Positions 1 through 64,000 of a stretch of DNA of 64,000 bases are shown here, piece after piece (the first letter of the stretch is position 1; each line of letters starts with the position of its first letter). The stretch covers positions 1-64,000 of the forward strand of contig NZ_LBHV01000013.1 in assembly GCF_001005825.1 (NCBI RefSeq), in the 5' to 3' direction. The DNA is from Rhizobium sp. LC145 (lineage in GTDB: Bacteria; Pseudomonadota; Alphaproteobacteria; Rhizobiales; Rhizobiaceae). Made by a program: the position numbers and the translations under genes. The notes beneath the pieces were generated by a model. That model had not been told where the DNA came from, searched no databases, and was given only the letters and a program-made list of their open reading frames with translations.

Positions 1-48
1 GCCGATCGCGGAACCGATCGCGCCGATCACAGGTGCCAGAAAGCCCAT
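1..48 (-). CDS. Phage tail-tip protein, first 16 codons only
   Basis: An ATG at 48-46 overlaps the stop of the preceding gene as TGATG and opens a frame reading MGFLAPVIGAIGSAIG to the window edge. The small, glycine- and alanine-rich hydrophobic start is typical of the large tail-tip proteins that follow the NlpC/P60-like gene in such tail modules. The product cannot be identified from 16 residues; position is the only evidence for a tail-tip or host-specificity protein. Confidence 0.55.
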   Translation of the reverse strand, partial: MGFLAPVIGAIGSAIG

Positions 49-452
49 CAGTCTACCTTGAATGCACGAGTGACAGCAGAAGCCGGGAGGAACTGAACGG
101 GGCCGCCGTGGGCCCGCGTCATGAAGCCGATCGCCGTGAACACGCCGCCGGAAAACTGGCCGTCCCGCTCGATCACGCCGATATCGCCACGCTGGGCCAT
201 CAGGACGCCGATTTCCGGGAACCTCGCGGCAAATGCCTGGGCTACGTTCTCAAAGCCGTGCCTGCGCAGCTTCTTGCCCGCTCCGGCCTCGGTCTTGTAG
301 CCGAGTGCAGCCGGGTACATCCGCTCGCCTATGACCCCCTCGACCGCATCGTCGGGGATCATGTAGCAGTCGGACTTACCCCACTCACCGGGCATAGCCT
401 GATGCTTCGCCACAACCGCGTTGAGGCGATTTTCCCAATCTGGATGTCTCAT
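48..452 (-). CDS. NlpC/P60-like tail assembly protein (DUF6950 type)
   Basis: 134 residues. A short N-terminal helix precedes the motif WGKSDCYMIPDDAV with a candidate nucleophile Cys29, and a later GDIGVI strand resembles the NlpC/P60 core. Proteins of this size and place in the tail-tip module are taken to be peptidoglycan peptidases or assembly factors attached to the tail tip. It lies between the DUF2163 gene and the next tail-tip gene, the same relative order as in gene transfer agent tails. Family naming is by recall, not by search. I did not pin down the catalytic His. Confidence 0.7.
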   Translation of the reverse strand: MRHPDWENRLNAVVAKHQAMPGEWGKSDCYMIPDDAVEGVIGERMYPAALGYKTEAGAGKKLRRHGFENVAQAFAARFPEIGVLMAQRGDIGVIERDGQFSGGVFTAIGFMTRAHGGPVQFLPASAVTRAFKVD

Positions 453-464
453 TGATCGTGCCTG

Positions 465-1100
465 CTACCGCACCAGCGATTTGAACGGCTCGCCGAGAAG
501 GCCGCGCCGCGAAGTGCTGGCGCTGCTGTCTTTGCGGCCCCAGAAGATTTCGACGCGCCCTGCCTTGCCGGCGTGTTCAAAGAACTTGTCACCCGGCGCG
601 CGGCGCTGCTGATCGGCCGTGGATCGCACCCGGCCATTCTTGCGGCTGTAATCGAGCTGGCGCCCTTCGCATCGAGCGGTTAGCACATAGCCCAGGTCCG
701 GATCGATCGCGTGCTCAATGACGTCCAAATAACCGCGCGCGACGGTCTCCACCTGCAGAAGCTCCCCGGTTTGCGGGTGGAAATGGGCGTCCATCACTCG
801 CACCGGCCTATCCCGATAGTCCTCATTCTCGATCTGGACGAGCACAGCCGGCGTAAGGCCATCGTCGGGGCTCTCGGCTAGCGTCAGCGTGAAACTGCCG
901 TCGGCCGTCGTACCGGAGCCGCTCCCGAGGTCCGAAACCTCGATCAGGCCAAACGGCTTGTATTCGACGCCGCTCCAAGTCAGGGGTTCGCTGCGAGCGA
1001 TGAAGCCGTAGATCCCGGAGCCGAACTGGAACCGGATCATCTGGCGCGTGCTGATGCGCCCCTCGTCGTAGAGGGCTCTTACTTCCGGAGACAGGCTCAT
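465..1100 (-). CDS. DUF2163-type tail protein
   Basis: 211 residues. The pattern of a short helical start, a repeated beta-rich body (positions ~25-170) and a basic C-terminus (residues ~165-211) matches the DUF2163 proteins found in gene transfer agents and related siphophage tail tips. Its ATG at 1100-1098 overlaps the stop of the upstream gene (1097-1099), so the two are translationally coupled. Expected role: distal tail or hub component between the tape measure gene and the NlpC/P60-like gene. The C-terminus is shorter than in GTA homologues. Confidence 0.72.
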   Translation of the reverse strand: MSLSPEVRALYDEGRISTRQMIRFQFGSGIYGFIARSEPLTWSGVEYKPFGLIEVSDLGSGSGTTADGSFTLTLAESPDDGLTPAVLVQIENEDYRDRPVRVMDAHFHPQTGELLQVETVARGYLDVIEHAIDPDLGYVLTARCEGRQLDYSRKNGRVRSTADQQRRAPGDKFFEHAGKAGRVEIFWGRKDSSASTSRRGLLGEPFKSLVR

Positions 1101-1735
1101 CGCAGCACCTGATAAGCATCAAAGCTAGCAGGCTCGAGATCACGTGTTTCCGATAGGCTCCAAGTTTTCCAATCGATGACGAAGAGCGCCATTGGACGCC
1201 AAAGGCGAGCGACCGCACCAGATGAGAAATAGCTAGTGTGGAGGAACGGAGCGACCGTAAGGCTTATGACCCCGGAGCCGTTCGCCGTCGCCGGCTGAAG
1301 CACAGCGTAGTAGCCATATCGGCCGTTCTGTTCGATGCCAACTCGATCGTCTGGCAGAGCCTGATATCCTGTCGGAAGCCCGGAAACCGTCAGAGCACCG
1401 GCTGCACCGAGTGAATTGACGGTGCCGGCGCCATTCCAGCCCGACGAGATTTCAGCCGGAGATTTAGCGTTCCGGTAGGCGAGCGGCGCGGAACGTGCGA
1501 TATCGTAGGCTCGGATGCGATTTAGTCCACCTCGCAGCGAATGCTTCCATGCGCTCCATACCTGCTTTTCCGGCCGATCGAGACCCCACGTCTCGACGTG
1601 AGCTCTCCATACCGGATCTGTGACCTGGGTAAGGTTGAACGACATTCCCCTGTCGAACGGCGAGGATGTCACGCCATCCAACAGAGTGAAGGTGCATTCG
1701 ACAAACTTGGAAGATGGTAGGTCGAAGACGGCCAT
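1097..1735 (-). CDS. Distal tail protein, unassigned family
   Basis: 212 residues, beta-rich and without signal peptide or membrane segment. It sits directly after the tape measure gene, where siphophages encode the distal tail or minor tail protein. I see a WRAHVETWGLDRPEKQVW stretch (residues ~43-60) and a glycine-rich middle, but I do not recognise the family. In gene transfer agents this slot is held by a DUF2460 protein; the sequence here does not clearly show DUF2460 features. Coupled to both neighbours by overlapping start and stop codons. Confidence 0.7.
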   Translation of the reverse strand: MAVFDLPSSKFVECTFTLLDGVTSSPFDRGMSFNLTQVTDPVWRAHVETWGLDRPEKQVWSAWKHSLRGGLNRIRAYDIARSAPLAYRNAKSPAEISSGWNGAGTVNSLGAAGALTVSGLPTGYQALPDDRVGIEQNGRYGYYAVLQPATANGSGVISLTVAPFLHTSYFSSGAVARLWRPMALFVIDWKTWSLSETRDLEPASFDAYQVLR

Positions 1736-3849
1736 CAGATGACCCTCCGCTTCTGAGCATCACGGACGCCGTCTACGATCCTGCCGGGCAGTTCCTTCCT
1801 AAGTGTCTCCACCTCTCTACGCACACGCGCAAGTTCGGCAGCATCTGCACCGGTCGCGTCGATATTGATCGGGACGGAAACTGTCACGTCGCCGGAACCG
1901 GTTTGCTGGGCGCTGCCATTCTGGTTTGCAGCGCTTATGATCCGATGATTGGGGATGACCTCCTCGCCGCCCTTGAAGCGAACGAGTTCCGGCCCTTTCT
2001 CCCCAACCCAGGCAACACCGGGGCGCGCCGACGGAGTGCCGGCGGCATAACCGGCCATCGGAGATGTGTCGAAGCCGTTGTTGAGCCACGACGGCGCGGA
2101 CGAGCCACCAACGCCCATACCGAAAAGGCTACCTAGGAAGCCGAAGAACCCGCCTCCACTACTACCGCCAGCCCCGTTAACCTTGAAGACTGCGTCGAGC
2201 ACTTCGTTGAGCAACTTGTCGGTGATGCGATCGAGCACGCCGAGGGCGGCATCACCGAACGATCGCCAAAGACCTTCTCCGCGCTCCAATCCGGATCGGA
2301 AGTCGTCTAGGAACCCTCGCGTGGTGTCCTTCGCGAACTCCATCTGATCCTTGATGGCTTTCGTGCCCACCTCGAGCGAGGCCATCCGCTCAGCGAGGCC
2401 GGAAAGCTCCGCCCGTTGGGAAGCTGTAAGGGTTATGCCACGCTGCTGGGCCTGATTGAGCAGGTCCGTTTCGAAACGGAGCTTCGCTGCGGCTTGCTCG
2501 GTCAGCCCAAGGGCATCCCTCTCCGCCTGCAATGAAGAGATACGGCGGTTTGCGCCGTTTACGATATCCTCGTACCTCTCGGCTTCGGACTTCCCGCGGG
2601 ATTTCTTGCCCTTCTCGTCAACCTTCTCCATCCAGCCGGCGAGGTCCTTCAGAGCGGCCGCGCCCTTGCTTGCGTATTCCGTCACACCGGACGCAAAATC
2701 GCCAAGGTAGTCCCGGCTCAGTGCGTCCTGCACCGCCCTACTGCGAGCGTCGATTGCGCCACCGAGGTCACCGAAGCCGCCATCCCAAGGGGCTATCACG
2801 TCGCCAACATCGCCGATGGTTTTCATCTGAAGAGATTCGGGGAGAGCGCTGTTAGCGTAGCCGATCAGGGCATCAATGCCGGTGGCCGCCTGCTTGACCA
2901 TCTCGTTCACGCCGCGGATCACCGCATTCACTGCGCCTTCAATGGCTTTACCGATGATGTTCCCAAAGTTGTTCCAGACAAATTTGATGTCTTCATAAGC
3001 GGCAACGAACGATCCGATCACGAGGTTCGCGCCTCGCTTAGCGTCGGCAACGATGTCTCGCCCAAAGATAGTGGCCAGTTCATCCCTGAAGATGACTGCG
3101 GCAGCGACAGCAGCAGTCAGACCCGCTATGAACGCGAGCGCCGGATTAGCAAGCGCGAAGGCGGCAGCCAGCATTCCAAGCTGCGTGACCAATCGGCCGA
3201 GCCAGGCGATCAGGCTGATGATCCCGCCAATGATCGTCGGCGCATACAACAAAGCCAGTGCTGCCGCAGCAGCGACAGCATAGGGCGCAACCTCATCAAG
3301 AATGTCGGCCAGTCCAGTAAGGGCGGAGGCGGCGAGTTTCGTCCACGGCACCAACTGGATCAGAAGGGCCACGAGTGCCGTCAAACCGATGGAGAGAAAG
3401 GTAATCGGCGCAAGCATAGCAGCGAAGGATGCCGCAAGGGTCTTCGCAAAACCGTCTGTGCTCATCATCGCAACCTGAGCAATCTGTAAGCCCTGTTGCA
3501 GACCTATGATGCCCGCATTCATCCCGCTAGCCGCCGTAGTTACGATGTCAAAGCCTTGAGCAGCGAGGTTCGCTGTGTTGGCCACTTTGACCACTCCACC
3601 GATATTCTGGTTGGCCGCGCGGTTCATCATTTCGATCTGCTTGGAAGCGGTAGCCGCGGCGGCACCCTCGCGTGCGTATGCCTGGGCGGCCGACGAGGCC
3701 GCACCGGCAGCGCCTCTGTTGGCGGCGGCCAATCCCTCAGTCGATGCTTCTGCCCTCGCGGCGGCACCGGAGAGATTGTTCAACTCCCCCGTCGCACGGG
3801 TTGCGCCATCGGTGCGGACCTGAATGCCGAGCTGGGCGACGTCTGCCAT
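1735..3849 (-). CDS. Tail tape measure protein
   Basis: 704 residues, the longest gene of the late operon. The N-terminus has Ala/Gly-rich coiled-coil character; hydrophobic segments lie between about residues 130 and 260; a second helical region rich in charged residues spans ~430-530. The C-terminus carries the common ending GEKGPELVRFKGGEEVIPNH before a disordered tail. It spans the tail lumen and sets tail length; at roughly 0.15 nm per residue (known for siphophages) a tail of about 100 nm is expected. Ribosome site AAGGAC precedes ATG 3849. It is separated from its chaperone genes by an inserted gene group at 3.9-5.1 kb. Confidence 0.92.
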   Translation of the reverse strand: MADVAQLGIQVRTDGATRATGELNNLSGAAARAEASTEGLAAANRGAAGAASSAAQAYAREGAAAATASKQIEMMNRAANQNIGGVVKVANTANLAAQGFDIVTTAASGMNAGIIGLQQGLQIAQVAMMSTDGFAKTLAASFAAMLAPITFLSIGLTALVALLIQLVPWTKLAASALTGLADILDEVAPYAVAAAAALALLYAPTIIGGIISLIAWLGRLVTQLGMLAAAFALANPALAFIAGLTAAVAAAVIFRDELATIFGRDIVADAKRGANLVIGSFVAAYEDIKFVWNNFGNIIGKAIEGAVNAVIRGVNEMVKQAATGIDALIGYANSALPESLQMKTIGDVGDVIAPWDGGFGDLGGAIDARSRAVQDALSRDYLGDFASGVTEYASKGAAALKDLAGWMEKVDEKGKKSRGKSEAERYEDIVNGANRRISSLQAERDALGLTEQAAAKLRFETDLLNQAQQRGITLTASQRAELSGLAERMASLEVGTKAIKDQMEFAKDTTRGFLDDFRSGLERGEGLWRSFGDAALGVLDRITDKLLNEVLDAVFKVNGAGGSSGGGFFGFLGSLFGMGVGGSSAPSWLNNGFDTSPMAGYAAGTPSARPGVAWVGEKGPELVRFKGGEEVIPNHRIISAANQNGSAQQTGSGDVTVSVPINIDATGADAAELARVRREVETLRKELPGRIVDGVRDAQKRRVI

Positions 3850-3906
3850 AGGTTGTCCTTTTCAGGAAACGAGCGCTATCGTCGCCTCCCCACGAAGGAC
3901 GATTCG

Positions 3907-4221
3907 ATGAGAGCGCTATTGATTTTGTTGATGACCGCAGGTGCCGCTTTGGCTGACGAAAAGGTAAAAGCCCTACAAACTTCCGCCTTTTACATTTCGA
4001 CAGCGTTCCACTGCCAAAGAGTAGTCTCGTCTGGAGCTGATTATCAGCAGGCCTTAGTTGCCGGCCAAGCGAATTTGATGAAGGCGGGGTATTCAGAGAA
4101 AGAGGCCGGCGACATGATTGCTTCGGTCACCTCGAAGTTGGGTCAAAAACCAGACCCAGACGGCAAGCTGACCGAGGGGCTCTGCCGAGACATGTTAAAG
4201 CGCCTCAAGCAGACGGAATGA
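3907..4221 (+). CDS. Small exported protein, unknown function (moron)
   Basis: 104 residues with a clear signal peptide (MRALLILLMTAGAALA, cleavage likely after ALA) and two cysteines in the mature part, leaving a ~88-residue helical periplasmic protein. It is on the plus strand inside the minus-strand late operon, with its own candidate promoter (TTGTCC at 3854-3859, TATCGT at 3878-3883, 18 bp apart) and ribosome site AAGGA 8 bp before ATG 3907. This arrangement is that of a moron gene expressed in the lysogen. Family not recognised. Confidence 0.72.
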   Translation: MRALLILLMTAGAALADEKVKALQTSAFYISTAFHCQRVVSSGADYQQALVAGQANLMKAGYSEKEAGDMIASVTSKLGQKPDPDGKLTEGLCRDMLKRLKQTE

Positions 4222-4224
4222 AAA

Positions 4225-4242
4225 GGCCCGCCGAAGCGGGCC
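4225..4242 (-). terminator. Intrinsic terminator between convergent morons
   Basis: A perfect 7-bp stem GGCCCGC/GCGGGCC with a 4-base loop. On the minus strand it follows the stop of the RelE-like gene by 2 bases and is followed by TTTT. It also sits 3 bases after the stop of the plus-strand exported protein gene, so it may serve both directions. It lies upstream of the tape measure gene and would cut late transcription unless read through. Confidence 0.8.
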
Positions 4243-4244
4243 AG

Positions 4245-4517
4245 TCATTTCTTGAAGTATGATGCGTAGATGTAGTCGTGGTTCCCAACGGCGACAGCGC
4301 TGTAATCCTCTCGTCCATCCTGGAAGAGAAGGACGCGTATCGAATACGTCCCGCGGATCGTGAAATACCCTGAGCGGCTCGTGACCTTCTCGAAGTTAAG
4401 CCCTCTTGTATGCGGTTCGCGCATGAAGAGAGCCATGGCTTCGGCAACGGCATAGGCATCTGTTTTAGACAGGCCCTTAAGATCGCGCAGAAATGGCTTC
4501 GTCGGAGTGAGCTTCAT
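4245..4517 (-). CDS. RelE/ParE-like toxin-type protein
   Basis: 90 residues. The order helix-helix (FLRDLKGLSKTDAYAVAEAM) then beta strands (NFEKVTSRSGYFTIRGTYSIRVLLF, split here as residues ~40-66) then YSAVAVGNHDYIY is the RelE/ParE fold signature, with the usual Arg-rich third strand (R54, R61). Such proteins are ribosome-dependent RNases or gyrase poisons paired with an antitoxin. No classical antitoxin is adjacent: the upstream gene is a 178-residue protein of unknown type. Located among late genes; may be a moron or a repurposed fold. Confidence 0.6.
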   Translation of the reverse strand: MKLTPTKPFLRDLKGLSKTDAYAVAEAMALFMREPHTRGLNFEKVTSRSGYFTIRGTYSIRVLLFQDGREDYSAVAVGNHDYIYASYFKK

Positions 4518-4525
4518 GCAGGCAA

Positions 4526-5062
4526 TTAAACCTGCGCTTTCAGAAAGGCCTCAAGATCATCCGGGCTCTCGAAGCTATCCTCGTTAGCATCCTCTTCATA
4601 CTTCGAACGGAATGCGATCAACGCGTAATAAACATCGGTGTACGCATTGAACTGCTTCACTCGGATATCTTCCATGCGATTGATCTGCTTGCGGAGGAAA
4701 CGACCTGGCGCGCCGCCGATCTGACCTAACTTGGAAAGCGCTGCTTCATGCTGCTGATGAAAGGGAACGGAATAGGCGCGCTTAGCATCTTCCAGCGCCT
4801 CAAGCGCCTCCTCAATCGTCGGGGAAAGGAACTCACGAACCTCGGCCGCTGACGTACTTTCGAATGCGGCTTCCATCTTTGCAAAGCCATCCTGAAGCTT
4901 TTGCTTCATCGATGCCCGCCAGCGGGCCATTTGAGCGTCTACACGATCGATGGTTCTTTCGAAATCCTTCAGGTCACTGACGACGTCGAACGCTTTCTGC
5001 CAATCGACGGCAGGCTCCGCAGGCAACAGATCAAAATCTTCTTTTCTGAGGGCCAGGCTCAT
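4526..5062 (-). CDS. Helical protein of unknown function upstream of RelE-like gene
   Basis: 178 residues if started at ATG 5062, which has GGAG 6 bases upstream. A longer start at 5119 would overlap the chaperone stop as ATGA but has no ribosome site. The sequence is almost wholly helical and acidic, with coiled-coil stretches around residues 30-75 and 85-150; the C-terminus is strongly acidic. No antitoxin DNA-binding motif is visible. It forms a pair with the RelE-like gene 8 bp downstream, and the two may act together; this is inference. Confidence 0.65.
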   Translation of the reverse strand: MSLALRKEDFDLLPAEPAVDWQKAFDVVSDLKDFERTIDRVDAQMARWRASMKQKLQDGFAKMEAAFESTSAAEVREFLSPTIEEALEALEDAKRAYSVPFHQQHEAALSKLGQIGGAPGRFLRKQINRMEDIRVKQFNAYTDVYYALIAFRSKYEEDANEDSFESPDDLEAFLKAQV

Positions 5063-5115
5063 GAACTTCTCCAGTCCTCCATAACGTAGTACGCTTCGAT
5101 GACTGAATGAAGGCC

Positions 5116-5484
5116 TCATTTGGTTGTTTCTCGCTCTCTGATCGCTTCGGCTTCCTTATCGATCTCGGCCACATACCGGGTATCCATGGCGCGAATGATC
5201 GCTACCTCCTCGCGCCGGAGGATATTGCCGGTGATCTGCAGCCAGGCCAGAAGCTCGGAATTCGAGACAGGGTTTGCGCCGTTGAATCCTGACGCCTGCC
5301 CTGCCCTGATCTCCCAGAACCAGTCCCAGAGGAAGGCGCCGGCATCAGGAACATCTGCTTCCGGGCTTTCCACCTCGAAAGCTTCGTTCCGCTCGCGCCG
5401 GGTCTCACCTTCCTTGTCTTTGATGCTGTCGTACCGGGCGACGATCGCTACGGCTTCGCAGAGCCTTTCGCCGAGCTCTTCGTA
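5116..5484 (-). CDS. Tail assembly chaperone extension, made by -1 frameshift (gpT-like)
   Basis: An open -1 frame of 122 codons continues from the slippery site in the upstream chaperone gene down to TGA 5118-5116. It contains WDWFWEIRAGQ and LLAWLQITGNILRREE, typical of the lambda gpT-like part of tail chaperones. The only good internal start in this frame is GTG 5373 without a convincing ribosome site, so synthesis as a 244-residue fusion with the upstream product is more likely. In lambda the long and short forms coat the tape measure protein during tail assembly. Confidence 0.72.
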   Translation of the reverse strand, partial: YEELGERLCEAVAIVARYDSIKDKEGETRRERNEAFEVESPEADVPDAGAFLWDWFWEIRAGQASGFNGANPVSNSELLAWLQITGNILRREEVAIIRAMDTRYVAEIDKEAEAIRERETTK

Positions 5485-5849
5485 AAATTTGCGCGGTCCT
5501 CGCTGGCCGCGGCGACCTGATCGTAGATCCAGCCGGCCTCCTCGACGACCTCGCGCGCCTTCTCAAAGGTGAGTTCCGGTTTTTCGCCCTTCCAGGTGTG
5601 CCCGCCCCAATCCCAGGAGGCGACCGAGGCGGCGGCTCGATCGAGGTATTCCTCTTCGACCTTTGCCGAAGTCAGCTTCTTCTTCCGGCTGGCGAGGAAC
5701 TTGTCAGAATGCTGCCGGACAATCTTCTTGACCTCGCTGCTCTCGGAAGAGCGGATCATGAAGGAGATGCCGAGGGGTTCTTCGGTCGCCGGATCGACGA
5801 GCTTAAGCTCGAAGAGGTCTTCCGAGTTGACGAGCTTCGAAATGTCCAT
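5448..5849 (-). CDS. Tail assembly chaperone, short form (gpG-like)
   Basis: 133 residues, acidic and helical, with DPATEEPLGISFMIRSS near the N-terminus and an Ala/Ser-rich C-terminus. Position between the tail tube gene and the tape measure gene is that of lambda G. Twelve codons before its stop the gene contains the heptamer A AAT TTT in the correct frame for -1 slippage, giving a long form that reads into the following frame. The short form ends at TAG 5450-5448. Confidence 0.78.
   Translation of the reverse strand: MDISKLVNSEDLFELKLVDPATEEPLGISFMIRSSESSEVKKIVRQHSDKFLASRKKKLTSAKVEEEYLDRAAASVASWDWGGHTWKGEKPELTFEKAREVVEEAGWIYDQVAAASEDRANFTKSSAKGSAKP
5484..5490 (-). promoter_or_regulatory. 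Programmed -1 ribosomal frameshift site
   Basis: On the minus strand the bases are A AAT TTT, spaced as X XXY YYZ relative to codons of the upstream chaperone (AAT at 5489-5487, TTT at 5486-5484). Slipping back one base gives AAA TTT and enters a frame with no stop for 122 codons. A 5-bp stem (5479-5475 with 5464-5460) begins 4 bases after the heptamer and could stimulate slippage. Confidence 0.75.
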
Positions 5850-5860
5850 GTGAGGTCCTC

Positions 5861-6352
5861 TTACGGAGTGGTATCGGCAGGATTGACGCGGATCGGGAGC
5901 TGGTTGAGGCCGATCGTGAAGCGCTCCAGCTCGAAATCATCCGAACCGCCGCCGGGATACAGCGGGCCAGATACGACGCCGCGGCTATAGAAGGTGGTGT
6001 TGCTGAAATCGGCGCTCGGCTTGTCGTTGCGCTCGATCTTGATGGCCATGTTGTTCTGGTTGAGCGGGTCGCCGAAGCTTCGGAGGATGATCTGGCCCGG
6101 ATCATCGAATATGGAGGCTACCTCAATCTGGGGATCGCCGGCATTCGCGGTGCCCTTCTGTTTCTGGGTCACCGGCGCGTCCAGCGTGTTGTAGCTGTTC
6201 GTCGTGGAATCGGCGCCAAAATCACCGACGTTCCCCACCTTGCCGACCTGCACCCAGGTCAGAGCTTCATATTCGGTCTGGGTGAGGTCCTCATTCTGCG
6301 CGGTCGCGCATACATAGACCTTGCTACCCTTCTTGGTCGATTTGTTCACCAT
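5861..6352 (-). CDS. Major tail tube protein
   Basis: 163 residues, beta-rich, between the tail terminator and the tail chaperone genes where siphophages place the tube protein. Residues ~25-45 (EYEALTWVQVGKVGNVGDFG) and ~85-115 (IFDDPGQIILRSFGDPLNQN) resemble the lambda gpV-type tube fold that stacks in hexamers around the tape measure. The C-terminus has the usual VSGPLYPGGGSDDFE turn. Should be one of the most abundant virion proteins. Start ATG 6352 with no competing start. Confidence 0.82.
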   Translation of the reverse strand: MVNKSTKKGSKVYVCATAQNEDLTQTEYEALTWVQVGKVGNVGDFGADSTTNSYNTLDAPVTQKQKGTANAGDPQIEVASIFDDPGQIILRSFGDPLNQNNMAIKIERNDKPSADFSNTTFYSRGVVSGPLYPGGGSDDFELERFTIGLNQLPIRVNPADTTP

Positions 6353-6355
6353 GGG

Positions 6356-6781
6356 TCATGTCTCCGGTTCGAAGGCGATGTACGGGATGCTGACGGGAAC
6401 CCTCATCCGGTCCACGTCTTTGAGTGGGCTTGCTGCCCAGGGCTCGCTGCTGATCGTGATCTTCACGCCAGAGGCGAATAGGGTTTGGTTCTTGAAGCGG
6501 TCGATGATCTCGCCGGCGACATCGAGGGCCTCGGTCAGCCCGATACCAAGCGGCCACATCACCGATGCCTGCATGATTCCCCGCTTCTGCTGCGGATCGT
6601 CACCCATCGTGATCTGACGGGTTTGGTTCGGCAGGAAGGTGAGTTCGATGAACTTGCCCGGCTTCGTCTGGCCTGAGGCCGGGAACGTGACGTTCGGCCC
6701 CGCAATCGGCAGGATGTCCAGCATGGTGCGCAAATGCGTAGCCAGCGCACTGAAGATGATTGCGTCCGTGCCCGTCGCCAT
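6356..6781 (-). CDS. Tail terminator protein (gpU/DUF4128-like)
   Basis: 141 residues. The helix-strand arrangement (LATHLRTMLDILPIAGPNVTF, then KFIELTFLPN, then ASVMWPLGIG, residues 12-95) fits DUF4128/gpU-type tail terminators, which cap the tail tube before head joining. It lies 3 bp upstream of the tail tube gene, in the canonical order. Family called from pattern and order, not from a search. Confidence 0.78.
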   Translation of the reverse strand: MATGTDAIIFSALATHLRTMLDILPIAGPNVTFPASGQTKPGKFIELTFLPNQTRQITMGDDPQQKRGIMQASVMWPLGIGLTEALDVAGEIIDRFKNQTLFASGVKITISSEPWAASPLKDVDRMRVPVSIPYIAFEPET

Positions 6782-6794
6782 GTACCGGTTACCT

Positions 6795-7016
6795 ATGTCT
6801 GGAAAGCCGCCACTCAGTGACAGCGAGGTTTACGAGCGCCTGCATGAGGCGTGGGCGGTGCTCGCCAACACGAGGGGCGAGACAAAGCACGGCGATGCAG
6901 CCCTACGCGTAGCTCGGCACATGCTCGTCACGCTTGAGGCCGCGCTGGTTAAAAAGATGGATGCTGCTACAGACCGAGACGGGCCCTTATCTCCGCAGCC
7001 TTCCGATCAACAATGA
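6795..7016 (+). CDS. Small helical protein, unknown function
   Basis: 73 residues from ATG 6795, on the plus strand in the 185-bp gap between two late genes; its last 50 bp overlap the end of the gp10-like gene tail to tail. The sequence (SEVYERLHEAWAVLANTRG, then a second helix) is amphipathic and looks like a real small protein rather than a shadow. The gap it occupies would otherwise be unusually long for this compact operon. No family recognised. Confidence 0.45.
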   Translation: MSGKPPLSDSEVYERLHEAWAVLANTRGETKHGDAALRVARHMLVTLEAALVKKMDAATDRDGPLSPQPSDQQ

Positions 7017-7413
7017 TGGGCCAGTTCTGGGCCGCCATGCGGACGAATGCGTCTGCTGGCTGACCATTAGCCCCGTACTCGCGATGTGCCGCATAGCCAG
7101 CGGTGAACCCAACATAGATCGTATCCGTGATATCCGCCCCCGCTATCACTGCCTCGATTTGGGCGAAGTCGAACGGATATGTCTGCCCTTCAACCGGACC
7201 TGAGCCAGCGATGATGCGCGGCATGGCGGTGGTTGATGCAAGCGCCGAGGCTCTCAGAAAGCCGGTGACCACCCTGAGACGGCCACCTTCGCGCGTCGGC
7301 TTCAGCATCTCCTCCGAGACTTCCTGCACGCTCTCTTTGAAGACGGCTTCGACGGCTCCGGGAACCTTCTCGGCGAAAGCCGCCACCTGTGCGGTGAATG
7401 TCAATTTTGCCAT
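6967..7413 (-). CDS. HK97 gp10-like neck/minor tail protein
   Basis: 148 residues with the motif order of HK97 gp10-type proteins: N-terminal helices, a central VVTGFLRASALAS segment (residues ~48-60), a YVGFTAGYAAHREYGANG turn (~100-117) and a C-terminal helix ending in RARLGL. These proteins join the connector to the tail. Its ATG at 7413 overlaps the stop of the head morphogenesis gene, so expression is coupled. Confidence 0.8.
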   Translation of the reverse strand: MAKLTFTAQVAAFAEKVPGAVEAVFKESVQEVSEEMLKPTREGGRLRVVTGFLRASALASTTAMPRIIAGSGPVEGQTYPFDFAQIEAVIAGADITDTIYVGFTAGYAAHREYGANGQPADAFVRMAAQNWPIIVDRKAAEIRARLGL

Positions 7414-8447
7414 CAGACGGCCTCGGCGCGGTACCTACGGACGACAGAGCCAATGTAGTCGATCTTATACTGCAGCCGGCACCTGCAGCCGGATATCTCG
7501 CTCACCGGCGCTTGCGGGTCGCCTGGGTAGCGCAGCAGCGCGCCCGATGGGCTCTGGAATGCCTCATCCACGCCGACGCTCTTGCCGTTCAGCGCTCTAT
7601 GGGTATGGCGCACCCGATTGTCACCGGCCGTGCGCCAGATCTTGGTGACGTCCTGTGCCTCGATCTTGCCGGCGGCGATCTGCTGGCGAATGGCATTGTC
7701 CCGCGCCGAGCTAAGCGCCATCATGGTTTCCGTGCGGGCGAGCATTTCGCCGCGGAGCATCAGGTTCCGGTCGTTCAGCCGCGAAATCATCGTCTGCAGC
7801 ATGTCCGGAGCGACGGGCCGCTCGTCTCGTAGGGCGGCCAACACCGTCCGGTCAAAGCGCCGGTCCCGCGTCTTCAGCTCCAGATACTGCCTCATGAGCT
7901 TTGCATCGCCGGATGCGAGGTTCGCCCTCGCCCGCTCGATGAAATCGATCTGGTGAGCCGTAAGCCCAATGACACCGCCTTCTCGGCGACCGGTGACACG
8001 GTTCTGCCGGCCGATGACATCGAGAGCCGTGACGCGAGGGTTCAGGCCTCGGGCGAGCCCATATTCAAGCGCCTGGCGCACTCCCTGCCGCTGGTCCTCG
8101 GTGATGTGCGTCACCATGGTCGAGGACAGTTCCCGAAGGATACGCTCCGCTTCCGGATTGCGGACGCCGAAGCGCCAGACGACGCGGGCACCGTCCGGCC
8201 CCTTCGTCGGCAGCTCTTCCAGCATGTTGATGCCGCCGGCGTTGAACGCCTCCTGCAAGGCAATCTCCAAGGTGGAGAAGGCCTCCCGATCAAGCTCCAT
8301 CGCTTCGACGGCGCCCAGGATGTCGCCGCGCTCCAGGCGGTCGATCACTCGGGCGAGAACGATGCTCGACTTGATGGCTTCGATGCTCTCGCGGAAGGCA
8401 GCGGCAAGTCGTGGCTCGTAAGTGTCGAGCAGTTCGTCAAACGTCAT
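7413..8447 (-). CDS. Phage head morphogenesis protein (SPP1 gp7 / Mu gpF type)
   Basis: 344 residues from ATG 8447; a longer frame to 8483 adds 12 residues without a ribosome site. The N-terminal two thirds are helical; the C-terminal domain has ARTETMMALSSARD, WRTAGDNRVRHTHRALNGK and the closing SEISGCRCRLQY, the diagnostic end of the SPP1 gp7/Mu F minor head family. In known phages a few copies bind the portal and aid DNA delivery. It lies downstream of the connector genes here rather than next to the portal, a displaced position. Confidence 0.88.
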   Translation of the reverse strand: MTFDELLDTYEPRLAAAFRESIEAIKSSIVLARVIDRLERGDILGAVEAMELDREAFSTLEIALQEAFNAGGINMLEELPTKGPDGARVVWRFGVRNPEAERILRELSSTMVTHITEDQRQGVRQALEYGLARGLNPRVTALDVIGRQNRVTGRREGGVIGLTAHQIDFIERARANLASGDAKLMRQYLELKTRDRRFDRTVLAALRDERPVAPDMLQTMISRLNDRNLMLRGEMLARTETMMALSSARDNAIRQQIAAGKIEAQDVTKIWRTAGDNRVRHTHRALNGKSVGVDEAFQSPSGALLRYPGDPQAPVSEISGCRCRLQYKIDYIGSVVRRYRAEAV

Positions 8448-8527
8448 AGGGACATCCCACCTCGTCACCGGGGAACTGAACAATTTCCTGGACGTTGCCG
8501 GTGCTCATCTAAGGGAGAACCGAAGCC

Positions 8528-9037
8528 ATGAGCGAAGTCACAGCAATCGAAAGCCTGGACCTCAACCGTTACCTGGGGCGCTGGTATGAGATCGTCCGCC
8601 TTCCGCTCAAATATGAAGACGATGCCGCAACGGACATCACGGCAACCTACTCCCTCAACAGCAATGGGAAGATTCGGGTAGACAATCGATGCTTGGACAA
8701 CAACGACCGACCCAAGCAAGCGGTTGGCGAAGCGGAGCCTGTCGATACCTCGAACGCAAAGCTGAAGGTCAACTTTCTCCCGGCCGCCCTTCGCTGGTTA
8801 CCCTTTACCGACGGCGATTATTGGGTGCTCAAGATCGATCCTGAGTACAAGGTCGCACTGGTCGGCACCCCAGATCGCAAATTTCTCTGGGTGCTCGCGA
8901 GGGATAGCACAATCCCCGAAAGCACCCTGGAAGACTACCTTGCCGAAGCTCGACGGCAGGGGTTTGACCTAACGAACCTCATCAGGCCGCAGCACACCGG
9001 ACTGGAAGTCAGCGACGCTATGCTTGAGACCGGATGA
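8528..9037 (+). CDS. Lipocalin (Blc-like) moron
   Basis: 169 residues. The lipocalin signature LNRYLGRWYEIVRLP (residues ~12-26) and the later DGDYWVLKID and FLWVLARD strands define a bacterial Blc-type lipocalin, an eight-stranded barrel that binds lipids or other hydrophobic molecules. Normal Blc proteins carry a lipoprotein signal; here there is none, so the product should be cytoplasmic. It is on the plus strand in the minus-strand late operon, with ribosome site AAGGGAG before ATG 8528. Likely host-derived cargo expressed in the lysogen. Confidence 0.85.
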   Translation: MSEVTAIESLDLNRYLGRWYEIVRLPLKYEDDAATDITATYSLNSNGKIRVDNRCLDNNDRPKQAVGEAEPVDTSNAKLKVNFLPAALRWLPFTDGDYWVLKIDPEYKVALVGTPDRKFLWVLARDSTIPESTLEDYLAEARRQGFDLTNLIRPQHTGLEVSDAMLETG

Positions 9038-9040
9038 CGT

Positions 9041-9406
9041 TTATCCAGCAAGCCTTCCCTGCACGATGTGAACCACATCCGTGACCCCGTCATATCGGTT
9101 CGGATCACCATTGATGATGCGGAATGTCTTGCCGTTGGCGGTGACGGTGTCGCCTGGACTGGGCACGATCGCGAGGCCGACCGAGGAGATGTAAATCTGC
9201 ACATCCCCGGCGAGGATGACCGTCCCGTTTATCTCGTGCGCTTGGTAGGCCATCGGCACGAGCGTGGCCGGATAGTCGATCGGCACCGGCTCGCCGCCCT
9301 CTACAGGGTCAGGAGCGCTGAAGCGCGTCACCGTGCCCTGTTGGCCATACTTCCCGATTAGACGATGCGCTACCGACTGCAGGTGGGTGTAGAGGGCGTT
9401 AGGCAT
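9041..9406 (-). CDS. Head-tail connector/stopper protein
   Basis: 121 residues, beta-rich, with GKYGQQGTVTRFSAPDPVEGG near the N-terminus (residues 18-38, shown shortened) and the closing HIVQGRLAG. Small proteins of this shape, located between the gp6-like adaptor and the gp10-like protein, are head closure or stopper proteins. The repeated VTVTANGKTFRI-type strand (GDTVTANGKTFRI) is typical for this class. Exact family not established. Confidence 0.65.
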   Translation of the reverse strand: MPNALYTHLQSVAHRLIGKYGQQGTVTRFSAPDPVEGGEPVPIDYPATLVPMAYQAHEINGTVILAGDVQIYISSVGLAIVPSPGDTVTANGKTFRIINGDPNRYDGVTDVVHIVQGRLAG

Positions 9407-9488
9407 CAGCGCCCCTTTCCTTCTTCAAATTCGCGCATAGGTAATCCAGGCATGCGCATTCCCGCGCATCACAAGGAGCTAATCGCCT

Positions 9489-9656
9489 ATGGGTGTGTCC
9501 GTTCTCGTCAGCATCTTGATCACCTTCCTGGTAATCGTGCTGGTTCTGTATCTCGTCAACCGCCTGCCGCTCGGTGCCCGCATTCGACAGATCGTCCAGG
9601 TCATCGTCGTCATCATCGGCATCATTTCCCTGCTCAGATACTTGGCAGTCTTCTAG
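9489..9656 (+). CDS. 55-residue small membrane protein (Thivi_2564-like)
   Basis: Short plus-strand gene with a strong ribosome site AAGGAG (9473-9478) 10 bases before ATG 9489, ending at TAG 9654-9656. The product is MGVSVLVSILITFLVIVLV followed by a basic turn (NRLPLGARIRQ) and a second hydrophobic helix, so two membrane passes. The pattern recalls the small Thivi_2564-type membrane proteins; this is recall only. It could be holin-like or lysogen-expressed cargo. It occupies the gap between two minus-strand connector genes. Confidence 0.72.
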   Translation: MGVSVLVSILITFLVIVLVLYLVNRLPLGARIRQIVQVIVVIIGIISLLRYLAVF

Positions 9657-9661
9657 ACGAC

Positions 9662-10102
9662 CTAGACCCTCAGCAGGTCTACAGAAGCGCCGAAAGACTG
9701 CTTGAGGTATGAAGCCAACAGATTGTCGATGATAGCGATCTGCGGCCTGATGGAGGCCGCAGAGACCCCACCGGCGTATTCGAATTCCTCTTCAATCGCG
9801 CCGACCTTGACCCGCTCCCGTGTCACGGTCTTGGCTGCCACGTAATCCGGGGCGAGCGAGCCAGGGGTGACGATCTCGCGGTAGGCGGCCTCGATGATCG
9901 CGTACTTCACCTCGGCCGGCGCGTCCGTATCATCGAACTCGACGCTCCAGCGGGTGTTATAGGTGCTCGCGATGTAATCCTGCCCGCGGCGGAGGGCAGC
10001 CATCTTCACCGCCTCATCGCCAGTCCATGCCGTCCAAGCGCGGGCTTGAGCATAGGCGTCGGCTTCAGGCACGGTGACGGCGAGCGTGGTGTACGAAAGC
10101 AT
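9662..10102 (-). CDS. Head-tail adaptor (gp6-like / DnaT-like fold)
   Basis: 146 residues from ATG 10102, which overlaps the upstream stop as TGATG. Helices with VTVPEADAYAQARAW and MAALRRGQDYIAS (residues ~8-60) and the C-terminal AASIRPQIAIIDNLLASYL match the adaptor proteins that bind under the portal ring and are often annotated as DnaT-like. Expected to be the first head-completion protein. The frame continues upstream to 10150 but the overlap start is better. Confidence 0.75.
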   Translation of the reverse strand: MLSYTTLAVTVPEADAYAQARAWTAWTGDEAVKMAALRRGQDYIASTYNTRWSVEFDDTDAPAEVKYAIIEAAYREIVTPGSLAPDYVAAKTVTRERVKVGAIEEEFEYAGGVSAASIRPQIAIIDNLLASYLKQSFGASVDLLRV

Positions 10103-10308
10103 CAGTGAACCCTCACCGTCTCGTAGTCTTCGAATACCACCGTGAACCACTCATCGTCGCCGACCCGAACGATACCCACGACCGCTGCATTGAAGTCGTC
10201 GGTTTCTTCGCCGTCAGCGTCGAACATGTTGGTGATCTCACAGACCAATCCATCATCGGTGACGGCCATCATGTGGCTGCGGTTCACGGCGGCGATATCG
10301 CGAGGCAT
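10102..10308 (-). CDS. Small phage protein in head module
   Basis: 68 residues, acidic, with beta-strand pattern (HMMAVTDDGLVCEITNMF and EWFTVVFEDYETVRVH). Tightly coupled on both sides (start overlaps the upstream stop at 10308; stop overlaps the adaptor start). No family recognised; could be a small head or capsid-binding protein. Confidence 0.6.
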   Translation of the reverse strand: MPRDIAAVNRSHMMAVTDDGLVCEITNMFDADGEETDDFNAAVVGIVRVGDDEWFTVVFEDYETVRVH

Positions 10309-10724
10309 CAGCCGTTTCGCTTCTCGCGTTCGAGGTCTCGCAGCGCGCCGAGATCATCCAGGGCGTCGTTCTGGTCGAACTCGACTTCCATCGCGATCAG
10401 ATCGGCCTCGATCTCGCGGCGGGTGAGACCATTGGATGCGGTTTCGTTCTGCCGAGCCTCGGTGATCTCAGCCAGCCGAGCGATCAGCGTCTCACGCTTT
10501 GCCGCATGGTGCGGCTTCTTGCCGGTTGCAGCCTCGATTGCCGCGCGGAGCTCATCATCGGAAAGACCATCAGCGGGTTCGACTGCTGCGGGCTGACCAG
10601 AAGAAGCCTTGTTGCCCGGCGGTGCGAACACAGCGTCGATGATCTTGAAGCCCTGCGACATCAGTTCCTTCTTCCGCTCCGGCGTGACCGGATGCGGCTC
10701 ATAGACCACTTTGCGTTCTTTCAT
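10308..10724 (-). CDS. Head-module protein with SAP/HeH-like helices
   Basis: 138 residues from ATG 10724, preceded by GAGGAGC. An N-terminal KERKVVYEPHPVTPERKKEL segment, a linker, then LSDDELRAAIEAATG and KRETLIARLAEI (residues ~53-84) with the look of a SAP or HeH helix-extension-helix motif, followed by a second acidic/basic helical region. Similar small proteins follow the capsid genes in many phages. Role unknown; DNA or capsid contact is possible. Confidence 0.62.
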   Translation of the reverse strand: MKERKVVYEPHPVTPERKKELMSQGFKIIDAVFAPPGNKASSGQPAAVEPADGLSDDELRAAIEAATGKKPHHAAKRETLIARLAEITEARQNETASNGLTRREIEADLIAMEVEFDQNDALDDLGALRDLEREKRNG

Positions 10725-10734
10725 TGGAAGCTCC

Positions 10735-11463
10735 TCAGGGTGCGGTGTAAGTGAAGGTTGGGACACCGGCCGCCACCGTGACGGAAATGTTTCCGCCACC
10801 TGCAGCGGGGAACGTGTTTCCATTTTTCACGATGCAATCAGTGCCGGCGAGTGTGGTGGTGCCGATCGCCCCCGCGGATACCGTCCGGGTCGCCGTCGAG
10901 CTCTTGCCCGCAGCGTCAACGATCGTCTGGTTACCCGCCGCCACTGGGGCAATCGTTGCGGCCAACCTGATGTAGGAGAGCGCGCCGTTCGCCACGGTAG
11001 CGGCATGGGAGCCTGCAACTGCAGCACCCGCGCTATTCTGGACGGTCACCGTCCCGCCGTTCGAAATCGCCGCGATGGTCGCAGGCAGTGCCACCCGCGA
11101 TACTGCATTGGCGGCAACCGTTGCAGTGGCATTCCCGATTGCAGCTCCGGCGCTGTTGGTAACCGGGACCGTACCGCCATTGGAGACGACCGCCTGATCT
11201 GCCGGGAGTTCGGGCGCCGGCGGATTGTCGATATCGAACTCGGCAACGCCGCTATATGCAGCCGGGATGGTGCCAGCGACGAAATCGCAAGCCTCAGTGA
11301 TATCGGCGCCGCTGCCATCCTTGCCGAGACCGGCAGGTATGGATGCGTTGCTGACCTGGACGAGGTAGGGAGGCTCCGCCATGGTGTTGAGAGCGGCGAT
11401 GTCTGCCAACTCTTGCTCGGAGGCTACCGCACTCGCAGTGAAATAGATGATCTTCTGGGTCAT
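10735..11463 (-). CDS. Repeat-containing head decoration or fibre protein
   Basis: 242 residues from ATG 11463. After an N-terminal domain (residues 1-80) and a PPAPELP linker come two close repeats of about 40 residues (~92-130 and ~132-172; both contain SNGGTV, NSAGAA and a VAANA/VANGA turn) and a third diverged one (~173-210), all beta-strand-like. Such Ala/Gly/Thr-rich strand repeats are typical of head decoration or head fibre proteins. It is the second gene after the capsid gene. Function is inferred from composition and location. Confidence 0.62.
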   Translation of the reverse strand: MTQKIIYFTASAVASEQELADIAALNTMAEPPYLVQVSNASIPAGLGKDGSGADITEACDFVAGTIPAAYSGVAEFDIDNPPAPELPADQAVVSNGGTVPVTNSAGAAIGNATATVAANAVSRVALPATIAAISNGGTVTVQNSAGAAVAGSHAATVANGALSYIRLAATIAPVAAGNQTIVDAAGKSSTATRTVSAGAIGTTTLAGTDCIVKNGNTFPAAGGGNISVTVAAGVPTFTYTAP

Positions 11464-11481
11464 GGAGTTTCTCCATAGAAA

Positions 11482-11501
11482 AACCCCGCCGAAGCGGGGT
11501 T
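11482..11501 (-). terminator. Intrinsic terminator after HNH-AP2 gene
   Basis: Perfect 8-bp stem AACCCCGC/GCGGGGTT with a 4-base loop, followed on the minus strand by a T run (TTTTT including the stem end). It lies between the HNH-AP2 gene and the decoration protein gene, so it would stop the moron transcript or attenuate late transcription. Confidence 0.8.
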
Positions 11502-11544
11502 GATGTGTCAAGGATGCCGCGCCAACAAAAGTGCGAGGCTCTTT

Positions 11545-12072
11545 CTATTGAATTGCTGCCCTGAAGAACTCTCCGTGGTTCCGCATTGCATATGCATCTC
11601 TGGCCCGTGCAGCAGCTTCCGCTGTCTCGAACAAGCCAAGGTTGACCCTCTTTCCGTTCGCTCGCACCCGTGCCAACCACTTTCCAGATCGGCGGTCAAA
11701 ATTCACGCCAACGAAGCCACTTGAATTACTGACCTTAAGCCCAGTGTTGACATTGTTCTGCGGTGGCGTCGCCAAGCGAAGGTTCGCAAATCGATTGTCG
11801 CGTTTGTCCAAATTTACATGATCTATATGCTGCTTCGGCCACTCACCGGTCATGTAAAACCATGCCAGCCTATGAGCGTAGTATCGGTGACCGTAGACGC
11901 TGACGCGCCAGTATCCATGAACTCCTAAACCGCCAGCATCCATTCCCGCTATTCGCCGATGCGAGTTCGTCTGCAACCACCGGAATTCACCTGTGGCTGG
12001 ATCATATTCCAAGGCTTCTTTGAGCTTCGATTGCGTAAGATCGCGCGGGGCGATAATCTCGCATTCAGCCAT
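11545..12072 (-). CDS. HNH endonuclease with AP2 DNA-binding domain (homing type)
   Basis: 175 residues. The HNH domain has the diagnostic HIDHVNLDKRDNRFANLRLAT (residues ~82-102, HxxH near the start and N..N..L); before it HRLAWFYMTG is typical of this group. The C-terminal 60 residues (SGFVGVNFDRRSGKWLARV onwards) form an AP2 domain. This HNH-AP2 layout is that of free-standing homing endonucleases. GGAGG precedes ATG 12072. It is inserted in the capsid module between hairpins at 12103-12136 and 11482-11501, consistent with invasion of a conserved site. Confidence 0.9.
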   Translation of the reverse strand: MAECEIIAPRDLTQSKLKEALEYDPATGEFRWLQTNSHRRIAGMDAGGLGVHGYWRVSVYGHRYYAHRLAWFYMTGEWPKQHIDHVNLDKRDNRFANLRLATPPQNNVNTGLKVSNSSGFVGVNFDRRSGKWLARVRANGKRVNLGLFETAEAAARARDAYAMRNHGEFFRAAIQ

Positions 12073-12102
12073 CTCTACCTCCTTACAGGTGGGGCTTGGT
12101 GA

Positions 12103-12136
12103 GAGCCGCCATCGGTTTGCAGACCGTTGGCGGCTC
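12103..12136 (-). terminator. Hairpin after capsid gene
   Basis: Inverted repeat GAGCCGCC...GGCGGCTC with an inner CGGT/ACCG pairing, 15 bp after the capsid stop. No T run follows on the minus strand, so it is either a weak terminator or an mRNA end or processing structure that could stabilise the capsid message. Confidence 0.5.
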
Positions 12137-12150
12137 GATCATTTTAGACT

Positions 12151-13134
12151 TTAAGCCTGCCCGATAGCAAGCACACCGGCCGTGTGCTTGATGGAAGTGG
12201 CCACCTTGTCCCAATTGGAACCGGTCGCCAGTTCGGCATCGGTCGGAGACTTGCCGCCGTTCGCCTCGTCCCACGAAAAGCCCTTGAGACCCAGACCGAA
12301 GGTGTAATCGATCTGCAGGGTGGTCTCGATGCGCTCCTTGCCGTTGCTCGTCTCGATGTTCGAGATGATGTCCCGGCTATCGTGGACGATGGCCGCATTG
12401 GCCGCGAGCGACAGGACACGGCGCTTTGCCGGGACTGCCGGAGGCCCGACCTCAGCGGCGCTGTAGAGGGCCGGAGCATCGGTCACCACAGCCGTCCGGC
12501 CGAGGATATCGACAACCCGGACGTTACCCGCCTGGAACAAGGTTTCGTTGTTGGTGAGGTTCTGACCGATAAAGCCGTGATAGGTCACGCCATCCATGAT
12601 CTGGGCCACCAGAAGGGGCGAGTGGTCACCGAACAGTGCATGGCTGTCGTTGACCGACACGTAATCCACTTTCTTCGTCGCGGAGACATCGACGGTGGTA
12701 GCGGTGCCCTGGTTGCTGATAGCCGCGACGAGAGCGGCGATTGCCGTGTTGAGCTGGTCCTGCAGCAGGGCCTCGGCGAAGTTGCGGGATGCAACCTCGA
12801 TACCCTCGGCGGTCGGCTTGTTGAGCCAGGTCATCTGCGACGGCTCGAACCGAACCGGGCCGAAGCCGCCGGCGACCTTGACCGAGGAGTGTTTGAGCTG
12901 CGTCAGATCAGTCGGAGCGGCATCACCGTTCGCCGAATAGCGGTCCACGCGGCGGCGTGCGGAGTGGATAGCGGCATAGAAGGACTCCTGGAGGAAGTCG
13001 CCTTCGAAGCCTTCCGTGGTCAGGCGGATCGCGCCGCCGGACGCTGCATTGAACTTCTCGACCATCTGGGCGAGCGTTTCGATGGTTGCAGGCATGAAAT
13101 ACTTGTTGAACACCTGCATCTGCGAGAGAGACAT
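12151..13134 (-). CDS. Major capsid protein
   Basis: 327 residues, directly after the scaffold gene. It lacks an N-terminal delta domain, in keeping with a separate scaffold gene. Motifs of the HK97-type fold include NDSHALFGDHSPLLVAQ region (residues ~160-178) and a C-terminal IDYTFGLGLKGFSWDEANGG stretch commonly seen in capsid proteins of rhizobial phages. The protein should form the icosahedral shell and be the most abundant head protein. Identification is by position, length and sequence character rather than by a single motif. Confidence 0.82.
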   Translation of the reverse strand: MSLSQMQVFNKYFMPATIETLAQMVEKFNAASGGAIRLTTEGFEGDFLQESFYAAIHSARRRVDRYSANGDAAPTDLTQLKHSSVKVAGGFGPVRFEPSQMTWLNKPTAEGIEVASRNFAEALLQDQLNTAIAALVAAISNQGTATTVDVSATKKVDYVSVNDSHALFGDHSPLLVAQIMDGVTYHGFIGQNLTNNETLFQAGNVRVVDILGRTAVVTDAPALYSAAEVGPPAVPAKRRVLSLAANAAIVHDSRDIISNIETSNGKERIETTLQIDYTFGLGLKGFSWDEANGGKSPTDAELATGSNWDKVATSIKHTAGVLAIGQA

Positions 13135-13238
13135 GGCTTTACCTCATAGTGATGTTGATGATGTGGGGTGCCGGTAGTCGGCGGGAGTGGCGCATCGCGC
13201 CGAGTGCTGCACCCCATCGAGGGCAGCCAGACCAGAGC

Positions 13239-13994
13239 TTAGCCTTGGGCCAGCTCCGGGAACTTCGCAGCGATCGCCTTGGTGCGTTCGCTCTTGTCTC
13301 CGCCGAAGTTGCCGGCGGGAAGATTCTTGCCACGGCCGTTGCCGTTGTTTCCCTGGGCCTCGGGTCCGGACGCCTTGCCGAGATAGGCCTTGCCCTTCCC
13401 GGCTGCCCATTCCTTGACGAACTCGGGCACACCGATCTCGCCCAGGTCGGTTTCGACGATAGCCTTGCGATCGCCGTTGTCGGCGCGCTGAACCTTCACG
13501 TTAGGGCGGAGGCTGGCAAGCGCACCGTCGAGCAAATCCGGATCGACGCCGACATCGAGCAGGGCATCCTTCAGGCCACCGTCCGCAAGGGTGCGGTCGA
13601 TATAACCGTCGCGCTCCCCGATCTGCTGATCCTTGGTGGCGATATCCGCGGCGTGCTTCTGCTTCAGTGCTTCGATGGCGCGGGCGTGCTGATCCTTGAG
13701 GGCCTGGATAGCCTCGTCAGGCTTGCCGCCCTCGCCTGCCTTCAGGCGGGCCCATTCGTCGGCGTCGAAGTCTTCCGGCAGCGTGCCTACCTTGCTTTCA
13801 AGCTCGGTGACCTTCGCCTTGTATTCGTCGCGCTTGCGGATGTTCTCGCGATTGGCGGTGATGACGCCGCGCACCTTCGGGTGATCATCGATCCCTTCGA
13901 TATCGAGGACGAATTTATCGCCGTCTTCGCGGTAAAAAGCTTTGTGTTCCTCCGGAATATCATCCGCGGAGGTGTAAACGCTCTTGAGAGCCAT
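13239..13994 (-). CDS. Phage scaffold protein (DUF6651-like)
   Basis: 251 residues. N-terminal segment MALKSVYTSADDIPEEHKAF, then a long coiled coil (residues ~50-125, including LKDQHARAIEALKQKHAADI), then a globular part and a basic, glycine-rich tail ending AKFPELAQG. Length, coiled coil and place between portal and capsid genes fit a scaffolding protein that directs capsid assembly and is lost on maturation. DUF6651 assignment is by recall. Confidence 0.8.
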   Translation of the reverse strand: MALKSVYTSADDIPEEHKAFYREDGDKFVLDIEGIDDHPKVRGVITANRENIRKRDEYKAKVTELESKVGTLPEDFDADEWARLKAGEGGKPDEAIQALKDQHARAIEALKQKHAADIATKDQQIGERDGYIDRTLADGGLKDALLDVGVDPDLLDGALASLRPNVKVQRADNGDRKAIVETDLGEIGVPEFVKEWAAGKGKAYLGKASGPEAQGNNGNGRGKNLPAGNFGGDKSERTKAIAAKFPELAQG

Positions 13995-14034
13995 CGGCTT
14001 TCCTTTCGGGTTAGATGCCCGCCTCGCGGGCCGG

Positions 14035-15468
14035 TTATTCCGCCGCGCTGTTCGACGGCAGGTTCATCGCCGCGCGCTCCTCCGAGCCGTCGCGGTCGAA
14101 TTCGTCTTGATCCATCATCTCCAGCTCTTCCTCAGGCGTGCGGCCGTCGGGGATGATGCCGCCCTTCTGTAGGCGATCGAATGCAGAGCGCCAGGAATAG
14201 GCGCCGGATTGCCAGCCCGAGACGATCGCGGTGAGCTCCTGTCCGGTGAGCGAACGATCGAAGAAATCGAGGTTCGGAGTGACCTTCACCTTTTCCGGAT
14301 CTTCGCCGATCCAGCGGGCGAGGTTCTTCAATGCTCGCTCAAGTCCGGATGCGCTGTTCATCGCGATCGTTTTGAGCGTGGATGTCTGATTGCCGAGACG
14401 GAGACGCCTCGCCTCGCCGCTCTCTGCCGTCTTGGCAGTGTCGATGAGGATCTGGGCACCGAACACGACAGCCCGTGCGAGGGCATCCTGTATGGCCTGC
14501 TTCTGGGCATCAAGACCGGGCCCGGAGAACTCGAGATATTTTGCATCCCCGCCGACCGGGAGAAGCCAGAGCTTGGAGGAGCCGAGCGTCGTCGGCGCCC
14601 TTCCCTCCTTCACCGCCGAGGCAGGATCATCGAAGCCGATGGCGACAGGCGTCGGTTCACTCGTCATGTGGAGGGCGAAGACATAGTCCGCATCCAGCCG
14701 GTAGATGCGCACAGCCAGCTTTCCAAGCCCGTACAGCGGCACGTCATCCGGCGTGGGTGAAAGGTCGTTGGCATTGATGAAGACAAACGGGAACGCCGCC
14801 AATGGCCGCTGCTTGCGATCGAGCGCCACCACATCTTCCGAGGGTTCCCACTTTGCACTCGTCTCCGTCCAGACGCGGGAGACGAAGCGCCCACCTTCCA
14901 TGAGGCACTGACGGAACTGGCACTTCTCTTCCCACGCGTTCTTGTCACGGTTCAGGACGAGACCGCTTTCATCGAGCACCACATAGTCCGGCTCGCCATT
15001 GGTCGAGCTGTCCCAGTTGACGATGCTCTCGGCAATGTATCCCGCGAGATAAGGAGCGCCGCCGCTCGAAATGCCCGGCAGGATGCCATAGCGGCCCGTC
15101 ACGAGCAGTTCGAGGGCAATCCGACGGTGGAGTGCATCGAGCGTCAGCCCATCGCGTGTAGCCTTCTCCCTCAAGGGCTCCATGCCGGCCGGAAGCTCGA
15201 TCACGGCCGGCTTGTCGAGGATGGTTCCCGTCGAGCCCCGCACGGTCGGCGCTACGAGCTCCGGGAACTCCGCTCGCAGCTTGTAGGCGTCATAGGCGGC
15301 CTGGCGCTTTGCGGGATCATCGATCGCCCTGGTGCCCGACTTCATCGGCAGGTAGGCCTCACCGCGCTGCTTGATAGCATCTTCGCCGTCCATGCAATCG
15401 CGCATCAGCCGCCAGGACGGGCAGAACGCCTCGTACAGCGGATGCTTCAAGGTCGGGTCAAAGGCCAT
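14035..15468 (-). CDS. Portal protein (DUF4055)
   Basis: 477 residues from ATG 15468, which overlaps the terminase stop as TGATG; the frame reads on to 15645 but that part lies in the terminase gene. The order YAAYDAYKLRAEF-like N-terminal helix (AYDAYKLRAEF), GRYGILPG (residues ~135), FVFINANDLSP (~235) and EARRLRLGNQTSTLKTIA (~350) is the DUF4055 portal pattern. Twelve copies form the DNA entry ring at one capsid vertex and contact terminase and the adaptor. Confidence 0.85.
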   Translation of the reverse strand: MAFDPTLKHPLYEAFCPSWRLMRDCMDGEDAIKQRGEAYLPMKSGTRAIDDPAKRQAAYDAYKLRAEFPELVAPTVRGSTGTILDKPAVIELPAGMEPLREKATRDGLTLDALHRRIALELLVTGRYGILPGISSGGAPYLAGYIAESIVNWDSSTNGEPDYVVLDESGLVLNRDKNAWEEKCQFRQCLMEGGRFVSRVWTETSAKWEPSEDVVALDRKQRPLAAFPFVFINANDLSPTPDDVPLYGLGKLAVRIYRLDADYVFALHMTSEPTPVAIGFDDPASAVKEGRAPTTLGSSKLWLLPVGGDAKYLEFSGPGLDAQKQAIQDALARAVVFGAQILIDTAKTAESGEARRLRLGNQTSTLKTIAMNSASGLERALKNLARWIGEDPEKVKVTPNLDFFDRSLTGQELTAIVSGWQSGAYSWRSAFDRLQKGGIIPDGRTPEEELEMMDQDEFDRDGSEERAAMNLPSNSAAE

Positions 15469-17129
15469 CAATAGAATCCTGTGTCTACTACAGCGGCGCG
15501 GGCGACGGGCACGGCCAGTTCGTTGAACGCACGCGATGAGGCGTCCACGATGTCTTTCAGCTTCCCAGCCGGGAAAACCTCGACCTCGTCGAGGAACATG
15601 TCGTTCCAAGGCCCAGACAAGAGATCGACGTTGCCTGCCTCGCATTGGGCAGCGAACGGTTCAGCTCTGGTTTCCTTGTCCCCGCTCTCCGGAGTTGCGA
15701 CCGCGATATGCCCGGCCAGCATCGCAACGAGCTGCTGCGCCTGGTCCTTGCCTGCTTGTCCTGGGTCCTTCGGCATCGAGACCTTCACCCGCACGCCTCC
15801 GGCATCATCTTGCTCTGCGGTCGTCTTGATAAGCCTTCGCACACCGGCGGGGCTTTCCCTCTCCGCCTTGCAATCGGCTACGATGAAACGCCCTTGCGGG
15901 GTTCGGCCGATCTTGACGCCTGCAGTGCGGGCTCCCTCGCCGTCCTTGGTGGCGGCCAAGTCCCAACCACGAACAAACACCGTCCCGGCCGGGATAGCTC
16001 TGACGATCCCGAAATAAGACCGCTTGAACATACCTCCGCCACGTGGGGCAGGGCGCTGCTGGTTCTGACCAGCGTGGCCTAGTGATCCGAGCGAGATCTT
16101 GTCTCTCTCCACCACTTCACGTGAGAAGCGCTTAGTGAAAAGGAGTTCGCCCTCTTCCGTCCGAATATCTTGAGGGTAGACCTCTTTCCACTCGGATTTC
16201 TCGACATATTCCCTGCGGCTCTCAGGGATAGCGCCACCTTCGAAGTACCAGACTTGCTTGGCGGCATCGTACCGGCCAAGCCTGACCTTCTCGTCATGGA
16301 AGGATGGCTTGACCACCGTGTAGCAACGGCGCTCCGGCTCGAATTCCATGGGGAGCATCAGATGCTCGTACCCAAGGTTCCGAGACAACGCCACGCCAGT
16401 CGTGTCTTCCTCGTGCAGTCGCTGCATCACGACCACGATGGCAGATGTTTCAGGATCGCTCAGACGGGAAGGAACAGCCTCAAGGAATGTCTCCTTCGCA
16501 TTCAGCCGGTCGGCGTCTGACTTTGCCATATCGACCGATAGCGGATCGTCAATGATCACTCGATCGCCGCGCTCACCAGTCAGTGACTGGAAGGACATCG
16601 CGGCGCGGAAGCCGGCCAGATCGTTCTCAAACTTGAGCGTGGAGTTCTGGTCGGGCATCAGGTTGAATTGTGAGCCCCACCTATCCCTGAACCACTGGGA
16701 TTGCACCAGGCGACGAGCCTTGATGTTATCCCGCTTCGCCAGCCCCTCCTTGTAGGCCGTGGCGATGGTGCGCAGCCAGGGCTTATTGAGAGGCCCCCAT
16801 TCCCATGCCGGCCAGAACACACCAACGGTAAGGGACTTCATGGTCCCCGGCGGAACGTTGATGATCAACCGGGTGAGGCCGCCGTCGGTTATGGCCTTGA
16901 GGTGATCCGAGATCGCGTCGATATGCCAGCCGTGGACGAACGCCCTGCCCGGTTCCAGCACATGCCATCCCCCGCGGATAAAGGAAGCGAGAGAAACGCC
17001 GGCCGCTGCCGCCTCCTCCTCAATCCTCTTGTTCGCCTCCCTCGCCTGCCTCTGCGCCTGGATCGCCTGCAGCGATAAGCCCGAGCTTCTGCAAAACTGG
17101 GTATGCCGCTTCGAGAGATGTAAGTTCAT
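15468..17129 (-). CDS. Terminase large subunit
   Basis: 553 residues as drawn. Walker A-like motif NVPPGTMKS (residues 91-99), Walker B RVIIDDP (190-196) with the expected acidic pair, a MQRLHEEDTTG coupling motif, and a C-terminal RNase H-like nuclease starting VFVRGWDLAATKDG (~383). It packages DNA into the prohead through the portal. The drawn ATG 17129 overlaps the small subunit gene by 110 bp and the first ~35 residues look like out-of-frame sequence, so the true start may be a rare codon near 17025; a good ribosome site was not found. Confidence 0.92.
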   Translation of the reverse strand: MNLHLSKRHTQFCRSSGLSLQAIQAQRQAREANKRIEEEAAAAGVSLASFIRGGWHVLEPGRAFVHGWHIDAISDHLKAITDGGLTRLIINVPPGTMKSLTVGVFWPAWEWGPLNKPWLRTIATAYKEGLAKRDNIKARRLVQSQWFRDRWGSQFNLMPDQNSTLKFENDLAGFRAAMSFQSLTGERGDRVIIDDPLSVDMAKSDADRLNAKETFLEAVPSRLSDPETSAIVVVMQRLHEEDTTGVALSRNLGYEHLMLPMEFEPERRCYTVVKPSFHDEKVRLGRYDAAKQVWYFEGGAIPESRREYVEKSEWKEVYPQDIRTEEGELLFTKRFSREVVERDKISLGSLGHAGQNQQRPAPRGGGMFKRSYFGIVRAIPAGTVFVRGWDLAATKDGEGARTAGVKIGRTPQGRFIVADCKAERESPAGVRRLIKTTAEQDDAGGVRVKVSMPKDPGQAGKDQAQQLVAMLAGHIAVATPESGDKETRAEPFAAQCEAGNVDLLSGPWNDMFLDEVEVFPAGKLKDIVDASSRAFNELAVPVARAAVVDTGFY

Positions 17130-17514
17130 CGTCTGTTAGCGCTTCCAACTGTTTCGCGGTGATGGTGACGATCTGCACGGTACCCGACAGCCGGCGGTGC
17201 TCCACCCCAAGGCCGAAGAGCTTCGCCTTGCCCATCGTGGCGCTCACAGCGGCCGACGATTGCTTTTCCTTCAGTGCTATCGCCCGCGCTTCCTCAAGCT
17301 CCTGGGCGAGGCTGTCTACGGTGATCTCGACCTTCTTCACGGTCTTGGACTGCAACTCAGCTATCCGATCACGGATGCTGACATTTGCTGATAATCTAGT
17401 GGCGGCGCCGCGGTCCGGTTTGTAGCCAGCCTCTCGATAAGCATCGATCGCCGTCTTGCCCTTGGCGAGTGCCTGGGCGAACTTCTCATGCCGGGCGTTT
17501 TTCAGGACTGGCAT
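17020..17514 (-). CDS. Terminase small subunit
   Basis: 164 residues. The N-terminal HEKFAQALAKGKTAIDAYREAGY (residues 9-31, given here only as landmark) followed by ATRLSANVSIRDRIAEL is the classic helix-turn-helix region of the Terminase_2 family; a helical middle oligomerises and a C-terminal acidic tail contacts the large subunit. First gene of the late operon. Its start lies 80 bp from the divergent BrnA-like gene, so a late promoter may lie in 17515-17594. Confidence 0.88.
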   Translation of the reverse strand: MPVLKNARHEKFAQALAKGKTAIDAYREAGYKPDRGAATRLSANVSIRDRIAELQSKTVKKVEITVDSLAQELEEARAIALKEKQSSAAVSATMGKAKLFGLGVEHRRLSGTVQIVTITAKQLEALTDDELTSLEAAYPVLQKLGLIAAGDPGAEAGEGGEQED

Positions 17515-17537
17515 GTCAAATCGCGACCTTTTATTGC

Positions 17538-17582
17538 GTAGCTACATATTGCCGCCCGTGCTACAGGTTATGTAGCTACATA
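17538..17582 (+). promoter_or_regulatory. Repeated operator upstream of BrnA-like gene
   Basis: The 11-mer GTAGCTACATA occurs at 17538-17548 and 17572-17582; the second copy is part of a perfect 14-bp palindrome TATGTAGCTACATA (17569-17582). The pair lies between the divergent BrnA-like gene and the small terminase gene, 12 bp from the BrnA-like ATG. This is the arrangement of an autoregulatory antitoxin operator. The bound protein is inferred, not shown. Confidence 0.6.
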
Positions 17583-17594
17583 AGTGGGGGCAGC

Positions 17595-17819
17595 ATGGCG
17601 ATCAGAATTGTACCGGCACCGGAGCCGAAGCCGACCGATCTGGTTCAGCAGGTCATGGACCATCAGGCCGAGAAGAAGCGGAAACGCTCTCCGAACGGAA
17701 GCCCAAAGCAATTACTGTCCCTCCGCGTCGATCCTGATGTGGTGGCCTGGTTCAAGTCCACCGGGGAAGGATGGCAATCTCGAATGAACGATGCGCTACG
17801 AGAAGCTGCCGACCTGTAA
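17595..17819 (+). CDS. BrnA-like antitoxin domain protein without visible BrnT
   Basis: 74 residues. A disordered, Pro/Lys-rich N-terminus leads to QLLSLRVDPDVVAWFKSTG and GWQSRMNDALREAADL, the ribbon-helix-helix end of BrnA antitoxins (also called BrnA_antitoxin/CopG-type). BrnA normally sits downstream of the toxin BrnT and represses the pair. No BrnT gene is next to it, so this is either an orphan or a phage transcription regulator. The palindromic operator immediately upstream supports a DNA-binding, self-regulating role. Ribosome site GTGGGGG before ATG 17595. Confidence 0.72.
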   Translation: MAIRIVPAPEPKPTDLVQQVMDHQAEKKRKRSPNGSPKQLLSLRVDPDVVAWFKSTGEGWQSRMNDALREAADL

Positions 17820-17851
17820 GGACTGGCATGGGTTAACGTTGGGAGGATCAG

Positions 17852-18034
17852 ATGGGATTTGCCGAAAAGCCGATGGCATCAACGGGCAAAAAGAAGTTGG
17901 GGGACGGATGGCTCGTCCTGACCCTCAACGTTGGCGGTGTTCCGAAAAGAGAGATGTTCTTCCGGAGCGAAGCTGAGGCCGACGTTTATCTCTTGTCGCA
18001 GTATCCATTGGTTCACGCAGAGAACGGCCAGTGA
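17852..18034 (+). CDS. Small phage protein, unknown function
   Basis: 60 residues with ribosome site GGGAGGATC 3 bases before ATG 17852. Pattern KLGDGWLVLTLNVGGVP then KREMFFRSEAEADVYLLSQ suggests a small alpha/beta protein. It follows the BrnA-like gene by 33 bp and may be in the same transcript. Family not recognised. Confidence 0.55.
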   Translation: MGFAEKPMASTGKKKLGDGWLVLTLNVGGVPKREMFFRSEAEADVYLLSQYPLVHAENGQ

Positions 18035-18229
18035 CGCAAATCATTTCTACCGACGGGTGAGACTTCGCATTTCGCGATGTGAATTTTCTACCGGCTTGCA
18101 CCATTCACGCCGTATATGAGGGTATGCCTAACCCGGAGCGGCGGCGCGGCTTCTACAGCCAAGATGGAATGCCATGGTCTTCTCGCCGGTGAGAAGTCGA
18201 AATGTCCGCTCCATGCAGAAACGAGAAAA

Positions 18230-18249
18230 CCCCGCCATTGCTGACGGGG
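18230..18249 (-). terminator. Intrinsic terminator of the DUF6864/membrane cassette
   Basis: On the minus strand CCCCG, a 10-base loop, CGGGG, then TTTTCTC. It lies 24 bp after the stop of the small membrane protein gene and separates that cassette from the plus-strand small gene. Confidence 0.7.
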
Positions 18250-18272
18250 CTGTGGGGCTCTTCGACAGTGCG

Positions 18273-18551
18273 CTAGCCTCGGCTTTTCCCGAACATGAGA
18301 CCGAGGCTAAAGGTGATCGCGCTGAACAGCGCTGGGATGACCGCAGAACGGTCCACCCCTTCCTGAAGCGGGGCAAAGAAAACAGCTCCCAGCAAGCAGA
18401 TCAAGAGAATAACAGCTATAGATACTGTATTAGTCGGGGCATGATCCTTGGTGCCAAAAATGCCGCCTACCGCACCGGGTTCTTTGGCTTGATTCTGAAG
18501 CATCGCGGCGGCAAGATCTTTATCTTCTGGCAGCTCAATCTTGTTCGCCAT
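18273..18551 (-). CDS. Small membrane protein with two transmembrane helices
   Basis: 92 residues from ATG 18551, which overlaps the stop of the upstream gene as TGATG. An acidic, soluble N-terminus (residues 1-40) is followed by TVSIAVILLICLLGAVFFAP and a second segment SAVIPALFSAITFSLGLMFG with a short basic end. Two-pass proteins of this size include holins, but the strict coupling to a DUF6864-like gene and the own terminator point to an accessory cassette. Function unknown. Confidence 0.65.
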   Translation of the reverse strand: MANKIELPEDKDLAAAMLQNQAKEPGAVGGIFGTKDHAPTNTVSIAVILLICLLGAVFFAPLQEGVDRSAVIPALFSAITFSLGLMFGKSRG

Positions 18552-18913
18552 CACGCCACCCTCTTGAAGAAGGTGTACGACAATATTCTTGGTTTTCGAC
18601 TGTCGTCTGACGACGACACTGTATTCACCAGGATCGAGATAAAGAGTTCAATACCCTGATGCTGGCCTATAGGGCTTTCCCAGGCGACTCCTAAAGGGTT
18701 GTCGAAGTTGACAAGCCCAATCCTTACAGACTTGTCGTCATGCCCAAGCACTTGAACATTCTGTGAGCCACCTGGCCCTTGCGAAAACTCAAAGGTAACT
18801 CTCAGATCTTCCAACGGAAGCGAAACAGTCGCGGCGTCAGAAGGAAGGCTTACCGAACCACTGCTCACGACGCCATATGAACCAGGATGTCGGGATCTGC
18901 TGAAAGTGATCAT
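18551..18913 (-). CDS. DUF6864-like protein
   Basis: 120 residues from ATG 18913, chosen because GGAG lies 6 bases upstream; the frame opens earlier at 18937. Strand pattern LRVTFEFSQGPGG, VRIGLVNFDNPLGVAWESPIG (residues ~64-84, quoted in part) and ILVNTVSSSDDSRKPRILSYTFF closely resembles what I recall of DUF6864 proteins, small beta-sandwich proteins of unknown function. Forms a two-gene cassette with the membrane protein downstream, between the packaging and replication regions. Confidence 0.62.
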   Translation of the reverse strand: MITFSRSRHPGSYGVVSSGSVSLPSDAATVSLPLEDLRVTFEFSQGPGGSQNVQVLGHDDKSVRIGLVNFDNPLGVAWESPIGQHQGIELFISILVNTVSSSDDSRKPRILSYTFFKRVA

Positions 18914-19003
18914 CGTGCTCTCCATTTTGGAGCACATTCGATCAGCGTAAGCCGATTCGCAACATCCACTCTCGTTTATGCAGCAGGACCGAGGTTGCGG
19001 CTT

Positions 19004-19624
19004 TTATGCTGCTTGCTTGCGCTTCTCGCGCTGCCGGCGTCGTTCGGCTTGAGCCTCGGCCCAAGAGAAGTCGCGAAGGTCTTCATCGAACCCGCAGACC
19101 GGCTTGCTTTCGTCTGGGCGCCAAACTCTGATGTTGGTGTTTTTATCCCCGATTTCGGGCTGATTTGTCAAAGGCTCATCAGCAGGCAAATCGTTATGCT
19201 GCAATGGCTTGCGGTCGAAAGCTCGCGCGATTTGTAAAAGAGCGGCATTTTTCCGGTAGTTCCCGACCTGCCGGCTCACCCCTTCAACATTCTTGCACCA
19301 CTTGGCGAAGGCCTGTCCACCGGCTTCCGATCGAGCCCATGCCCACAGCGCGCGGCGATGCTGTTCATTCGGCACGAGCTTGATGATCTCCATAGCCGCC
19401 TGCCAGATGCCCATGTCGTTGCGGGAGTTGCGGAGCTTGTTCGGATCTAGCCATGCCCAGTTGGCGTCGTGCTTATCCTCGGCGAACCAGCCGTTCATGT
19501 CTGCCGTGTCGTGGACATATCCGTGATTAATGGCGCGGAGTGCCGCCGGCCGTGCGGTATCGGGAAGCTTCCGATCGACCTCGGCCGCACGGATGAATAG
19601 CTCTTTGATTTGATCCACAGTCAT
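19004..19624 (-). CDS. DUF6362-like phage protein
   Basis: 206 residues from ATG 19624, overlapping the upstream stop as ATGA. The sequence contains AAEVDRKLPDTARPAALR (residues ~14), MGIWQAAMEIIKLVPNEQHR (~75, in part) and RRALWAWARSEAGG, typical of DUF6362 proteins in rhizobial prophages, and ends in a highly basic tail (RRRQREKRKQAA). Last gene of the leftward early operon. DNA binding is possible from the basic tail; function unknown. Confidence 0.65.
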   Translation of the reverse strand: MTVDQIKELFIRAAEVDRKLPDTARPAALRAINHGYVHDTADMNGWFAEDKHDANWAWLDPNKLRNSRNDMGIWQAAMEIIKLVPNEQHRRALWAWARSEAGGQAFAKWCKNVEGVSRQVGNYRKNAALLQIARAFDRKPLQHNDLPADEPLTNQPEIGDKNTNIRVWRPDESKPVCGFDEDLRDFSWAEAQAERRRQREKRKQAA

Positions 19625-20073
19625 GCTGCATTCCTTCCGTCGAAGAGTTCGCCTTGCGGCTCGCCAAAGACGCGGCAAGCTCTTTCCCAGATAAGCCCTA
19701 CGAGGGCTGCACGCTTATTTGTGATGCCGTCGAGCCCGAAGCACCAGTATTGTAGCTTCCCCACCGGGATCGCGTCAAAGAAGCTCAGGAACCGGGATAC
19801 GTCGTTTTCCATCATCTCAGGGTAGTTCTTGCGGAACGCCAGGACGATATCGCTGGTTGCCCATAAGCCCGTTTCATCGAGAGCCGCGCGATTGTTGGCG
19901 CAGTCGGCCAAGGCCATGACAACAAACCTCGCATGATCGGATCCGTACTTCCGGATGATACGATGGAGGGTAGCAACCGCCCGCGTCTCTCCCACGGCCG
20001 GAACAACATTCGCCGGCACGACACGAATGTCGAATTCCGCAAAGATTGCCTCGGCCTCGGGATGACTGGTCAA
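19621..20073 (-). CDS. Early-operon protein, unknown function, TTG start
   Basis: 150 residues if started at TTG 20073, which overlaps the upstream stop as TTGA and has GGAGGGG seven bases before it; an ATG at 20088 in the same frame sits at that ribosome site instead. Helical protein with ATLHRIIRKYGSDHARFVV (residues ~34-52) and VSRFLSFFDAIPVGKLQYW. It lies between a DnaA-domain protein and a DUF6362-like protein, so a role near replication is possible. Family not recognised. Confidence 0.6.
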   Translation of the reverse strand: MTSHPEAEAIFAEFDIRVVPANVVPAVGETRAVATLHRIIRKYGSDHARFVVMALADCANNRAALDETGLWATSDIVLAFRKNYPEMMENDVSRFLSFFDAIPVGKLQYWCFGLDGITNKRAALVGLIWERACRVFGEPQGELFDGRNAA

Positions 20074-20642
20074 TCCACACCCCTCCATACCCGCCCATGG
20101 GCTATGTTGCTGATGGTTGACGGCACCACGCCGAACTCGGCCGCGATGTCTTTCAACATTTCCTTGCCGGAGCTGATGCGGGCTTTGATCTGGCGCACTT
20201 GGTCCGGGGTGAGCTTGGCCGTGTTCTTCCGCGCCCTGCCGTCTTGATGAAGGGCGTAGAGCACCACAGTGTGATCCCGGTTGAACAGCGTGCCGAGCTT
20301 CGGGCTTGAGAGCTTCGGATATCGCTCTGCCGTCATGCGGATGAGTTCGTACCGCGCCATGACGATGCTACGGCTGCGGCGGCGGCCCATGATGACCGAG
20401 CGGTCATATCCGCGAATCTCGCAGGCGAGCCGGATGAACTCCGCCGGCATGGTTCCTTGGGCATACATCTTCTGCCAGCGGCGCCATGCCACCACATGGT
20501 GATTTGCATCCGGGCGTACATGGATGAGGACCGACCGATGGAGAGGCTTGGGCGCGGGAACCATCCCGAGGCGTTCACCTGCGCCCCTATATCCGGCGAT
20601 GAGCTGCTGCTCGTATGAGGATGGGAAGACGTGGAGGCTCAT
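20070..20642 (-). CDS. DnaA domain IV-like replication protein with extra C-terminal HTH
   Basis: 190 residues. Residues ~75-135 (YDRSVIMGRRRSRSIVMAR, then KLGTLFNRDHTVVLYAL) carry the DnaA C-terminal signature: the basic loop and the DHTTV-like motif (here DHTVV) that reads DnaA boxes. Residues ~140-188 (LTPDQVRQIKARI...FGVVPSTISNIAHG) form a second helix-turn-helix. There is no AAA+ ATPase domain, so it cannot act like full DnaA. With the DnaB-like helicase in the same operon it is the likely origin-recognition or helicase-recruiting protein. Confidence 0.8.
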   Translation of the reverse strand: MSLHVFPSSYEQQLIAGYRGAGERLGMVPAPKPLHRSVLIHVRPDANHHVVAWRRWQKMYAQGTMPAEFIRLACEIRGYDRSVIMGRRRSRSIVMARYELIRMTAERYPKLSSPKLGTLFNRDHTVVLYALHQDGRARKNTAKLTPDQVRQIKARISSGKEMLKDIAAEFGVVPSTISNIAHGRVWRGVD

Positions 20643-20707
20643 TTCCCGCCTCCCGGCATGGTTATTGCTCCGTTTCCAAGATCGAGTGATGACGGACTTG
20701 AAATGGC

Positions 20708-20962
20708 ATGAAATCGGACAACTTGCGCCACTTTAGGCCGGTTGGCTTGGCAATGCACAGCATAGGCCGATACATCGTCGTGCACTCTGTGGAGGAAGCC
20801 GCCGAGGCGCTTTTGACCGGCTGGCCGACCGATGATGGTGAAGCATACTTCGAGGCCGTCAAGGTGTGCTTTGACGGCAGGCATGATCGGGCCACGCCGG
20901 AAGACGTTCGACGCGCTCTTATTCGAGCAGCCTTTGAGGCGAACGTGATGGTGATCCAGTAG
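20708..20962 (+). CDS. DUF982 protein, copy 1
   Basis: 84 residues. The pattern FRPVGLAMHSIGRYIVV, AAEALLTGWP, GEAYFEAVKVC and ALIRAAFEANVMV is the DUF982 signature, a small rhizobial family of unknown function found often on plasmids and prophages. On the plus strand, opposite to the surrounding replication operon, and the first of three DUF982 genes within 4.2 kb. Confidence 0.82.
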   Translation: MKSDNLRHFRPVGLAMHSIGRYIVVHSVEEAAEALLTGWPTDDGEAYFEAVKVCFDGRHDRATPEDVRRALIRAAFEANVMVIQ

Positions 20963-20964
20963 CA

Positions 20965-21270
20965 TCATGCTTCCACCCTCACCCGCTCGACCTCTACCGT
21001 CTTCCCGCCTCCGAGAAACAGCTTCTCCGCCGCTGCGCGCTTCACGTCCCTGACGCTGCTGCCGGCGATCTCACGCGAGGCGACAAGGTGACCGTTGAAA
21101 TACGCGAGGGTATGCCGCAGCACCGCCTTGGTGGCCGATAGCTCGTCCTCGAACACGATAGGCGCACCGCCATCGCCCAGGATCGGCTTTGGCTTCGCAT
21201 CGCGGGCAAAACGGGTCATTGCCCACCATCCGCCGCGGATTGGATGTGCATATCCAGAGAACTCGTTCAC
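20965..21270 (-). CDS. Early-operon protein, unknown function
   Basis: 101 residues from GTG 21270, chosen for the strong ribosome site AGAGGAGG seven bases upstream. Contains HPIRGGWWAMTRFARDAKP, a VFEDELSATKAVLRHTLAYF helix and a Val/Arg-rich end. Similar proteins with a RGGWWAM motif occur in alphaproteobacterial phages, but I do not know a function. Confidence 0.65.
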   Translation of the reverse strand: MNEFSGYAHPIRGGWWAMTRFARDAKPKPILGDGGAPIVFEDELSATKAVLRHTLAYFNGHLVASREIAGSSVRDVKRAAAEKLFLGGGKTVEVERVRVEA

Positions 21271-21344
21271 GAGAAAACCTCCTCTTGCGCGAAACGGAGC
21301 GGCAAGCAAACGTTGCGACAGGGGTTGTGAGATTCGGGGGATTT

Positions 21345-22586
21345 ATGAACTACGAGACGTTCAAACAAATCAGCTATGCGTTCAGCAGTGACGGAGTTGA
21401 GCCAGACGCACCTAATGAAATGATTAATACTCATCAGGAACTGGCACAGTGGCTGAACGGCCAGGCTGTGCAGATGCCGTCGGATAATAGGTTCAGACCA
21501 CTTTCTGGGGCTGCTAGGATTGCAGCAGAAAATGTAATTCGCAGCCTGAACCAGTCCCCAATAACAGCGATCCAGCAGCTGCAGCGAGTTGCCAGGGAGA
21601 GAACCCGAAAATTCATGGATTGGCAGGCTGCCCAAGAGACTAATCCGGACGTCCTTGCCGCTATCATCGCAGCATACGTGTTTGAGACACGTCGCCTTCA
21701 ATATGAGCCCAACACAAGATCGCAAGATTTGATGCCGGCCGTAATTGGTAGTGAACTTGCAAGCTACGCATCCTGGAAAAATGTTAGTATGGCTGCCAGC
21801 AGCTTTGAAGAACAGGTTGGCCGACTGCAGGATGAACTCCGCGCTAACTCCACGCAAATACTGAACGCGGCTCGGGATCAGGTGCAATCCGCGAGCGAAA
21901 CTGTAATCGGTCTTCAAAAGTCCAACAACGAGGCGCTTCAATCTTTGGACGAAACGAAGAAATTGATCGACGGCACCGCGAGGGAAAGTGCTGGGTACAT
22001 TCACGAGCAAAGGACTGCTGCAGCTGAAGTCCACGCCAAGATAGATGAGGCTGAGGCAAAACTCGCAGCCGTGCAAGAAAGTATCGGAAGCTTGTCCGCA
22101 AAGAAATTGTGGGACCAAAGAGCGGCGTCCAGCAGATGGTCGTTCTGGCTTTCCGCCGGCCTCATCGCTTTCCTGTTGCTCATCATCCCAGGGACGGCGA
22201 TTTACTATCTCGATTGGACGCTGGAAACACTGAGACACATTGGTGAAGCCACAATGCAAGGGCTTCCACCACAACCCACCGATACGCAACTTGCTGTCTC
22301 CGCCATCAATCGGCTGGTTGTGATCACACTGCCCATCGTACTCTATCTTTGGGTGGTTCGGCTGGTTGTTCGCTTCAACCTTCAGTCTCTTTTGCTCCTC
22401 GACGATGCAAAGCAGCGCCATACGATGATGGATACGTATTTCCATTTGCTCGAGCAGCAAGCCGCATTGAAAGAAGATCGAGCACTCGTATTGGCCGCCC
22501 TTTTCAGACCAACTCCGGGACACGGGCCCGACAACGTTGAGCCGCCGAACTTCACTGAGCTGCTCGATAAGGCCACCGGGAGATAG
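21345..22586 (+). CDS. DUF6161-like coiled-coil membrane protein (moron)
   Basis: 413 residues from ATG 21345 (GGGGG a few bases before). A soluble N-terminal part (1-140), a long coiled coil (residues ~150-255, rich in Gln/Glu/Ala), then two membrane segments WSFWLSAGLIAFLLLIIPG and VVITLPIVLYLWVVRLVV, then a cytoplasmic end with MMDTYFHLLEQQAAL and ALVLAALFRPTPG. This order is that of DUF6161 proteins. It is on the plus strand, opposite to the replication operon, and its base composition is lower in GC than its neighbours. A lysogen-expressed membrane protein, possibly a superinfection block, is inferred. Confidence 0.75.
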   Translation: MNYETFKQISYAFSSDGVEPDAPNEMINTHQELAQWLNGQAVQMPSDNRFRPLSGAARIAAENVIRSLNQSPITAIQQLQRVARERTRKFMDWQAAQETNPDVLAAIIAAYVFETRRLQYEPNTRSQDLMPAVIGSELASYASWKNVSMAASSFEEQVGRLQDELRANSTQILNAARDQVQSASETVIGLQKSNNEALQSLDETKKLIDGTARESAGYIHEQRTAAAEVHAKIDEAEAKLAAVQESIGSLSAKKLWDQRAASSRWSFWLSAGLIAFLLLIIPGTAIYYLDWTLETLRHIGEATMQGLPPQPTDTQLAVSAINRLVVITLPIVLYLWVVRLVVRFNLQSLLLLDDAKQRHTMMDTYFHLLEQQAALKEDRALVLAALFRPTPGHGPDNVEPPNFTELLDKATGR

Positions 22587-22591
22587 CTCCA

Positions 22592-24037
22592 TCAGAACAT
22601 CTCCTCTTGCGCCCTCTTGGGCTTCATGGATCGGTATCGGGTGTATTCAGCCTCGAATTGAAGCGTCTCGCGGATGGTGGGATCGCCAAAGCGGACCTTG
22701 GCCGAGCCGATCTCGGCTATCCCCTCGATGTCGCCGACAAAGACCTTGTTGATCTTCTTCCAGTCGGAATCGGTGGCGGCGGTAGCTACGCGCTCTGCCT
22801 TGTATTTCTCGGGCCGGTAGAGCCACAGAATGGCGTCATAGTCGGCCTTTGCGCCCTCCCCGCCGTACAGGTCGGCGGCAATCGGCCGGGGATTGTCGCG
22901 GCGTGTGCCGAAGCTGTTGCGCTGGTTCAGGATGAGGATCGACGACTGTGTCTCGTCGGCGAGCGCCTTGAGCTCGACGGTCACCTCGCCGGAGATGCGG
23001 TCGGCCGAAAGCTTCGGGTCGCGCGGCTTCACCTTGCCGATGTGATCGATGACAATGAACGGCGTCTTGCCGTTGGCCCGCTTCTTGATAAATCGTCGGG
23101 CATAGGCGACGAGCTGCGACACCCCTTCCCGCTGGCACCGGATGATGTCGAACGGCTGTTGGCCGATCCAGTGCGCGAACATCACGCACCGGTCGCGCTC
23201 GCTGTCGCTCATGAGCCGCATGGGCTCTCTCTGCTGCCGCACGCTTATCTCGTGCACCTGGGCGATCATCTGCCGGACGCACTGAGCCGCCGATTGGTCA
23301 TAGGAGAGGAAGAGAACCGGATGCCCCTCTTCCACAGCGTGGTAGATGAGCTGCATCGTGAGGCTGGACTTGCCCTCGCCAGAGGATGACAGCAGGCCAT
23401 AGAGGTTCCCTGCCTCGAATACCGGCTCCGAAAGCACCTTGGCGATCTCCGGCAATGCGATCGGCACGCCAATGACGCCCTGGCGCCGAGCCGATGCCTC
23501 GAACATGGAAAGATAGGAAGCGCCAGGCGAAGCGATCGACGTGGTCTCGCGGAACCGGCTTTTCAGCTCCTTCAGGCGCGATTCCATATGCTCGATCTCG
23601 TCGGCCAGCGTCAGGAGCGTATGCCCCTCCTGGGCTATCTCGGCGGCGATCTGAGCCTCTTTGGCAAGCTGGCGCCCGAGTGAGACGCTCTTGATGATCT
23701 GGATTGAACCCTCGAGCCCGCGCTGAATGGCCGGATTGGTACCCATGATCATCAGGCGTGACAGGTACTCCGCCGGCGAGACGTCGAGCTTCTCAATTTG
23801 TTTTGGAATGAACGGTTTCAGTGATACTGCGTTAACATTCTGACCGCCGCGCCAGAGTACCACCGCCTCCTTGAAAATAATTTGGTGGATTGGTTCGGCA
23901 AAATCCTCCGGCTCAAGGCCACAGTCGGTCAGGACGGCGTTGTCAACCAGCATGCAGGCGAGAAAAGCCTCGGCGCCTTCGAACGCATCGTCCTCGGTTA
24001 TGCGGTCGAAGTTGTCGCGGTTTGACATGGCGTTCAT
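22592..24037 (-). CDS. DnaB-like replicative helicase
   Basis: 481 residues. N-terminal DnaB_N-type helical domain (residues ~20-110, with AEAFLACMLVDNAVL), linker, then a RecA-like motor with Walker A GEGKS (220-224), LFLSYDQS (242-249), Walker B FIVIDH (327-332) and RISGEVTVELKALADE plus ILNQR, all expected in DnaB/gp4 hexameric helicases. It unwinds the phage replication fork 5' to 3'. Start ATG 24037 has GAGGTGA upstream. Within the early operon after the RuvC-like nuclease gene. Confidence 0.92.
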   Translation of the reverse strand: MNAMSNRDNFDRITEDDAFEGAEAFLACMLVDNAVLTDCGLEPEDFAEPIHQIIFKEAVVLWRGGQNVNAVSLKPFIPKQIEKLDVSPAEYLSRLMIMGTNPAIQRGLEGSIQIIKSVSLGRQLAKEAQIAAEIAQEGHTLLTLADEIEHMESRLKELKSRFRETTSIASPGASYLSMFEASARRQGVIGVPIALPEIAKVLSEPVFEAGNLYGLLSSSGEGKSSLTMQLIYHAVEEGHPVLFLSYDQSAAQCVRQMIAQVHEISVRQQREPMRLMSDSERDRCVMFAHWIGQQPFDIIRCQREGVSQLVAYARRFIKKRANGKTPFIVIDHIGKVKPRDPKLSADRISGEVTVELKALADETQSSILILNQRNSFGTRRDNPRPIAADLYGGEGAKADYDAILWLYRPEKYKAERVATAATDSDWKKINKVFVGDIEGIAEIGSAKVRFGDPTIRETLQFEAEYTRYRSMKPKRAQEEMF

Positions 24038-24102
24038 TCGCTCACCTCGGCTGATGGTTGGGGTCGACCTGAATAGGAGGCTGATAAGGAAGGAAAATTT
24101 TC

Positions 24103-24411
24103 ATGCAGACGCCTTGGAAGAACCCGGTAGTGATCCTGATTGGCGATCCTCCCACCGAGACAATCATCGCTACCACGCAGGGCGCCGCGTTGGTCCTTAT
24201 TGAGGACTGGCCGCTCAAAGATGGCCCCGCACTGAGGCGAGCTCTTTTGATGTGCGCTGGCGTATTGGAACAAATCAACAAACCTGACGAAGCGCGCGAA
24301 GCCTTCATGGAGGCTGCCAGAGAAGCAGGCGTGCTGGTTGAAGCCAGTATCGTCGCCACGGGAAGCAAAGGCTGCTCGGGCTCGATATTGGGCGGAAGTG
24401 GGTCTCGATGA
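24103..24411 (+). CDS. DUF982 protein, copy 2
   Basis: 102 residues with AGGAAGGA upstream of ATG 24103. Motifs ALVLIEDWPLKDGPALRRAL and EAREAFMEAAREAGVLVE define DUF982; a Ser/Gly-rich tail follows. On the plus strand in the gap between the helicase gene and the next early gene. Confidence 0.8.
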   Translation: MQTPWKNPVVILIGDPPTETIIATTQGAALVLIEDWPLKDGPALRRALLMCAGVLEQINKPDEAREAFMEAAREAGVLVEASIVATGSKGCSGSILGGSGSR

Positions 24412-24546
24412 TGGGCGCTTATGCCGAGACCTCCTGAACCGGCACCTCCACCCCTTGAACCCGAAAACGCGGCACCACAAATCGAATATCGGCGCTGAGC
24501 CACAGCGCTTTCCTTGTTGATCACCAACGTTTTCAGTGAGGTAGAA

Positions 24547-24849
24547 ATGATCGCGAAGATGTTCGACAGACCCGTCTACTTGAAAGAAAGACGAGATCTG
24601 GTTCGAGAGATAAACTGCGTCGAAGATGCCATCGACTTTCTGGAGGATTGGCCGGAGCCAGACAAAGACCTCGACCATGAGGCCGCGCTTCGAACCTGCT
24701 ACATGGCCCAAGACGACCTGAAGCCGCTGCGCGTTGCTCGTGACGCGATCCGGAGCTTCGGAGCCAAGAAGGGTATCCTCATGAAGGCTCCGGCTGTCCG
24801 GCCGTGGATGATCAACCGCCAGTCCGGCGGTGGTCACGTAATCTTCTAA
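24547..24849 (+). CDS. DUF982 protein, copy 3
   Basis: 100 residues from ATG 24547 with GAGGTAGAA just before it; the frame opens further upstream. FDRPVYLKERRDLVREINC, AIDFLEDWPEPDKDLDHEAAL and ARDAIRSFGAKKGILMKAP fit DUF982, with a longer basic C-terminus. Second plus-strand DUF982 gene in this gap, 135 bp after copy 2. Divergence between the copies is large, so they are not recent duplicates. Confidence 0.75.
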   Translation: MIAKMFDRPVYLKERRDLVREINCVEDAIDFLEDWPEPDKDLDHEAALRTCYMAQDDLKPLRVARDAIRSFGAKKGILMKAPAVRPWMINRQSGGGHVIF

Positions 24850-24908
24850 GCGATCAGGCGAGATGGAGAGGCTGCAACCGCGGCCTCTCTGTCGAAGTTC
24901 GACCGCGT

Positions 24909-25166
24909 TCACTTTACCACCTCCAGCTTTCGCTTTGACGGCGGCCTGCGCGGTCCATGTCCGGTTCCGAAGGTTTGGCTATCGTGCCTGTGACCGATCG
25001 GATCATTGCCGAGCTGCTGGCGCACCTTCTCGACGCCTACCTCAACCTCCATTTGGTAGACGCGATCCGCCGGCGTGTGATCGCTGACGCAGAAGAGCTC
25101 GATCGGCTCATCGCTGTAGATCGTGAACCCACCCTGGGCATCCATGTTGATGACGACGCGGTTCAT
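24909..25166 (-). CDS. Small early-operon protein
   Basis: 85 residues, start overlapping the stop of the RuvC-like gene as ATGA. Begins MNRVVINMDAQGGFTIYSDE and ends in a basic tail (PRRPPSKRKLEVVK). Likely a small beta protein. Family not recognised; the coupling to a Holliday-junction type nuclease suggests a related role in DNA handling. Confidence 0.62.
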   Translation of the reverse strand: MNRVVINMDAQGGFTIYSDEPIELFCVSDHTPADRVYQMEVEVGVEKVRQQLGNDPIGHRHDSQTFGTGHGPRRPPSKRKLEVVK

Positions 25167-25783
25167 GCCGCCGCTCCCTGCCGCTCGTTGCGCTGCTGTA
25201 AGAAGCCTTGGAAAGCTGGACGGTATCTTCCGGCATGGATTTCAGCACCGCGCCAGCAGACCGCAATGGCAGCCGCCTCGCCGGCATTGTGTGCAACCGT
25301 CTTCTTCGCCGGGAGAACAATGCCCTCACGCTCGCACTGCGTGACGATCGCCTCCTTCCAGAGGTATTCGAGCCGTTCTGTCTTGCCGGTTTTCGGATCA
25401 GGCCTTTTGAGCTGATGAACCTTGAAGGGCGGCTTGAAGCCCTGCCCGTAGAACATCTTGCGCCAGGTTGCAGATGAGATCGTGCCCCATGGGATGCCGA
25501 AGTTTGCAACGGTGGAGAGGACCGCACCGTGAAGCATGCAAGAAACGACCGTCGCCATCGTGCCGCCGGGGCTCATCTTAAGCGCTGTTTCCATGACGAC
25601 GAAGTCTGGCCTGAACTCCTTGATCAGCTTCGTGACCTTGAGGCCCATTTGGTCGGCACAATATTCAATCGAGGCTTTGGCAGGGAACTCCAGCACGTCA
25701 CATTTGATGGAAGAGACATGCCTGGATGTGTCGAAGAAGGCCCATCCGGCCGACTTACTGGTGTCAAAGGCAAGAACCTTCAC
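25163..25783 (-). CDS. RuvC-like Holliday junction nuclease
   Basis: 206 residues. Retroviral-integrase fold markers: VLAFDTSKSAGWAFFD with Asp7, VVMETALKMSPGG with Glu65, and HNAGEAAAIAVCW with His165/Glu169, giving the acidic active site of RuvC-type resolvases. Phage versions resolve branched replication or recombination intermediates before packaging. Start overlaps the upstream stop as ATGA. Expected partners are the ERF/YqaJ recombination proteins encoded by the other early operon. Confidence 0.83.
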   Translation of the reverse strand: MKVLAFDTSKSAGWAFFDTSRHVSSIKCDVLEFPAKASIEYCADQMGLKVTKLIKEFRPDFVVMETALKMSPGGTMATVVSCMLHGAVLSTVANFGIPWGTISSATWRKMFYGQGFKPPFKVHQLKRPDPKTGKTERLEYLWKEAIVTQCEREGIVLPAKKTVAHNAGEAAAIAVCWRGAEIHAGRYRPAFQGFLQQRNERQGAAA

Positions 25784-25992
25784 TGCCCTGCCCTCCGCTT
25801 TGCCGGCCGGCCGCGCTTCCGATCCTGATAGCTTTCGACATCGACGCCCTGGAGGACTTCGCGCGTCAGGCCACCGCCGGAAACCTTGTCGATGATGGCC
25901 TTTGCAACAGCCGTCGGCGTGACGCCGAAGAACTCGGCATCGTGCTTGAGGTTTTGTTCAGCCTTGGCTTGGACAACAATCTTGAGGCTCAT
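25780..25992 (-). CDS. Small basic protein with helical DNA-binding look
   Basis: 70 residues from ATG 25992. KIVVQAKAEQNLKHDAEFFG and VTPTAVAKAIIDKVSGGGL followed by a basic end (YQDRKRGRPAKRRAGQ) containing an AT-hook-like RGRP core. It resembles small DNA-binding accessory proteins. Long antisense-like extension of the frame to 26334 is not supported by a ribosome site. Confidence 0.6.
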   Translation of the reverse strand: MSLKIVVQAKAEQNLKHDAEFFGVTPTAVAKAIIDKVSGGGLTREVLQGVDVESYQDRKRGRPAKRRAGQ

Positions 25993-26077
25993 TGCTTCAC
26001 CGGATGGAAAAGAAAGATCCGAGCATTCGCGCTCGGCAGGTGGGCGGCTCCTGGGAGGTGCGAGCCGCCGCGGTGGA

Positions 26078-26659
26078 TCAGTTGAATTTCGAGGAGGACG
26101 GCGCGACGGCGAACGGGTCGAATTCGCCGGATGCTTCGAATGGATCTTCCGTAGCCGGAGGCTCCTCTTTCGAGCGCTCGCGGAGCTTCTTTTCCATCGC
26201 GCTCTGCAAGTTCTCGCGAGCAATGCGCTGTCCGTCGTCCCATCCAGCGAGCCACGTTTTGTCTTCGCTGGAACCGCCCGAATATCTCGAGACCCGATCG
26301 AGGGCAGCAAGGCCAGCCTCGACGCCGGCGGCAAAGATCATCTGCTCGTTTGTCACCCGATCGGCCAGGAGGTCCGCCTTGCGATCGTCGATGATCAGGC
26401 CGAGACGGATGCGGTTCCGCTTGAGCATGTTGAACTGGTCAACCTTCTTCTGCGGATCATCGGTCAGCATGCAGTCGAGGAAGTCTTTCAGTTCCTTTTC
26501 GGAGATGCCGTCGTTTTTGGCGTCGGCTTTGAGCTTCTTCTCCTCGGCCTTGATCTCCTCCAGGCGGCGGATGATCTTCACCCGCTTCTGGACATGATGG
26601 CCCCAGAGGGCTTGCCGTTCCTGCTCTGTGAGGGAGTTATGGCCGTCGGCTGCCGTCAT
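26078..26659 (-). CDS. Helical early protein, unknown function
   Basis: 193 residues. Coiled coil at residues ~20-65 (RVKIIRRLEEIKAEEKKLK), a middle helical region, then a TWLAGWDDGQRIARENL segment (residue ~138) of the kind seen in ribosome modulation factor-like or GWxxG-type phage proteins, and a disordered acidic C-terminus. Its ATG overlaps the stop of the upstream gene as TAATG. Family not firmly recognised. Confidence 0.62.
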   Translation of the reverse strand: MTAADGHNSLTEQERQALWGHHVQKRVKIIRRLEEIKAEEKKLKADAKNDGISEKELKDFLDCMLTDDPQKKVDQFNMLKRNRIRLGLIIDDRKADLLADRVTNEQMIFAAGVEAGLAALDRVSRYSGGSSEDKTWLAGWDDGQRIARENLQSAMEKKLRERSKEEPPATEDPFEASGEFDPFAVAPSSSKFN

Positions 26660-27006
26660 TACCCGATCCTTTCTCTCGCCAGCCGAACCTTTTCAGCCAG
26701 CGCTTGAACCTCGTTTTCCAGATCGCGAAGATCATGGTTTTCCTCGTAGCGTTTCCGGTCCTGTTCGATTTCCTGCTGCAGGGCCCGGACCTCGGCCTCG
26801 CAGTGGTCGATGTAAGCTCGGCGGATCGTCGCGAAGGCGTCGATCGTGATGGATTTCGCCCTGCCCGCCCGCAGGTGCATGATCTGCCAGAAAGAGAGAT
26901 TGTGCCGGCGTGCAAGGCGGCGGACGGCGTTCTCGACGTCACCGTTCCCGGACGTCTCACGCTCCACCATCTTCCTCACGTACTCTGCCGCGACTGCCGT
27001 ACTCAT
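26659..27006 (-). CDS. Helical early protein, unknown function
   Basis: 115 residues from ATG 27006. The N-terminal half (YVRKMVERETSGNGDVENAV, RRLARRHNLSFWQIMHLRAG) resembles a small helix-turn-helix, and the C-terminal half is a coiled coil (ALQQEIEQDRKRYEENHDL onward). Probably a DNA-binding early protein. It starts the group of tightly overlapping genes 27006 to 25163. Confidence 0.6.
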   Translation of the reverse strand: MSTAVAAEYVRKMVERETSGNGDVENAVRRLARRHNLSFWQIMHLRAGRAKSITIDAFATIRRAYIDHCEAEVRALQQEIEQDRKRYEENHDLRDLENEVQALAEKVRLARERIG

Positions 27007-27141
27007 GGCCTTTTGTCCCTGTGTTTCCTGTGTTTTCGAGGTTGCCGCTTGAACCAAATCCTTTGACACCGTGAATGCGCTCCATGCCGCGTTGGGTTAG
27101 CTTCCTGGTGTCGGAGGAAGCGGCCCTGGCAAGGAAAGGAG

Positions 27142-27366
27142 TTAGTCGCCGGCCGGAACCGAAGACTGATGCTGACGGAGAGCGGCGCGGGACACCCGCC
27201 AAGATGAACGCGCCCTGCTCTGCTTTTTGGAAATGACCGGCTCGGAATGAGCCGAGGAAATTGAATGATCGCGGGTTGCTTCCCGGAACATGCGACCAAG
27301 GAGGACACCAAGCGGGATGCTGATGAGACCCCATGCAGTCAGGCCGATAGCGATGGAGCTACTCAT
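27142..27366 (-). CDS. Small single-pass membrane protein
   Basis: 74 residues, starting ATGA-coupled to the upstream gene. [20 protein letters not shown] and VLLGRMF form one membrane helix; the rest is basic and Ser-rich. Function unknown. A 135-bp gap follows before the next early gene. Confidence 0.55.
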   Translation of the reverse strand: MSSSIAIGLTAWGLISIPLGVLLGRMFREATRDHSISSAHSEPVISKKQSRARSSWRVSRAALRQHQSSVPAGD

Positions 27367-27689
27367 GCGCGCTCCTCCACCCGCGAGGGGTTCAGCATGG
27401 CCTTGAAGATGGAGATATCGGTCTTGCGGGTGACGAGCGGACGAAAACCGACAGCGTCAAACACCACATCGCCGTGCAGAAGTTCGCCATGGACGAGGAC
27501 ATTGATCCGCTGATCCGGTATCTCAACCAGCTTCACGCATGGGACCTGGCCAACAAGGCCTTCCCGGATCGTGTAGACTTTCCCGACAATCGGCTGGCAC
27601 GGCTCTTCGAGAGGCTCCACTCCATCTGGGTAAAGCTTCTCCAACTCGACGCACACGACCTTCTGCCCGACATGGAAATTGCACTTCAT
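27363..27689 (-). CDS. Early-operon protein, unknown function
   Basis: 108 residues, beta-rich: [30 protein letters not shown] and [20 protein letters not shown], with a final [18 protein letters not shown] helix. The GQKVVCV...GKVYTIREG pattern is common in short proteins of rhizobial phages (an SH3-like barrel is plausible). Coupled on both sides by ATGA overlaps. Confidence 0.65.
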
Positions 27690-27958
27690 GCCGCTTCTCC
27701 GATGATGACGATGGATCGAGCTCGATTTTCAAGGCGGCGGATAAGTCCGCGCTCTTCGAGAGCCGCAACAATCCGGTGGATGCCAGACTTGGACGCCAGG
27801 CCCATGAAGTCCTTCATCTCGTCGTATGAGGGTGAAATCCCGCCCTGCTCGGTGCCGTACAGTTTGATGAAATCCAGAAGCTCTTTCTGCTTCGGGGTCA
27901 TCGCCGCCGACGGCCGGGCGCTTTCAAAACGATGTCCACAGCATGGGCAGGTATTCAT
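27686..27958 (-). CDS. LexA-type winged helix protein with N-terminal Cys cluster
   Basis: 90 residues. [11 protein letters not shown] gives a short Cys/His cluster (C4, C6, C7, H9), then [34 protein letters not shown] and [20 protein letters not shown] reproduce the LexA N-terminal winged helix (residues ~20-85). The autocleavage domain is missing, so it cannot respond to RecA by itself. It is the third gene after the Cro-like gene and may be the second-level regulator of this operon. Confidence 0.82.
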
Positions 27959-28269
27959 GCCGCACCTGCCTCAGCCGCTGCTATCGCGCGTCTCATGCAA
28001 GAGAGCACCGCCTTATGACCGTGCCCGTCGTTGAACTCGAAAATGGATTGCTTGCCGCACTGCGCCCGCAGGGCGAGGATCGCTGCGCTATAATCGACGG
28101 CGCTCGCCTGAACCCTCTGGATCGCACCGACCATGCAGAACCGCTTGGCGCGTTCGTCAAGCGGACGGACCTCGTTGCCTCGGGCATCCAGGGCGATCGC
28201 CTGCTTTGCCCACCTATGCGGTGGGCTGATGATCGCCAGGGCGTCGGAAAGGACAGAGGCCGCGCTCAT
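27955..28269 (-). CDS. DUF6197-like protein
   Basis: 104 residues from ATG 28269. Contains [32 protein letters not shown] and [21 protein letters not shown], the DUF6197 pattern (W..G..A.D..G; C..GAI; .ND......V...L..AI). Family function is unknown. Both ends overlap neighbours as ATGA. Confidence 0.7.
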
Positions 28270-28517
28270 GCTGCGCTCTCCGTCGGGACCGGACGCATTA
28301 CGCTCTCCGGCCAGTCCGCCTTTTCCGGCCAATTGGACGAGAACCAAGCAACCACTTCGTCGTACTTCTTCGCGGTGAAGGTCTTCCCTTCCCGTATCCG
28401 GGAAAAGAAACGCCCATCGGCAGCGCAAAGGCGCCCGACAGTGGCTTCGCCTAGCTCGCGCGCGGCGCAGAACCGCTCGGAGAGGGTCAAGAGATGATTT
28501 GCGAGTTCCGTTTCCAT
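28266..28517 (-). CDS. Cro-like DNA-binding protein, first early gene
   Basis: 83 residues. An N-terminal helical region with ATVGRLCAADGRFFSRIREG (residues ~25-44) and KTFTAKKYDEVVAWFSSNW looks like a diverged Cro/C1-type helix-turn-helix. It is the first gene of the leftward early operon, divergent from the S24 repressor with the operator region between, exactly where cro sits. Its ATG 28517 lies 7 bases after a TATAAG -10 element and there is no ribosome site, so the message is probably leaderless. Confidence 0.68.
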   Translation of the reverse strand: METELANHLLTLSERFCAARELGEATVGRLCAADGRFFSRIREGKTFTAKKYDEVVAWFSSNWPEKADWPESVMRPVPTESAA

Positions 28518-28523
28518 ATCCCA

Positions 28524-28597
28524 CTTATAGTAGGATGCATCCCACTTTGCAATAGGAAACTTCCCATTCGCACACTGAGGGGGAAATTTCCTATTCT
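28524..28597. promoter_or_regulatory. Divergent early promoter/operator region (oR-like), three operators
   Basis: Three 18-bp partly palindromic sites: AGTAGGATGCATCCCACT (28529-28546), AATAGGAAACTTCCCATT (28551-28568) and AGGGGGAAATTTCCTATT (28578-28595); common core GGA-N4-TCC with A/T-rich ends. On the minus strand TTGCAA (28552-28547), exactly 17 bp, and TATAAG (28529-28524) form the cro-side promoter, with the first operator filling the spacer. On the plus strand TATTCT (28592-28597) is a possible -10 for the repressor; its -35 is poor, as in activated or weak maintenance promoters. Confidence 0.8.
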
Positions 28598-28603
28598 CCG
28601 CGA

Positions 28604-29302
28604 ATGAACAAACTCCAAGAGATCGTCGCCAAGCGACTTAAAGAACTCGGCCTTGGGCCGGTAGAAGCCGCGGTACAAGGCGGCTTAGAGCGGACCTATA
28701 TCCGCGACATCGTCACCGGTAAGAAGCAGTCAGTGAAGGCGGATAAGATAGCCAAGCTGGCGCACGTGCTCCGCCTAGATGCGGAGGCGTTGGCCCGGAA
28801 TGAGGCGATACCGGCAGAGCTTATTGAAGCTGATACAGGTGCCGGCCGTCCTCGCTCTAACGCGAGCTTTCCGCCCCAATACCAGAAGTTTACAGACAGC
28901 TCACTTCCGCTGCTCGGCCAGACCATAGGTGGCCCGAATGGCCGGTTCATACTGAATGGATCAGAGGTCTCCCGCGTCTTCACTCCTCCCATGCTCGAGG
29001 GCGTTGAAGGCGCCTATGCAGTCCGAGTTTACGGCACCTCAATGGAGCCCAGGTACTATGCTGGAGAGACCGTTTGGCTGAATCCACACGAGCCGGTAAG
29101 ACAAGGGGATGATGTCGTTGTTCAGCTTCTTACAGACGAAGAAAATGGACGCGAGAGCTACATCAAGCGTTTCGTTTCTCAGTCATCAAAGGCGACCAGG
29201 CTCTGGCAGCACAACCCCGACGAAGGTGAGCAGAACGAACTCACCTTCGACACAGAACAGGTCTTCTCAATTCATAAGATCGTCTTTCATGCGACGGTCT
29301 GA
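28604..29302 (+). CDS. S24/CI-like phage repressor
   Basis: 232 residues. N-terminal helix-turn-helix (residues ~15-57, GLERTYIRDIVTGKKQS), linker, then an S24 peptidase domain with YGTSMEPRYYAGE (Ser146) and ESYIKRF (Lys188), the LexA/CI dyad. It represses both early operons through the operators near 28.55 and 32.7 kb. In homologues I remember, cleavage falls at an Ala-Gly bond before GxxGRF; here the bond is Ile108-Gly109, so damage-induced self-cleavage may be altered. ATG 28604 follows the -10 by 6 bases and lacks a ribosome site. Confidence 0.9.
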   Translation: MNKLQEIVAKRLKELGLGPVEAAVQGGLERTYIRDIVTGKKQSVKADKIAKLAHVLRLDAEALARNEAIPAELIEADTGAGRPRSNASFPPQYQKFTDSSLPLLGQTIGGPNGRFILNGSEVSRVFTPPMLEGVEGAYAVRVYGTSMEPRYYAGETVWLNPHEPVRQGDDVVVQLLTDEENGRESYIKRFVSQSSKATRLWQHNPDEGEQNELTFDTEQVFSIHKIVFHATV

Positions 29303-29553
29303 AGCGCGCCATCAGAAATCCATGTCGGCCGGATCGTCAGATTCCGGAAGGACGGAGGGCGCTTCGGGCATTCGCTGCAGCGAATTTTCCGGCAGAGCTG
29401 CATGTAGTTATGAACGCCGAGTGTCGCGGCTTGGCGAAGGTTCTGAAGCTTTAGCGTTCGTGAATGTCCGCAATCGTCACATGCGACGTAAAGGCTTGAT
29501 AACTCAACAACTAACCTCATCGCGTCGGGGTATTCAATTGACGGGCGCGGCAT
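29287..29553 (-). CDS. Small zinc-ribbon protein
   Basis: 88 residues. Two cysteine pairs, CDDCGHSRTL and CRKIRCSEC, with spacing of a treble-clef or zinc ribbon; AGGAGA precedes ATG 29553. It is on the minus strand in the repressor interval and ends within the last 16 bp of the repressor gene. Such small zinc ribbons are often nucleic acid or protein adaptors. Function unknown. Confidence 0.65.
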   Translation of the reverse strand: MPRPSIEYPDAMRLVVELSSLYVACDDCGHSRTLKLQNLRQAATLGVHNYMQLCRKIRCSECPKRPPSFRNLTIRPTWISDGALQTVA

Positions 29554-29656
29554 TCATCTCTCCTGTTTGTTCCCATTTCGTTCACGGCAAAAAAGCAGGA
29601 GTCATTCCAAGAGTCGAGTCGAAAGTGATTCGTTTTCGGGGCTGAGCATCTAACCC

Positions 29657-29983
29657 ATGAGCAGCGTTAACGATTTTGTTTCCGAGCTGGTGCGAGCGGC
29701 AAACGTGGTCGAGAAACTCCGCGAAGATGAGAAGGGTCGGCTCCTTGCCCGAGCTGTGAGGACCATCCGCGATCTCCGTATCGAGGTCGGCATTCCGACG
29801 AACGTTTCCATCAAGGATGCCGCGATAGAGTTGCTGGAAGCATATGCACGGATCAAGGACGGCACGGCTGACGCTCACGAAGTTCGCACAGCCCTACTCG
29901 ACGCCGCCGGCATGATCAGAGACCTGCATATCGTGCGGGATACGGGGACGGAAATTCAGATCGGGGATGGAGGGGGAAGGTGA
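29657..29983 (+). CDS. Helical protein upstream of TcmP
   Basis: 108 residues, almost wholly helical (FVSELVRAANVVEKLREDE, RTIRDLRIEVGIPTN, AAIELLEAYARIKDG). Its stop overlaps the TcmP start as ATGA-type coupling (29980-29983), so the two are expressed together in the direction of the repressor gene. Family not recognised; it may be a third component of the TcmP/DUF5131 cassette. Confidence 0.6.
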   Translation: MSSVNDFVSELVRAANVVEKLREDEKGRLLARAVRTIRDLRIEVGIPTNVSIKDAAIELLEAYARIKDGTADAHEVRTALLDAAGMIRDLHIVRDTGTEIQIGDGGGR

Positions 29984-30909
29984 CGGAGGATATCAACAAA
30001 CATGAATTCGGCGGCCAACACACCGACATCAAACTCGAGATTGTCGAAAGATATCTAAAGCGATACTCGGCCGCACTGCACACATGGTGCAACGATGTCT
30101 GGTATATCGACGCGTTTGCTGGAACCGGCAGTCGTACCGTTCGTATCAAAGCTCGCGATGGCGACCTCTTCGAAGAACCTGCTCCAGAGTATGTCGAACA
30201 GCGCAGAGGGTCGGCGACAATTGCGCTAGACATCCAACCTCAGTTCGAACGCCTCGTGTTCATGGATTTGAAACCGAGGCATGTTGCAGCTCTAAACCTC
30301 ATCAAAGACGCAAATCCTCATAGAACAATCGATGTCCTGCAGGGGGACGCAAACGAGCTGATCCGTAGGGAGATTGACATAAACGGCTGGAAATCAAGGC
30401 GTGCCGTTATGTTCCTTGATCCATATGGGATGGAGGTAGAATGGGAGACGCTGAAAATGATCGCAGCTACGAAGGCGATCGACGTCTGGTACCTGTTCCC
30501 GTTGTCTGGCTTGTACCGCCAGGCAGCTCGCAACATGTCAAAAATCGATGAGACCAAGGCAAGAGCGATAACGAGAATGCTAGGCACAGAAGCCTGGAGG
30601 GAGGAGCTTTACTCTGAAGCACCACCCGCCGGGGATCTTCTGGCATTTCTCGAGCCTCAAGAAGTGCTCCAACGAAATGCTGATGTGGCGGGCCTAGAGA
30701 GGGACGTCCGGGAGCGGCTACTGACCATCTTTCCAGAGGTCCTAGAGCCGTATGCACTGCCGCCGGTTGAGCGCCCGCAGAAGTTTTCTCTCTTCTGCGC
30801 TATATCTAACCCTTCCGAGAAGGCCGTCGCACTGGCTCGGCAGTTTGGAGACGATATCACAAGGTCGGTGCTGCCAAGTGGGGCATTTCGTCGTACGTCC
30901 GACCGTTAA
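29980..30909 (+). CDS. tcmP: Three-Cys-motif partner protein TcmP
   Basis: 309 residues. KLEIVERYLKRYSAAL, then YIDAFAGTGSR (residues 43-52, a Rossmann methyltransferase-like motif I), FMDLKPRH, and VMFLDPYGMEVEW (motif IV-like DPYG, 147-150), the pattern of the three-Cys-motif partner family. Known members sit beside a DUF5131/Gp37-Gp68 protein with a three-Cys motif on mobile elements; their reaction is not known. Here it converges with that partner, overlapping by 53 bp at the 3' ends. Start may be GTG 29980, coupled to the upstream gene. Confidence 0.87.
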   Translation: MTEDINKHEFGGQHTDIKLEIVERYLKRYSAALHTWCNDVWYIDAFAGTGSRTVRIKARDGDLFEEPAPEYVEQRRGSATIALDIQPQFERLVFMDLKPRHVAALNLIKDANPHRTIDVLQGDANELIRREIDINGWKSRRAVMFLDPYGMEVEWETLKMIAATKAIDVWYLFPLSGLYRQAARNMSKIDETKARAITRMLGTEAWREELYSEAPPAGDLLAFLEPQEVLQRNADVAGLERDVRERLLTIFPEVLEPYALPPVERPQKFSLFCAISNPSEKAVALARQFGDDITRSVLPSGAFRRTSDR

Positions 30910-31618
30910 GCTCGCGGCCCGCGGCCTTCTTGTTCTTTCCGCCCCACTGCTTGAAAAAAAAGGCGGTGCCGTGATCACGGCACATGCGTTCGATCTCGTG
31001 AACCCATGCTGGATCCATATGCCGTGCCTGTGGGCCGGACTCGCCGCCGACTATCGCCCAATGAACGTCCTTCAAGCTTGCACCAGCGACTGAACCTATC
31101 AACGGCTCGAAGGAAGCAAATCGCACAGCGGCGGGAACTGCTCTCAGTTCATCGAGACGATGAAGAACTCGGCCGTCCTCTACGCTCGTACCTAGCCATA
31201 CATTCGGAAGAATTTTGAATTCCTTCCCCGGAAGGATTTCCGCCATCCGATCCGGCCGCTTCGTGAGGATCTGGTACGTGTGCTGCGGCGTGGTTTCCAT
31301 CGTCTTCCAGACGGCAGCGATGAAATCGACCGGAACATCAGAGTGAAATAGATCAGACATCGAGTTGACGAACACAAGCCGCGGTTTAGACCACTTTGCC
31401 GGCACATCCAGGGATTTCCAGTCGAGGTTTATCTTGCCGGTCCACTTAGCGCGACCGCCGCTTTTGCGCGTAAGACCTACATACTTTTCGGAGCCCATGG
31501 CTTCCAGCCGTGCTGCCATCCGCATTGCATAGCAGTTCGTGCAGCCGGCGGTGAGTATCGTGCAGCCCGCGACTGGGTTCCACGTCGCATCGGTCCATTC
31601 GATTGAAGTTTCTGCCAT
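30857..31618 (-). CDS. DUF5131 (phage Gp37/Gp68) three-Cys-motif protein
   Basis: 253 residues. IEWTDATWNPVAGC (Cys19) and AGCTNCYA (Cys26, Cys29) give the Cx6Cx2C motif of this family, resembling an iron-sulfur or radical-SAM-type cluster site. Further landmarks: RLVFVNSMSDLFHSDVP, ILTKRPDRM, WLGTSVEDG, FEPLIG, WAIVGGESGP and FFFKQWGG, all family hallmarks. Function unknown; found with TcmP. AAAGGG precedes ATG 31618. It is transcribed against the repressor direction. Confidence 0.92.
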   Translation of the reverse strand: MAETSIEWTDATWNPVAGCTILTAGCTNCYAMRMAARLEAMGSEKYVGLTRKSGGRAKWTGKINLDWKSLDVPAKWSKPRLVFVNSMSDLFHSDVPVDFIAAVWKTMETTPQHTYQILTKRPDRMAEILPGKEFKILPNVWLGTSVEDGRVLHRLDELRAVPAAVRFASFEPLIGSVAGASLKDVHWAIVGGESGPQARHMDPAWVHEIERMCRDHGTAFFFKQWGGKNKKAAGRELNGRTYDEMPHLAAPTL

Positions 31619-31835
31619 GGCGGACCCTTTCTTTGATGTTCGCCATTGTATCAGAATCGGTAAATTTTCCGAGAATTTTTACAAGGCTTCGCTGAAATAT
31701 ATTTTCATATCAATCTCTTAGCTATGCATAGTTTACAATACTTGCGGCAATGTGCCGAATGTCGGCAGCGGGTCCCCGCGACTCGCAACAGGTACCTGCA
31801 CGTTGTTCGGAATCCTTCTATAAGCGCGTTCTAGG

Positions 31836-31940
31836 ATGAAAATCACTCGCCACCGTACCGAAATCGCGGCACCTGACCTCGTTACGAAGCCCATAGCGTG
31901 CGATGTCTGTGATCTGCTTCATGCGCAGATCCCCTCCTGA
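31836..31940 (+). CDS. Possible 34-residue peptide gene or small RNA before a terminator
   Basis: A frame from ATG 31836 to TGA 31938-31940 encodes 34 residues with a CDVCDLLH end. TATAAG at 31819-31824 could be a -10 (no clear -35), placing the RNA start a few bases before the ATG; a strong terminator begins 4 bp after the stop. The transcript of ~140 bases could be a short message or an sRNA. The rest of 31619-31835 is AT-rich upstream sequence in which I see no gene. Confidence 0.35.
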   Translation: MKITRHRTEIAAPDLVTKPIACDVCDLLHAQIPS

Positions 31941-31943
31941 CCT

Positions 31944-31975
31944 ACCCCGCCGGCGTTCGGTGGGGTGTTTTTTTT
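31944..31975 (+). terminator. Strong intrinsic terminator in the repressor interval
   Basis: Nine-base stem (ACCCCGCCG with CGGTGGGGT, one G.T pair) with a 5-base loop, one G, then eight T. Plus-strand orientation. No recognised plus-strand gene ends here except the possible 34-codon frame, so it implies a short transcript from upstream. Confidence 0.85.
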
Positions 31976-32035
31976 GGCAACAGCATTGCCTGGGGTCCGC
32001 TGACCCTGCTTAGGAAGGGTGATCGACACGAGACG

Positions 32036-32434
32036 TCAGGAGGAAGCGAGGTGAGATTGAGGCTCAGCCTGTTGTTCCAATTGATCAAACGCGGTGGGAT
32101 CTAGCGTTATGCCAAGGCGCTTGCGATGGCCACTCGCCCAGGCAAGAGCGTTTTCTCGGATTAGAAATTCGCGCTCATCGACCAGGCCGTCGTTAACTCG
32201 AACGAGCCATTTGTCTCCGTTACGGAGCACTTCAACTGACGGCATGGGAATTGATCCGGCTAGGTGCTGAAGACCAGATTGGCACCAATCCGTCTGACTG
32301 TCGAATCGTTTTAGATGTTGCCGGCTAAGGGCCGTTTGAGCCAACGCATGTATTCGCTCCCCATCTTCTGTCTCAACCTTCTCTGTCAGAGGTGATTTCG
32401 TTCCTGAAGGATGGTGAGGGAGGGTTCCGGTCAA
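32036..32434 (-). CDS. Protein of unknown function in the repressor interval
   Basis: 132 residues as drawn; an internal ATG at residue 64 opens a 69-residue form whose sequence (VEVLRNGDKWLVRVNDGLVD, EFLIRENALAWASGHRKRLG) is the best-conserved-looking part. Likely a small alpha/beta protein. Minus strand, with the left early promoter 250 bp upstream reading the other way. Start and function uncertain. Confidence 0.45.
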   Translation of the reverse strand: MTGTLPHHPSGTKSPLTEKVETEDGERIHALAQTALSRQHLKRFDSQTDWCQSGLQHLAGSIPMPSVEVLRNGDKWLVRVNDGLVDEREFLIRENALAWASGHRKRLGITLDPTAFDQLEQQAEPQSHLASS

Positions 32435-32834
32435 AGCTCCCCCTACCCCTCAGAACACGAATGTCCCGAAAGGCAGGGAGAGCGTTTGACGCATCCTGAA
32501 GGCCGGAGCCGGGATGGGACACGTGTCAGGACGCCTCTCGGCTAATCCGTCCTCATTTTCTGGCAGCACAGTAGGACTTACGCTCCCCGCGCCTCGGGCT
32601 TCACCAGCTCGGGAGTTGCACCCGGTCGCCCGTCGATGGGCATAGGGATAAACTCACAAATCCTACTTCGTCAAACAAAAAGTAGGATGCATCCCACTTT
32701 CCTCTTGATCAGTGGGAAGTTTCCTACTATAACCATCTCATCAGCCGCCCCGAATGATCTGCCTCGGCACGAAGAAACGGGACGGCGCCAGCGGGCCGAG
32801 TTCGAGTACCCGCGCAGAGTTGAGGATGGGGAAC
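32435..32834. other. Intergenic region before the rightward early operon
   Basis: No gene recognised. The right part (32,660-32,733) holds the oL-like operators and promoter; a half-site TCCTACTT lies at 32661-32668. The left part (32,435-32,640) shows no clear repeat, RNA or frame longer than a few codons and probably contains the promoter of the minus-strand gene ending at 32036. Confidence 0.6.
32681..32733 (+). promoter_or_regulatory. Rightward early promoter with two operators (oL-like)
   Basis: AGTAGGATGCATCCCACT at 32681-32698 is identical to the first operator near the repressor; in fact 20 bases match (AGTAGGATGCATCCCACTTT). AGTGGGAAGTTTCCTACT at 32711-32728 has the same core. TTGATC (32705-32710), 17 bp, TATAAC (32728-32733) form a good promoter whose spacer is the second operator, so bound repressor would block it directly. 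It drives the recombination and integrase operon. Confidence 0.85.
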
Positions 32835-33266
32835 ATGGAAAACCGCAAGCATCCGATTGAAGCAAACGAGACCCTGGTGGCGGTCGTTTGCAGCGCGCGC
32901 ATCCAGCGCAAGTACCTCACCGAGAGCGCCTTCTTCGGCAAGGCCATGAAGATCGCCGACGTGCTCGATGAGCTTTCCGACGACGAGATCGTCACCGTCC
33001 TTCGGGTGAATACCGAGACCTGGGCGGCGGAAGACATCACCGAGTATTGCGCCCGCCAGTATCTCTACGACCGCGATGGGCGCGGCCTTGGTGTCGAACT
33101 CGATGATGAGGACGGCTTTCCGGCCTTCGTTCGCAACAGCAAGGAGTGGGCGCTCTGGAAGGATGATCTGGAAGCTGCCGCGCCGGTCCAGCCCGATCCC
33201 GACCGCCGTCACGACGAGCGCCGCGACCATCAGGCTATGGGGTGGGTAGAGGGGGCTTCGCTATGA
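32835..33266 (+). CDS. First protein of the rightward early operon
   Basis: 143 residues from ATG 32835 (GGGGAAC before it); an ATG at 32826 is also in frame. Conserved-looking segments: ANETLVAVVCSARIQRKYL, DVLDELSDDEIVTVLRV and DITEYCARQYLYDRDGRG, followed by an acidic, charged end. Lambda encodes an antiterminator in this place, but no arginine-rich motif is seen here. Function unknown. Confidence 0.68.
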   Translation: MENRKHPIEANETLVAVVCSARIQRKYLTESAFFGKAMKIADVLDELSDDEIVTVLRVNTETWAAEDITEYCARQYLYDRDGRGLGVELDDEDGFPAFVRNSKEWALWKDDLEAAAPVQPDPDRRHDERRDHQAMGWVEGASL

Positions 33267-33643
33267 GCAAGCACACTCCCGGCCCTTGGTCCTTCCGCAC
33301 CGACGCGCGCACCGGCGACAACGGCATCATGGCCGATGGAACAGGTGTGTTCGTCGAGGCCTTCGCGGAAATCCGTCACAGCGGCGAAAACGCACGGGAT
33401 GAAGCTTTGGCCAACGCCCGCCTGATCGCCGCCGCTCCTGATCTGCTGCAGGCGCTAGAAGATCTGCTCCACGCTTATTCGGAGCCAGACCGTCGTCTGT
33501 GCTGCGACGGCCGGGACTGTGGCTGCATGGGCTCTACAGTTCACCAACAGGCCGAGCATTACGCTCGCTTAGCCATAGCAAAAGCAGAAGGCCGCTCCGA
33601 ATCCCTCCCCCTCTCCAAAGGACAGGAGGAAGGCAATGGGTGA
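33263..33643 (+). CDS. Conserved phage hypothetical protein
   Basis: 126 residues, ATGA-coupled to the upstream gene. MSKHTPGPWSF start, ARDEALANARLIAAAPDLLQ and CCDGRDCGCMGSTVHQQAEH are the hallmarks of a very common phage protein seen in recombination operons (TPGPW...ANARLIAAAPDLL). Its function is unknown; the cysteine cluster could hold metal. Confidence 0.8.
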   Translation: MSKHTPGPWSFRTDARTGDNGIMADGTGVFVEAFAEIRHSGENARDEALANARLIAAAPDLLQALEDLLHAYSEPDRRLCCDGRDCGCMGSTVHQQAEHYARLAIAKAEGRSESLPLSKGQEEGNG

Positions 33644-34151
33644 GATCAAGCACAACGATCTTGAGGAATCCATCCGCCTAGCTGAGATCGGGGAATATCT
33701 CTACAACCGCTCGTACAGCTACGGCAACGGCTACGATGAGCCCCGCGAATTCGGGATCGAGTGGCAATGGCAACAGTCCAAGCCGAATGAGTTCGGTCAG
33801 GGCGCCCTTTTGGCCGAGGCCGTCAAGTGGCATTCCGACATGGCCGAAGACGGTCTCAGCACCGAAGCGACTAAGCTGCGAGCTTCCATTGAGAAGAATG
33901 CGAAAACGCTTGAACACTGGCGTCAGGAGGTCGGCAAGCTTCATTCGCAGATCGCCTCCCACACGTCTGCGCTGGCGGAAAGGGATGCGCGTATTGCCGA
34001 GCTTGAGGCGGCGCTGAAATCGGCGGAAGACGCTTTATTTTGGTCCGCGCGTCAGCATCACGAATACGGGAACAGCAGAGCGCAGAAAGCAACAGAGCTT
34101 TCCGCTCATTCCGCCCGCGCCGCTCTCGCCAGGGAGCAGGCCGATGCGTGA
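33636..34151 (+). CDS. Coiled-coil early protein
   Basis: 171 residues. N-terminal region with YLYNRSYSYGNGYDEP and a FGIEWQWQQSKPNEFGQGAL segment, then a coiled coil (residues ~75-130) and a helical Ala-rich end. Eight-base overlap with the gene before and after. Function unknown. Confidence 0.6.
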   Translation: MGEIKHNDLEESIRLAEIGEYLYNRSYSYGNGYDEPREFGIEWQWQQSKPNEFGQGALLAEAVKWHSDMAEDGLSTEATKLRASIEKNAKTLEHWRQEVGKLHSQIASHTSALAERDARIAELEAALKSAEDALFWSARQHHEYGNSRAQKATELSAHSARAALAREQADA

Positions 34152-34356
34152 CGCCCTCTCCGCCCTCAACCGCGCCCGCGAGATCAACGCCCGCATTGAA
34201 GCCAAGCGGGCCGAGGCAATCCACGCAATCAACCAGGCGGTGACGCTGATCCTCGCGCTCTGCACCGTCGCCTTTTCATTCCTCGTGTTCGGCCTGCCCG
34301 AACAGCAGCGGCTCGACCGCGAAAATCAGGAACAGGTGGCGACATGGGCGAAGTGA
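34144..34356 (+). CDS. Small single-pass membrane protein
   Basis: 70 residues: an amphipathic basic helix (RAREINARIEAKRAEAIHAI), one membrane segment (AVTLILALCTVAFSFLVFGL) and a charged end. A cytoplasmic helix followed by a membrane anchor in the early-left-like operon could be a regulator of host membrane processes. Family not recognised. Confidence 0.6.
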   Translation: MRDALSALNRAREINARIEAKRAEAIHAINQAVTLILALCTVAFSFLVFGLPEQQRLDRENQEQVATWAK

Positions 34357-35201
34357 TCGACCCGGCGGGACCGGAAATCTCAATCGGGACAGCCGCAACC
34401 GGCGTCCTCGCAAAAGCAAAACAAGCCATGGAGGCAAGACAGATGGCAAACGCAGTTGAAATCCAGCGTCCGGGCGAGCAGACGGCAGTGGCGCCGGCGG
34501 CAGCTATGACGCCTATGGAAATGCTCGACCGCGCTGTTTCGCAAGGCGCCTCGGTCGAAACGCTGTCCAAACTGATGGACCTGCAGGAGCGCTGGGAAAA
34601 GAACCAGGCACGCAAGGCGTTTGCTGCGGCAATGTCAGCAGTCAAGGCTGAACTGCCGCGGATCGTCAAAACCCGCAAGGTAGACTTCACCAGCGCCAAG
34701 GGCCGGACCAACTACCAGTACGAAGACCTCGCAGGGATCATGGATCAAGTGGGCCCGGTGCTGTCCCGCCATGGTCTTTCTGTCCGATATCGCACGGTTG
34801 CCGAGCCGAACCAGCCGATATCTGTCACCTGCATCATCGAGCATTCCGACGGCCACCACGAGGAGAACACCCTGATGGCCGGCCGCGACGACAGCGGCAA
34901 CAAGAACAGCATTCAGCAGATCGGTTCCACTGTCACGTACCTCCAGCGCTACACGCTCAAGGCCGCGCTCGGTCTGGCGGCAGCTGCTGACGATGATGGC
35001 TCGAAGGCCGACGATACCGGCACGATCACCGAAGCCGAGCGCGAAATCATCCTCAGCATGATCGATGAGACGGAATCCGACATCGAGAAATTCTGCGCGG
35101 CTCTGCAAATCGAGAGCGTTGCCACGATGCCGGCCGCCAAGTTCCGCCGAGCTGTCGGCATGCTCGAAGCCAAGAAAAAGAAGGTGGCCGCAAATGGATG
35201 A
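34344..35201 (+). CDS. ERF-family single-strand annealing protein
   Basis: 285 residues. Residues ~80-215 form the ERF domain: NQARKAFAAAMSAVKAELP, VDFTSAKGRTNYQYEDLAGI, GLSVRYRT and IQQIGSTVTYLQRYTLKAALGLA. It anneals complementary strands made by the phage exonuclease, the Rec-beta type function. A flexible N-terminus (1-60) is unusual; an ATG at 34443 could start a shorter form. The next gene encodes the exonuclease, giving a Red-type pair. Confidence 0.88.
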   Translation: MGEVIDPAGPEISIGTAATGVLAKAKQAMEARQMANAVEIQRPGEQTAVAPAAAMTPMEMLDRAVSQGASVETLSKLMDLQERWEKNQARKAFAAAMSAVKAELPRIVKTRKVDFTSAKGRTNYQYEDLAGIMDQVGPVLSRHGLSVRYRTVAEPNQPISVTCIIEHSDGHHEENTLMAGRDDSGNKNSIQQIGSTVTYLQRYTLKAALGLAAAADDDGSKADDTGTITEAEREIILSMIDETESDIEKFCAALQIESVATMPAAKFRRAVGMLEAKKKKVAANG

Positions 35202-35829
35202 GATCATTCAGGGAAGCGCGGAATGGCATGCTCTCCGCTGCGGGAAGGTCACGGCCTCTCGCGTGGCGGACGTTATCACCCGCACCAAGACAGGATGGGG
35301 CGCATCCCGGGCCAACTATGCCGCCGAGCTGATCGCGGAGCGCCTGACGGGTGTTGCGGCCGAAGGCTTCACCAACGCCGCGATGCAGTGGGGCACCGAT
35401 CAGGAGCCGAACGCGCGCATGGCTTACGAGTTCATGCACGACGTCACAGTCGAGCAGATCGCTTTCGTGATTCATCCGTCCATCCCGGATGCCGGCGCGT
35501 CTCCTGACGGCCTTGTGGGCGAAAGCGGGCTGGTGGAGATCAAGTGCCCGAATACCGCAACCCACATCGACACGCTGATCAAGCAGGAGATACCGGCCAA
35601 GTACGTCACGCAGATGATGTGGCAGATGGCCTGCACCGGCCGGCAATGGTGCGATTTCGTCTCCTACGACCCTCGCCTGCCGGAGAGCATGCAGTTGTTC
35701 GTCAAGCGCATTGAGCGGAACGACGACATGATCACCGATCTTGAGGATGCCGTCCGGTTGTTCCTCGATACGGAGGTCGTTTCGAAGGTGGACGCTCTTC
35801 GGAGCATCTACGAGCAGGAGGCCGCATAA
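35194..35829 (+). CDS. YqaJ/lambda exonuclease-type viral recombinase
   Basis: 211 residues from ATG 35194, overlapping ERF by 8 bp. IIQGSAEWHALRCGKVTASR start, then NAAMQWGTDQEPNARMAYE, DAGASPDGLVGESGLVEIKCP (Asp/Glu/Lys of the PD-(D/E)XK nuclease, given only as landmark) and AKYVTQMMWQMACTG. A toroidal 5'-3' exonuclease that supplies 3' single strands to the ERF protein. Active in phage recombination and concatemer formation. Confidence 0.9.
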   Translation: MDEIIQGSAEWHALRCGKVTASRVADVITRTKTGWGASRANYAAELIAERLTGVAAEGFTNAAMQWGTDQEPNARMAYEFMHDVTVEQIAFVIHPSIPDAGASPDGLVGESGLVEIKCPNTATHIDTLIKQEIPAKYVTQMMWQMACTGRQWCDFVSYDPRLPESMQLFVKRIERNDDMITDLEDAVRLFLDTEVVSKVDALRSIYEQEAA

Positions 35830-36626
35830 TGGGTAGGGCTCTTCTCGTTTTGGACGGCCCCAATGAGCGCCGCAAAGCAATCGACTGGATCGGCAAGGCA
35901 CCTGCGGGAACGCGCGTCGAGTTCAAGGCGTCAAGGCGTACCCTGCCGCAGAACGACATGCTCTGGGCACTTCTGACCGAGGTATCTCAGCAGCTCGAGC
36001 ACGGCGGGACCAAATATGAACCGGCGCAATGGAAAGCGATATTCCTTCACGCCTTCGGTCGGGAGGTCAGCTTCCTGCCGAGCCTCGACCGCAAAACATT
36101 CCTACCGCTGGAGCTTTCATCGTCCGACCTGTCAAAGGATGAGATGACCGACTTCATCGAGTTCATCATGAAGGAGGCAGGCGAGCGCGGCGTAGTCTTC
36201 AAGGACCACCGCCAATCTGAACAACCTAATTCCGACGAGCTTTCCCCTCCCTCGTCGGGACCCGCTGATGACGCTCCCCTGCAGTCATCAGCCGCAGCGG
36301 GCGAAGATATCGCTTCCCCATCCCCGTCTTCGCCCGCTGCCACCCCTTCCGATGCCGAATGGCTGAAAACCGCCGCCCGCATGCTGTGGAGCGCCACGCA
36401 TGTCACCGGCGACACTGACGCCGACCTGCATCTCCTCAACAATCAGCGGCTCGCCGTAGGCGATATGGAGGCTACTCCATCACAGCCCGCCAAGGACAAG
36501 GCCGGCTCGATCTATCGCCAGTGCAAGGCCGTGGTCATGTCCGAGGTCGATCGGGCGATCGCGCTCAAGTTCATCGCGAACATGGCCGGCATGGAAGAGA
36601 AGGAACTGGAGGTGTCCAATGGCTGA
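35829..36626 (+). CDS. NinB-like recombination protein with extra C-terminal domain
   Basis: 265 residues. Residues 1-125 follow NinB: RALLVLDGPNERRKAI, FKASRRTLPQNDMLWALLTE, FLHAFGREVSFLPSLDRKTF and LSKDEMTDFIEFIMKEAGERGV. NinB binds single-stranded DNA and aids recombination. A Ser/Pro-rich linker (~130-175) leads to a second helical domain (WLKTAARMLWSATHVTG...VDRAIALKFIANMAG) not present in NinB alone. TGATG/GGATG-type overlap with the exonuclease gene. Confidence 0.82.
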   Translation: MGRALLVLDGPNERRKAIDWIGKAPAGTRVEFKASRRTLPQNDMLWALLTEVSQQLEHGGTKYEPAQWKAIFLHAFGREVSFLPSLDRKTFLPLELSSSDLSKDEMTDFIEFIMKEAGERGVVFKDHRQSEQPNSDELSPPSSGPADDAPLQSSAAAGEDIASPSPSSPAATPSDAEWLKTAARMLWSATHVTGDTDADLHLLNNQRLAVGDMEATPSQPAKDKAGSIYRQCKAVVMSEVDRAIALKFIANMAGMEEKELEVSNG

Positions 36627-36837
36627 ACTCACGACCGTAAACATCAAAAACGTCGTGCAAGGCATGGAGCGCATCAACGATGTTCTTCCCGATGTTAACG
36701 CTGACGCTATGGCCGCCCTCACCTTCGTGCTGGTTGAAACTGCCGTTGAAACTGGCGTCAGCCTGGACGACGTGAAGGCTAATCTTGAGATTGCTTGGCG
36801 GTCGCGCAGCGAAGCGGCAAGGCAGGTGATGTCATGA
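36619..36837 (+). CDS. Small acidic early protein
   Basis: 72 residues (TVNIKNVVQGMERINDVLPD, AMAALTFVLVETAVETGV, ANLEIAWRSRSEAARQV). Helical, no membrane segment. Overlaps both neighbours by a few bases. Function unknown. Confidence 0.55.
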   Translation: MAELTTVNIKNVVQGMERINDVLPDVNADAMAALTFVLVETAVETGVSLDDVKANLEIAWRSRSEAARQVMS

Positions 36838-37067
36838 GCCGCTTCGAAGACACCATGGCCCAGAGCCGTTCCATGGCAGCCGTCAACATGATGCGGGATA
36901 CGGATAAGTTCGTCCGTCGGCTCTACCAGTCGCGCCAGCCTCTCGGCACGGCCAATGCCGACCTGGAGCGGCACATGCTCGCGGAAGGGCTCGTATACCG
37001 CAAGGACGGCCCATTGCTCCGCCTGACCCCGAAGGGGAAGGAACTCGCGCGGGAGATCGGGGCATGA
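36834..37067 (+). CDS. Small protein with winged-helix-like end
   Basis: 77 residues from ATG 36834 (ATGA overlap). The C-terminal part, ADLERHMLAEGLVYRKDGPLL (given as landmark) and LRLTPKGKELAREIG, has the look of the wing and third helix of a small winged-helix domain. Could be a DNA-binding early regulator. Family not recognised. Confidence 0.55.
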   Translation: MSRFEDTMAQSRSMAAVNMMRDTDKFVRRLYQSRQPLGTANADLERHMLAEGLVYRKDGPLLRLTPKGKELAREIGA

Positions 37068-37660
37068 TCGAAGCATTCCCACTCGCATGGCCTCAACATC
37101 GCTTGCGGACCAAGTTACCGATTAAAGCAGCCTTCAACACAAGAGGCAGACCGTTGACCGTCGCTGACGCGATCGGCCGGCTTCAAGGAGAGCTCGACCG
37201 CTTGGGAGCGTCTGGTTACGTTTTGTCGTCAAACCTGCAGCTTCGCCTTGATGGCTTACCACGATCCGGGCAGGCCGAACCTCTGGACCGCGGCGTCGCT
37301 CTATACTTCAACATCGGTGGCGAACCTCATTGCCTTCCTTGTGACCGATACGATCGGGTGGCTGATAATGTTGCGGCGATTGCCAAGCACATTGAGGCTA
37401 CCCGAGCAATTGAGCGTTACGGAGTGGCAAACCTCAAGGAGATGTTCGCAGGCTTCACCGCCCTTCCCTCGCCGGGGGCCAAGAAAAGCTGGCGGGAGGT
37501 CTTCGGCTACCACGGCACCCAAATGCCTACGGCCGCCGAACTCAACCGGACATGGCGTAATCTCGCCGGCAAGCGCCACCCGGACGCCGGAGGCAGCCAC
37601 GAACTCATGGCTGAACTCAATGCCGCGCGCGCCGAGGCCTTGAAGGAGATCAAGGGATGA
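37064..37660 (+). CDS. J-domain protein of phage
   Basis: 198 residues. N-terminal region with RLRTKLPIKAAFNTRGRP and YFNIGGEPHCLPCDRYD; C-terminal 50 residues hold ELNRTWRNLAGKRHPDAGGS and LMAELNAARAEAL, a DnaJ-type J domain with the HPD motif (H172-P-D). J domains recruit DnaK. A J domain at the C-terminus is unusual and points to a phage-specific DnaK adaptor, perhaps in replication complex disassembly as lambda uses DnaJ/DnaK. ATGA overlaps at both ends. Confidence 0.85.
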   Translation: MIEAFPLAWPQHRLRTKLPIKAAFNTRGRPLTVADAIGRLQGELDRLGASGYVLSSNLQLRLDGLPRSGQAEPLDRGVALYFNIGGEPHCLPCDRYDRVADNVAAIAKHIEATRAIERYGVANLKEMFAGFTALPSPGAKKSWREVFGYHGTQMPTAAELNRTWRNLAGKRHPDAGGSHELMAELNAARAEALKEIKG

Positions 37661-38058
37661 GCCGCCGCGAGTTCTCCCGCAAAACCAAGCAAGAGGCGTT
37701 GAAGCGCTCCGGCTACCGCTGCGAAGCCTCCGGCCCTCGGTATGGCTTCAGCGAAGGCCAGCGCTGCAATTGCGACCTCTCGCTCGGTGTCCAGTTCGAC
37801 CACAACGTTCCCGACCAGCTCGGAGGCGATAATAGCCTCGAGAATTGCATGGCGGTCTGCATCCAATGCCATCGTCACAAAACCCGGAACGATGTTCGCC
37901 AGATCAGGAAGTCTGATCGCCAGCGGGACAAAGCTCGCGGCGTGGTCCGGCCGGCCGGCAAGATCAAAAGCGCTGGTTTCCCCAAATTCGAAAAATCAGA
38001 ACGCCGGCAGGCGAAGCCTCAGCTTCCCCCGCGTTCACTCTTCGAGGCAAAGCCATGA
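37657..38058 (+). CDS. HNH endonuclease (early operon)
   Basis: 133 residues. SGYRCEASGPRYGFSEGQRC then VQFDHNVPDQLGGDNSLENC and MAVCIQCHRHKTRND show an HNH domain with zinc-binding cysteines (CEAS..C, C..CH). The C-terminus is basic. Such early HNH nucleases may take part in phage DNA processing; this one is not an AP2-type homing enzyme. Coupled as ATGA to its neighbours. Confidence 0.83.
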   Translation: MSRREFSRKTKQEALKRSGYRCEASGPRYGFSEGQRCNCDLSLGVQFDHNVPDQLGGDNSLENCMAVCIQCHRHKTRNDVRQIRKSDRQRDKARGVVRPAGKIKSAGFPKFEKSERRQAKPQLPPRSLFEAKP

Positions 38059-38777
38059 GCACCGAAACGAAACCCTTCGCCTGGTACTGGTACGATGCCA
38101 CCGGCTGCCTTTTCATCACTGGCGACGATCGCAAGCCAGATGTGCCGGCCGAAGCCAAGCCGCTCTATGCCTCCCCACCACCCGAGGCACATGTGCGGGG
38201 CGAACTGGTCGAGTATTTCGAGCGGCAGATCGACTGGTCACGGGAGACATTCGGCCCTGCGTTGCGCACCAATGGCGTTATCGACCACATCCGCAAGGAA
38301 CTGAAGGAGATCGAGCAGGACCCGCACGACCTGTCCGAGTGGGTGGATGTTGTAATCCTAGCTATGGATGGCTTCTGGCGTCACGGCGGCAAGGCATTTG
38401 ACCTCCTGCCGGCGCTCCTTGCGAAGCAGCGGAAGAATATGTCCCGCACCTGGCCGGACTGGCGCGGCATGTCCGAAGACAGCGCGATCGAGCATGACCG
38501 GTCGAAGGACGCCGCTCTTGAGGCAGCACTTGCTGGCTCCCCCGCGCCGAAGGATCATGTGGGTGGAGATCGCCGTCTCCTGCAATGGGACATTCGAGAG
38601 GATCGGAATGCCTATCCAAAAGGTCCGCTCGCTAAGGATAAGGCGCTCTATACCTTCACCGGATGGGAAGGCGGCCACCGTGGTTCCTTGCTCTTGATCA
38701 AGGAAGAGGCTGATTTTGTCCGCGAGCGGCTGACGACGGCCAACCCATCACCCTCGCCGAGGGAGGAAGGCCAATGA
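38055..38777 (+). CDS. dATP/dGTP pyrophosphohydrolase-domain (MazZ/DUF550-like) protein
   Basis: 240 residues. After a common phage N-terminus (FAWYWYDATGCLFITGDDR), residues ~70-120 have EYFERQIDWSRETFGPALR, IDHIRKELKEIEQDPHDLSE and WVDVVILAMDGFWRHG, the all-alpha NTP pyrophosphohydrolase motif of DUF550, the family that includes MazZ. The C-terminal part repeats a phage substrate-binding type region. MazZ provides dAMP/dGMP in phages with diaminopurine DNA, but no PurZ was seen here. A nucleotide pool role is expected. Confidence 0.8.
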   Translation: MSTETKPFAWYWYDATGCLFITGDDRKPDVPAEAKPLYASPPPEAHVRGELVEYFERQIDWSRETFGPALRTNGVIDHIRKELKEIEQDPHDLSEWVDVVILAMDGFWRHGGKAFDLLPALLAKQRKNMSRTWPDWRGMSEDSAIEHDRSKDAALEAALAGSPAPKDHVGGDRRLLQWDIREDRNAYPKGPLAKDKALYTFTGWEGGHRGSLLLIKEEADFVRERLTTANPSPSPREEGQ

Positions 38778-38788
38778 TTTGCCTGACC

Positions 38789-39025
38789 TCAATCGAACCG
38801 CAAAACGGACCTGAAAGGCAGTTCGCCCACCACGCTCCCCTGTTCGTTGCTGATGACGAAGCTTTCTCCGTCGATCACTTCGCCCAATCGGACCTTCTCC
38901 GCCAGAATTTCTCGCGCGGCACCGACCGCTTCCTCATAGGCAATCGTTACCGAGGGGAGTTCGGCGCCAATCCTGTCTCTTTCCAGGACACCGCCTTTTC
39001 GGACGTGGAAGTAGAACTTTGGCAT
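38789..39025 (-). CDS. DUF6894 small protein
   Basis: 78 residues from ATG 39025. MPKFYFHVRKGGVLERD, ELPSVTIAYEEAVGAAREIL and IDGESFVISNEQGSVVGELP follow the DUF6894 pattern, common on rhizobial chromosomes. It is on the minus strand in the plus-strand operon and replaces what would otherwise be a 364-bp gap. Function unknown; probably expressed separately. Confidence 0.75.
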   Translation of the reverse strand: MPKFYFHVRKGGVLERDRIGAELPSVTIAYEEAVGAAREILAEKVRLGEVIDGESFVISNEQGSVVGELPFRSVLRFD

Positions 39026-39141
39026 TCGGGAACCGCAGTTTTTACAGGCCCGAACCCAACCGGACACTCTTCGTTCCATATCTCGAGCTTTGCTCGACCT
39101 GTGGACAACCAGCCTGTGAATTACGGGGAAAGCGGGGACTG

Positions 39142-39324
39142 ATGGGACGCCGCGCCGTGGCCTTTACCGAAGATTCAGTGTCCCGCGCGATCCGCGCCGT
39201 AAAGAAGGCCGGCGTCGAGGTCAAGACTATTCGCATCGAGCCGAATGGTTCCGTTGTGATCAACGGGGATAACGGGGAAATCACAGAAAAGCAGATTGAA
39301 GAAAGCGCGGGTGGCTATCTCTGA
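39142..39324 (+). CDS. Small protein before integrase, possible excisionase-like factor
   Basis: 60 residues from ATG 39142. MGRRAVAFTEDSVSRAIRAV, then KAGVEVKTIRIEPNGSVVIN, then an acidic end. Its stop overlaps the integrase start as TGATG. Small genes in this place often encode directionality factors, and AFTEDSVSRAIRAVKKAG could be a winged-helix start, but this is position-based inference. Confidence 0.6.
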   Translation: MGRRAVAFTEDSVSRAIRAVKKAGVEVKTIRIEPNGSVVINGDNGEITEKQIEESAGGYL

Positions 39325-40397
39325 TGGAGGACATGCCACGCCGCCGCTACCAATATGTTCAGCGCCAAGTTACCAGACACGGTTCGGTTGTCTGGTATTT
39401 CCGCGTGGGGGATGGACCGCGGACGCGCCTTCCAGACGAATATGGCTCAACGGAGTTTGTCGAGGCCTGGAAGGCTCTCATGTCAGGGCAATCGATCGAA
39501 AAGCAGCCCGCTGGCAAGCACACCCTCCAATGGCTGGTGGACAAGTACCAGCAAAGCGCCGCCTTCAAGGGCCTGAAAAAGTCGACCCAGGCTAATCGCC
39601 GCAATATCCTGAAAAAGGTATGCGAGACCGGCGGAAAGCTTCTTGTATCGCAGATCACTCGAACAACAATCGCTGCCGGCCGTGACAGGCGTGCTGAAAC
39701 ACCCTACGCCGCCATCAATTTCATGAAGGTAATGGGCTATCTTTTCGAATGGGCGGTGGATGCAGGCTATGCGAAGATCAATCCAGTTCGCGAGGTCAAG
39801 CGCCCGAAGGTGAAGTCCAGCGGCTTCAAGCCATGGACAGCAGAAGATGTCATCGCCTTCTACAAAAAGCACGGCGCCGGGACGCAAGAACGTCTGGCGC
39901 TGGAGATCATGCTATTCACCGGTCTCAGGCGAAGCGATGCTTATAGGGTCGGCCCGCAGCATATCAAAAATGGGATAATCGAGATCCGTGCCCAAAAGAA
40001 CGGAGAAGAGCTATTCATCCCACTCGACCCCATTTTGGCATCGTCTTTGGAAAAAGTTCAAACGGGCCATCTCGCCTATCTCGTGACGCCGAAACACGGT
40101 CGACCATTCAAGAGTGAAGCGTCGTTCGGGAATTGGTTCGGGAAAGCGTGTGCAGATGCAGGAGTGAGCGGCCGAGCGCACGGCATCAGAAAACAGGTTG
40201 CGCAAAGGCTTGCAGAAGCCGGGGGAAGCAATGCCGAGCTAAAGGCCCTATTTGGCTGGAACTCCGATGCGATGGCTGCACTCTACACGAGAAACGCCGA
40301 CAAGCGGAAGCTTGCCCAGGCGGCGGCAGAGAAACTAAAGGCGAACAGCCTATCCCCTCACCCTAAACCTAAAACCCCTCACCTTGAAAAAAGATAA
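39324..40397 (+). CDS. int: Tyrosine integrase
   Basis: 357 residues. Core-binding domain at ~65-155; catalytic domain with LFTGLRRSDA (Arg202), a basic strand with EIRAQKNGEELFIPL (Lys candidate 225), AHGIRK (His286, Arg289), LFGWNS (Trp312 in place of the second His) and LYTRNADKR (Tyr321 nucleophile). Integrates and excises the prophage at the adjacent tRNA-Arg gene. An ATG at 39333 could also be used. Last gene of the rightward early operon, 36 bp from the tRNA end. Confidence 0.95.
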   Translation: MEDMPRRRYQYVQRQVTRHGSVVWYFRVGDGPRTRLPDEYGSTEFVEAWKALMSGQSIEKQPAGKHTLQWLVDKYQQSAAFKGLKKSTQANRRNILKKVCETGGKLLVSQITRTTIAAGRDRRAETPYAAINFMKVMGYLFEWAVDAGYAKINPVREVKRPKVKSSGFKPWTAEDVIAFYKKHGAGTQERLALEIMLFTGLRRSDAYRVGPQHIKNGIIEIRAQKNGEELFIPLDPILASSLEKVQTGHLAYLVTPKHGRPFKSEASFGNWFGKACADAGVSGRAHGIRKQVAQRLAEAGGSNAELKALFGWNSDAMAALYTRNADKRKLAQAAAEKLKANSLSPHPKPKTPHLEKR

Positions 40398-40433
40398 GTA
40401 GTATCAGTCGTTTATGGCGCGAGATTTCTAAAG

Positions 40434-40510
40434 TGGCGACCCCTGCAGGACTCGAACCTGCGACCTGCTGCTTAGAAGGCAGCTGCTCTATCCAGTTGAG
40501 CTAAGGGGCC
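40434..40510 (-). tRNA. tRNA-Arg(TCT), probable phage attachment site
   Basis: Minus strand: acceptor GGCCCCT pairs with AGGGGTC; anticodon stem CTGCC...; loop CTTCTAA gives TCT; T loop TTCGAGTC; encoded CCA at 40436-40434. The 3' half faces the integrase, the usual arrangement for integration into a tRNA 3' end with the gene restored. The other attachment copy should be beyond position 1. Confidence 0.95.
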
Positions 40511-40552
40511 TAACCTTCTGCCGCTGTTGGCATTCTGTCCGGCAGCGGGATG

Positions 40553-40858
40553 CTAATGCGTCCAGGGCTGGAGGCGGTTAAAGCGGAAATTGTCGGTATA
40601 GGATACCACCTGACGGGCGGCCTCCTTCGGCAGGATGACCCGATATTCGATGCCCTCGCGCTTGGCATAGGCTTCCGCCTGTTCGCGCGTCTCGAATGTC
40701 AGCCTCACCTGCTGCTTCATGTCGCCGGAAGAGGTGTAGCCAAGGATGGGATCGATACGGCGTGCCTGCTCCTGATCGAATTCCAGAACCCATAAATGGG
40801 TCTTGGCCTTGCCGGACTGCATGGCGGTCTTGGCGGGACGATAGATCTTGGCAGACAT
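40553..40858 (-). CDS. NADH dehydrogenase-associated subunit (ETC complex I NDUFS4-like)
   Basis: 101 residues: SAKIYRPAKTAMQSGKAKTH, WVLEFDQE, GYTSSGDMKQQVRLTF, EAYAKREGIEYRV. This is the small alphaproteobacterial NDUFS4 homologue (ETC_C1_NDUFA4), an accessory subunit of respiratory complex I. First core gene after the prophage. Stand-alone between two tRNA genes. Confidence 0.92.
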   Translation of the reverse strand: MSAKIYRPAKTAMQSGKAKTHLWVLEFDQEQARRIDPILGYTSSGDMKQQVRLTFETREQAEAYAKREGIEYRVILPKEAARQVVSYTDNFRFNRLQPWTH

Positions 40859-40909
40859 TCCTTAAACACGCTCCATCAAGGGATTAGCCCGTCGGCATCC
40901 TCTAAAGCG

Positions 40910-40986
<77 letters not shown>

Positions 40987-41067
40987 TTCCGACGCTGCTT
41001 GCCGAATACAACGTTCGGCTCTGTGCCGCAACTTCAAAATGAACTTGCCGGCCGGCAGCCAACAGGT

Positions 41068-41538
41068 TCAGTGTCGATTGCCGATACGCCGGCTGGTAAC
41101 GCGGTCACCAACCTGGATTCCGAGCGCCTTCACACGCCCGGCATTGAGCTCCAGCACGAATTTCACCGCCCCATGCGAATCGATGATGTTCTCCGAAAAC
41201 GGCTCCGCATTCTCATGGATATGCGCGATTCGCCCGTCGCTGCGGATGAAGAGCATGTCGAGCGGCAGGATCGTGTTCTTCATCCACATGGCTACCGGCC
41301 GCGCCACGCCGAAATCGAACAGCATGCCACTATCCAGCGGCATCTTTTCGCGATTCATCAGCCCCTGGGATCGCTGGTCCGGCGTCAACGCCAGTTCCGC
41401 GGAAAAGACGTGTCGGCCGCTCGCGGTCTCGATCGTCAGTTCTTCACGCTCGAAGCTCAGTTGCGCGAAGGCAAGGCCGGCCACAAACACAAAAAGCGCC
41501 ACGAGGGCGCCTTTCGTCACTATGAGAGATCCGTTCAT
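41068..41538 (-). CDS. DUF192 family exported protein
   Basis: 156 residues. A signal or anchor segment (GALVALFVFVAGLAFA) then LALTPDQRSQGLMNREKMP, SGMLFDFGVARPVAMWMKNT and PLDMLFIRSDGRI, the DUF192 fold. Periplasmic in most proteobacteria; function unknown. Its ATG overlaps the cold-shock gene stop, so the two form an operon. Confidence 0.9.
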   Translation of the reverse strand: MNGSLIVTKGALVALFVFVAGLAFAQLSFEREELTIETASGRHVFSAELALTPDQRSQGLMNREKMPLDSGMLFDFGVARPVAMWMKNTILPLDMLFIRSDGRIAHIHENAEPFSENIIDSHGAVKFVLELNAGRVKALGIQVGDRVTSRRIGNRH

Positions 41539-42116
41539 CAGTGCGACCGGCCCGCGGGATTGGGATTGTCCGGATGAATTTCCGCCGCCATCAATCCCTT
41601 GTCGCCATTGCCGTAGCGCACCAGCACCACCTGCCCTGGCCTAAGCTCGGTCAGTCCGAAGCGGCGCAGCGTTTCCATGTGCACGAAGATGTCCTCGGTG
41701 CCTTCGCCGCGCGTCAGGAAGCCGAACCCCTTGGTCCGATTGAACCATTTGACCAGCGCCCGTTCCAGCCCGCTGCTGGCCACGACCTGAACATGGGTGC
41801 GCACCGGCGGCATCTGCGAGGGGTGCACGGCCGTCGATTGATCCATGGAGAGAATACGGAAGACCTGAAAGCCCCGTTCCCGCTTCTGGATCATCGCGAC
41901 AATCCGCGTTCCTTCCAGTATGGTCTGATAACCGTCGCGGCGCAGGCAGGTCACGTGCAGCAGGACATCCTGCATGCCGTTGTCGGGAACGATGAAGCCG
42001 AACCCCTTGGCCACATCGAACCACTTTACCACGCCGGTGATTTCAAGCAGTTCGACCGGCTCGCCGGAGAGCTCCTCGAAATTGGCAACGCCTTTCGATG
42101 ACATCCTGTCTGCCAT
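41538..42116 (-). CDS. Cold-shock protein with two CSD domains
   Basis: 192 residues. Two cold-shock domains: [20 protein letters not shown] (residues ~27-46) with [10 protein letters not shown], and [20 protein letters not shown] (~120-139) with [13 protein letters not shown]. Both retain the KGFGF RNP1 motif. Double-CSD proteins are typical of alphaproteobacteria and bind RNA or single-stranded DNA. A start at 42104 is also possible. Confidence 0.93.
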
Positions 42117-42311
42117 ATCTGTCGGCCCCTCGACTACGCGTTACGATGTGACGGTACGCTGATTCTCGAAGGATAGTTTAACATCTCGCTAACCATCCAG
42201 CGCAAGTACCCGTCTTGGCTTTATCCACCTCCTTCTATCTATGGTGGCTTGCTCCAGGCTGGCGGCTGCGCAATATCGCTCGAGGTATTTCAGTATTAAG
42301 GAGGAACGGCA

Positions 42312-42752
42312 GTGCGCTATCTTCATACCATGGTCCGCGTCAAAGACCTTGATGCGTCGCTTCATTTTTACACGACGATTTTCGGCCTCAAGGAAGTGCG
42401 CCGTTCTGAGAACGAGAAGGGCCGCTTTACGCTCGTCTTCCTGGCGGCGGACGAAGATCTGGAAGCCGCCCGCGCCGGCGGCGCACCCTGCGTCGAACTC
42501 ACCTATAACTGGGATACCGAGGATTACACCGGCGGCCGCAATTTCGGCCATCTCGCCTATGAGGTCGACGACATCTACGGCTTCTGCCAGAAGCTGATAG
42601 ACAACGGCGTCACCGTCAACCGCCCGCCGCGCGACGGCCGCATGGCTTTCGTCCGCTCGCCCGATGGGATTTCGATCGAAATCCTGCAGAAGGGCGAAGC
42701 ATTGGCATCCGCTGAACCCTGGGCTTCCATGCAGAACACCGGAAGCTGGTGA
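42312..42752 (+). CDS. gloA: Glyoxalase I (lactoylglutathione lyase)
   Basis: 146 residues: MRYLHTMVRVKDLDASLHFY with the metal His5, CVELTYNWDTEDYTGGRNFG with Glu and the second His (FGHLAYEVDD) and SPDGISIEIL with the last Glu. It converts the methylglyoxal-glutathione hemithioacetal to S-lactoylglutathione. AGGAGG precedes the start (ATTAAGGAGGAACGGCA region). Divergent from the cold-shock gene. Confidence 0.94.
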   Translation: MRYLHTMVRVKDLDASLHFYTTIFGLKEVRRSENEKGRFTLVFLAADEDLEAARAGGAPCVELTYNWDTEDYTGGRNFGHLAYEVDDIYGFCQKLIDNGVTVNRPPRDGRMAFVRSPDGISIEILQKGEALASAEPWASMQNTGSW

Positions 42753-42814
42753 AATCCCGCCCGGCGCGGGAGTTTCCTCCCGCACCGGCCTTGTTCTTCC
42801 CGCCCCATCGCGAA

Positions 42815-43426
42815 ATGCTGGAAGAGATGATTCGCGGCACCAGCGCCGCTGAAAGAACCTCGGTGGGGCAGGTCTTGTCGAAAACGCCGTCATTTCCTCA
42901 CAGCAATCTCCTGAGGATTTGCGCCTTCTGGCTGGCCGCGATCATGCTTTCCGGCTGCATGACGGCGAAGAGGCCTGCGGAAGTCGCAAACGACGCCGGT
43001 TCTTCCGCCGGGGCGACGAAACAGCAAGGCGCTCGCGGAATGCTCGCCAAAGGCGGCGAGACCGCCGCGAACGGCTATGTCGATCCTTACGTTCGCTCCG
43101 CCGCCTCGCTGAATCAGCAGGTCGCAAACGAACCGGCGGCATCGCCGGCGCCTGAAAATCCCGCCGCCGCTTCTCAATCCGCGTCGCTTGCCGAGCTCGT
43201 GACGCAACCGACGGGAATCCGCGCAGGCAGCGTCAGCATATTTTCGGGCCAGGCGCCGGCGGCCTACGCGGACCCCGCCGACACGGCCTCCATGCCGGCT
43301 GGCCAGCCGCCTCGGCGTATCAGCGCGACAACCGGCAGCGTCTTCAGCGCCGCGCCGCAGAATTCGCCGGCCACAAATGCATCGGTATGCGGGACGGACA
43401 CCCAGGGCCAGCCCCTAAGCTGCTGA
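42815..43426 (+). CDS. Lipoprotein, unknown function
   Basis: 203 residues as drawn. A signal ending ICAFWLAAIMLSGCM gives a lipobox (LSGC), followed by a Ser/Ala/Pro-rich, mostly disordered part and a short Cys-containing end (VCGTDTQGQPLSC). Similar low-complexity lipoproteins are common in rhizobia. Start is uncertain: TTG 42875 with GGTGGGG before it would give a normal-length signal peptide, and a GTG at 42749 overlaps the gloA stop. Confidence 0.7.
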   Translation: MLEEMIRGTSAAERTSVGQVLSKTPSFPHSNLLRICAFWLAAIMLSGCMTAKRPAEVANDAGSSAGATKQQGARGMLAKGGETAANGYVDPYVRSAASLNQQVANEPAASPAPENPAAASQSASLAELVTQPTGIRAGSVSIFSGQAPAAYADPADTASMPAGQPPRRISATTGSVFSAAPQNSPATNASVCGTDTQGQPLSC

Positions 43427-43502
43427 TTTCACAAGCCTACCCTCCGGATATCCACGGTTTTTCGAGGCTGTCATTTTTTTGCAAAAAAGACTGTTTTGGC
43501 GC

Positions 43503-43531
43503 TTGCGGGAAAGAAATCACCCCACTATAAG
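43503..43531 (+). promoter_or_regulatory. tRNA-Glu promoter, copy 1
   Basis: TTGCGG (43503-43508) and TATAAG (43526-43531) 17 bp apart, 20 bp before the tRNA. A 14-mer GTCATTTTTTTGCA lies upstream at 43470-43483, possibly an UP element. The same set precedes the third tRNA-Glu gene. Confidence 0.7.
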
Positions 43532-43550
43532 AGCGCTCACCGCAGCGCAC

Positions 43551-43625
43551 GCGCCCTTCGTCTATCGGTTAGGACGCCAGATTTTCATTCTGGAAAGAGG
43601 GGTTCGATTCCCCTAGGGCGTGCCA
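43551..43625 (+). tRNA. tRNA-Glu(TTC), copy 1
   Basis: Acceptor GCGCCCT with AGGGCGT, anticodon stem CCAGA/TCTGG with loop TTTTCAT giving anticodon TTC, T arm GGGGTTCGATTCCCC, encoded CCA. Identical to the gene at 44537-44611. Confidence 0.95.
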
Positions 43626-43683
43626 CTCTTCCCCGTTCCTATCACTTGTTTTTCGTAGTATGGTGCTGATCTTTCGGCAGCAG

Positions 43684-43758
43684 GCGCCCATCGTCTAGCG
43701 GTCAGGACGCCGCCCTCTCACGGCGGTAACACGGGTTCGAGTCCCGTTGGGCGTACCA
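43684..43758 (+). tRNA. tRNA-Glu(CTC)
   Basis: Acceptor GCGCCCA with TGGGCGT, anticodon stem CCGCC/GGCGG with loop CTCTCAC giving anticodon CTC, T arm ACGGGTTCGAGTCCCGT, encoded CCA at 43756-43758. Confidence 0.94.
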
Positions 43759-43923
43759 CGTCTCAAGGTAATCTTTCCGCAGCATCTTCATTTGAAGCGA
43801 ACGCGGCGCCTTTTGCCTTGTCTTGCGAGGGATGCCGCAAGCCACTATATGGCGGTTCAAGCGAGGACGACCTCCCCCATCCGGGAAATCATTCGGGACG
43901 GCCCGGTACACTGGATGGGAAAA

Positions 43924-44349
43924 ATGCGTACAACCGGCGATCGCATCCGCCACGCTCTCAGCTTCGAAATCATTGGCCTTCTGACCATCGTGCCGCTCGG
44001 CGCATGGGCATTCAGCATGCCGGCCCACGATATCGGCATCGTCGGCGTCGTCAGCGCGACGCTCGCCACCGGCTGGAACTATCTTTACAACCTTCTCTTC
44101 GATCACGCCCTGCTCAAACTCGGCAAGAGCCTGGAGAAGAACCTCGCCACGCGCATCCTGCATGCGATTCTCTTCGAGGTGGGCCTGCTGATCGTGCTGA
44201 TGCCGTTCATCGCCTGGTATCTCGGCGTAAGCCTGCTCCATGCGCTGGTGATGGATGTGTCCTTCGCTCTCTTTTACGTGGTCTATGCCTTCGTCTTCAA
44301 CTGGGCCTACGACCGGATCTTTCCGCTGCAGCTCGCACAGGAATCATAG
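43924..44349 (+). CDS. PACE-family efflux transporter
   Basis: 141 residues from ATG 43924 (GGATGGGA before it). Four membrane helices in two repeats, each opening with an R..HA..FE motif: RIRHALSFEIIGLLTIVPLG and RILHAILFEVGLLIVLMPF; WNYLYNLLFDHALLKL and FNWAYDRIFPLQ end the halves. This is the proteobacterial antimicrobial compound efflux (chlorhexidine-type, AceI) pattern, a proton-coupled exporter of biocides or polyamines. The frame opens further upstream but into the tRNA. It lies between tRNA-Glu genes. Confidence 0.9.
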   Translation: MRTTGDRIRHALSFEIIGLLTIVPLGAWAFSMPAHDIGIVGVVSATLATGWNYLYNLLFDHALLKLGKSLEKNLATRILHAILFEVGLLIVLMPFIAWYLGVSLLHALVMDVSFALFYVVYAFVFNWAYDRIFPLQLAQES

Positions 44350-44493
44350 TCGCGGTACGATCACGCCGCCGACCTCAAGCGGCGGCGTGATAAGCCTAAC
44401 CGGCTGTTTCCGCTTTCCTTTCACCTCTGAAAAGGCAGGCGCTTACCGCCGTCATTTTTTTGCACGCTCGAAGGGAAAAACGCATTTTTGCGC

Positions 44494-44522
44494 TTGCGGG
44501 AATCCGATGCCCTCTCTATAAG
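44494..44522 (+). promoter_or_regulatory. tRNA-Glu promoter, copy 2
   Basis: TTGCGG (44494-44499) and TATAAG (44517-44522) 17 bp apart; GTCATTTTTTTGCA at 44451-44464. Same layout as the promoter of copy 1, sharing the sequence CGCTTGCGGGAA. Confidence 0.7.
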
Positions 44523-44536
44523 GTCGCTCACTGCAC

Positions 44537-44611
44537 GCGCCCTTCGTCTATCGGTTAGGACGCCAGATTTTCATTCTGGAAAGAGGGGTTCGATTCCCCT
44601 AGGGCGTGCCA
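44537..44611 (+). tRNA. tRNA-Glu(TTC), copy 2
   Basis: All 75 bases are the same as tRNA-Glu(TTC) copy 1, with encoded CCA at 44609-44611. Confidence 0.95.
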
Positions 44612-44648
44612 CTCTTCCCTGATTATTCAATCAATTCCAGTCTTCCGC

Positions 44649-46481
44649 TCACAAAGCGGGTGAAGCGTCGAGAATGCGCAACTGCATGCGGCGATTGCCC
44701 TGCCACTGGTCTGCGCTGAGGCAGCCGGCCACATGGATCTGGTTGCCGCGGGAGTTGAGGAGCAGGTTGCCGAGCGGCGTGTCCGCGGCGCGGAAGGCGA
44801 TGCCGTCCAGCCGCGTCCCATCGGCCGATTCCAGCGTCACCTTCACATGCGCGATGCCGACCATGCGGGCGTCCTTCACCCTATGCGCGGGAATAGCGAA
44901 GACCGGTTGGGCATGACCCGAGCCGAAGGGGCCCGCCTGCTCGATCTGGTCGAAGAGGTCGAGCGTCGCGCCTGAGGCCGAAAGCGCGCCGTCTATCTTC
45001 AGCACATGGTTGGCCACCAGCGCCGGCACCTTTTCCGCCGCCATTTCCTCGAAGAAGGCGCGCAGGCGCCCGAGGTTGCTCCGTTCCACCGTCAGGCCCG
45101 CTGCCATCGCGTGGCCACCGCCCTTGACGAGAAGCCCCGCCTCCACGGCCGCACGAACCATGCGGCCCATGTCGAACCCGTTGATCGAGCGGCCGGAGCC
45201 CGTGCCCTTGCCCGAAGGATCGAAGGCGATCGCGAAGGCGGGCCGCTTGAATTTTTCCTTCAGCCGCGCGGCGATCAGGCCGACGATACCGGGATGCCAG
45301 CTCTCGCGCGCCGTCAGGAGCACGCTGGCGCCCTCGCCCTTGCCGTATTCCGCCAGCACCTCGGCTTCCGCTTCCGCCAGCATCGCGGCTTCCATCGCCT
45401 GGCGTTCCCGGTTCAGCTCGTCGAGGCGCCCGGCGATTACTTCCGCCTCGGTCGCGTCGTCCATGGTCAGCAGCCGGCTACCGAGCGCCGCATCGCCGAT
45501 CCGGCCGCCCGCATTGATGCGCGGCCCTATCAGAAAGCCGAAATGGTAGGGCGTCACCGGCCCGCCGAGCCCCGCCTTGCGGAACAGCGCCGCAAGCCCC
45601 GCATTTCCCATATGCCGCGCCGCGATCAGCCCCTTCACCACATAGGCGCGATTGAGCCCCTTGAGTGGCACGACATCGCAAACGGTCGCCAGGGCCACCA
45701 GGTCGAGCCAGGCGAGCAGGTCCAGTGTGCGCGCGCGTTCGTCGCCCCGCTCGCGCAGCAGCCTTGCGGTCGCCACCAGCACCATGAACACGACACCCGC
45801 TGCGCACAGATGCCCCTGCCCCGAAAGATCGTCCTCCCGGTTCGGATTGACGAGCGCCAGACACGGCGGCAGCTCCTGGCCAAGCTGGTGATGATCGAGC
45901 ACCACCAGGTCGCAGCCTTCCTCCCGGGCCGCATGAAGCGCATCGTGGCTCGTGGAACCACAATCGACGGTGACGATCAGGCTGGCGCCATTGGCGATCA
46001 GCTGGCGAATTGCCGCGGGATTGGGGCCGTAACCCTCGAATATGCGGTCGGGAATGTAGATCTCGGCCTGAACGCCGAAATGGCGAAGAAAACGGTAGAG
46101 GATCGCCGAGGAAGCCGCACCGTCGACATCGTAATCCCCGAAGATCGCGACCTTTTCCCCGGCCTTCACCGCCGCCGCCAGCCGTTCGGCTGCCTTCTCG
46201 CAATCGGTCAGGGTAAAGGGTTCCGGCATCAGCGAGCGTATGGTGGGGTCGAGAAAGGCCGGCGCCTCGTCCATTCCCACGCCGCGGCCCGCCAGAACGC
46301 GGGCGACGAGTTCGGGAACGCCATGCACCTGCGCGATCGCAAGCGCACGGTTCTGCGCCGCCTGGTCAAGACGCGACACCCACCGCTGGTCGCTTATGGA
46401 GCGCTCGACGTTGAGGAATGCCCGCGGCACGGGATCGATCGCCTCGGCCGCCGATTGGAGTCCGCTAATCATTCTGGTCAT
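44649..46481 (-). CDS. recJ: Single-stranded-DNA exonuclease RecJ
   Basis: 610 residues from ATG 46481; the frame opens at 46526 and several Met codons compete. DHH motifs: IFGDYDVDGAASS (motif I) and VLDHHQLGQ (motif III), VTVDCGS between them; DHHA1 domain with GGHAMAAGLTV; C-terminal OB-like domain. Degrades single-stranded DNA 5' to 3' in RecF recombination and mismatch repair. Length is normal for rhizobial RecJ. Confidence 0.95.
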   Translation of the reverse strand: MTRMISGLQSAAEAIDPVPRAFLNVERSISDQRWVSRLDQAAQNRALAIAQVHGVPELVARVLAGRGVGMDEAPAFLDPTIRSLMPEPFTLTDCEKAAERLAAAVKAGEKVAIFGDYDVDGAASSAILYRFLRHFGVQAEIYIPDRIFEGYGPNPAAIRQLIANGASLIVTVDCGSTSHDALHAAREEGCDLVVLDHHQLGQELPPCLALVNPNREDDLSGQGHLCAAGVVFMVLVATARLLRERGDERARTLDLLAWLDLVALATVCDVVPLKGLNRAYVVKGLIAARHMGNAGLAALFRKAGLGGPVTPYHFGFLIGPRINAGGRIGDAALGSRLLTMDDATEAEVIAGRLDELNRERQAMEAAMLAEAEAEVLAEYGKGEGASVLLTARESWHPGIVGLIAARLKEKFKRPAFAIAFDPSGKGTGSGRSINGFDMGRMVRAAVEAGLLVKGGGHAMAAGLTVERSNLGRLRAFFEEMAAEKVPALVANHVLKIDGALSASGATLDLFDQIEQAGPFGSGHAQPVFAIPAHRVKDARMVGIAHVKVTLESADGTRLDGIAFRAADTPLGNLLLNSRGNQIHVAGCLSADQWQGNRRMQLRILDASPAL

Positions 46482-46575
46482 CCACCGCTTGTAGCGCATC
46501 GCCTGCAAAAGCGGAACGCCCGGCATGTCACCGGGCGGTGGATAGTGATGTTGATAACCGGTTCGGAAGACGGTT

Positions 46576-47898
46576 CTAGAATGCCTTTGGCCGCTCGATG
46601 CGGATTACCTGCGGTTCGCCGATCAGATAGCTTTCCGCCTTGATGGCGGCCACCGCCTTGCGGACGGAATCCTCGGTCGTCGCATGGGTCACGAGGATGA
46701 TGGTCTTGAACTCCGATGTCCCGGCATCCGGCCGTGCGCGCTGCACGATCGATTCCAGCGAAATGGCGTTTTCGGCCATGCGGGCGGCGATACTGGCGAA
46801 GACGCCGGTGCGGTCTGCCACGGTCAGCCGGATGAAATAGCCGCCCTCGTGGCTGCGCATCCGTGCGCGCTTGTAAGGCGCGAGCGCCGCTGCCGGCGTG
46901 CCGAGAACCGGCACGCGCTGTGCGCCCGGACGGCTCTTGGCGATGTCGGCGATATCGCCGAGCACGGCAGACGCGGTGGCGCTGCCCCCTGCTCCCGGCC
47001 CGACCATCAGAAGCTCGCCGAGAATATCGGATTCGATCGCCACCGCATTGGTGACGCCGTCCACCTGCGCGATGACGCTGTCATGCGGCACCATGGTCGG
47101 ATGCACGCGCTGCTCGATCCCGCCTTCCGTCTTCTGAGCCACGCCAAGCAGCTTGATGCGGTAGCCGAGATCGGCGGCCGCATGAATATCCTCGATCGAG
47201 ATATTGCTGATGCCTTCGAGATAGATTTCGTCGGCGGCAATCTGCGTGCCGAAGGCGAGCGTGGTGAGGATCGCAAGCTTGTGGGCCGTATCGTTGCCTT
47301 CGATATCGAAGGTCGGATCGGCCTCGGCATAGCCCAGTCGCTGCGCATCCTCCAGGCAGGCCTTGAAGGAAAGCCCCTCCTTCTCCATCCTCGTCAGGAT
47401 GTAGTTGCAGGTGCCGTTCATGATGCCGTAGACGCGCGAGATGGTATTGCCGGTGAGCGACTCCCTGAGAGCCTTGATGACTGGAATGCCGCCTGCGACC
47501 GCCGCTTCGAAATTGAGAAGGGCGCCCTTCTCCTCGGCAATCGCCGCAAGCTCCACGCCGCAGCGGGCGAGCAGCGCCTTGTTGGCCGTCACCACGTGGA
47601 GACCACGGGCGAGTGCGGCGCGAACCGAAAGATCGGCTGGGCCGCTGGCCCCGCCCATCAGTTCCACGAAGACGTCGATATCGGCTTCGGCGGCCAGCTT
47701 TTCGGGTGCATCGAACCATGTGACGCCGGCAAGATCAATGCCGCGATCCCGGCTCTTGTCACGGGCGCTGACGGCCGTGATCTCGATCGCCCTGCCGCAG
47801 GTGACGGCGAGTTCGTTGGCGCGGCTCTGGATGATCCGCACCAGCGACGCGCCAACGGTTCCAAGACCCGCAATGCCGACTTTGAGGGCGTCTGCCAT
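46576..47898 (-). CDS. hom: Homoserine dehydrogenase
   Basis: 440 residues from ATG 47898. NAD(P)-binding GIAGLGTVGASL near the N-terminus, then TANKALLARCG, FEAAVAGGIPVIKALRE, GIMNGTCNYILTRM and YAEADPTFDIEGNDTAHKLA for the catalytic domain, and a C-terminal ACT domain (GGYFIRLTVADRTGVFASIA). Reduces aspartate semialdehyde to homoserine for Thr/Met synthesis; the ACT domain binds threonine. Downstream of the aminotransferase gene in the usual rhizobial order. Confidence 0.95.
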   Translation of the reverse strand: MADALKVGIAGLGTVGASLVRIIQSRANELAVTCGRAIEITAVSARDKSRDRGIDLAGVTWFDAPEKLAAEADIDVFVELMGGASGPADLSVRAALARGLHVVTANKALLARCGVELAAIAEEKGALLNFEAAVAGGIPVIKALRESLTGNTISRVYGIMNGTCNYILTRMEKEGLSFKACLEDAQRLGYAEADPTFDIEGNDTAHKLAILTTLAFGTQIAADEIYLEGISNISIEDIHAAADLGYRIKLLGVAQKTEGGIEQRVHPTMVPHDSVIAQVDGVTNAVAIESDILGELLMVGPGAGGSATASAVLGDIADIAKSRPGAQRVPVLGTPAAALAPYKRARMRSHEGGYFIRLTVADRTGVFASIAARMAENAISLESIVQRARPDAGTSEFKTIILVTHATTEDSVRKAVAAIKAESYLIGEPQVIRIERPKAF

Positions 47899-47957
47899 AC
47901 TGCTTTTCCTGACTATGGAAGATCGGCGGCCCGGCCGGGCCGCCTGGATGGATTGCC

Positions 47958-49175
47958 TCAACGGTGCGCGTTGAGCGAAATCACGTTGTGCATCGTATCG
48001 TCGGCCGTCGAGAGGAACTTCTTGATGTTCCGCGCAGCCTGGCGGATGCGATGCTCGTTCTCGACCAGCGCGAGGCGCACATAGTCGTCGCCCTGCTCGC
48101 CGAAGCCGATGCCGGGGGCAACCGCGACGCTCGCCTTCTCCACCAGGAGCTTGGAGAACTCCAGCGAGCCGAGATGGCGGAACTTCTCCGGGATCTTCGC
48201 CCAGGCGAACATGGTGGCGGCCGGCGGCGGAACCTCGAAACCGGCCTTGCCAAAGCTTTCCACCATCACGTCACGGCGGCGGCTGTAGACATTGCGCACT
48301 TCGGCGATATCGGAGCCGTCGCCGTTGAGCGCGTGGGTCGCGGCTACCTGGATCGGCGTGAAGGCGCCGTAATCGAGATAGGATTTCACCCGCGTCAATG
48401 CCGAGATCAGTCGCTCGTTGCCGACCGCAAAGCCCATGCGCCAACCGGGCATGGAAAAGGTCTTCGACATGGAGGTGAATTCCACAGCGACATCGATTGC
48501 CCCCGGCACCTGCAGCACGGAGGGCGGCGGCTCGCCGTTGAAGTAGATTTCCGAATAGGCAAGGTCCGAGAGCACGAGAATGTCATGCTTCCTGGCGAAG
48601 CTCACCACTTCCTTGTAGAAATCCAGCGTCGCGACATGCGCCGTCGGGTTGGACGGATAATTGAGGATCAGCGCAAGCGGCTTCGGGATCGAATGACGCA
48701 CCGCCCGCTCCAGCGGCGGAAAGAAGCTGTCATCCGGCTCGACAGAGATCGAACGGATCACGCCGCCCGCCATCAGAAAGCCGAAAGCATGGATCGGATA
48801 GGTAGGGTTCGGGCACAGAATGACGTCGCCCGGCGCAGTGATCGCCTGCGCCATGTTGGCGAAGCCTTCCTTCGAGCCGAGGGTCGCGACCACCTGGGTC
48901 TCGGGATTGAGCTTCACGCCGAAGCGGCGGGCGTAATAGGCAGCCTGGGCACGACGCAGGCCCGGAATTCCCTTCGAGGAGGAATAGCGGTGCGTGCGCG
49001 GGTCCTGGACCACCTCGCAAAGCTTTTCGACGATAGCCTTGGGCGTCGGAAGATCGGGGTTGCCCATGCCGAGATCGATAATGTCGGCGCCACCCGCTCG
49101 CGCGCTCGCCTTCAAACGATTGACCTGTTCGAAAACGTAGGGCGGCAGACGCCGGACTTTATGAAACTCTTCCAT
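47958..49175 (-). CDS. PLP aminotransferase (LL-diaminopimelate/alanine type)
   Basis: 405 residues from ATG 49175 (start EEFHKVRRLPPYVFEQVN). Fold type I motifs: IDLGMGNPDLPTP, YSSSKGIPGLRRA, CPNPTYPIHAFG, LNYPSNPTAHVA, LSDLAYSEIYF, and the lysine SMSKTFSMPGWRMG. This matches AlaC/DapL-like enzymes; in rhizobia this gene precedes hom and may supply Ala/Asp family amino acids. Substrate not determined by sequence. Coding continues upstream to 49229 without a ribosome site. Confidence 0.92.
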   Translation of the reverse strand: MEEFHKVRRLPPYVFEQVNRLKASARAGGADIIDLGMGNPDLPTPKAIVEKLCEVVQDPRTHRYSSSKGIPGLRRAQAAYYARRFGVKLNPETQVVATLGSKEGFANMAQAITAPGDVILCPNPTYPIHAFGFLMAGGVIRSISVEPDDSFFPPLERAVRHSIPKPLALILNYPSNPTAHVATLDFYKEVVSFARKHDILVLSDLAYSEIYFNGEPPPSVLQVPGAIDVAVEFTSMSKTFSMPGWRMGFAVGNERLISALTRVKSYLDYGAFTPIQVAATHALNGDGSDIAEVRNVYSRRRDVMVESFGKAGFEVPPPAATMFAWAKIPEKFRHLGSLEFSKLLVEKASVAVAPGIGFGEQGDDYVRLALVENEHRIRQAARNIKKFLSTADDTMHNVISLNAHR

Positions 49176-49274
49176 GTTATTCCCCGGGAAGGATGACAAA
49201 ACCCCAATTAGTCGCTCATCTTGGCACATCTTGGGCAGTTTTGCTTTGAGAGCAATTCACCCAAAACGCAAGCG

Positions 49275-49682
49275 CTAATTCTCGATCTGGGCCTGGGCGG
49301 TGCTTCCGTGTTCGGCGGCGAGCTTTCTGAGCTCGGCCACCTGGCGCTGATACTCGCCTTCCGAGATCGCGCCGGAGCGTCGCGCTCGGCCGAGCGCGGC
49401 AAGACGGCCTTCGCTGGTAGAGGCGTCGTCGTCGGCAATTTGCGTGTTGGCCGCGGTAAGCTGCTTGTCGAAGGTCGGATAGGCGCCGGTCTTGCGCAGA
49501 GTCACCGGACCAGGCGCAGGTCCGCTCGCGGGTGCCACGACCGTCGCCGTCGGCGCGGTATTCGGGATTCCGTCATCGAGCGCAAAGCTTTTGCTGTTGC
49601 AGCCGGTCAGCGCGACAGGCATCAGCAGCCCGAGACCGATGAAAAAGGAAAATCTCCCGATCCGGTGCCTCAGTTTTTCCAT
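49275..49682 (-). CDS. Lipoprotein with SHOCT-like end
   Basis: 135 residues from ATG 49682. Signal [15 protein letters not shown] with lipobox LTGC, a Pro/Ala linker, and a C-terminal [20 protein letters not shown] segment with [11 protein letters not shown] resembling a SHOCT oligomerisation helix pair. Divergent from phaC. Function unknown. Confidence 0.75.
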
Positions 49683-49818
49683 TTCCGTTGTCCAGTTGTC
49701 ATGCCTCGAGCACGCTTCGCCCGAAGGTGTCGATTTCTGGCACTTGTATTCGTTTTCGGGCACAATGTACAAACGAAAACAACAACAAGCTGGACAGGAT
49801 TTCCTGAGGAGGCTGCGA

Positions 49819-51666
49819 GTGGCGCAAAAGACCGGGGAAACGGGGCAATCGGGACAGGATTTCCCGGGCTTCGACCCTAAAACGGTCGAGGCCTACATGG
49901 TCAAGGACCCGCACGCCTTGGCCATGAATCTCGCCCGCGCGCTCGAAAATCTCGGCAAGGCCGCTTCCGAATGGCTCCGCCCGCGCGAAAGCGGCGAAGT
50001 CTCTGATTCCATCGCCGATCCGGTCACCGACCTCGTGAAGACCATGTCCAGCGTGGCCGAATACTGGATGTCCGATCCCAAGCGGACGCTGGACGCGCAA
50101 ACCATGCTGCTCTCCAGCTATATGGGCATCTGGATGCGCACGCTGGACCGGCTTTCCGGCCAGCCCGGAGAAGAGGAGCCCGAACCTCCGCAGAAGGACA
50201 AGCGCTTTGCCGACGAGGACTGGACGAAGAACCCCTTCTTCTCCTTCCTGAAACAGGCTTACCTCGTGACCTCCGACTGGGCGGACAGGCTCGTCACCGA
50301 AGCGGAAGGTCTCGACGATCATACCAGGCACAAGGCGGCCTTCTATGTGAAGCAGATCACCGCGGCGCTCTCGCCGGCCAATTTCGTGCTGACCAATCCG
50401 GAAGTCTACCGCGAAACGATCGCCACCAGCGGCGCCAATCTCGTCGAAGGCATGCGTAAGCTGGCGGAGGACATCGCAACAGGCGGCGGAGAGTTTCGGC
50501 TGCGTCAAACGGATCATTCCAGCTTTGCCGTTGGGCGCAATCTGGCCGTCACGCCCGGCAAGGTGATCGCCCGCAACGAGGTCTGCGAGATCCTGCAATA
50601 CGAACCGAGCACGCAAACGGTTCTGAAGCGCCCGCTTCTCATTTGCCCGCCCTGGATCAACAAGTTCTACATCCTCGATCTCACGCCGCAGAAGAGCTTC
50701 ATCAAGTGGTGCGTCGACCAGGGCCACACGGTTTTCGTGATCTCCTGGGTCAATCCCGACGAGCGCCATGCGAGCAAGGACTGGGAGTCCTACATTCGCG
50801 AGGGCATAGATTTCGCTCTCGAAACGATCGAGAAGGCGACGGACGAGAAGAATGTCAACGCGATCGGCTATTGCGTCGGCGGCACCTTGCTCGCCGCCGC
50901 GCTCGCCCTGCACGCGCAGGAGAAGAACAGCCGCATCGCATCCGTCACCTTCCTCACCGCGCAGGTGGATTTCACCCATGCGGGCGATCTGAAGGTCTTC
51001 CTCGACGAGGAGCAGCTCGCCGTCATCGAAAAGCAAATGGATGCGCTCGGCTATCTCGAAGGATCGCGCATGGCGGTTGCCTTCAACATGCTGCGCGCCT
51101 CCGAGCTGATATGGCCCTACGTGGTCAGCAACTATCTGAGGGGACAGGAGCCCCTGCCCTTCGACCTGCTCTACTGGAACTCCGACAGCACCCGCATGGC
51201 GGCCGCCAATCATGCCTACTACCTGCGCAACTGCTATCTCAGCAATAATCTGAGCAAGGGCGAGATGAAGCTCGCCGGCAGGACGATTTCACTGAAGGAC
51301 ATCAAGATACCGGTCTACAATCTGGCGACCCGCGACGACCATATCGCGCCTGCGAAGTCGGTCTTCACCGGCTCCTCGCTTTTCGGCGGACCGGTGGAAT
51401 TCGTACTCGCCGGTTCCGGCCATATCGCAGGCGTCGTCAACCCGCCGGAAAAGCAGAAGTATCAGTATTGGACGGGCGGCACCTCGCGGGAACGGTATGA
51501 GGACTGGCTCGCCGGCGCGAGCGAGACCAAGGGGTCTTGGTGGCCCCATTGGCACGCCTGGGCCGAGGCCAGGGATGCCGACCGCGTGCCGGCGCGCAAA
51601 CCTGGCGGCGATGCGCTCAAAGCGATTGCCGATGCACCCGGCACCTATGTGCTCGCCCGCGCTTGA
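49819..51666 (+). CDS. phaC: Class I poly-3-hydroxybutyrate synthase
   Basis: 615 residues from GTG 49819, chosen because AGGAGG lies 7 bases upstream; an ATG at 49765 is in frame but lacks one. The alpha/beta hydrolase core has the modified lipase box GYCVGG with Cys352, DDHIAP for the catalytic Asp and GSGHIAG for the His; [12 protein letters not shown] and [12 protein letters not shown] are class I signatures. It polymerises 3-hydroxybutyryl-CoA at the granule surface. Length normal for rhizobial PhaC. Confidence 0.95.
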
Positions 51667-51677
51667 ATCCATCCATA

Positions 51678-52397
51678 ATGCTGTTCGATCCGCCGCTCAT
51701 CCCCGCCACTCTGCTGCAGCGCTACAAGCGCTTCCTGTTCGATGCCGTGCAGGAGGATGGCACGCCGTTCACCGGCTCATGCCCCAATACCGGCTCCATG
51801 CGCGGGCTCACCACTCCCGGCTCCCGGATATGGGTTTCGCAGCACGACAGCCCCACCCGCAAATATCGGCACATGTTCGAGATGATCGAAGCGGACGGCA
51901 CGCTCGTCGGCATCAATACCGGGCTTCCGAACCGGCTTGCCGAGGAGGCGATCCGCGCCGGGCTGCTCCCAGGCCTCGCCGGCTATGAAACGATCCTGCG
52001 GGAGCAGCGATATGGCCGCAATTCGCGCATCGACTTCCTCCTGCTTGGCGACGGCCTCCCCAATGCCTATGTCGAGGTGAAGAACGTGCATTTCATGCGC
52101 GAGCCGGGCCTTGCTGAATTTCCGGACACCGCAACGAAGCGCGGCGCCAAGCATCTCGAGGAGCTGGGCGACATGGCGGAAGCCGGTCACCGGGCGGTGA
52201 TGCTCTATCTCGTGCAGCGGCACGACTGCACACGCTTCAGGATCTGCGCCGACCTCGATCCGCTTTACGCCGCTGCCTTCCGTCGCGCGACGGCTCGCGG
52301 GGTTGAGGCCTATGCGCTGCGCTGCCGGGTAACGCCGCATGAAATTGCCGCGACCGGGCTGATCGCCATGGACGAACCGGCCCCGGCTGTTTTATGA
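51678..52397 (+). CDS. sfsA: DNA/RNA nuclease SfsA
   Basis: 239 residues. [40 protein letters not shown] and [10 protein letters not shown] (PD-(D/E)XK core), then [18 protein letters not shown] are SfsA hallmarks. Originally named for sugar fermentation stimulation; now seen as a nuclease or nucleic acid-binding protein. Starts 12 bp after phaC, in the map/radC operon. Confidence 0.94.
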
Positions 52398-52421
52398 ACG
52401 AAGAGATTGCGGGAAATAAAC

Positions 52422-53258
52422 ATGGTCAGTTACATCGAGGCGGTCTCCGCCCCTCCAAAGAACACGGGTGCGATCCGCCTCTATAGCGCGGAAGATTTCG
52501 CGGGCATGCGCAAGGCCTGCCTCCTGACGGCGCGCTGCCTGGACGAGCTTGCGGCGATCGTCGAGCCGGGCGTCGCCACCAGCACGATCGACCGTTTCAT
52601 CTTCGAATTCGGCATGGATCACGGCGCGCTTCCGGCGACGCTGAATTATCGCGGTTATACGAAATCCTCCTGCACCTCCATCAACCACGTCGTCTGTCAC
52701 GGCATTCCGGACGACAAGCCGCTTCGCGAAGGTGATATCGTCAATATAGACGTCACCTATGTACTGGACGGCTGGCATGGGGATTCGAGCCGGATGTACC
52801 CCGTGGGAGGCGTAAAGCGCGCCGCCGAGCGTCTGCTGGAAGTCACCTACGAATGCCTTTTGCGCGGCATCGCGGCCGTCAGGCCGGGCGCCCGCACCGG
52901 GGCGATCGGCGAAGCCATCCAGACCTATGCCGAGGCAGAACGCTGCTCCGTGGTGCGCGATTTCTGCGGCCATGGCGTCGGCAGGCTCTTTCACGATTCG
53001 CCGAACATCCTGCATTACGGCCGTGCCGATGAAGGGCCGGAACTGAAGGAGGGCATGATCTTCACCATCGAGCCGATGATCAATCTCGGCAAGCCGCATG
53101 TGAAGGTCCTCTCCGACGGCTGGACGGCGGTCACCCGCGACCGCTCCCTTTCGGCGCAATACGAACATACCGTCGGCGTCACGGCGACCGGCTGCGAGAT
53201 TTTCACGCTGTCGGCTGGCGGCTTGGACCGCCCCGGCTTGCCGCCGCTTCCGAGATAA
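52422..53258 (+). CDS. map: Methionine aminopeptidase, type I
   Basis: 278 residues. Metal ligands in [19 protein letters not shown] (two Asp), [16 protein letters not shown] (His), [10 protein letters not shown] (Glu) and QYEHTVGVT (Glu/His). Removes the initiator Met from new proteins. N-terminal extension of ~25 residues before the catalytic domain. Between sfsA and radC, the common rhizobial order. Confidence 0.96.
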
Positions 53259-53260
53259 CC

Positions 53261-54079
53261 ATGCCAGGTCGCCGCGACACCCCGCCAGAAGATGACAATG
53301 AGTTCGCCTTCGACGGGATGGCGGACGAACGGGGCTTCTTCTCGGAAAGTATTTCGAAATCCCGGCCGCTGAAGAAATCCCCGCCGGCCCCGACGGACGA
53401 TGGAAAGCATGCGCATTACCACGGCCACCGCGAACGCCTGCGCAACCGGTACCGGGAGCATGGCGATACCGCGCTCGCCGACTATGAAATCCTCGAACTG
53501 CTACTCTTCCGGCTGATACCGAGGCGCGACACGAAACCGATAGCAAAGGCGCTGCTCGATCGCTTCGGCACGCTTGCCGGCGTATTCGGCGCGCCGACGA
53601 CGCTGTTGCAGGAGGTCAACGGCGTCGGCGAAACCGTGGCATTGGACCTGAAGCTTATCGCAACCGCCGGCCACCGGATGTTGAAAAGCGAGCTGCGCGG
53701 CAAGCAGGTGCTTTCGTCATGGTCGGCGGTGATCGACTATTGCCATGCGGCCATGGCCTACGAGGCGCGCGAGCAGTTCCGCATCCGGTTCCTCGACAAG
53801 CGCAATGCACTCATCGCGGACGAGGTGCAGGGCCAGGGCACGGTCGACCACACGCCCGTCTATCCGCGGGAAGTCGTGCGTCGCGCTCTGGAGCTTTCCG
53901 CCACCGCCATCATCCTGGTCCACAACCATCCGAGCGGCGACCCGACCCCGTCGCGCGCCGATATCGAGATGACCAAGACGATCATCGATACCGCCAAGCC
54001 GCTCGGCATCACCGTCCATGACCACATCATCATCGGCAAGGACGGACATGCGAGCCTCAAGGGCCTCAGGCTGATCTAG
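53261..54079 (+). CDS. radC: RadC-family JAB/MPN protein
   Basis: 272 residues. N-terminal UPF0758 helix-hairpin-helix region ([18 protein letters not shown] part: [11 protein letters not shown]), C-terminal JAMM domain with [14 protein letters not shown] and a [10 protein letters not shown] end. Despite the name, a role in radiation repair is not established. Ends overlapping the convergent reductase gene by 14 bp. Confidence 0.95.
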
Positions 54080-54983
54080 CGAGAGCCGACGAACCGATGA
54101 AATAGGCGTCCCGATCGATGTCGTGGATGAGCTTCGGCTGCGCCGGCCGCCATCCGAGCCTTTCGCGCGTCCATGCGCTCGAGGTGGGAGCATCCATGCT
54201 CGCGAACAGCGTGAACCAACCGAAATGTCCGGTAGCCTCGTCGGCCGGCATGCTTAAGACCGGCAGATTCAGGCGGTGGCCGATCACGGTAGCGATCTCC
54301 TTGAACGGCACGCCTTCTTCCGCGATTGCGTGATACCGGGCGTCGGCGGAACCTCCCTCAAGCACGAGCCGGTAGAGGCGAGCAGCGTCGAGCCTATGCA
54401 CCGCCGGCCATCGGTTGAGCCCTTCTCCGACATAGGCCGAGACGCCCTTCTCTCGCGCGAGATCGATCAGATATGGAACGAAACCATGATCGCCGTCGCC
54501 GTGCACCGAGGGCGCAAGGCGGACGACCGAGGCACGCACACCCTGTTCAGCCAAGGCTGCGGCAGCCGCTTCCGAAGCCCGCGGATATCGGTCGGAGACC
54601 GATGGAGCCCGATCCTCCTCGGTCGCGGCACGCCCGACCGCCAGATGGGCGACCCCGGAGGTCACGATCAGCGGGCGATCCGAGCCGGCAAGCTCGGCTC
54701 CCAGCGCTTCGATGGCACGGCGATCGATTTCGCAATTCTCCCTGAATTTCGAAAAATCATGGATGAAACCGGTATGGATCACGCCATCGGCCGCTTCCGC
54801 ACCACTCCGGAGGCTGCCGGCATCCTCCAGCGAGCCCCGATGAACCTCGGCGCCTGCCGCGGCGAGCGATGCCGCGGAGGCATCGGAACGTGCAAGCCCA
54901 AGGACCTGATGGCCAGTATCGAGCAATTCCCGCACGACGGCAGAGCCGACGAAACCTGTTGCACCGGTAACGAAGACACGCAT
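54066..54983 (-). CDS. NAD-dependent epimerase/reductase (extended SDR)
   Basis: 305 residues from ATG 54983. NAD-binding [15 protein letters not shown], then [27 protein letters not shown] and [20 protein letters not shown]; the usual YxxxK is replaced by a RYPRASE stretch. This atypical subgroup is common next to XRE regulators, as here, where the regulator gene is divergent. Substrate unknown. Confidence 0.88.
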
Positions 54984-55086
54984 ATGAAAAGCCCTCATTC
55001 TTGATAATGATGAGCTTCCACTACGGTCCGGGCTTATGCGTTAAAAGCCGTGACCTTATACCGGTATCGGGACTAACAGGCTCAAC

Positions 55087-55926
55087 ATGGCAAATCCTGA
55101 CGACAATCCCCTCGGGACCTATCTCAAGGACCGCCGCGCCCGGCTCGATCCCGCCGATCTCGGCTTTCCCGCCACCCGCAGACGGACGCCCGGACTGAGA
55201 CGGGAAGAGGTGGCTCAGCGCGCCAATGTCAGCGCGACATGGTACACTTGGCTCGAACAGGGACGCGGCGGCGCACCCTCAGCCGACGTACTCGACCGGC
55301 TTTCCAGGGCTTTGGCTCTGAACCCTGCCGAGCGGGAGCATCTCTTTCTGCTCGCACAGCATCGGCCGCCGGAGGTTCGATACCAGAGCTTCGAACCGAT
55401 CACGCCTCAGCTTCAGCGCGTGCTGGATTCGATGGAATACAGCCCGGCCATTGTGCGAACCCCGCTATGGGATGTCGTCGCTTGGAACGAGGCGGCGGCA
55501 GCCGTGATGACCGATTACGCAGCGCTTCCGCCGGAAGAACGAAACGTCCTGAAACAGGTTTTCGGCAACCCCACGGTACGGGCGCACATGGTGAACTGGA
55601 AGCGCGATGCACGCGCCGCCGTCGCGGCATTTCGAACCGAGGCCACCCGCGCCAGCGCTCCGCAAGCAATTCAGGAACTGGTCGATGAACTCTGCCTATT
55701 GAGTCCGGAATTCGAGGCGATGTGGCGAGATTATGCCGTTCAGAATTTCGGCGAGGGCAAGAAACACTTCCGCCACGAGACGGCGGGTGATTTCATGCTC
55801 GAATATTCATCCTTCACGGTCGATGGCCGGCCGGATCTTGGCCTCGTCATCTTCAACCCGGCGACAGCCGCAGATGCGGAGCGGATCAGAATGCTGATCG
55901 AGAGCCGCAGAGCCGCCGTCCGTTAA
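55087..55926 (+). CDS. XRE-family regulator with MmyB-like ligand domain
   Basis: 279 residues. N-terminal HTH (TPGLRREEVAQRANVSATW, YTWLEQGRGGAPSADVLDRL) and a C-terminal MmyB/PAS-like domain with PAIVRTPLWDVVAWNEAAAAV and GEGKKHFRHETAGDFMLEYS. Members bind small molecules and control the divergent dehydrogenase gene. 103 bp separate the two starts. Confidence 0.92.
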   Translation: MANPDDNPLGTYLKDRRARLDPADLGFPATRRRTPGLRREEVAQRANVSATWYTWLEQGRGGAPSADVLDRLSRALALNPAEREHLFLLAQHRPPEVRYQSFEPITPQLQRVLDSMEYSPAIVRTPLWDVVAWNEAAAAVMTDYAALPPEERNVLKQVFGNPTVRAHMVNWKRDARAAVAAFRTEATRASAPQAIQELVDELCLLSPEFEAMWRDYAVQNFGEGKKHFRHETAGDFMLEYSSFTVDGRPDLGLVIFNPATAADAERIRMLIESRRAAVR

Positions 55927-55938
55927 CTCCCCGCTTCG

Positions 55939-57747
55939 TCAGGCCACCTGCACAAGGTGGCCTTCGGAAACCTCGCGGTATTCCCGCTTCGGCGGTTGAT
56001 AGTCCATCGAACGCACCGGGCTTTTCAGCTCTTCGTTGGAGATACCCCGGCGGATGCCGCGACGCGCGGGATCCGGCACCGGAACAGCCGCCATCAGCTT
56101 CTTCGTGTAAGGATGCTGCGGATTTTCGAACACCGCCGCGCGCGGGCCGATCTCGACGATCTCTCCGAGATACATCACCGCCACACGGTGGCTCACCCGC
56201 TCCACTACCGCCATGTCGTGGCTGATGAAGAGAAAAGCGAGGTTCAGGCTCTGCTGCAAGTCGAGCAACAGGTTGCACACCTGCGCCTTGATTGACACGT
56301 CGAGCGCCGAAACGCTTTCGTCAGCCACGATAACCTTGGGATCGAGCGAGAGCGCGCGGGCGATCGCGATACGCTGGCGCTGACCGCCAGAGAATTCATG
56401 CGGATACCGGCTCATCATCGCCGGCGAAAGGCCGACGCGCTCGAGCAGGTCGGCCGTCTTGTCGCGGGCTTGCTTGGGGCTCCCGAGTTTGTGCTTGATG
56501 AAGGGCTCGGAGATCGCCGCGCCCACGGTCATGCGTGGGTTGAGAGACGAGAACGGATCCTGGAAGATCATCTGCACGCTCTTGCGCAGATTGCGCAGAC
56601 CCATCTGATCGAGAGCCCGCACATCGTAACCATCGAGGGAGACATCGCCGCTGGTCGGTTCGATCAGCCGCATGATGGAACGGCCGGTCGTGGACTTGCC
56701 GCAGCCGGATTCACCGACCAGCGACAAGGTCTCGCCCTGGAAGAGATCGAAGGAAATATCCTCGACCGCATGAACCGCACCGGTCTGGCGCGAAAAGAGG
56801 CCGGAGCGGATGGGGAAGCGGGTCACGAGGTTCTTCACCGCGAGAACCGGCGTCCGGCCGCTTTCAACGGTTGCCGCAACCTCGGCCGGCTCGGCCGCCT
56901 CACCCGTCTTGATGTCCACCACCGGGAAACGGGTCGGCCACTTGCGCTCCTTCATGGAGCCGAGCTTCGGCACCGCGGAGAGAAGTGCGCGCGTATAGGG
57001 ATGCCTGCCACGCAGGAAGACCTCGTCGGTCGGCCCGGTCTCCACCTGCTCGCCGCGATACATCACGATCGTCCTGTCGGCGATCTCGGCCACCACGCCC
57101 ATATCGTGGGTGATGAAGAGGACCGACATTCCCTCCTCTTCCTGCAGTACCTTGATGAGGTCGAGGATCTGTCCCTGAATGGTGACATCGAGCGCGGTGG
57201 TCGGCTCGTCAGCGATCAGGAGCTTGGGGCGGGAGGCGAGCGCCATGGCGATCATCACGCGTTGGCGCATGCCGCCGGAGAACTGATGCGGATAGTCGTC
57301 GAAGCGCGAGGCGGCATTCGGGATGCGCACCTTTTCGAGCAACCGTACCGTCTCAGCGCGCGCTTCCTGCTTGGAGAGCCCCTTGTGACGGATGAGCACC
57401 TCGGAAATCTGCCGTCCGATCGTGAAGATCGGGTTCAGCGAGGTCATCGGCTCCTGGAAGATCATCGAGGCGTCGTTGCCGCGCACGCCGCGCATCTCCC
57501 TTTCGGAAAGCGCGAGGATGTCCTTGCCGGCAAGCAGGATCTTGCCCTCGATGCGGCTGGAGCCGGGCGCGAGGAGGCGCATGATCGAAAGCGAGGTGAC
57601 GCTCTTGCCCGAACCGCTCTCGCCGACGATCGCCACGGTCTCGCCGGGACGAACGTCGAAGGACATGTCGCGCACCACGCTTTTCCATGCCCCATCAACG
57701 AGGAAGGAGGTGGTGAGGTTCTCGACGGAAAGGACGGGGGCTTCGCT
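55939..57747 (-). CDS. Fused dipeptide ABC transporter ATPase (DppD-DppF)
   Basis: 602 residues from ATG 57747 (GAGGGA before it). Two complete ATPase units: [18 protein letters not shown] with [14 protein letters not shown] and then [17 protein letters not shown] with [15 protein letters not shown], each followed by Walker B and an oligopeptide-type end. It powers the DppBC permease. ATG 57765 overlaps the upstream stop as ATGA and is an alternative start. Confidence 0.95.
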
Positions 57748-57761
57748 CATACGGGCTTCCC

Positions 57762-58526
57762 TCATTGGGGTTTCCATGGAGTTGCGAAGGAGGCCGACGG
57801 GCGGCCTTCGGCCTCCCGCGCTGCTTCGAGTTCGGCGATCTTCTGGTCGATGACGCGACGGTCGATCATCCCGTGGGGGTTCTCGCGCGTCGGCATGGTT
57901 TCGGCCACGTGCACGTAACGTTCCTGCGCCACGGCATGGAGGCGGCGCAGTTCGGCAAGCGGATCGGCATGGTCGTCCGCGTTGATCCTGAGCCAGGGGT
58001 AGTCCTGGTCTCGACAGATGACGAGCACGGCGGACTGCCTGCCACGCTTGTCTCCTCCGGCAGCCTCGCCGGCGTCCATGGCGTCGAGCAAGCGTTCGGC
58101 CAAGGGCGCTCCGGCGGCAGCGCGCTCCTTGTAGACCCGCAACGTTTCGGCAATCACCTGCGGCCCGGCAAGCATGTTGCCGGCAACCGAAACGTTGTCG
58201 TCCAACAGGTGCCCGGCCCAGTCGATGCAGCTCTCGCCGGTAAAGGCGGCATTGCGGCCCTCGGCGTCGATCAGGTGGAGCTGGCGCTGGCGGTGGCCGC
58301 CGTCGCGCGCCGTGAGCGTCTCGATCACCTCGTCCGGCGATTTGCCCTCTTCCAGAAGCTTCAAGCCGTCGGTGCCGTAGAGCGGGCTCACGAAGGCCTG
58401 CGTGGCGATGGCGCCCACCCTGCCCTTGATGTGCGGCACCGCACAGCCGACCGCGAAGAACCGGCTTGCGACGGCAACGCCGAAATGGCCGCTCTCGGGA
58501 TCGCGCGCGACGATCGACCAGGTCAT
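57762..58526 (-). CDS. DUF1028 Ntn-hydrolase-type protein
   Basis: 254 residues: MTWSIVARDPESGHFGVAVA, SRFFAVGCAVPHIKGRVGAI and DGGHRQRQLHLID, GNMLAGPQVI match DUF1028, an Ntn-hydrolase-like fold. Often located with gamma-glutamyltransferase and peptide ABC genes, suggesting peptide or amide hydrolysis. Catalytic residue not assigned. Confidence 0.9.
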   Translation of the reverse strand: MTWSIVARDPESGHFGVAVASRFFAVGCAVPHIKGRVGAIATQAFVSPLYGTDGLKLLEEGKSPDEVIETLTARDGGHRQRQLHLIDAEGRNAAFTGESCIDWAGHLLDDNVSVAGNMLAGPQVIAETLRVYKERAAAGAPLAERLLDAMDAGEAAGGDKRGRQSAVLVICRDQDYPWLRINADDHADPLAELRRLHAVAQERYVHVAETMPTRENPHGMIDRRVIDQKIAELEAAREAEGRPSASFATPWKPQ

Positions 58527-58529
58527 GGC

Positions 58530-60314
58530 CTACCTCCCCACCGCATAGGCCTGCATGAGGCGCGGCGTGGCCGCGGCGCGCAGGAGGCCATCGGCATCGC
58601 GGCGCGCGGCCGTCAGGCGGCCGACGCTCCAGGGATCGGCGACGGTGACCTTGTGACCGCGCCGCCGCAGTTCATCGAGTGCCGCGGCGCCGATATTGCT
58701 TTCGACCATGATCTCGCCCGGCGAGCTGGTGCGCGGATAGAAGGAACCGGGGAAATGCGAGGTATGGAAGAGCGGCATGTCGATCGCCGCCTGCAGGTTC
58801 TTGCCATGATGCGCGTAACGCAGGAAGAACGGCAATTGCCACTGGTCCTGCTGATCGCCGCCGGGCGTCCCGAAGGCGAGCGTCGGGCGTCCCTGATGCA
58901 GCGCCAGCGACGGCGTCAGCGTCGTGCGCGGACGCTTGCCGGGCGCAAGCGAAGTGGGCAGGCCCGGCTTCAGCCAGAACATCTGCGCGCGGGAATTCAG
59001 CGCGAAGCCGAGGCCGGGAACGATGGGCGAGGATTGCAGCCAACCGCCCGATGGCGTGGTGGAAACCATATTGCCCCAGCGGTCGATCACATCAATATGG
59101 ACCGTGTCGCCCTTCTTTTCGGAAAGATGCGCCATGGTCGGCTCGTAGACCGTGCCCTTGCCGCTCATCTCGGCGAGCATCGACATGGTGAGATCGAACT
59201 GATTGTCATAGCCCGGCACCCTGCCCGGCCGCAGTTCGAGCGATGCCTCCTTGCCGATCAGCTTGCGGCGCTCGTCGTTATAGCCGTCGGAGAGCAGGTA
59301 TTCGGTCGGCACCTGCGCGAATTCCGGATCGCCGTAATAGACCTCGCGGTCTGCAAAGGCGAGCTTCATCGCTTCCACGACGGTATGCACGAAATCCGGT
59401 CCGGCCGGGTCCATGGCGGCGATATCGAAGCCCTTGAGCAGCGCCAGAGACTGCAGGAGTACAGGCCCCTGCCCCCAAGCCGGCGTCTTGGCGATCGTCC
59501 AGTCGTGATAATCAAAGGTCTGCGGCGCTTCGATCGTCGCGCGCCAGTTCGCCATGTCTTCGGCTGTCAGGACACCCTTGTGGCGGGCGCCGCTCGCATC
59601 CATCACCTCGGCGTCGCGCAGATAGGTGTCGACCGCCTCGGCCACGAAGCCGCGATAGAAGGCATCCCGCGCCGCCTCGACCTGATTTTCGCGGCCGCTC
59701 TTGGCTTCGGCTTCCGCGATGATGCGCTTCCAGGTTTCGGCGAGCACCGGGTTCCTGAAATTGGAATGCGGCTCCGGCACCACGCCACCCGGCACCCAGG
59801 TCTCGTAGGAGGTCGGCCACTCCTTCTCGAAGAATTCCGCCAGTCCCTTGATGGTGGCCGAGACGCGCGGCAGCATCGGATGCCCGTGCTCGGCATAATA
59901 GATAGCCGGCTCAAGAACCTCGCGCACGCTCATCGTGCCGTAGTCGCGCAGCATCAGCATCCAGCCGTCGAAGGCGCCGGGAATCACCGTGGCGAGCAGC
60001 CCGTCGCCTGGAATGAGCTTCAGCCCCTCGGCGGTGTAGTGCTCGATGGTCGCGCCGGCAGGCGCCGGTCCCTGCGCACAGATGACCTCCACCTTGTCCT
60101 TTTTCTTCGAATAGATCACTGCCGGCATACCGCCGCCCGGCCCCACGAGGTGCGGCTCGACGATCTGCAGCACGAGGCCGGTCGCAACCGCCGCATCGAA
60201 GGCATTGCCGCCCTTTTCGAGGATCGCCATGCCGACAGCCGAGGCGATCCAGTGGGTGGAGGTGACGACGCCGAAGGTGCCGAGGATTTCGGGTCTCGTG
60301 GTGAATTCAGTCAT
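58530..60314 (-). CDS. Gamma-glutamyltransferase family protein
   Basis: 594 residues. VTSTHWIASAVGMAILEKGG start, AFADREVYYGD, then KKGDTVHIDVIDRWGNMVST with the nucleophile Thr and PSGGWLQSSPIVPGLGFAL. It lacks a signal peptide, so it acts in the cytoplasm, unlike periplasmic Ggt. It cleaves gamma-glutamyl or related amides imported by the adjacent transporter; substrate not known. Confidence 0.93.
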   Translation of the reverse strand: MTEFTTRPEILGTFGVVTSTHWIASAVGMAILEKGGNAFDAAVATGLVLQIVEPHLVGPGGGMPAVIYSKKKDKVEVICAQGPAPAGATIEHYTAEGLKLIPGDGLLATVIPGAFDGWMLMLRDYGTMSVREVLEPAIYYAEHGHPMLPRVSATIKGLAEFFEKEWPTSYETWVPGGVVPEPHSNFRNPVLAETWKRIIAEAEAKSGRENQVEAARDAFYRGFVAEAVDTYLRDAEVMDASGARHKGVLTAEDMANWRATIEAPQTFDYHDWTIAKTPAWGQGPVLLQSLALLKGFDIAAMDPAGPDFVHTVVEAMKLAFADREVYYGDPEFAQVPTEYLLSDGYNDERRKLIGKEASLELRPGRVPGYDNQFDLTMSMLAEMSGKGTVYEPTMAHLSEKKGDTVHIDVIDRWGNMVSTTPSGGWLQSSPIVPGLGFALNSRAQMFWLKPGLPTSLAPGKRPRTTLTPSLALHQGRPTLAFGTPGGDQQDQWQLPFFLRYAHHGKNLQAAIDMPLFHTSHFPGSFYPRTSSPGEIMVESNIGAAALDELRRRGHKVTVADPWSVGRLTAARRDADGLLRAAATPRLMQAYAVGR

Positions 60315-60353
60315 TCTATTCGTCCTTTATGAAACTCATGCCTCGCGCGGCCA

Positions 60354-61223
60354 TCATGCTTCGCGGGGATCCAGCGCGTCGCGAAGGCCGTCGCCGAGCA
60401 GGTTGAAGCCGATGACGACAAGGAAGATCGCAGCACCCGGCCACATGGCCATCCAGGGCGCCTGGGTCAGGAAATTCTTGGCGACATTGAGCATTGAGCC
60501 CCAGCTCGGCGCGGGCGGCTGTTGGCCAAGCCCGAGGAAGGAGAGGCTTGCCTCGGCGATGATGGCGGTCGCGACCGTCAGCGTCGCCTGAACGATGATC
60601 GGTGCAAAGACGTTCGGAAGGATGTAGCGGGTCATGATATCGAAATGGCCAAGCCCGATGGCGCGGGCACCTTCCACATAATCCTCCGTCTTGACTGCCA
60701 GCACCTGGCCACGCGTCAGCCGCACGAAGATCGGCATGGCCGAGAGGCCGATCGCGATCATCGCGTTCATCAGGCTTGGGCCGAGGAAAGCCGCAAGCGC
60801 GATTGCGGTGATGAGAAAGGGCATGGCAAGCAGCGCCTCGGTGACGCGCGAGATCACCATGTCCACCCAACCGCCGAAATAGCCGGAGACGAGCCCGAAG
60901 GGCACGCCGATCACGACCGCGATCACGACGGACACGACGCCGGCGAGAAGCGAGGCCTGCGCGCCCCAGATCATCCGCGAGAGGATGTCGCGGCCGATAT
61001 CGTCCGTGCCCAGCCAGTGGGTTGCCGACGGCGCCTTGCGGATGGCGGACCAGCTCGTCGCCAGCGGATCGGGGATCGGCAGGACGGGAGCAAGCACGGC
61101 GAGTGCGGTAAAGAAGAAGATGATGACGAGGCCAACGAGAGCGCTTCTGTTGGCCTTCATCTTGCGCCATGCACGGCTCGGCTCGCGGGCTGCCACAGGC
61201 GCGGTTTCTTGGATCGCAGTCAT
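60354..61223 (-). CDS. Dipeptide ABC permease, DppC type
   Basis: 289 residues. N-terminal loop and first helix (LVGLVIIFFFTALAVLAPVL), then the DppC loop WLGTDDIGRDILSRMIWGAQ and five further helices with the EAA-type motif EGARAIGLGHFDIMTRYIL. Pairs with the DppB-type gene whose stop overlaps its start (61220-61223). Confidence 0.95.
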   Translation of the reverse strand: MTAIQETAPVAAREPSRAWRKMKANRSALVGLVIIFFFTALAVLAPVLPIPDPLATSWSAIRKAPSATHWLGTDDIGRDILSRMIWGAQASLLAGVVSVVIAVVIGVPFGLVSGYFGGWVDMVISRVTEALLAMPFLITAIALAAFLGPSLMNAMIAIGLSAMPIFVRLTRGQVLAVKTEDYVEGARAIGLGHFDIMTRYILPNVFAPIIVQATLTVATAIIAEASLSFLGLGQQPPAPSWGSMLNVAKNFLTQAPWMAMWPGAAIFLVVIGFNLLGDGLRDALDPREA

Positions 61224-62167
61224 AGGGTCGCTCTCAGGCGCGGGTTGAGCAGCACGTAAAGCACGTCCGCCAAGAGATTCATGAGGATGAAGCCGACGGC
61301 CGTGCAGAGCACGACGCCCTGCACCACGGCATAATCACGGTTGAAGACGGCATCGACCGTCAGCTTGCCGAAGCCGGGAATGGTGAAGATCTGCTCGGTC
61401 AGCACCGCGCCGGCCAGAAGCTCGCCGAAGAGCAGCGCCGTGAGCGTCACCACCGGCAGCAACGCATTGCGGAAACTGTGGCTGAGGATCACCTCGCGCG
61501 GCGAAAGGCCCTTGGCGCGCGCCGTGCGGATATAGTCGGCGCTCAGCACGCCCAGCATGGCGGAGCGGGTATGGCGCATCACCTGCGCGGCAAGCGCGGT
61601 CGCCAGCACGAAAGCCGGCATGATCATCGTCTGGATGGAGCGCACCGGATCCACGAAGATAGATTCGTAACCGGATGCCGGCAGCCAGCCGAGGTTCACC
61701 GAGACCAGCAGGATGAGCATGATGCCGAGCCAGAAATTCGGCACAGAAAGCCCCGAAAGCGCGACGATATTGGCGATGTAATCCAGCACGGTGTTCTTCT
61801 TTACCGCTGCCAGGATGCCCATCGGAATGCCGATCATGAGCGAGATGATCATCGCCATCACGGCGAGCTGGATGGTCACCGGCAGCTTCTGCATCACCAG
61901 TTCCAGCACGGGCTGGTTGGTGCGCAGCGATATGCCGAAATCGCCGGTCACGATACCGCCGAGCCAATGGACGTATTGCACCGGCACGGGATCGTTCAGG
62001 TGGTATTTCTCACGCAGGAACTCGATCGTCGCCGGGTCGCGCTCCTCTCCCGCCATTGCGAGAATGGGATCGCCGGGCAGAAGCTTCTGCAGCGAGAAGA
62101 CGAAGATGGAAATGATCAGCAGGGTCGGGATCGCGACCAGCAATCGCTTTCCGATATAGACAGGCAT
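61220..62167 (-). CDS. Dipeptide ABC permease, DppB type
   Basis: 315 residues. MPVYIGKRLLVAIPTLLIIS, the periplasmic PGDPILAMAGEERDPATIEF, six membrane helices and the EAA motif RTARAKGLSPREVILSHSF. Forms the channel with DppC. Confidence 0.95.
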   Translation of the reverse strand: MPVYIGKRLLVAIPTLLIISIFVFSLQKLLPGDPILAMAGEERDPATIEFLREKYHLNDPVPVQYVHWLGGIVTGDFGISLRTNQPVLELVMQKLPVTIQLAVMAMIISLMIGIPMGILAAVKKNTVLDYIANIVALSGLSVPNFWLGIMLILLVSVNLGWLPASGYESIFVDPVRSIQTMIMPAFVLATALAAQVMRHTRSAMLGVLSADYIRTARAKGLSPREVILSHSFRNALLPVVTLTALLFGELLAGAVLTEQIFTIPGFGKLTVDAVFNRDYAVVQGVVLCTAVGFILMNLLADVLYVLLNPRLRATL

Positions 62168-62232
62168 GGCGCGCCCTCATTTCTCGAGAGGAGCGCCGCG
62201 CGGACGATACCGTCCACGCGGCGGACAAGGGA

Positions 62233-63744
62233 TTACCCGTCGAACTTCACACCCTGGAGGCGGATCATGCCGTCCGGCGAGGGAACGAAGCCCGTGACAC
62301 CCTTCTTCGACGCCCATATCCAGGACTGGTGGCCGAGATAGATGATCGGCAGGTCCTCATTGAGGATGACGCCGGCCGCATCGTATTTTTCCTTGCGAAC
62401 CGCATCATCGGTCGAGGCGCGCGCCTCGTTGAGGAGCTTGTCGACTTCCGCGTTGCAATACTTCGTGTCGTTGATGCCGCCACCGCAGGAAATGAACTGG
62501 TGGATGTTGCCATCGGGATCGATGCGTCCCGACCAGTCCGAGCGGCTGAGCTGATAATTGCCGCGCGTCTGCTCGTCGAGCAGCGTCGCGAATTCCGTCG
62601 ATTTCAGGCTCACGTCGAAGCCGGCTTCGGCCACCATCGACTGGACGATCTGCATCATCTGGGCCGCGACCGGATTGTTCGGAACCTGCAGCTCGACCGG
62701 CACCCGCTCGAAACCGGCTTCCTGGATGAGGGCCTTGGCCTTTTCGACATCACGCGCCGGCACCGGAAGGTCCTTGTTGTACCATGGGCTTGTCGGAGGA
62801 TAGGGCTGGTTGCCGGCAACCGCCGTGCCTTCATAGACGATCTGGTTCAGCGCATCGCGGTCGATCGCCAGCGAAAATGCCTGGCGCAGGCGCTTGTCCT
62901 TGCCGAACGGGTTATCGGCCCGCGCGCCGTTGGCGATATTCGTGTAAAGCGCCATGTAGCCGATGTTGACGACGGCCTGATAGTTCAGCTTCGCATCTTC
63001 CTTCACCGAAGCGGCATCGGTTGCCGCCAGCCGCTCGATCATGTCCAGATCGCCGGCGCGCAGATTGGCAAGACGCACGGTCGTGTCCGGGATAGGCAGA
63101 TAGGTCACCTTGTCGATGAAGACATTGTCCTTGTTCCAGTAGTCCTGGAACTTCTCCAGCACGATGCGGTCCTGCTGGATGCGCTCGACGAATTTGAACG
63201 GTCCGGCGCAGACCGGATGATTGCCGAAATTGGCGCCGAGTTCCTCCGCCGCCTTCGGCGAGACGATCATGCCGGCACGGTCGGAAAGCTGGGCCAGCAG
63301 CGTCACGTCGGGCGCCTTCAGCGTGAACTTGACTTCATAGCCGCCGACCGCCTCGACCTTCTCGACCGAAGCCAGCTCGCTCTTGCGGCGCGATTCCGGC
63401 AGCTTCATATTCCGCTCGATGGTCGCGACCACGGCCTTGGCATCGAAATCCGTGCCGTCGTGGAACTTCACGCCTTCGCGGAGCTTCATGGTCAGCTCCT
63501 TGGCGTCGCTGGACCAGTTCCACTCCGTCGCGAGCTGCGGCACGATCTTCAGGTCCGGCGAGACATCGACCAGCTTGTCGCACATCGCCGTGTAGACGAT
63601 GCGGCCGACAAAGGTTCGGGACTGGGCGGGATCGAGGACGTCCGGATCGTCCTGGAGGCCGATGCGTAGTTCGGCGGAAGCGGCCGGAAAGGCCAGGAAA
63701 GCGCCGGCCAGCAGCGCGGCTGTGAGCTTGAAAATGGGTTTCAT
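62233..63744 (-). CDS. Peptide-type ABC substrate-binding protein (DppA-like)
   Basis: 503 residues with signal peptide (KLTAALLAGAFLAFPAASA). SBP_bac_5 features: LDPAQSRTFVGRIVYTAMCD, LREGVKFHDGTDFDAKAVVA and YLGHQSWIWASKKGVTGFV. It captures a peptide or related solute in the periplasm for the DppBC permease. First structural gene of the cluster. Confidence 0.95.
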   Translation of the reverse strand: MKPIFKLTAALLAGAFLAFPAASAELRIGLQDDPDVLDPAQSRTFVGRIVYTAMCDKLVDVSPDLKIVPQLATEWNWSSDAKELTMKLREGVKFHDGTDFDAKAVVATIERNMKLPESRRKSELASVEKVEAVGGYEVKFTLKAPDVTLLAQLSDRAGMIVSPKAAEELGANFGNHPVCAGPFKFVERIQQDRIVLEKFQDYWNKDNVFIDKVTYLPIPDTTVRLANLRAGDLDMIERLAATDAASVKEDAKLNYQAVVNIGYMALYTNIANGARADNPFGKDKRLRQAFSLAIDRDALNQIVYEGTAVAGNQPYPPTSPWYNKDLPVPARDVEKAKALIQEAGFERVPVELQVPNNPVAAQMMQIVQSMVAEAGFDVSLKSTEFATLLDEQTRGNYQLSRSDWSGRIDPDGNIHQFISCGGGINDTKYCNAEVDKLLNEARASTDDAVRKEKYDAAGVILNEDLPIIYLGHQSWIWASKKGVTGFVPSPDGMIRLQGVKFDG

Positions 63745-63818
63745 CGATTATCCTCTGTTCTGTTCCCGTTTTTGTTCTTTGCCGTCTCTCCGGCGCTGCA
63801 GGGCTCTGGCCCCTGCCC

Positions 63819-64000
63819 TCAGCCGGTTTCGCTGAGGGGATTCAGTTCCTCATGCTCCATCGACGTGACGCGGATGAGCACTTCCTGCAGGCCGAGAAGG
63901 TGCTCGCGCATGGCCTCGCCAGCCCGCGCCGGATCGCGCGCGGCAATCGCCTCGACGATGCGCTCGTGCTGCACATGGATAACGTTCTGGTCCCGCCGGC
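63819..64000 (-). CDS. GntR/FadR-family regulator, C-terminal part only
   Basis: 60 codons before the window edge: RRDQNVIHVQHERIVEAIAA, RDPARAGEAMREHLLGLQEV, then EHEELNPLSETG and stop TGA 63821-63819. The pattern H..I..AI..RD...A..AM..HL is the end of the FCD ligand domain. It probably controls the downstream uptake genes. The stop lies in a stem (CCCTCAGC/GCTGAGGG) without a T run. Confidence 0.85.
   Translation of the reverse strand, partial: RRDQNVIHVQHERIVEAIAARDPARAGEAMREHLLGLQEVLIRVTSMEHEELNPLSETG

Follow-up and report, generated by a model that had tools for sequence, protein, structure and literature searches.

A predicted radical-SAM enzyme and an RlmJ-like putative methyltransferase recur as a pair beside phage repressors

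Layout of the immunity region

The window analysed here is a 64-kb stretch of DNA from Rhizobium sp. LC145, and its phage immunity region is laid out in Table 1. Two operator clusters bracket the CI-like repressor, TcmP and DUF5131; about 1 kb past DUF5131 (31640-32680) likewise lies within the bracket. A 20-nt exact repeat (AGTAGGATGCATCCCACTTT) occurs at 28529 and 32681; the longest match among 30 shuffles is 11 nt. An inverted match of 14 nt joins 28553 and 32713, where shuffles reach 12. Because these repeats stand above the shuffles, the operators flanking the repressor, TcmP and DUF5131 are real. An earlier note on this DNA had placed three ORFs between operator clusters, and both the ORFs (108, 309 and 253 aa) and their location hold. 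A search of Rfam with positions 28000-34000 gave no match, and no promoter for TcmP or DUF5131 was recognised in the window. Within the window, the attachment-site repeat of the tRNA-Arg region had no match longer than 12 nt, so the other end of the prophage was not found.

Table 1. Features of the immunity region and sequence motifs of the paired proteins, in window positions.
Feature	Position	Strand	Evidence or remark
Operator cluster, repressor/cro promoters	28525..28595	.	Related palindrome-like boxes; box number judged by eye
CI-like repressor, 232 aa, HTH and S24 peptidase-like domain	28604..29302	+	PF00717 2e-09; phrog_4 transcriptional repressor 2.2e-19
Possible small ORF, 88 aa, doubtful gene	29287..29553	-	Nothing beyond weak Pfam matches below threshold and weak PHROG matches
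108-aa predicted protein	29657..29983	+	No family match over cut-off
TcmP, 309 aa, RlmJ-like class I methyltransferase fold (predicted)	29980..30909	+	TIGR04474 1.8e-53; PDC-M41A 3.7e-73
TcmP motif I, IDAFAGTG, presumed SAM-binding loop	30106..30129	+	D44, F46, G48 invariant, 90 sequences
TcmP motif IV position, DPYG	30418..30429	+	D147-P148 invariant, 90 sequences
DUF5131, 253 aa, predicted radical-SAM type, spore photoproduct lyase-related	30857..31618	-	PF07505 2.4e-93
TcmP/DUF5131 convergent 3' overlap, 53 bp	30857..30909	.	ORF coordinates
C19-x6-C26-x2-C29 motif, presumed 4Fe-4S ligands	31532..31564	-	Invariant in 69 sequences
Intrinsic-terminator-like site, strong, between DUF5131 and left operators	31943..31967	+	11-pair stem, T8 tail
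Left operator cluster, upstream of early/recombination operon	32678..32732	.	Repeats in common with 28525..28595
ERF, early/recombination operon	34344-35201		PF04404 6.6e-24

In lambda, the accessory genes rexAB lie between the repressor and the left operators, and TcmP and DUF5131 occupy the same position. The earlier note had read the locus as a rex-like cassette. The position bears this out; a transcript shared with the repressor does not hold for DUF5131. TcmP runs in the same direction as the repressor, 677 bp away, with the doubtful ORF, which is antisense to the 3' end of the repressor, in between. DUF5131 lies on the opposite strand, converging on TcmP, and is therefore off any rexAB-like transcript with the repressor; given the convergent overlap, the two genes do not form one operon. 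A single lambda-like rex operon was thus rejected, and expression of DUF5131 in the lysogen, which had been predicted from location, does not follow for a gene that opposes the repressor. The two proteins are also predicted enzymes, unlike RexA and RexB.

The 108-aa ORF had been counted as a third member of the cassette. Its stop overlaps the TcmP start by 4 nt. Across 102 loci (L063-L164) the gene is present in two only, L063 and L146, both of which are the window's own prophage. It belongs to a small family with relatives in eleven of forty related genomes (the window genome counted), only two of which, the window genome and G358, have TcmP. Missing from other TcmP loci, the protein is incidental, and a three-gene system was rejected.

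Predicted chemistry of the two proteins

TcmP matches TIGR04474 with 182.1 bits against a curated cut-off of 53, and the methyltransferase-like motifs previously noticed in it are found as an invariant motif I and D-P pair (Table 1). The AF2 model has a pLDDT of 90.1, and its best ten PDB matches in Foldseek are all RlmJ/DUF519, though with a TM-score of only about 0.5; RlmJ also comes first, weakly (E 0.08), in a profile search. Sequence and model together show the Rossmann-type fold, motif I and motif IV of class I SAM methyltransferases. An RlmJ-like methyltransferase fold is therefore a well-supported prediction for TcmP. RlmJ itself is a housekeeping enzyme, the 23S rRNA A2030 N6-methyltransferase (m6A2030). 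TcmP lacks both a DP[PS]Y-type motif IV and a clear sequence relation to it: its motif IV is a variant, D-P-[YF]-G, in contrast to the DPSY of an RlmJ-type protein (L032, E 1.2e-63 to RlmJ). Unlike RlmJ, TcmP is mobile, highly diverse and tied to a radical-SAM enzyme. The likeness of fold does not indicate a substrate.

DUF5131 matches the whole of PF07505 with 312.5 bits (gathering cut-off 28.9). The CX6CX2C motif reported for it earlier is present here and kept in 71 of 71 loci, a set defined by at least 240 bits on our own DUF5131 profile, with five duplicate loci excluded. The match to TIGR04471 (radical SAM) has an E-value of 5.5e-20 but falls under that model's 355-bit cut-off, and PF04055 gave no match to the window's DUF5131. 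The AF2 model (pLDDT 92.5) has the partial or full beta/alpha barrel fold of the radical SAM superfamily. Its best six PDB matches in Foldseek are all spore photoproduct lyase (probability 1.00, TM-score only about 0.5); below these come mostly unrelated barrels, with the radical-SAM proteins BlsE at rank 25 and MiaB at rank 38.

The classical motif of the superfamily is CX3CX2C, which binds a 4Fe-4S cluster. This is the motif of spore photoproduct lyase and related radical-SAM enzymes of COG1533 type, and DUF5131 differs from that group in its CX6CX2C and its TcmP partner. At loci without DUF5131, radical-SAM proteins carrying either CX3CX2C or CX3CX3C occupy its place, and all six of those tested match PF04055. 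A profile of these substitutes aligns with DUF5131 across 202 columns (probability 92.6%). Cysteines one and two line up; the third lines up with that of the CX3CX3C proteins and is shifted by a single column against the CX3CX2C proteins. Model and alignment make it very probable that DUF5131 is a radical-SAM enzyme of spore photoproduct lyase type with a stretched motif. We also considered a plain zinc-cluster protein and rejected it, as fold and partner exchange point to radical SAM. The chemistry of the pair, which the earlier note had called unknown, is thereby narrowed to these two classes.

Pairing and gene order

A radical-SAM protein lies within 2.5 kb of TcmP in 97 of 101 TcmP loci. 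DUF5131 is nearby in seventy-eight, another radical-SAM protein in nineteen, and neither in four, which are at contig ends or have a damaged or short TcmP. Among 337 genomes searched, each of the twenty-five with TcmP over the cut-off has DUF5131 within 1 kb, in agreement with the co-occurrence already claimed for the two families. TcmP is thus tied to a radical-SAM neighbour with almost no exceptions in these computed neighbourhoods. The reverse does not apply: twenty-one of forty-six DUF5131-positive genomes are without TcmP, and DUF5131 is also found among the early genes of phages, so it has other roles. The pair occurs on plasmids and chromosomes as well. Gene order was compared in seventy-one loci, of which thirty-five are convergent, twenty-eight have TcmP first and eight have DUF5131 first. 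All but one of the thirty-five convergent relatives overlap, by 4-89 bp.

Recurrence beside phage repressors

The earlier note had proposed a survey of whether the pair recurs in prophage immunity regions. It does recur beside repressors: three related alphaproteobacterial prophages (L067, L074, L147) have it there, and so do unrelated phages, namely L064, a Synechococcus phage, and all seven Gordonia phages inspected. The pair in the Synechococcus phage adjoins two genes that resemble a toxin-antitoxin pair, one annotated as an acetyltransferase and one small and, judged by eye, DUF1778-like. Flanking operator repeats were checked at five prophage or phage loci. L074 has no common operator repeat flanking the pair, and L067 has a 12-nt match that carries the window's operator sequence and is not above its own shuffles (13).

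In six of the seven Gordonia phages, TcmP sits directly behind the annotated immunity repressor, with a 3-bp gap or a 4-bp overlap at the junction. DUF5131 is 92-97% identical across the seven, and TcmP falls into four types that are 18-25% identical to one another. Easley and Bosnia have repressors that are 88% identical and TcmPs that are 21% identical. Exchange of TcmP and repressor as a unit was rejected for this pair of phages and for Angelique and Bosnia, and the Easley and Bosnia sequences indicate that TcmP is exchanged independently of the repressor. The identities across the seven phages suggest a constant chemistry enzyme, DUF5131, with a swappable partner.

Such extreme diversity at one locus is unexpected for an enzyme that acts on conserved host RNA. 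A fitness trait in which TcmP, as an RlmJ-like rRNA/tRNA enzyme, adjusts the lysogen's translation and affects phage resistance at most in passing is in our view rather improbable, although the fold of the TcmP model and the reduction of T5 infection when host m6A-RNA is lost are in line with it.

The pairing could also reflect addiction or abortive infection, in which TcmP would modify a base harmfully, a repair-type DUF5131 would reverse the change, and disturbance by infection would free TcmP. TcmP is found with a radical-SAM neighbour at 97 of 101 loci, whereas lone DUF5131 is common; the closest solved fold to DUF5131 is a lesion-reversing enzyme; and the genes adjoining the pair in L064 resemble a toxin-antitoxin pair. 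However, gene order varies (35/28/8 of 71), unlike in most toxin-antitoxin operons, and a near-constant DUF5131 would need to reverse the modifications made by TcmPs that are only about 20% identical. We consider such a toxin and antidote unlikely.

Defence context

TcmP plus DUF5131 is already catalogued, as the PADLOC defence candidates PDC-M41 and PDC-M30. Both proteins match the component models of both systems (M41A 3.7e-73, M30A 1.2e-8, M41B 1.7e-105, M30B 4.5e-96), and at the window locus both components are adjacent. The catalogue entry comes without a mechanism; the window pair is convergent, overlapping and within a phage immunity region. In the literature searched, we found no validation of PDC-M41 or PDC-M30 and no experiment tying the pair to phage resistance. 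One study (PMC10855318) gives PDC-M30 for 32 P. aeruginosa strains out of 100 and phage resistance for 68.8% of these carriers, which is a correlation only. In the open-access papers searched, DUF5131 and PF07505 found none by these terms, and 'three-Cys-motif' with TcmP was found in two papers, in a table in each.

The helicase gene hna adjoins the pair in S. meliloti. In sampled non-convergent loci, restriction-modification families are the commonest neighbouring Pfam families; these are raw counts without a background rate, so no enrichment is claimed. With the PADLOC listing, hna and these neighbours, phage exclusion by the pair is plausible.

The restriction-modification neighbours and the modification-type chemistry would also suit self-protection or anti-restriction, in which the pair would modify phage or host DNA against host or rival nucleases. 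We give this little credence, as the pair sits with the repressor in lysogeny regions and not with virion or replication genes, and is on plasmids and chromosomes too. In actinophages, according to PMC5559632, prophage-mediated defence genes are expected by the integration/immunity cassette and expressed in lysogeny. Their position is like that of our pair, and the proteins are different; the word 'methyltransferase' does not occur in the main text of that paper.

Proposed role

Our preferred reading, which we hold at about even chances, is that the two enzymes together modify nucleic acid, as an accessory module in the immunity region of a temperate phage, and give prophage-mediated defence through expression in the lysogen. 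Its chemistry class is well supported; lysogen expression and the defence role are what we infer. TcmP would pick the target site in RNA or DNA and methylate or prime it, and DUF5131 would act on that base with a radical step that is always the same. Invading nucleic acid in the lysogen might be marked or damaged, or host RNA adjusted, and unrelated phages would fail, a heterotypic, prophage-mediated defence. TcmP would diversify and be exchanged because it sets specificity, and DUF5131 would stay constant because the chemistry is common to all. A small-molecule (viperin-like) product was rejected, as the extreme diversity of TcmP would better fit a macromolecular target.

More tentatively, the pair might represent an unrecognised form of prophage immunity, in which a constant radical-SAM enzyme and interchangeable, target-selecting TcmPs modify foreign nucleic acid by radical chemistry. 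In the way that restriction systems exchange their specificity subunits, phages would then swap TcmP at a fixed slot behind the repressor.

Both DUF5131 and TcmP are labels in wide use, and placing them as a probable radical-SAM enzyme and an RlmJ-like predicted methyltransferase gives them a testable chemistry. Their recurrence in immunity regions likewise turns a prophage-defence role into a testable hypothesis, for which the Gordonia phages offer a natural set, with the putative radical enzyme nearly constant and its partner varying.

Immunity region of the prophage

The window carries a temperate phage, the main features of which are given in the table. The repeats common to its two site clusters exceed the longest matches in 30 shuffles (11 nt exact and 12 nt inverted), and the clusters bracket the repressor, a 108-aa ORF, TcmP (+) and DUF5131 (-). 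The pair thus lies between operator clusters, as the earlier note proposed. TcmP and DUF5131 are convergent and overlap by 53 bp, and 36 bp separate the end of the integrase from a tRNA-Arg gene. The 108-aa ORF belongs to a small protein family of the genus; two tandem relatives (57% and 68%) are found elsewhere in the genome (L179, C31:31756-32702).

Features of the prophage in the window
Feature	Position	Remarks
CI-like repressor	28604-29302	
ERF-type annealing protein	34344-35201	
Integrase	39324-40397	PF00589 above cut-off
Two clusters of related sites	28525-28595 and 32678-32732	20-nt exact and 14-nt inverted repeat in common

Distribution and arrangement of the pair

TcmP scores 182 bits against TIGR04474 (cut-off 53) and DUF5131 312 bits against PF07505, and the PADLOC models PDC-M41A/B and M30A/B match the two proteins. 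The pair is already catalogued, as PDC-M41/M30 and under NCBI's 'three-Cys-motif partner'.

Of 337 genomes sampled from the class, 25 have a TcmP above cut-off, and all 25 have a DUF5131 gene less than 1 kb away (adjacency compared by eye), bearing out the co-occurrence stated in the earlier note. One of them has an extra TcmP copy, at a contig start, without DUF5131. DUF5131 itself is present in 46 genomes, twenty-one of them without TcmP above cut-off. Because TcmP is dependent and DUF5131 independent, we keep alive the rival explanation that the two form a toxin-antidote pair. The distribution of TcmP in the window's genus is patchy (8/36 sampled genomes, counted from the list). A search of the window's own genome found no further TcmP. 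Two more DUF5131 genes occur there (301 aa on C10 and 249 aa on C33), one behind a Dam-like methylase ORF (identified by eye) and the other ahead of an integrase. In another sampled genome (G158), a DUF5131 of TcmP-linked length has no TcmP and instead converges on a HAD-phosphatase-like ORF (by eye).

We also compared 101 TcmP loci (L064-L164, in which a few elements occur more than once). DUF5131 lies within 2.5 kb of TcmP in 78 of them, and another radical-SAM protein in 19. The remaining four are two contig ends (L079 and L101), an interrupted TcmP with a transposase-like frame next to it (L094) and, on a contig of 3.4 kb, a short TcmP (L113), the last two judged by eye. With five duplicate loci excluded, the 71 loci with DUF5131 comprise 35 convergent pairs, 28 with TcmP first and eight with DUF5131 first. 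Since 34 of the 35 convergent pairs overlap, by 4-89 bp, the window's overlap is a recurrent form.

Structural relationships of the two proteins

All six scanned substitutes for DUF5131 match PF04055, and three of these also match DUF5131 weakly (E 5e-5 to 1e-3). Their cysteine motifs are CX3CX3C or CX3CX2C, and the CX6CX2C spacing of DUF5131, the cluster motif of the earlier note, is kept in 71/71 tested loci. A profile of 69 DUF5131 proteins aligns with one of 16 substitutes over 202 columns (probability 92.6%, E 4.6e-7). The first two cysteines line up; the third lines up with that of the CX3CX3C proteins and is displaced by one column relative to CX3CX2C. The nearest solved fold to the DUF5131 AlphaFold2 model (pLDDT 92.5) is spore photoproduct lyase, which supplies the best six PDB matches (best E 8.9e-4, TM ~0.5); lower ranks are mostly ordinary barrels. 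Two results count against a radical-SAM assignment: the window's DUF5131 has no PF04055 match of its own, and a sequence-profile search found no solved structure at E 1. In Lyngbya aestuarii (L112:6897-8861, -), a LAGLIDADG-type insertion, apparently an intein, lies at the cysteine motif of TcmP's radical-SAM partner; the gene is uninterrupted in its relative L115.

For TcmP, the ten best PDB matches of the model (pLDDT 90.1) are all RlmJ/DUF519. RlmJ also ranks first in the profile search, at an E of 0.08 that is non-significant by itself. One RlmJ-type protein (L032), which matches RlmJ at E 1.2e-63, aligns directly with TcmP only weakly (E 0.003, probability 9.9%). D44, F46, G48, D147 and P148 are shared by all 90 sequences compared, in keeping with the methyltransferase-like motifs noted earlier. 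Taking the first D[PQ]x[GA] past residue 100, DPxG or DPxA occurs in 92 of the 95 TcmPs no longer than 340 aa; L102 and L110 have no match and L164 has a chance-looking DQKA.

At seven loci (L073, L081, L085, L086, L088, L093, L098) there is an additional, longer TcmP, in which the motif reads DQ[FY]G. The short TcmP faces an operon made up of DUF5131 and the long TcmP, except at L085, where all three share one direction. This suggests, from the motifs, a possible active/degenerate pair or heteromer. An S. meliloti locus (L170) likewise has two TcmPs and one DUF5131. At L129, L130, L136, L142, L160, L162 and L164 (mostly Clostridia), three genes stand in a row: a long TcmP lacking any D[PQ]x[GA] match, a short TcmP and a radical-SAM gene of the CX3CX3C type; N6_N4_Mtase and ResIII genes come next at L142 and L132.

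Position beside repressors

The pair recurs near repressors, as a survey of prophage immunity regions suggested in the earlier note could find. In Mesorhizobium (L067), with a related repressor N-terminus (59%) and cro-like protein (70%), it follows the repressor within a run of genes sharing one direction. The window's operator core GGAAACTTCCCA is present on either side of it, at 6457 and 11313; this match of 12 nt is not above the 13 nt seen in shuffles of that locus. Different repressor-type genes accompany the pair at L147 and in Synechococcus phage Yong-M2-251 (L064), with other repeats common to the two flanks, of 14 nt (12 in shuffles) and 13 nt (10 in shuffles). At L074 an HTH-like ORF (by eye) immediately precedes TcmP, and no repeat common to both sides was found.

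We inspected seven Gordonia phages (Jablanski, Easley, ThankyouJordi, Angelique, Fairfaxidum, Bosnia and BaxterFox). In all seven, DUF5131 is convergent with a TcmP, close to an integrase and a metalloprotease-type gene (variously annotated as such, as a peptidase or as hypothetical). TcmP directly follows an annotated immunity or transcriptional repressor in six, the two genes being 3 bp apart or overlapping by 4 bp; in Jablanski two ORFs intervene before the gene annotated as repressor. These TcmPs are annotated 'methyltransferase' (5/7) or hypothetical (2/7), have hmmsearch E values of 1e-25 to 1e-72, and pass the NCBIfam cut-off in 5/5 scanned. Among the matches listed, 10/10 distinct Gordonia phages with a ~50%-identical DUF5131 have a tblastn TcmP match (15 records within 40 of 159; seven of the ten were those inspected). 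Transcriptional repressor is the commonest PHROG family (8 members) among 144 neighbouring ORFs taken from 18 phage or prophage loci. DUF5131 is also among the early genes of four other phages, RcapNL, TChen, RR1-A and prophiT36-2a, with no TcmP match in the stretch examined around it.

Constant DUF5131 and variable TcmP

Gordonia DUF5131 proteins are 92-97% identical in every pair, whereas the TcmPs fall into four types with 18-25% identity between types (within types: Jablanski/Fairfaxidum 51%, Angelique/Bosnia 88%, Easley/ThankyouJordi 97%). Easley and Bosnia have a repressor in common (88%) but different TcmPs; Angelique and Bosnia have TcmP in common, with repressors alike at the C-terminus only. 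Over 72 pairs, excluding loci with two TcmPs, DUF5131 is more conserved in 95% of comparisons (median identity 52% vs 38%). The simplest reading is that the enzyme is constant and its partner exchangeable. Recombination among related phages may also be keeping DUF5131 alike, because conservation extends to the neighbouring metalloprotease-type protein (by eye). The Gordonia repressors often have similar C-terminal ends and different front parts; this end is possibly a recombination seam behind which TcmP types could be exchanged.

Defence context

On pSymA of S. meliloti 2011, an 845-aa frame and a short TcmP precede an opposed long TcmP and DUF5131. The frame matches the solved helicase 10uj along its entire length (1931 bits). 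PMC12445080 lists side by side, among upregulated genes, TcmP (SMa2243) and the phage-defence gene hna (SMa2245), which codes for a DEAD/DEAH helicase. From the helicase match, this listing and gene order, we take the frame to be hna.

Neighbour counts, which lack a background rate, give context and not enrichment. In 119 proteins sampled from non-convergent loci, the commonest Pfam families are N6_N4_Mtase (5), ResIII (4) and radical SAM (4, TcmP partners left in the sample), followed by Eco57I, TaqI_C, MmeI and DEAD (3 each). Of the 252 PADLOC families with hits there, the 25 listed were DrmMI and enzymes of types II, III and IIG, and any one protein matched many models. Convergent-locus neighbours (n=137) are mixed, with at most three members per family, S24 and TniQ included. 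PDC candidates come from a 'guilt-by-embedding' survey and are mostly unvalidated (PMC12988326). PDC-M30 was found in 32/100 P. aeruginosa strains, of which 68.8% were resistant (PMC10855318).

Proposed mechanism

In the open-access literature we found no account of the pair's chemistry or radical-SAM nature, nor of its position following phage repressors or of the constant/variable pattern; a subscription paper may hold one. The folds, cysteine motif, pairing, position and constant/variable pattern were established by computation. Wybutosine tRNA synthesis, with Trm5 and then TYW1, is a precedent for a pathway in which a methyltransferase and a radical-SAM enzyme act in sequence. TcmP and DUF5131 would be expressed in the lysogen and would both act on one nucleic-acid target, chosen by TcmP, and the outcome may be defence.
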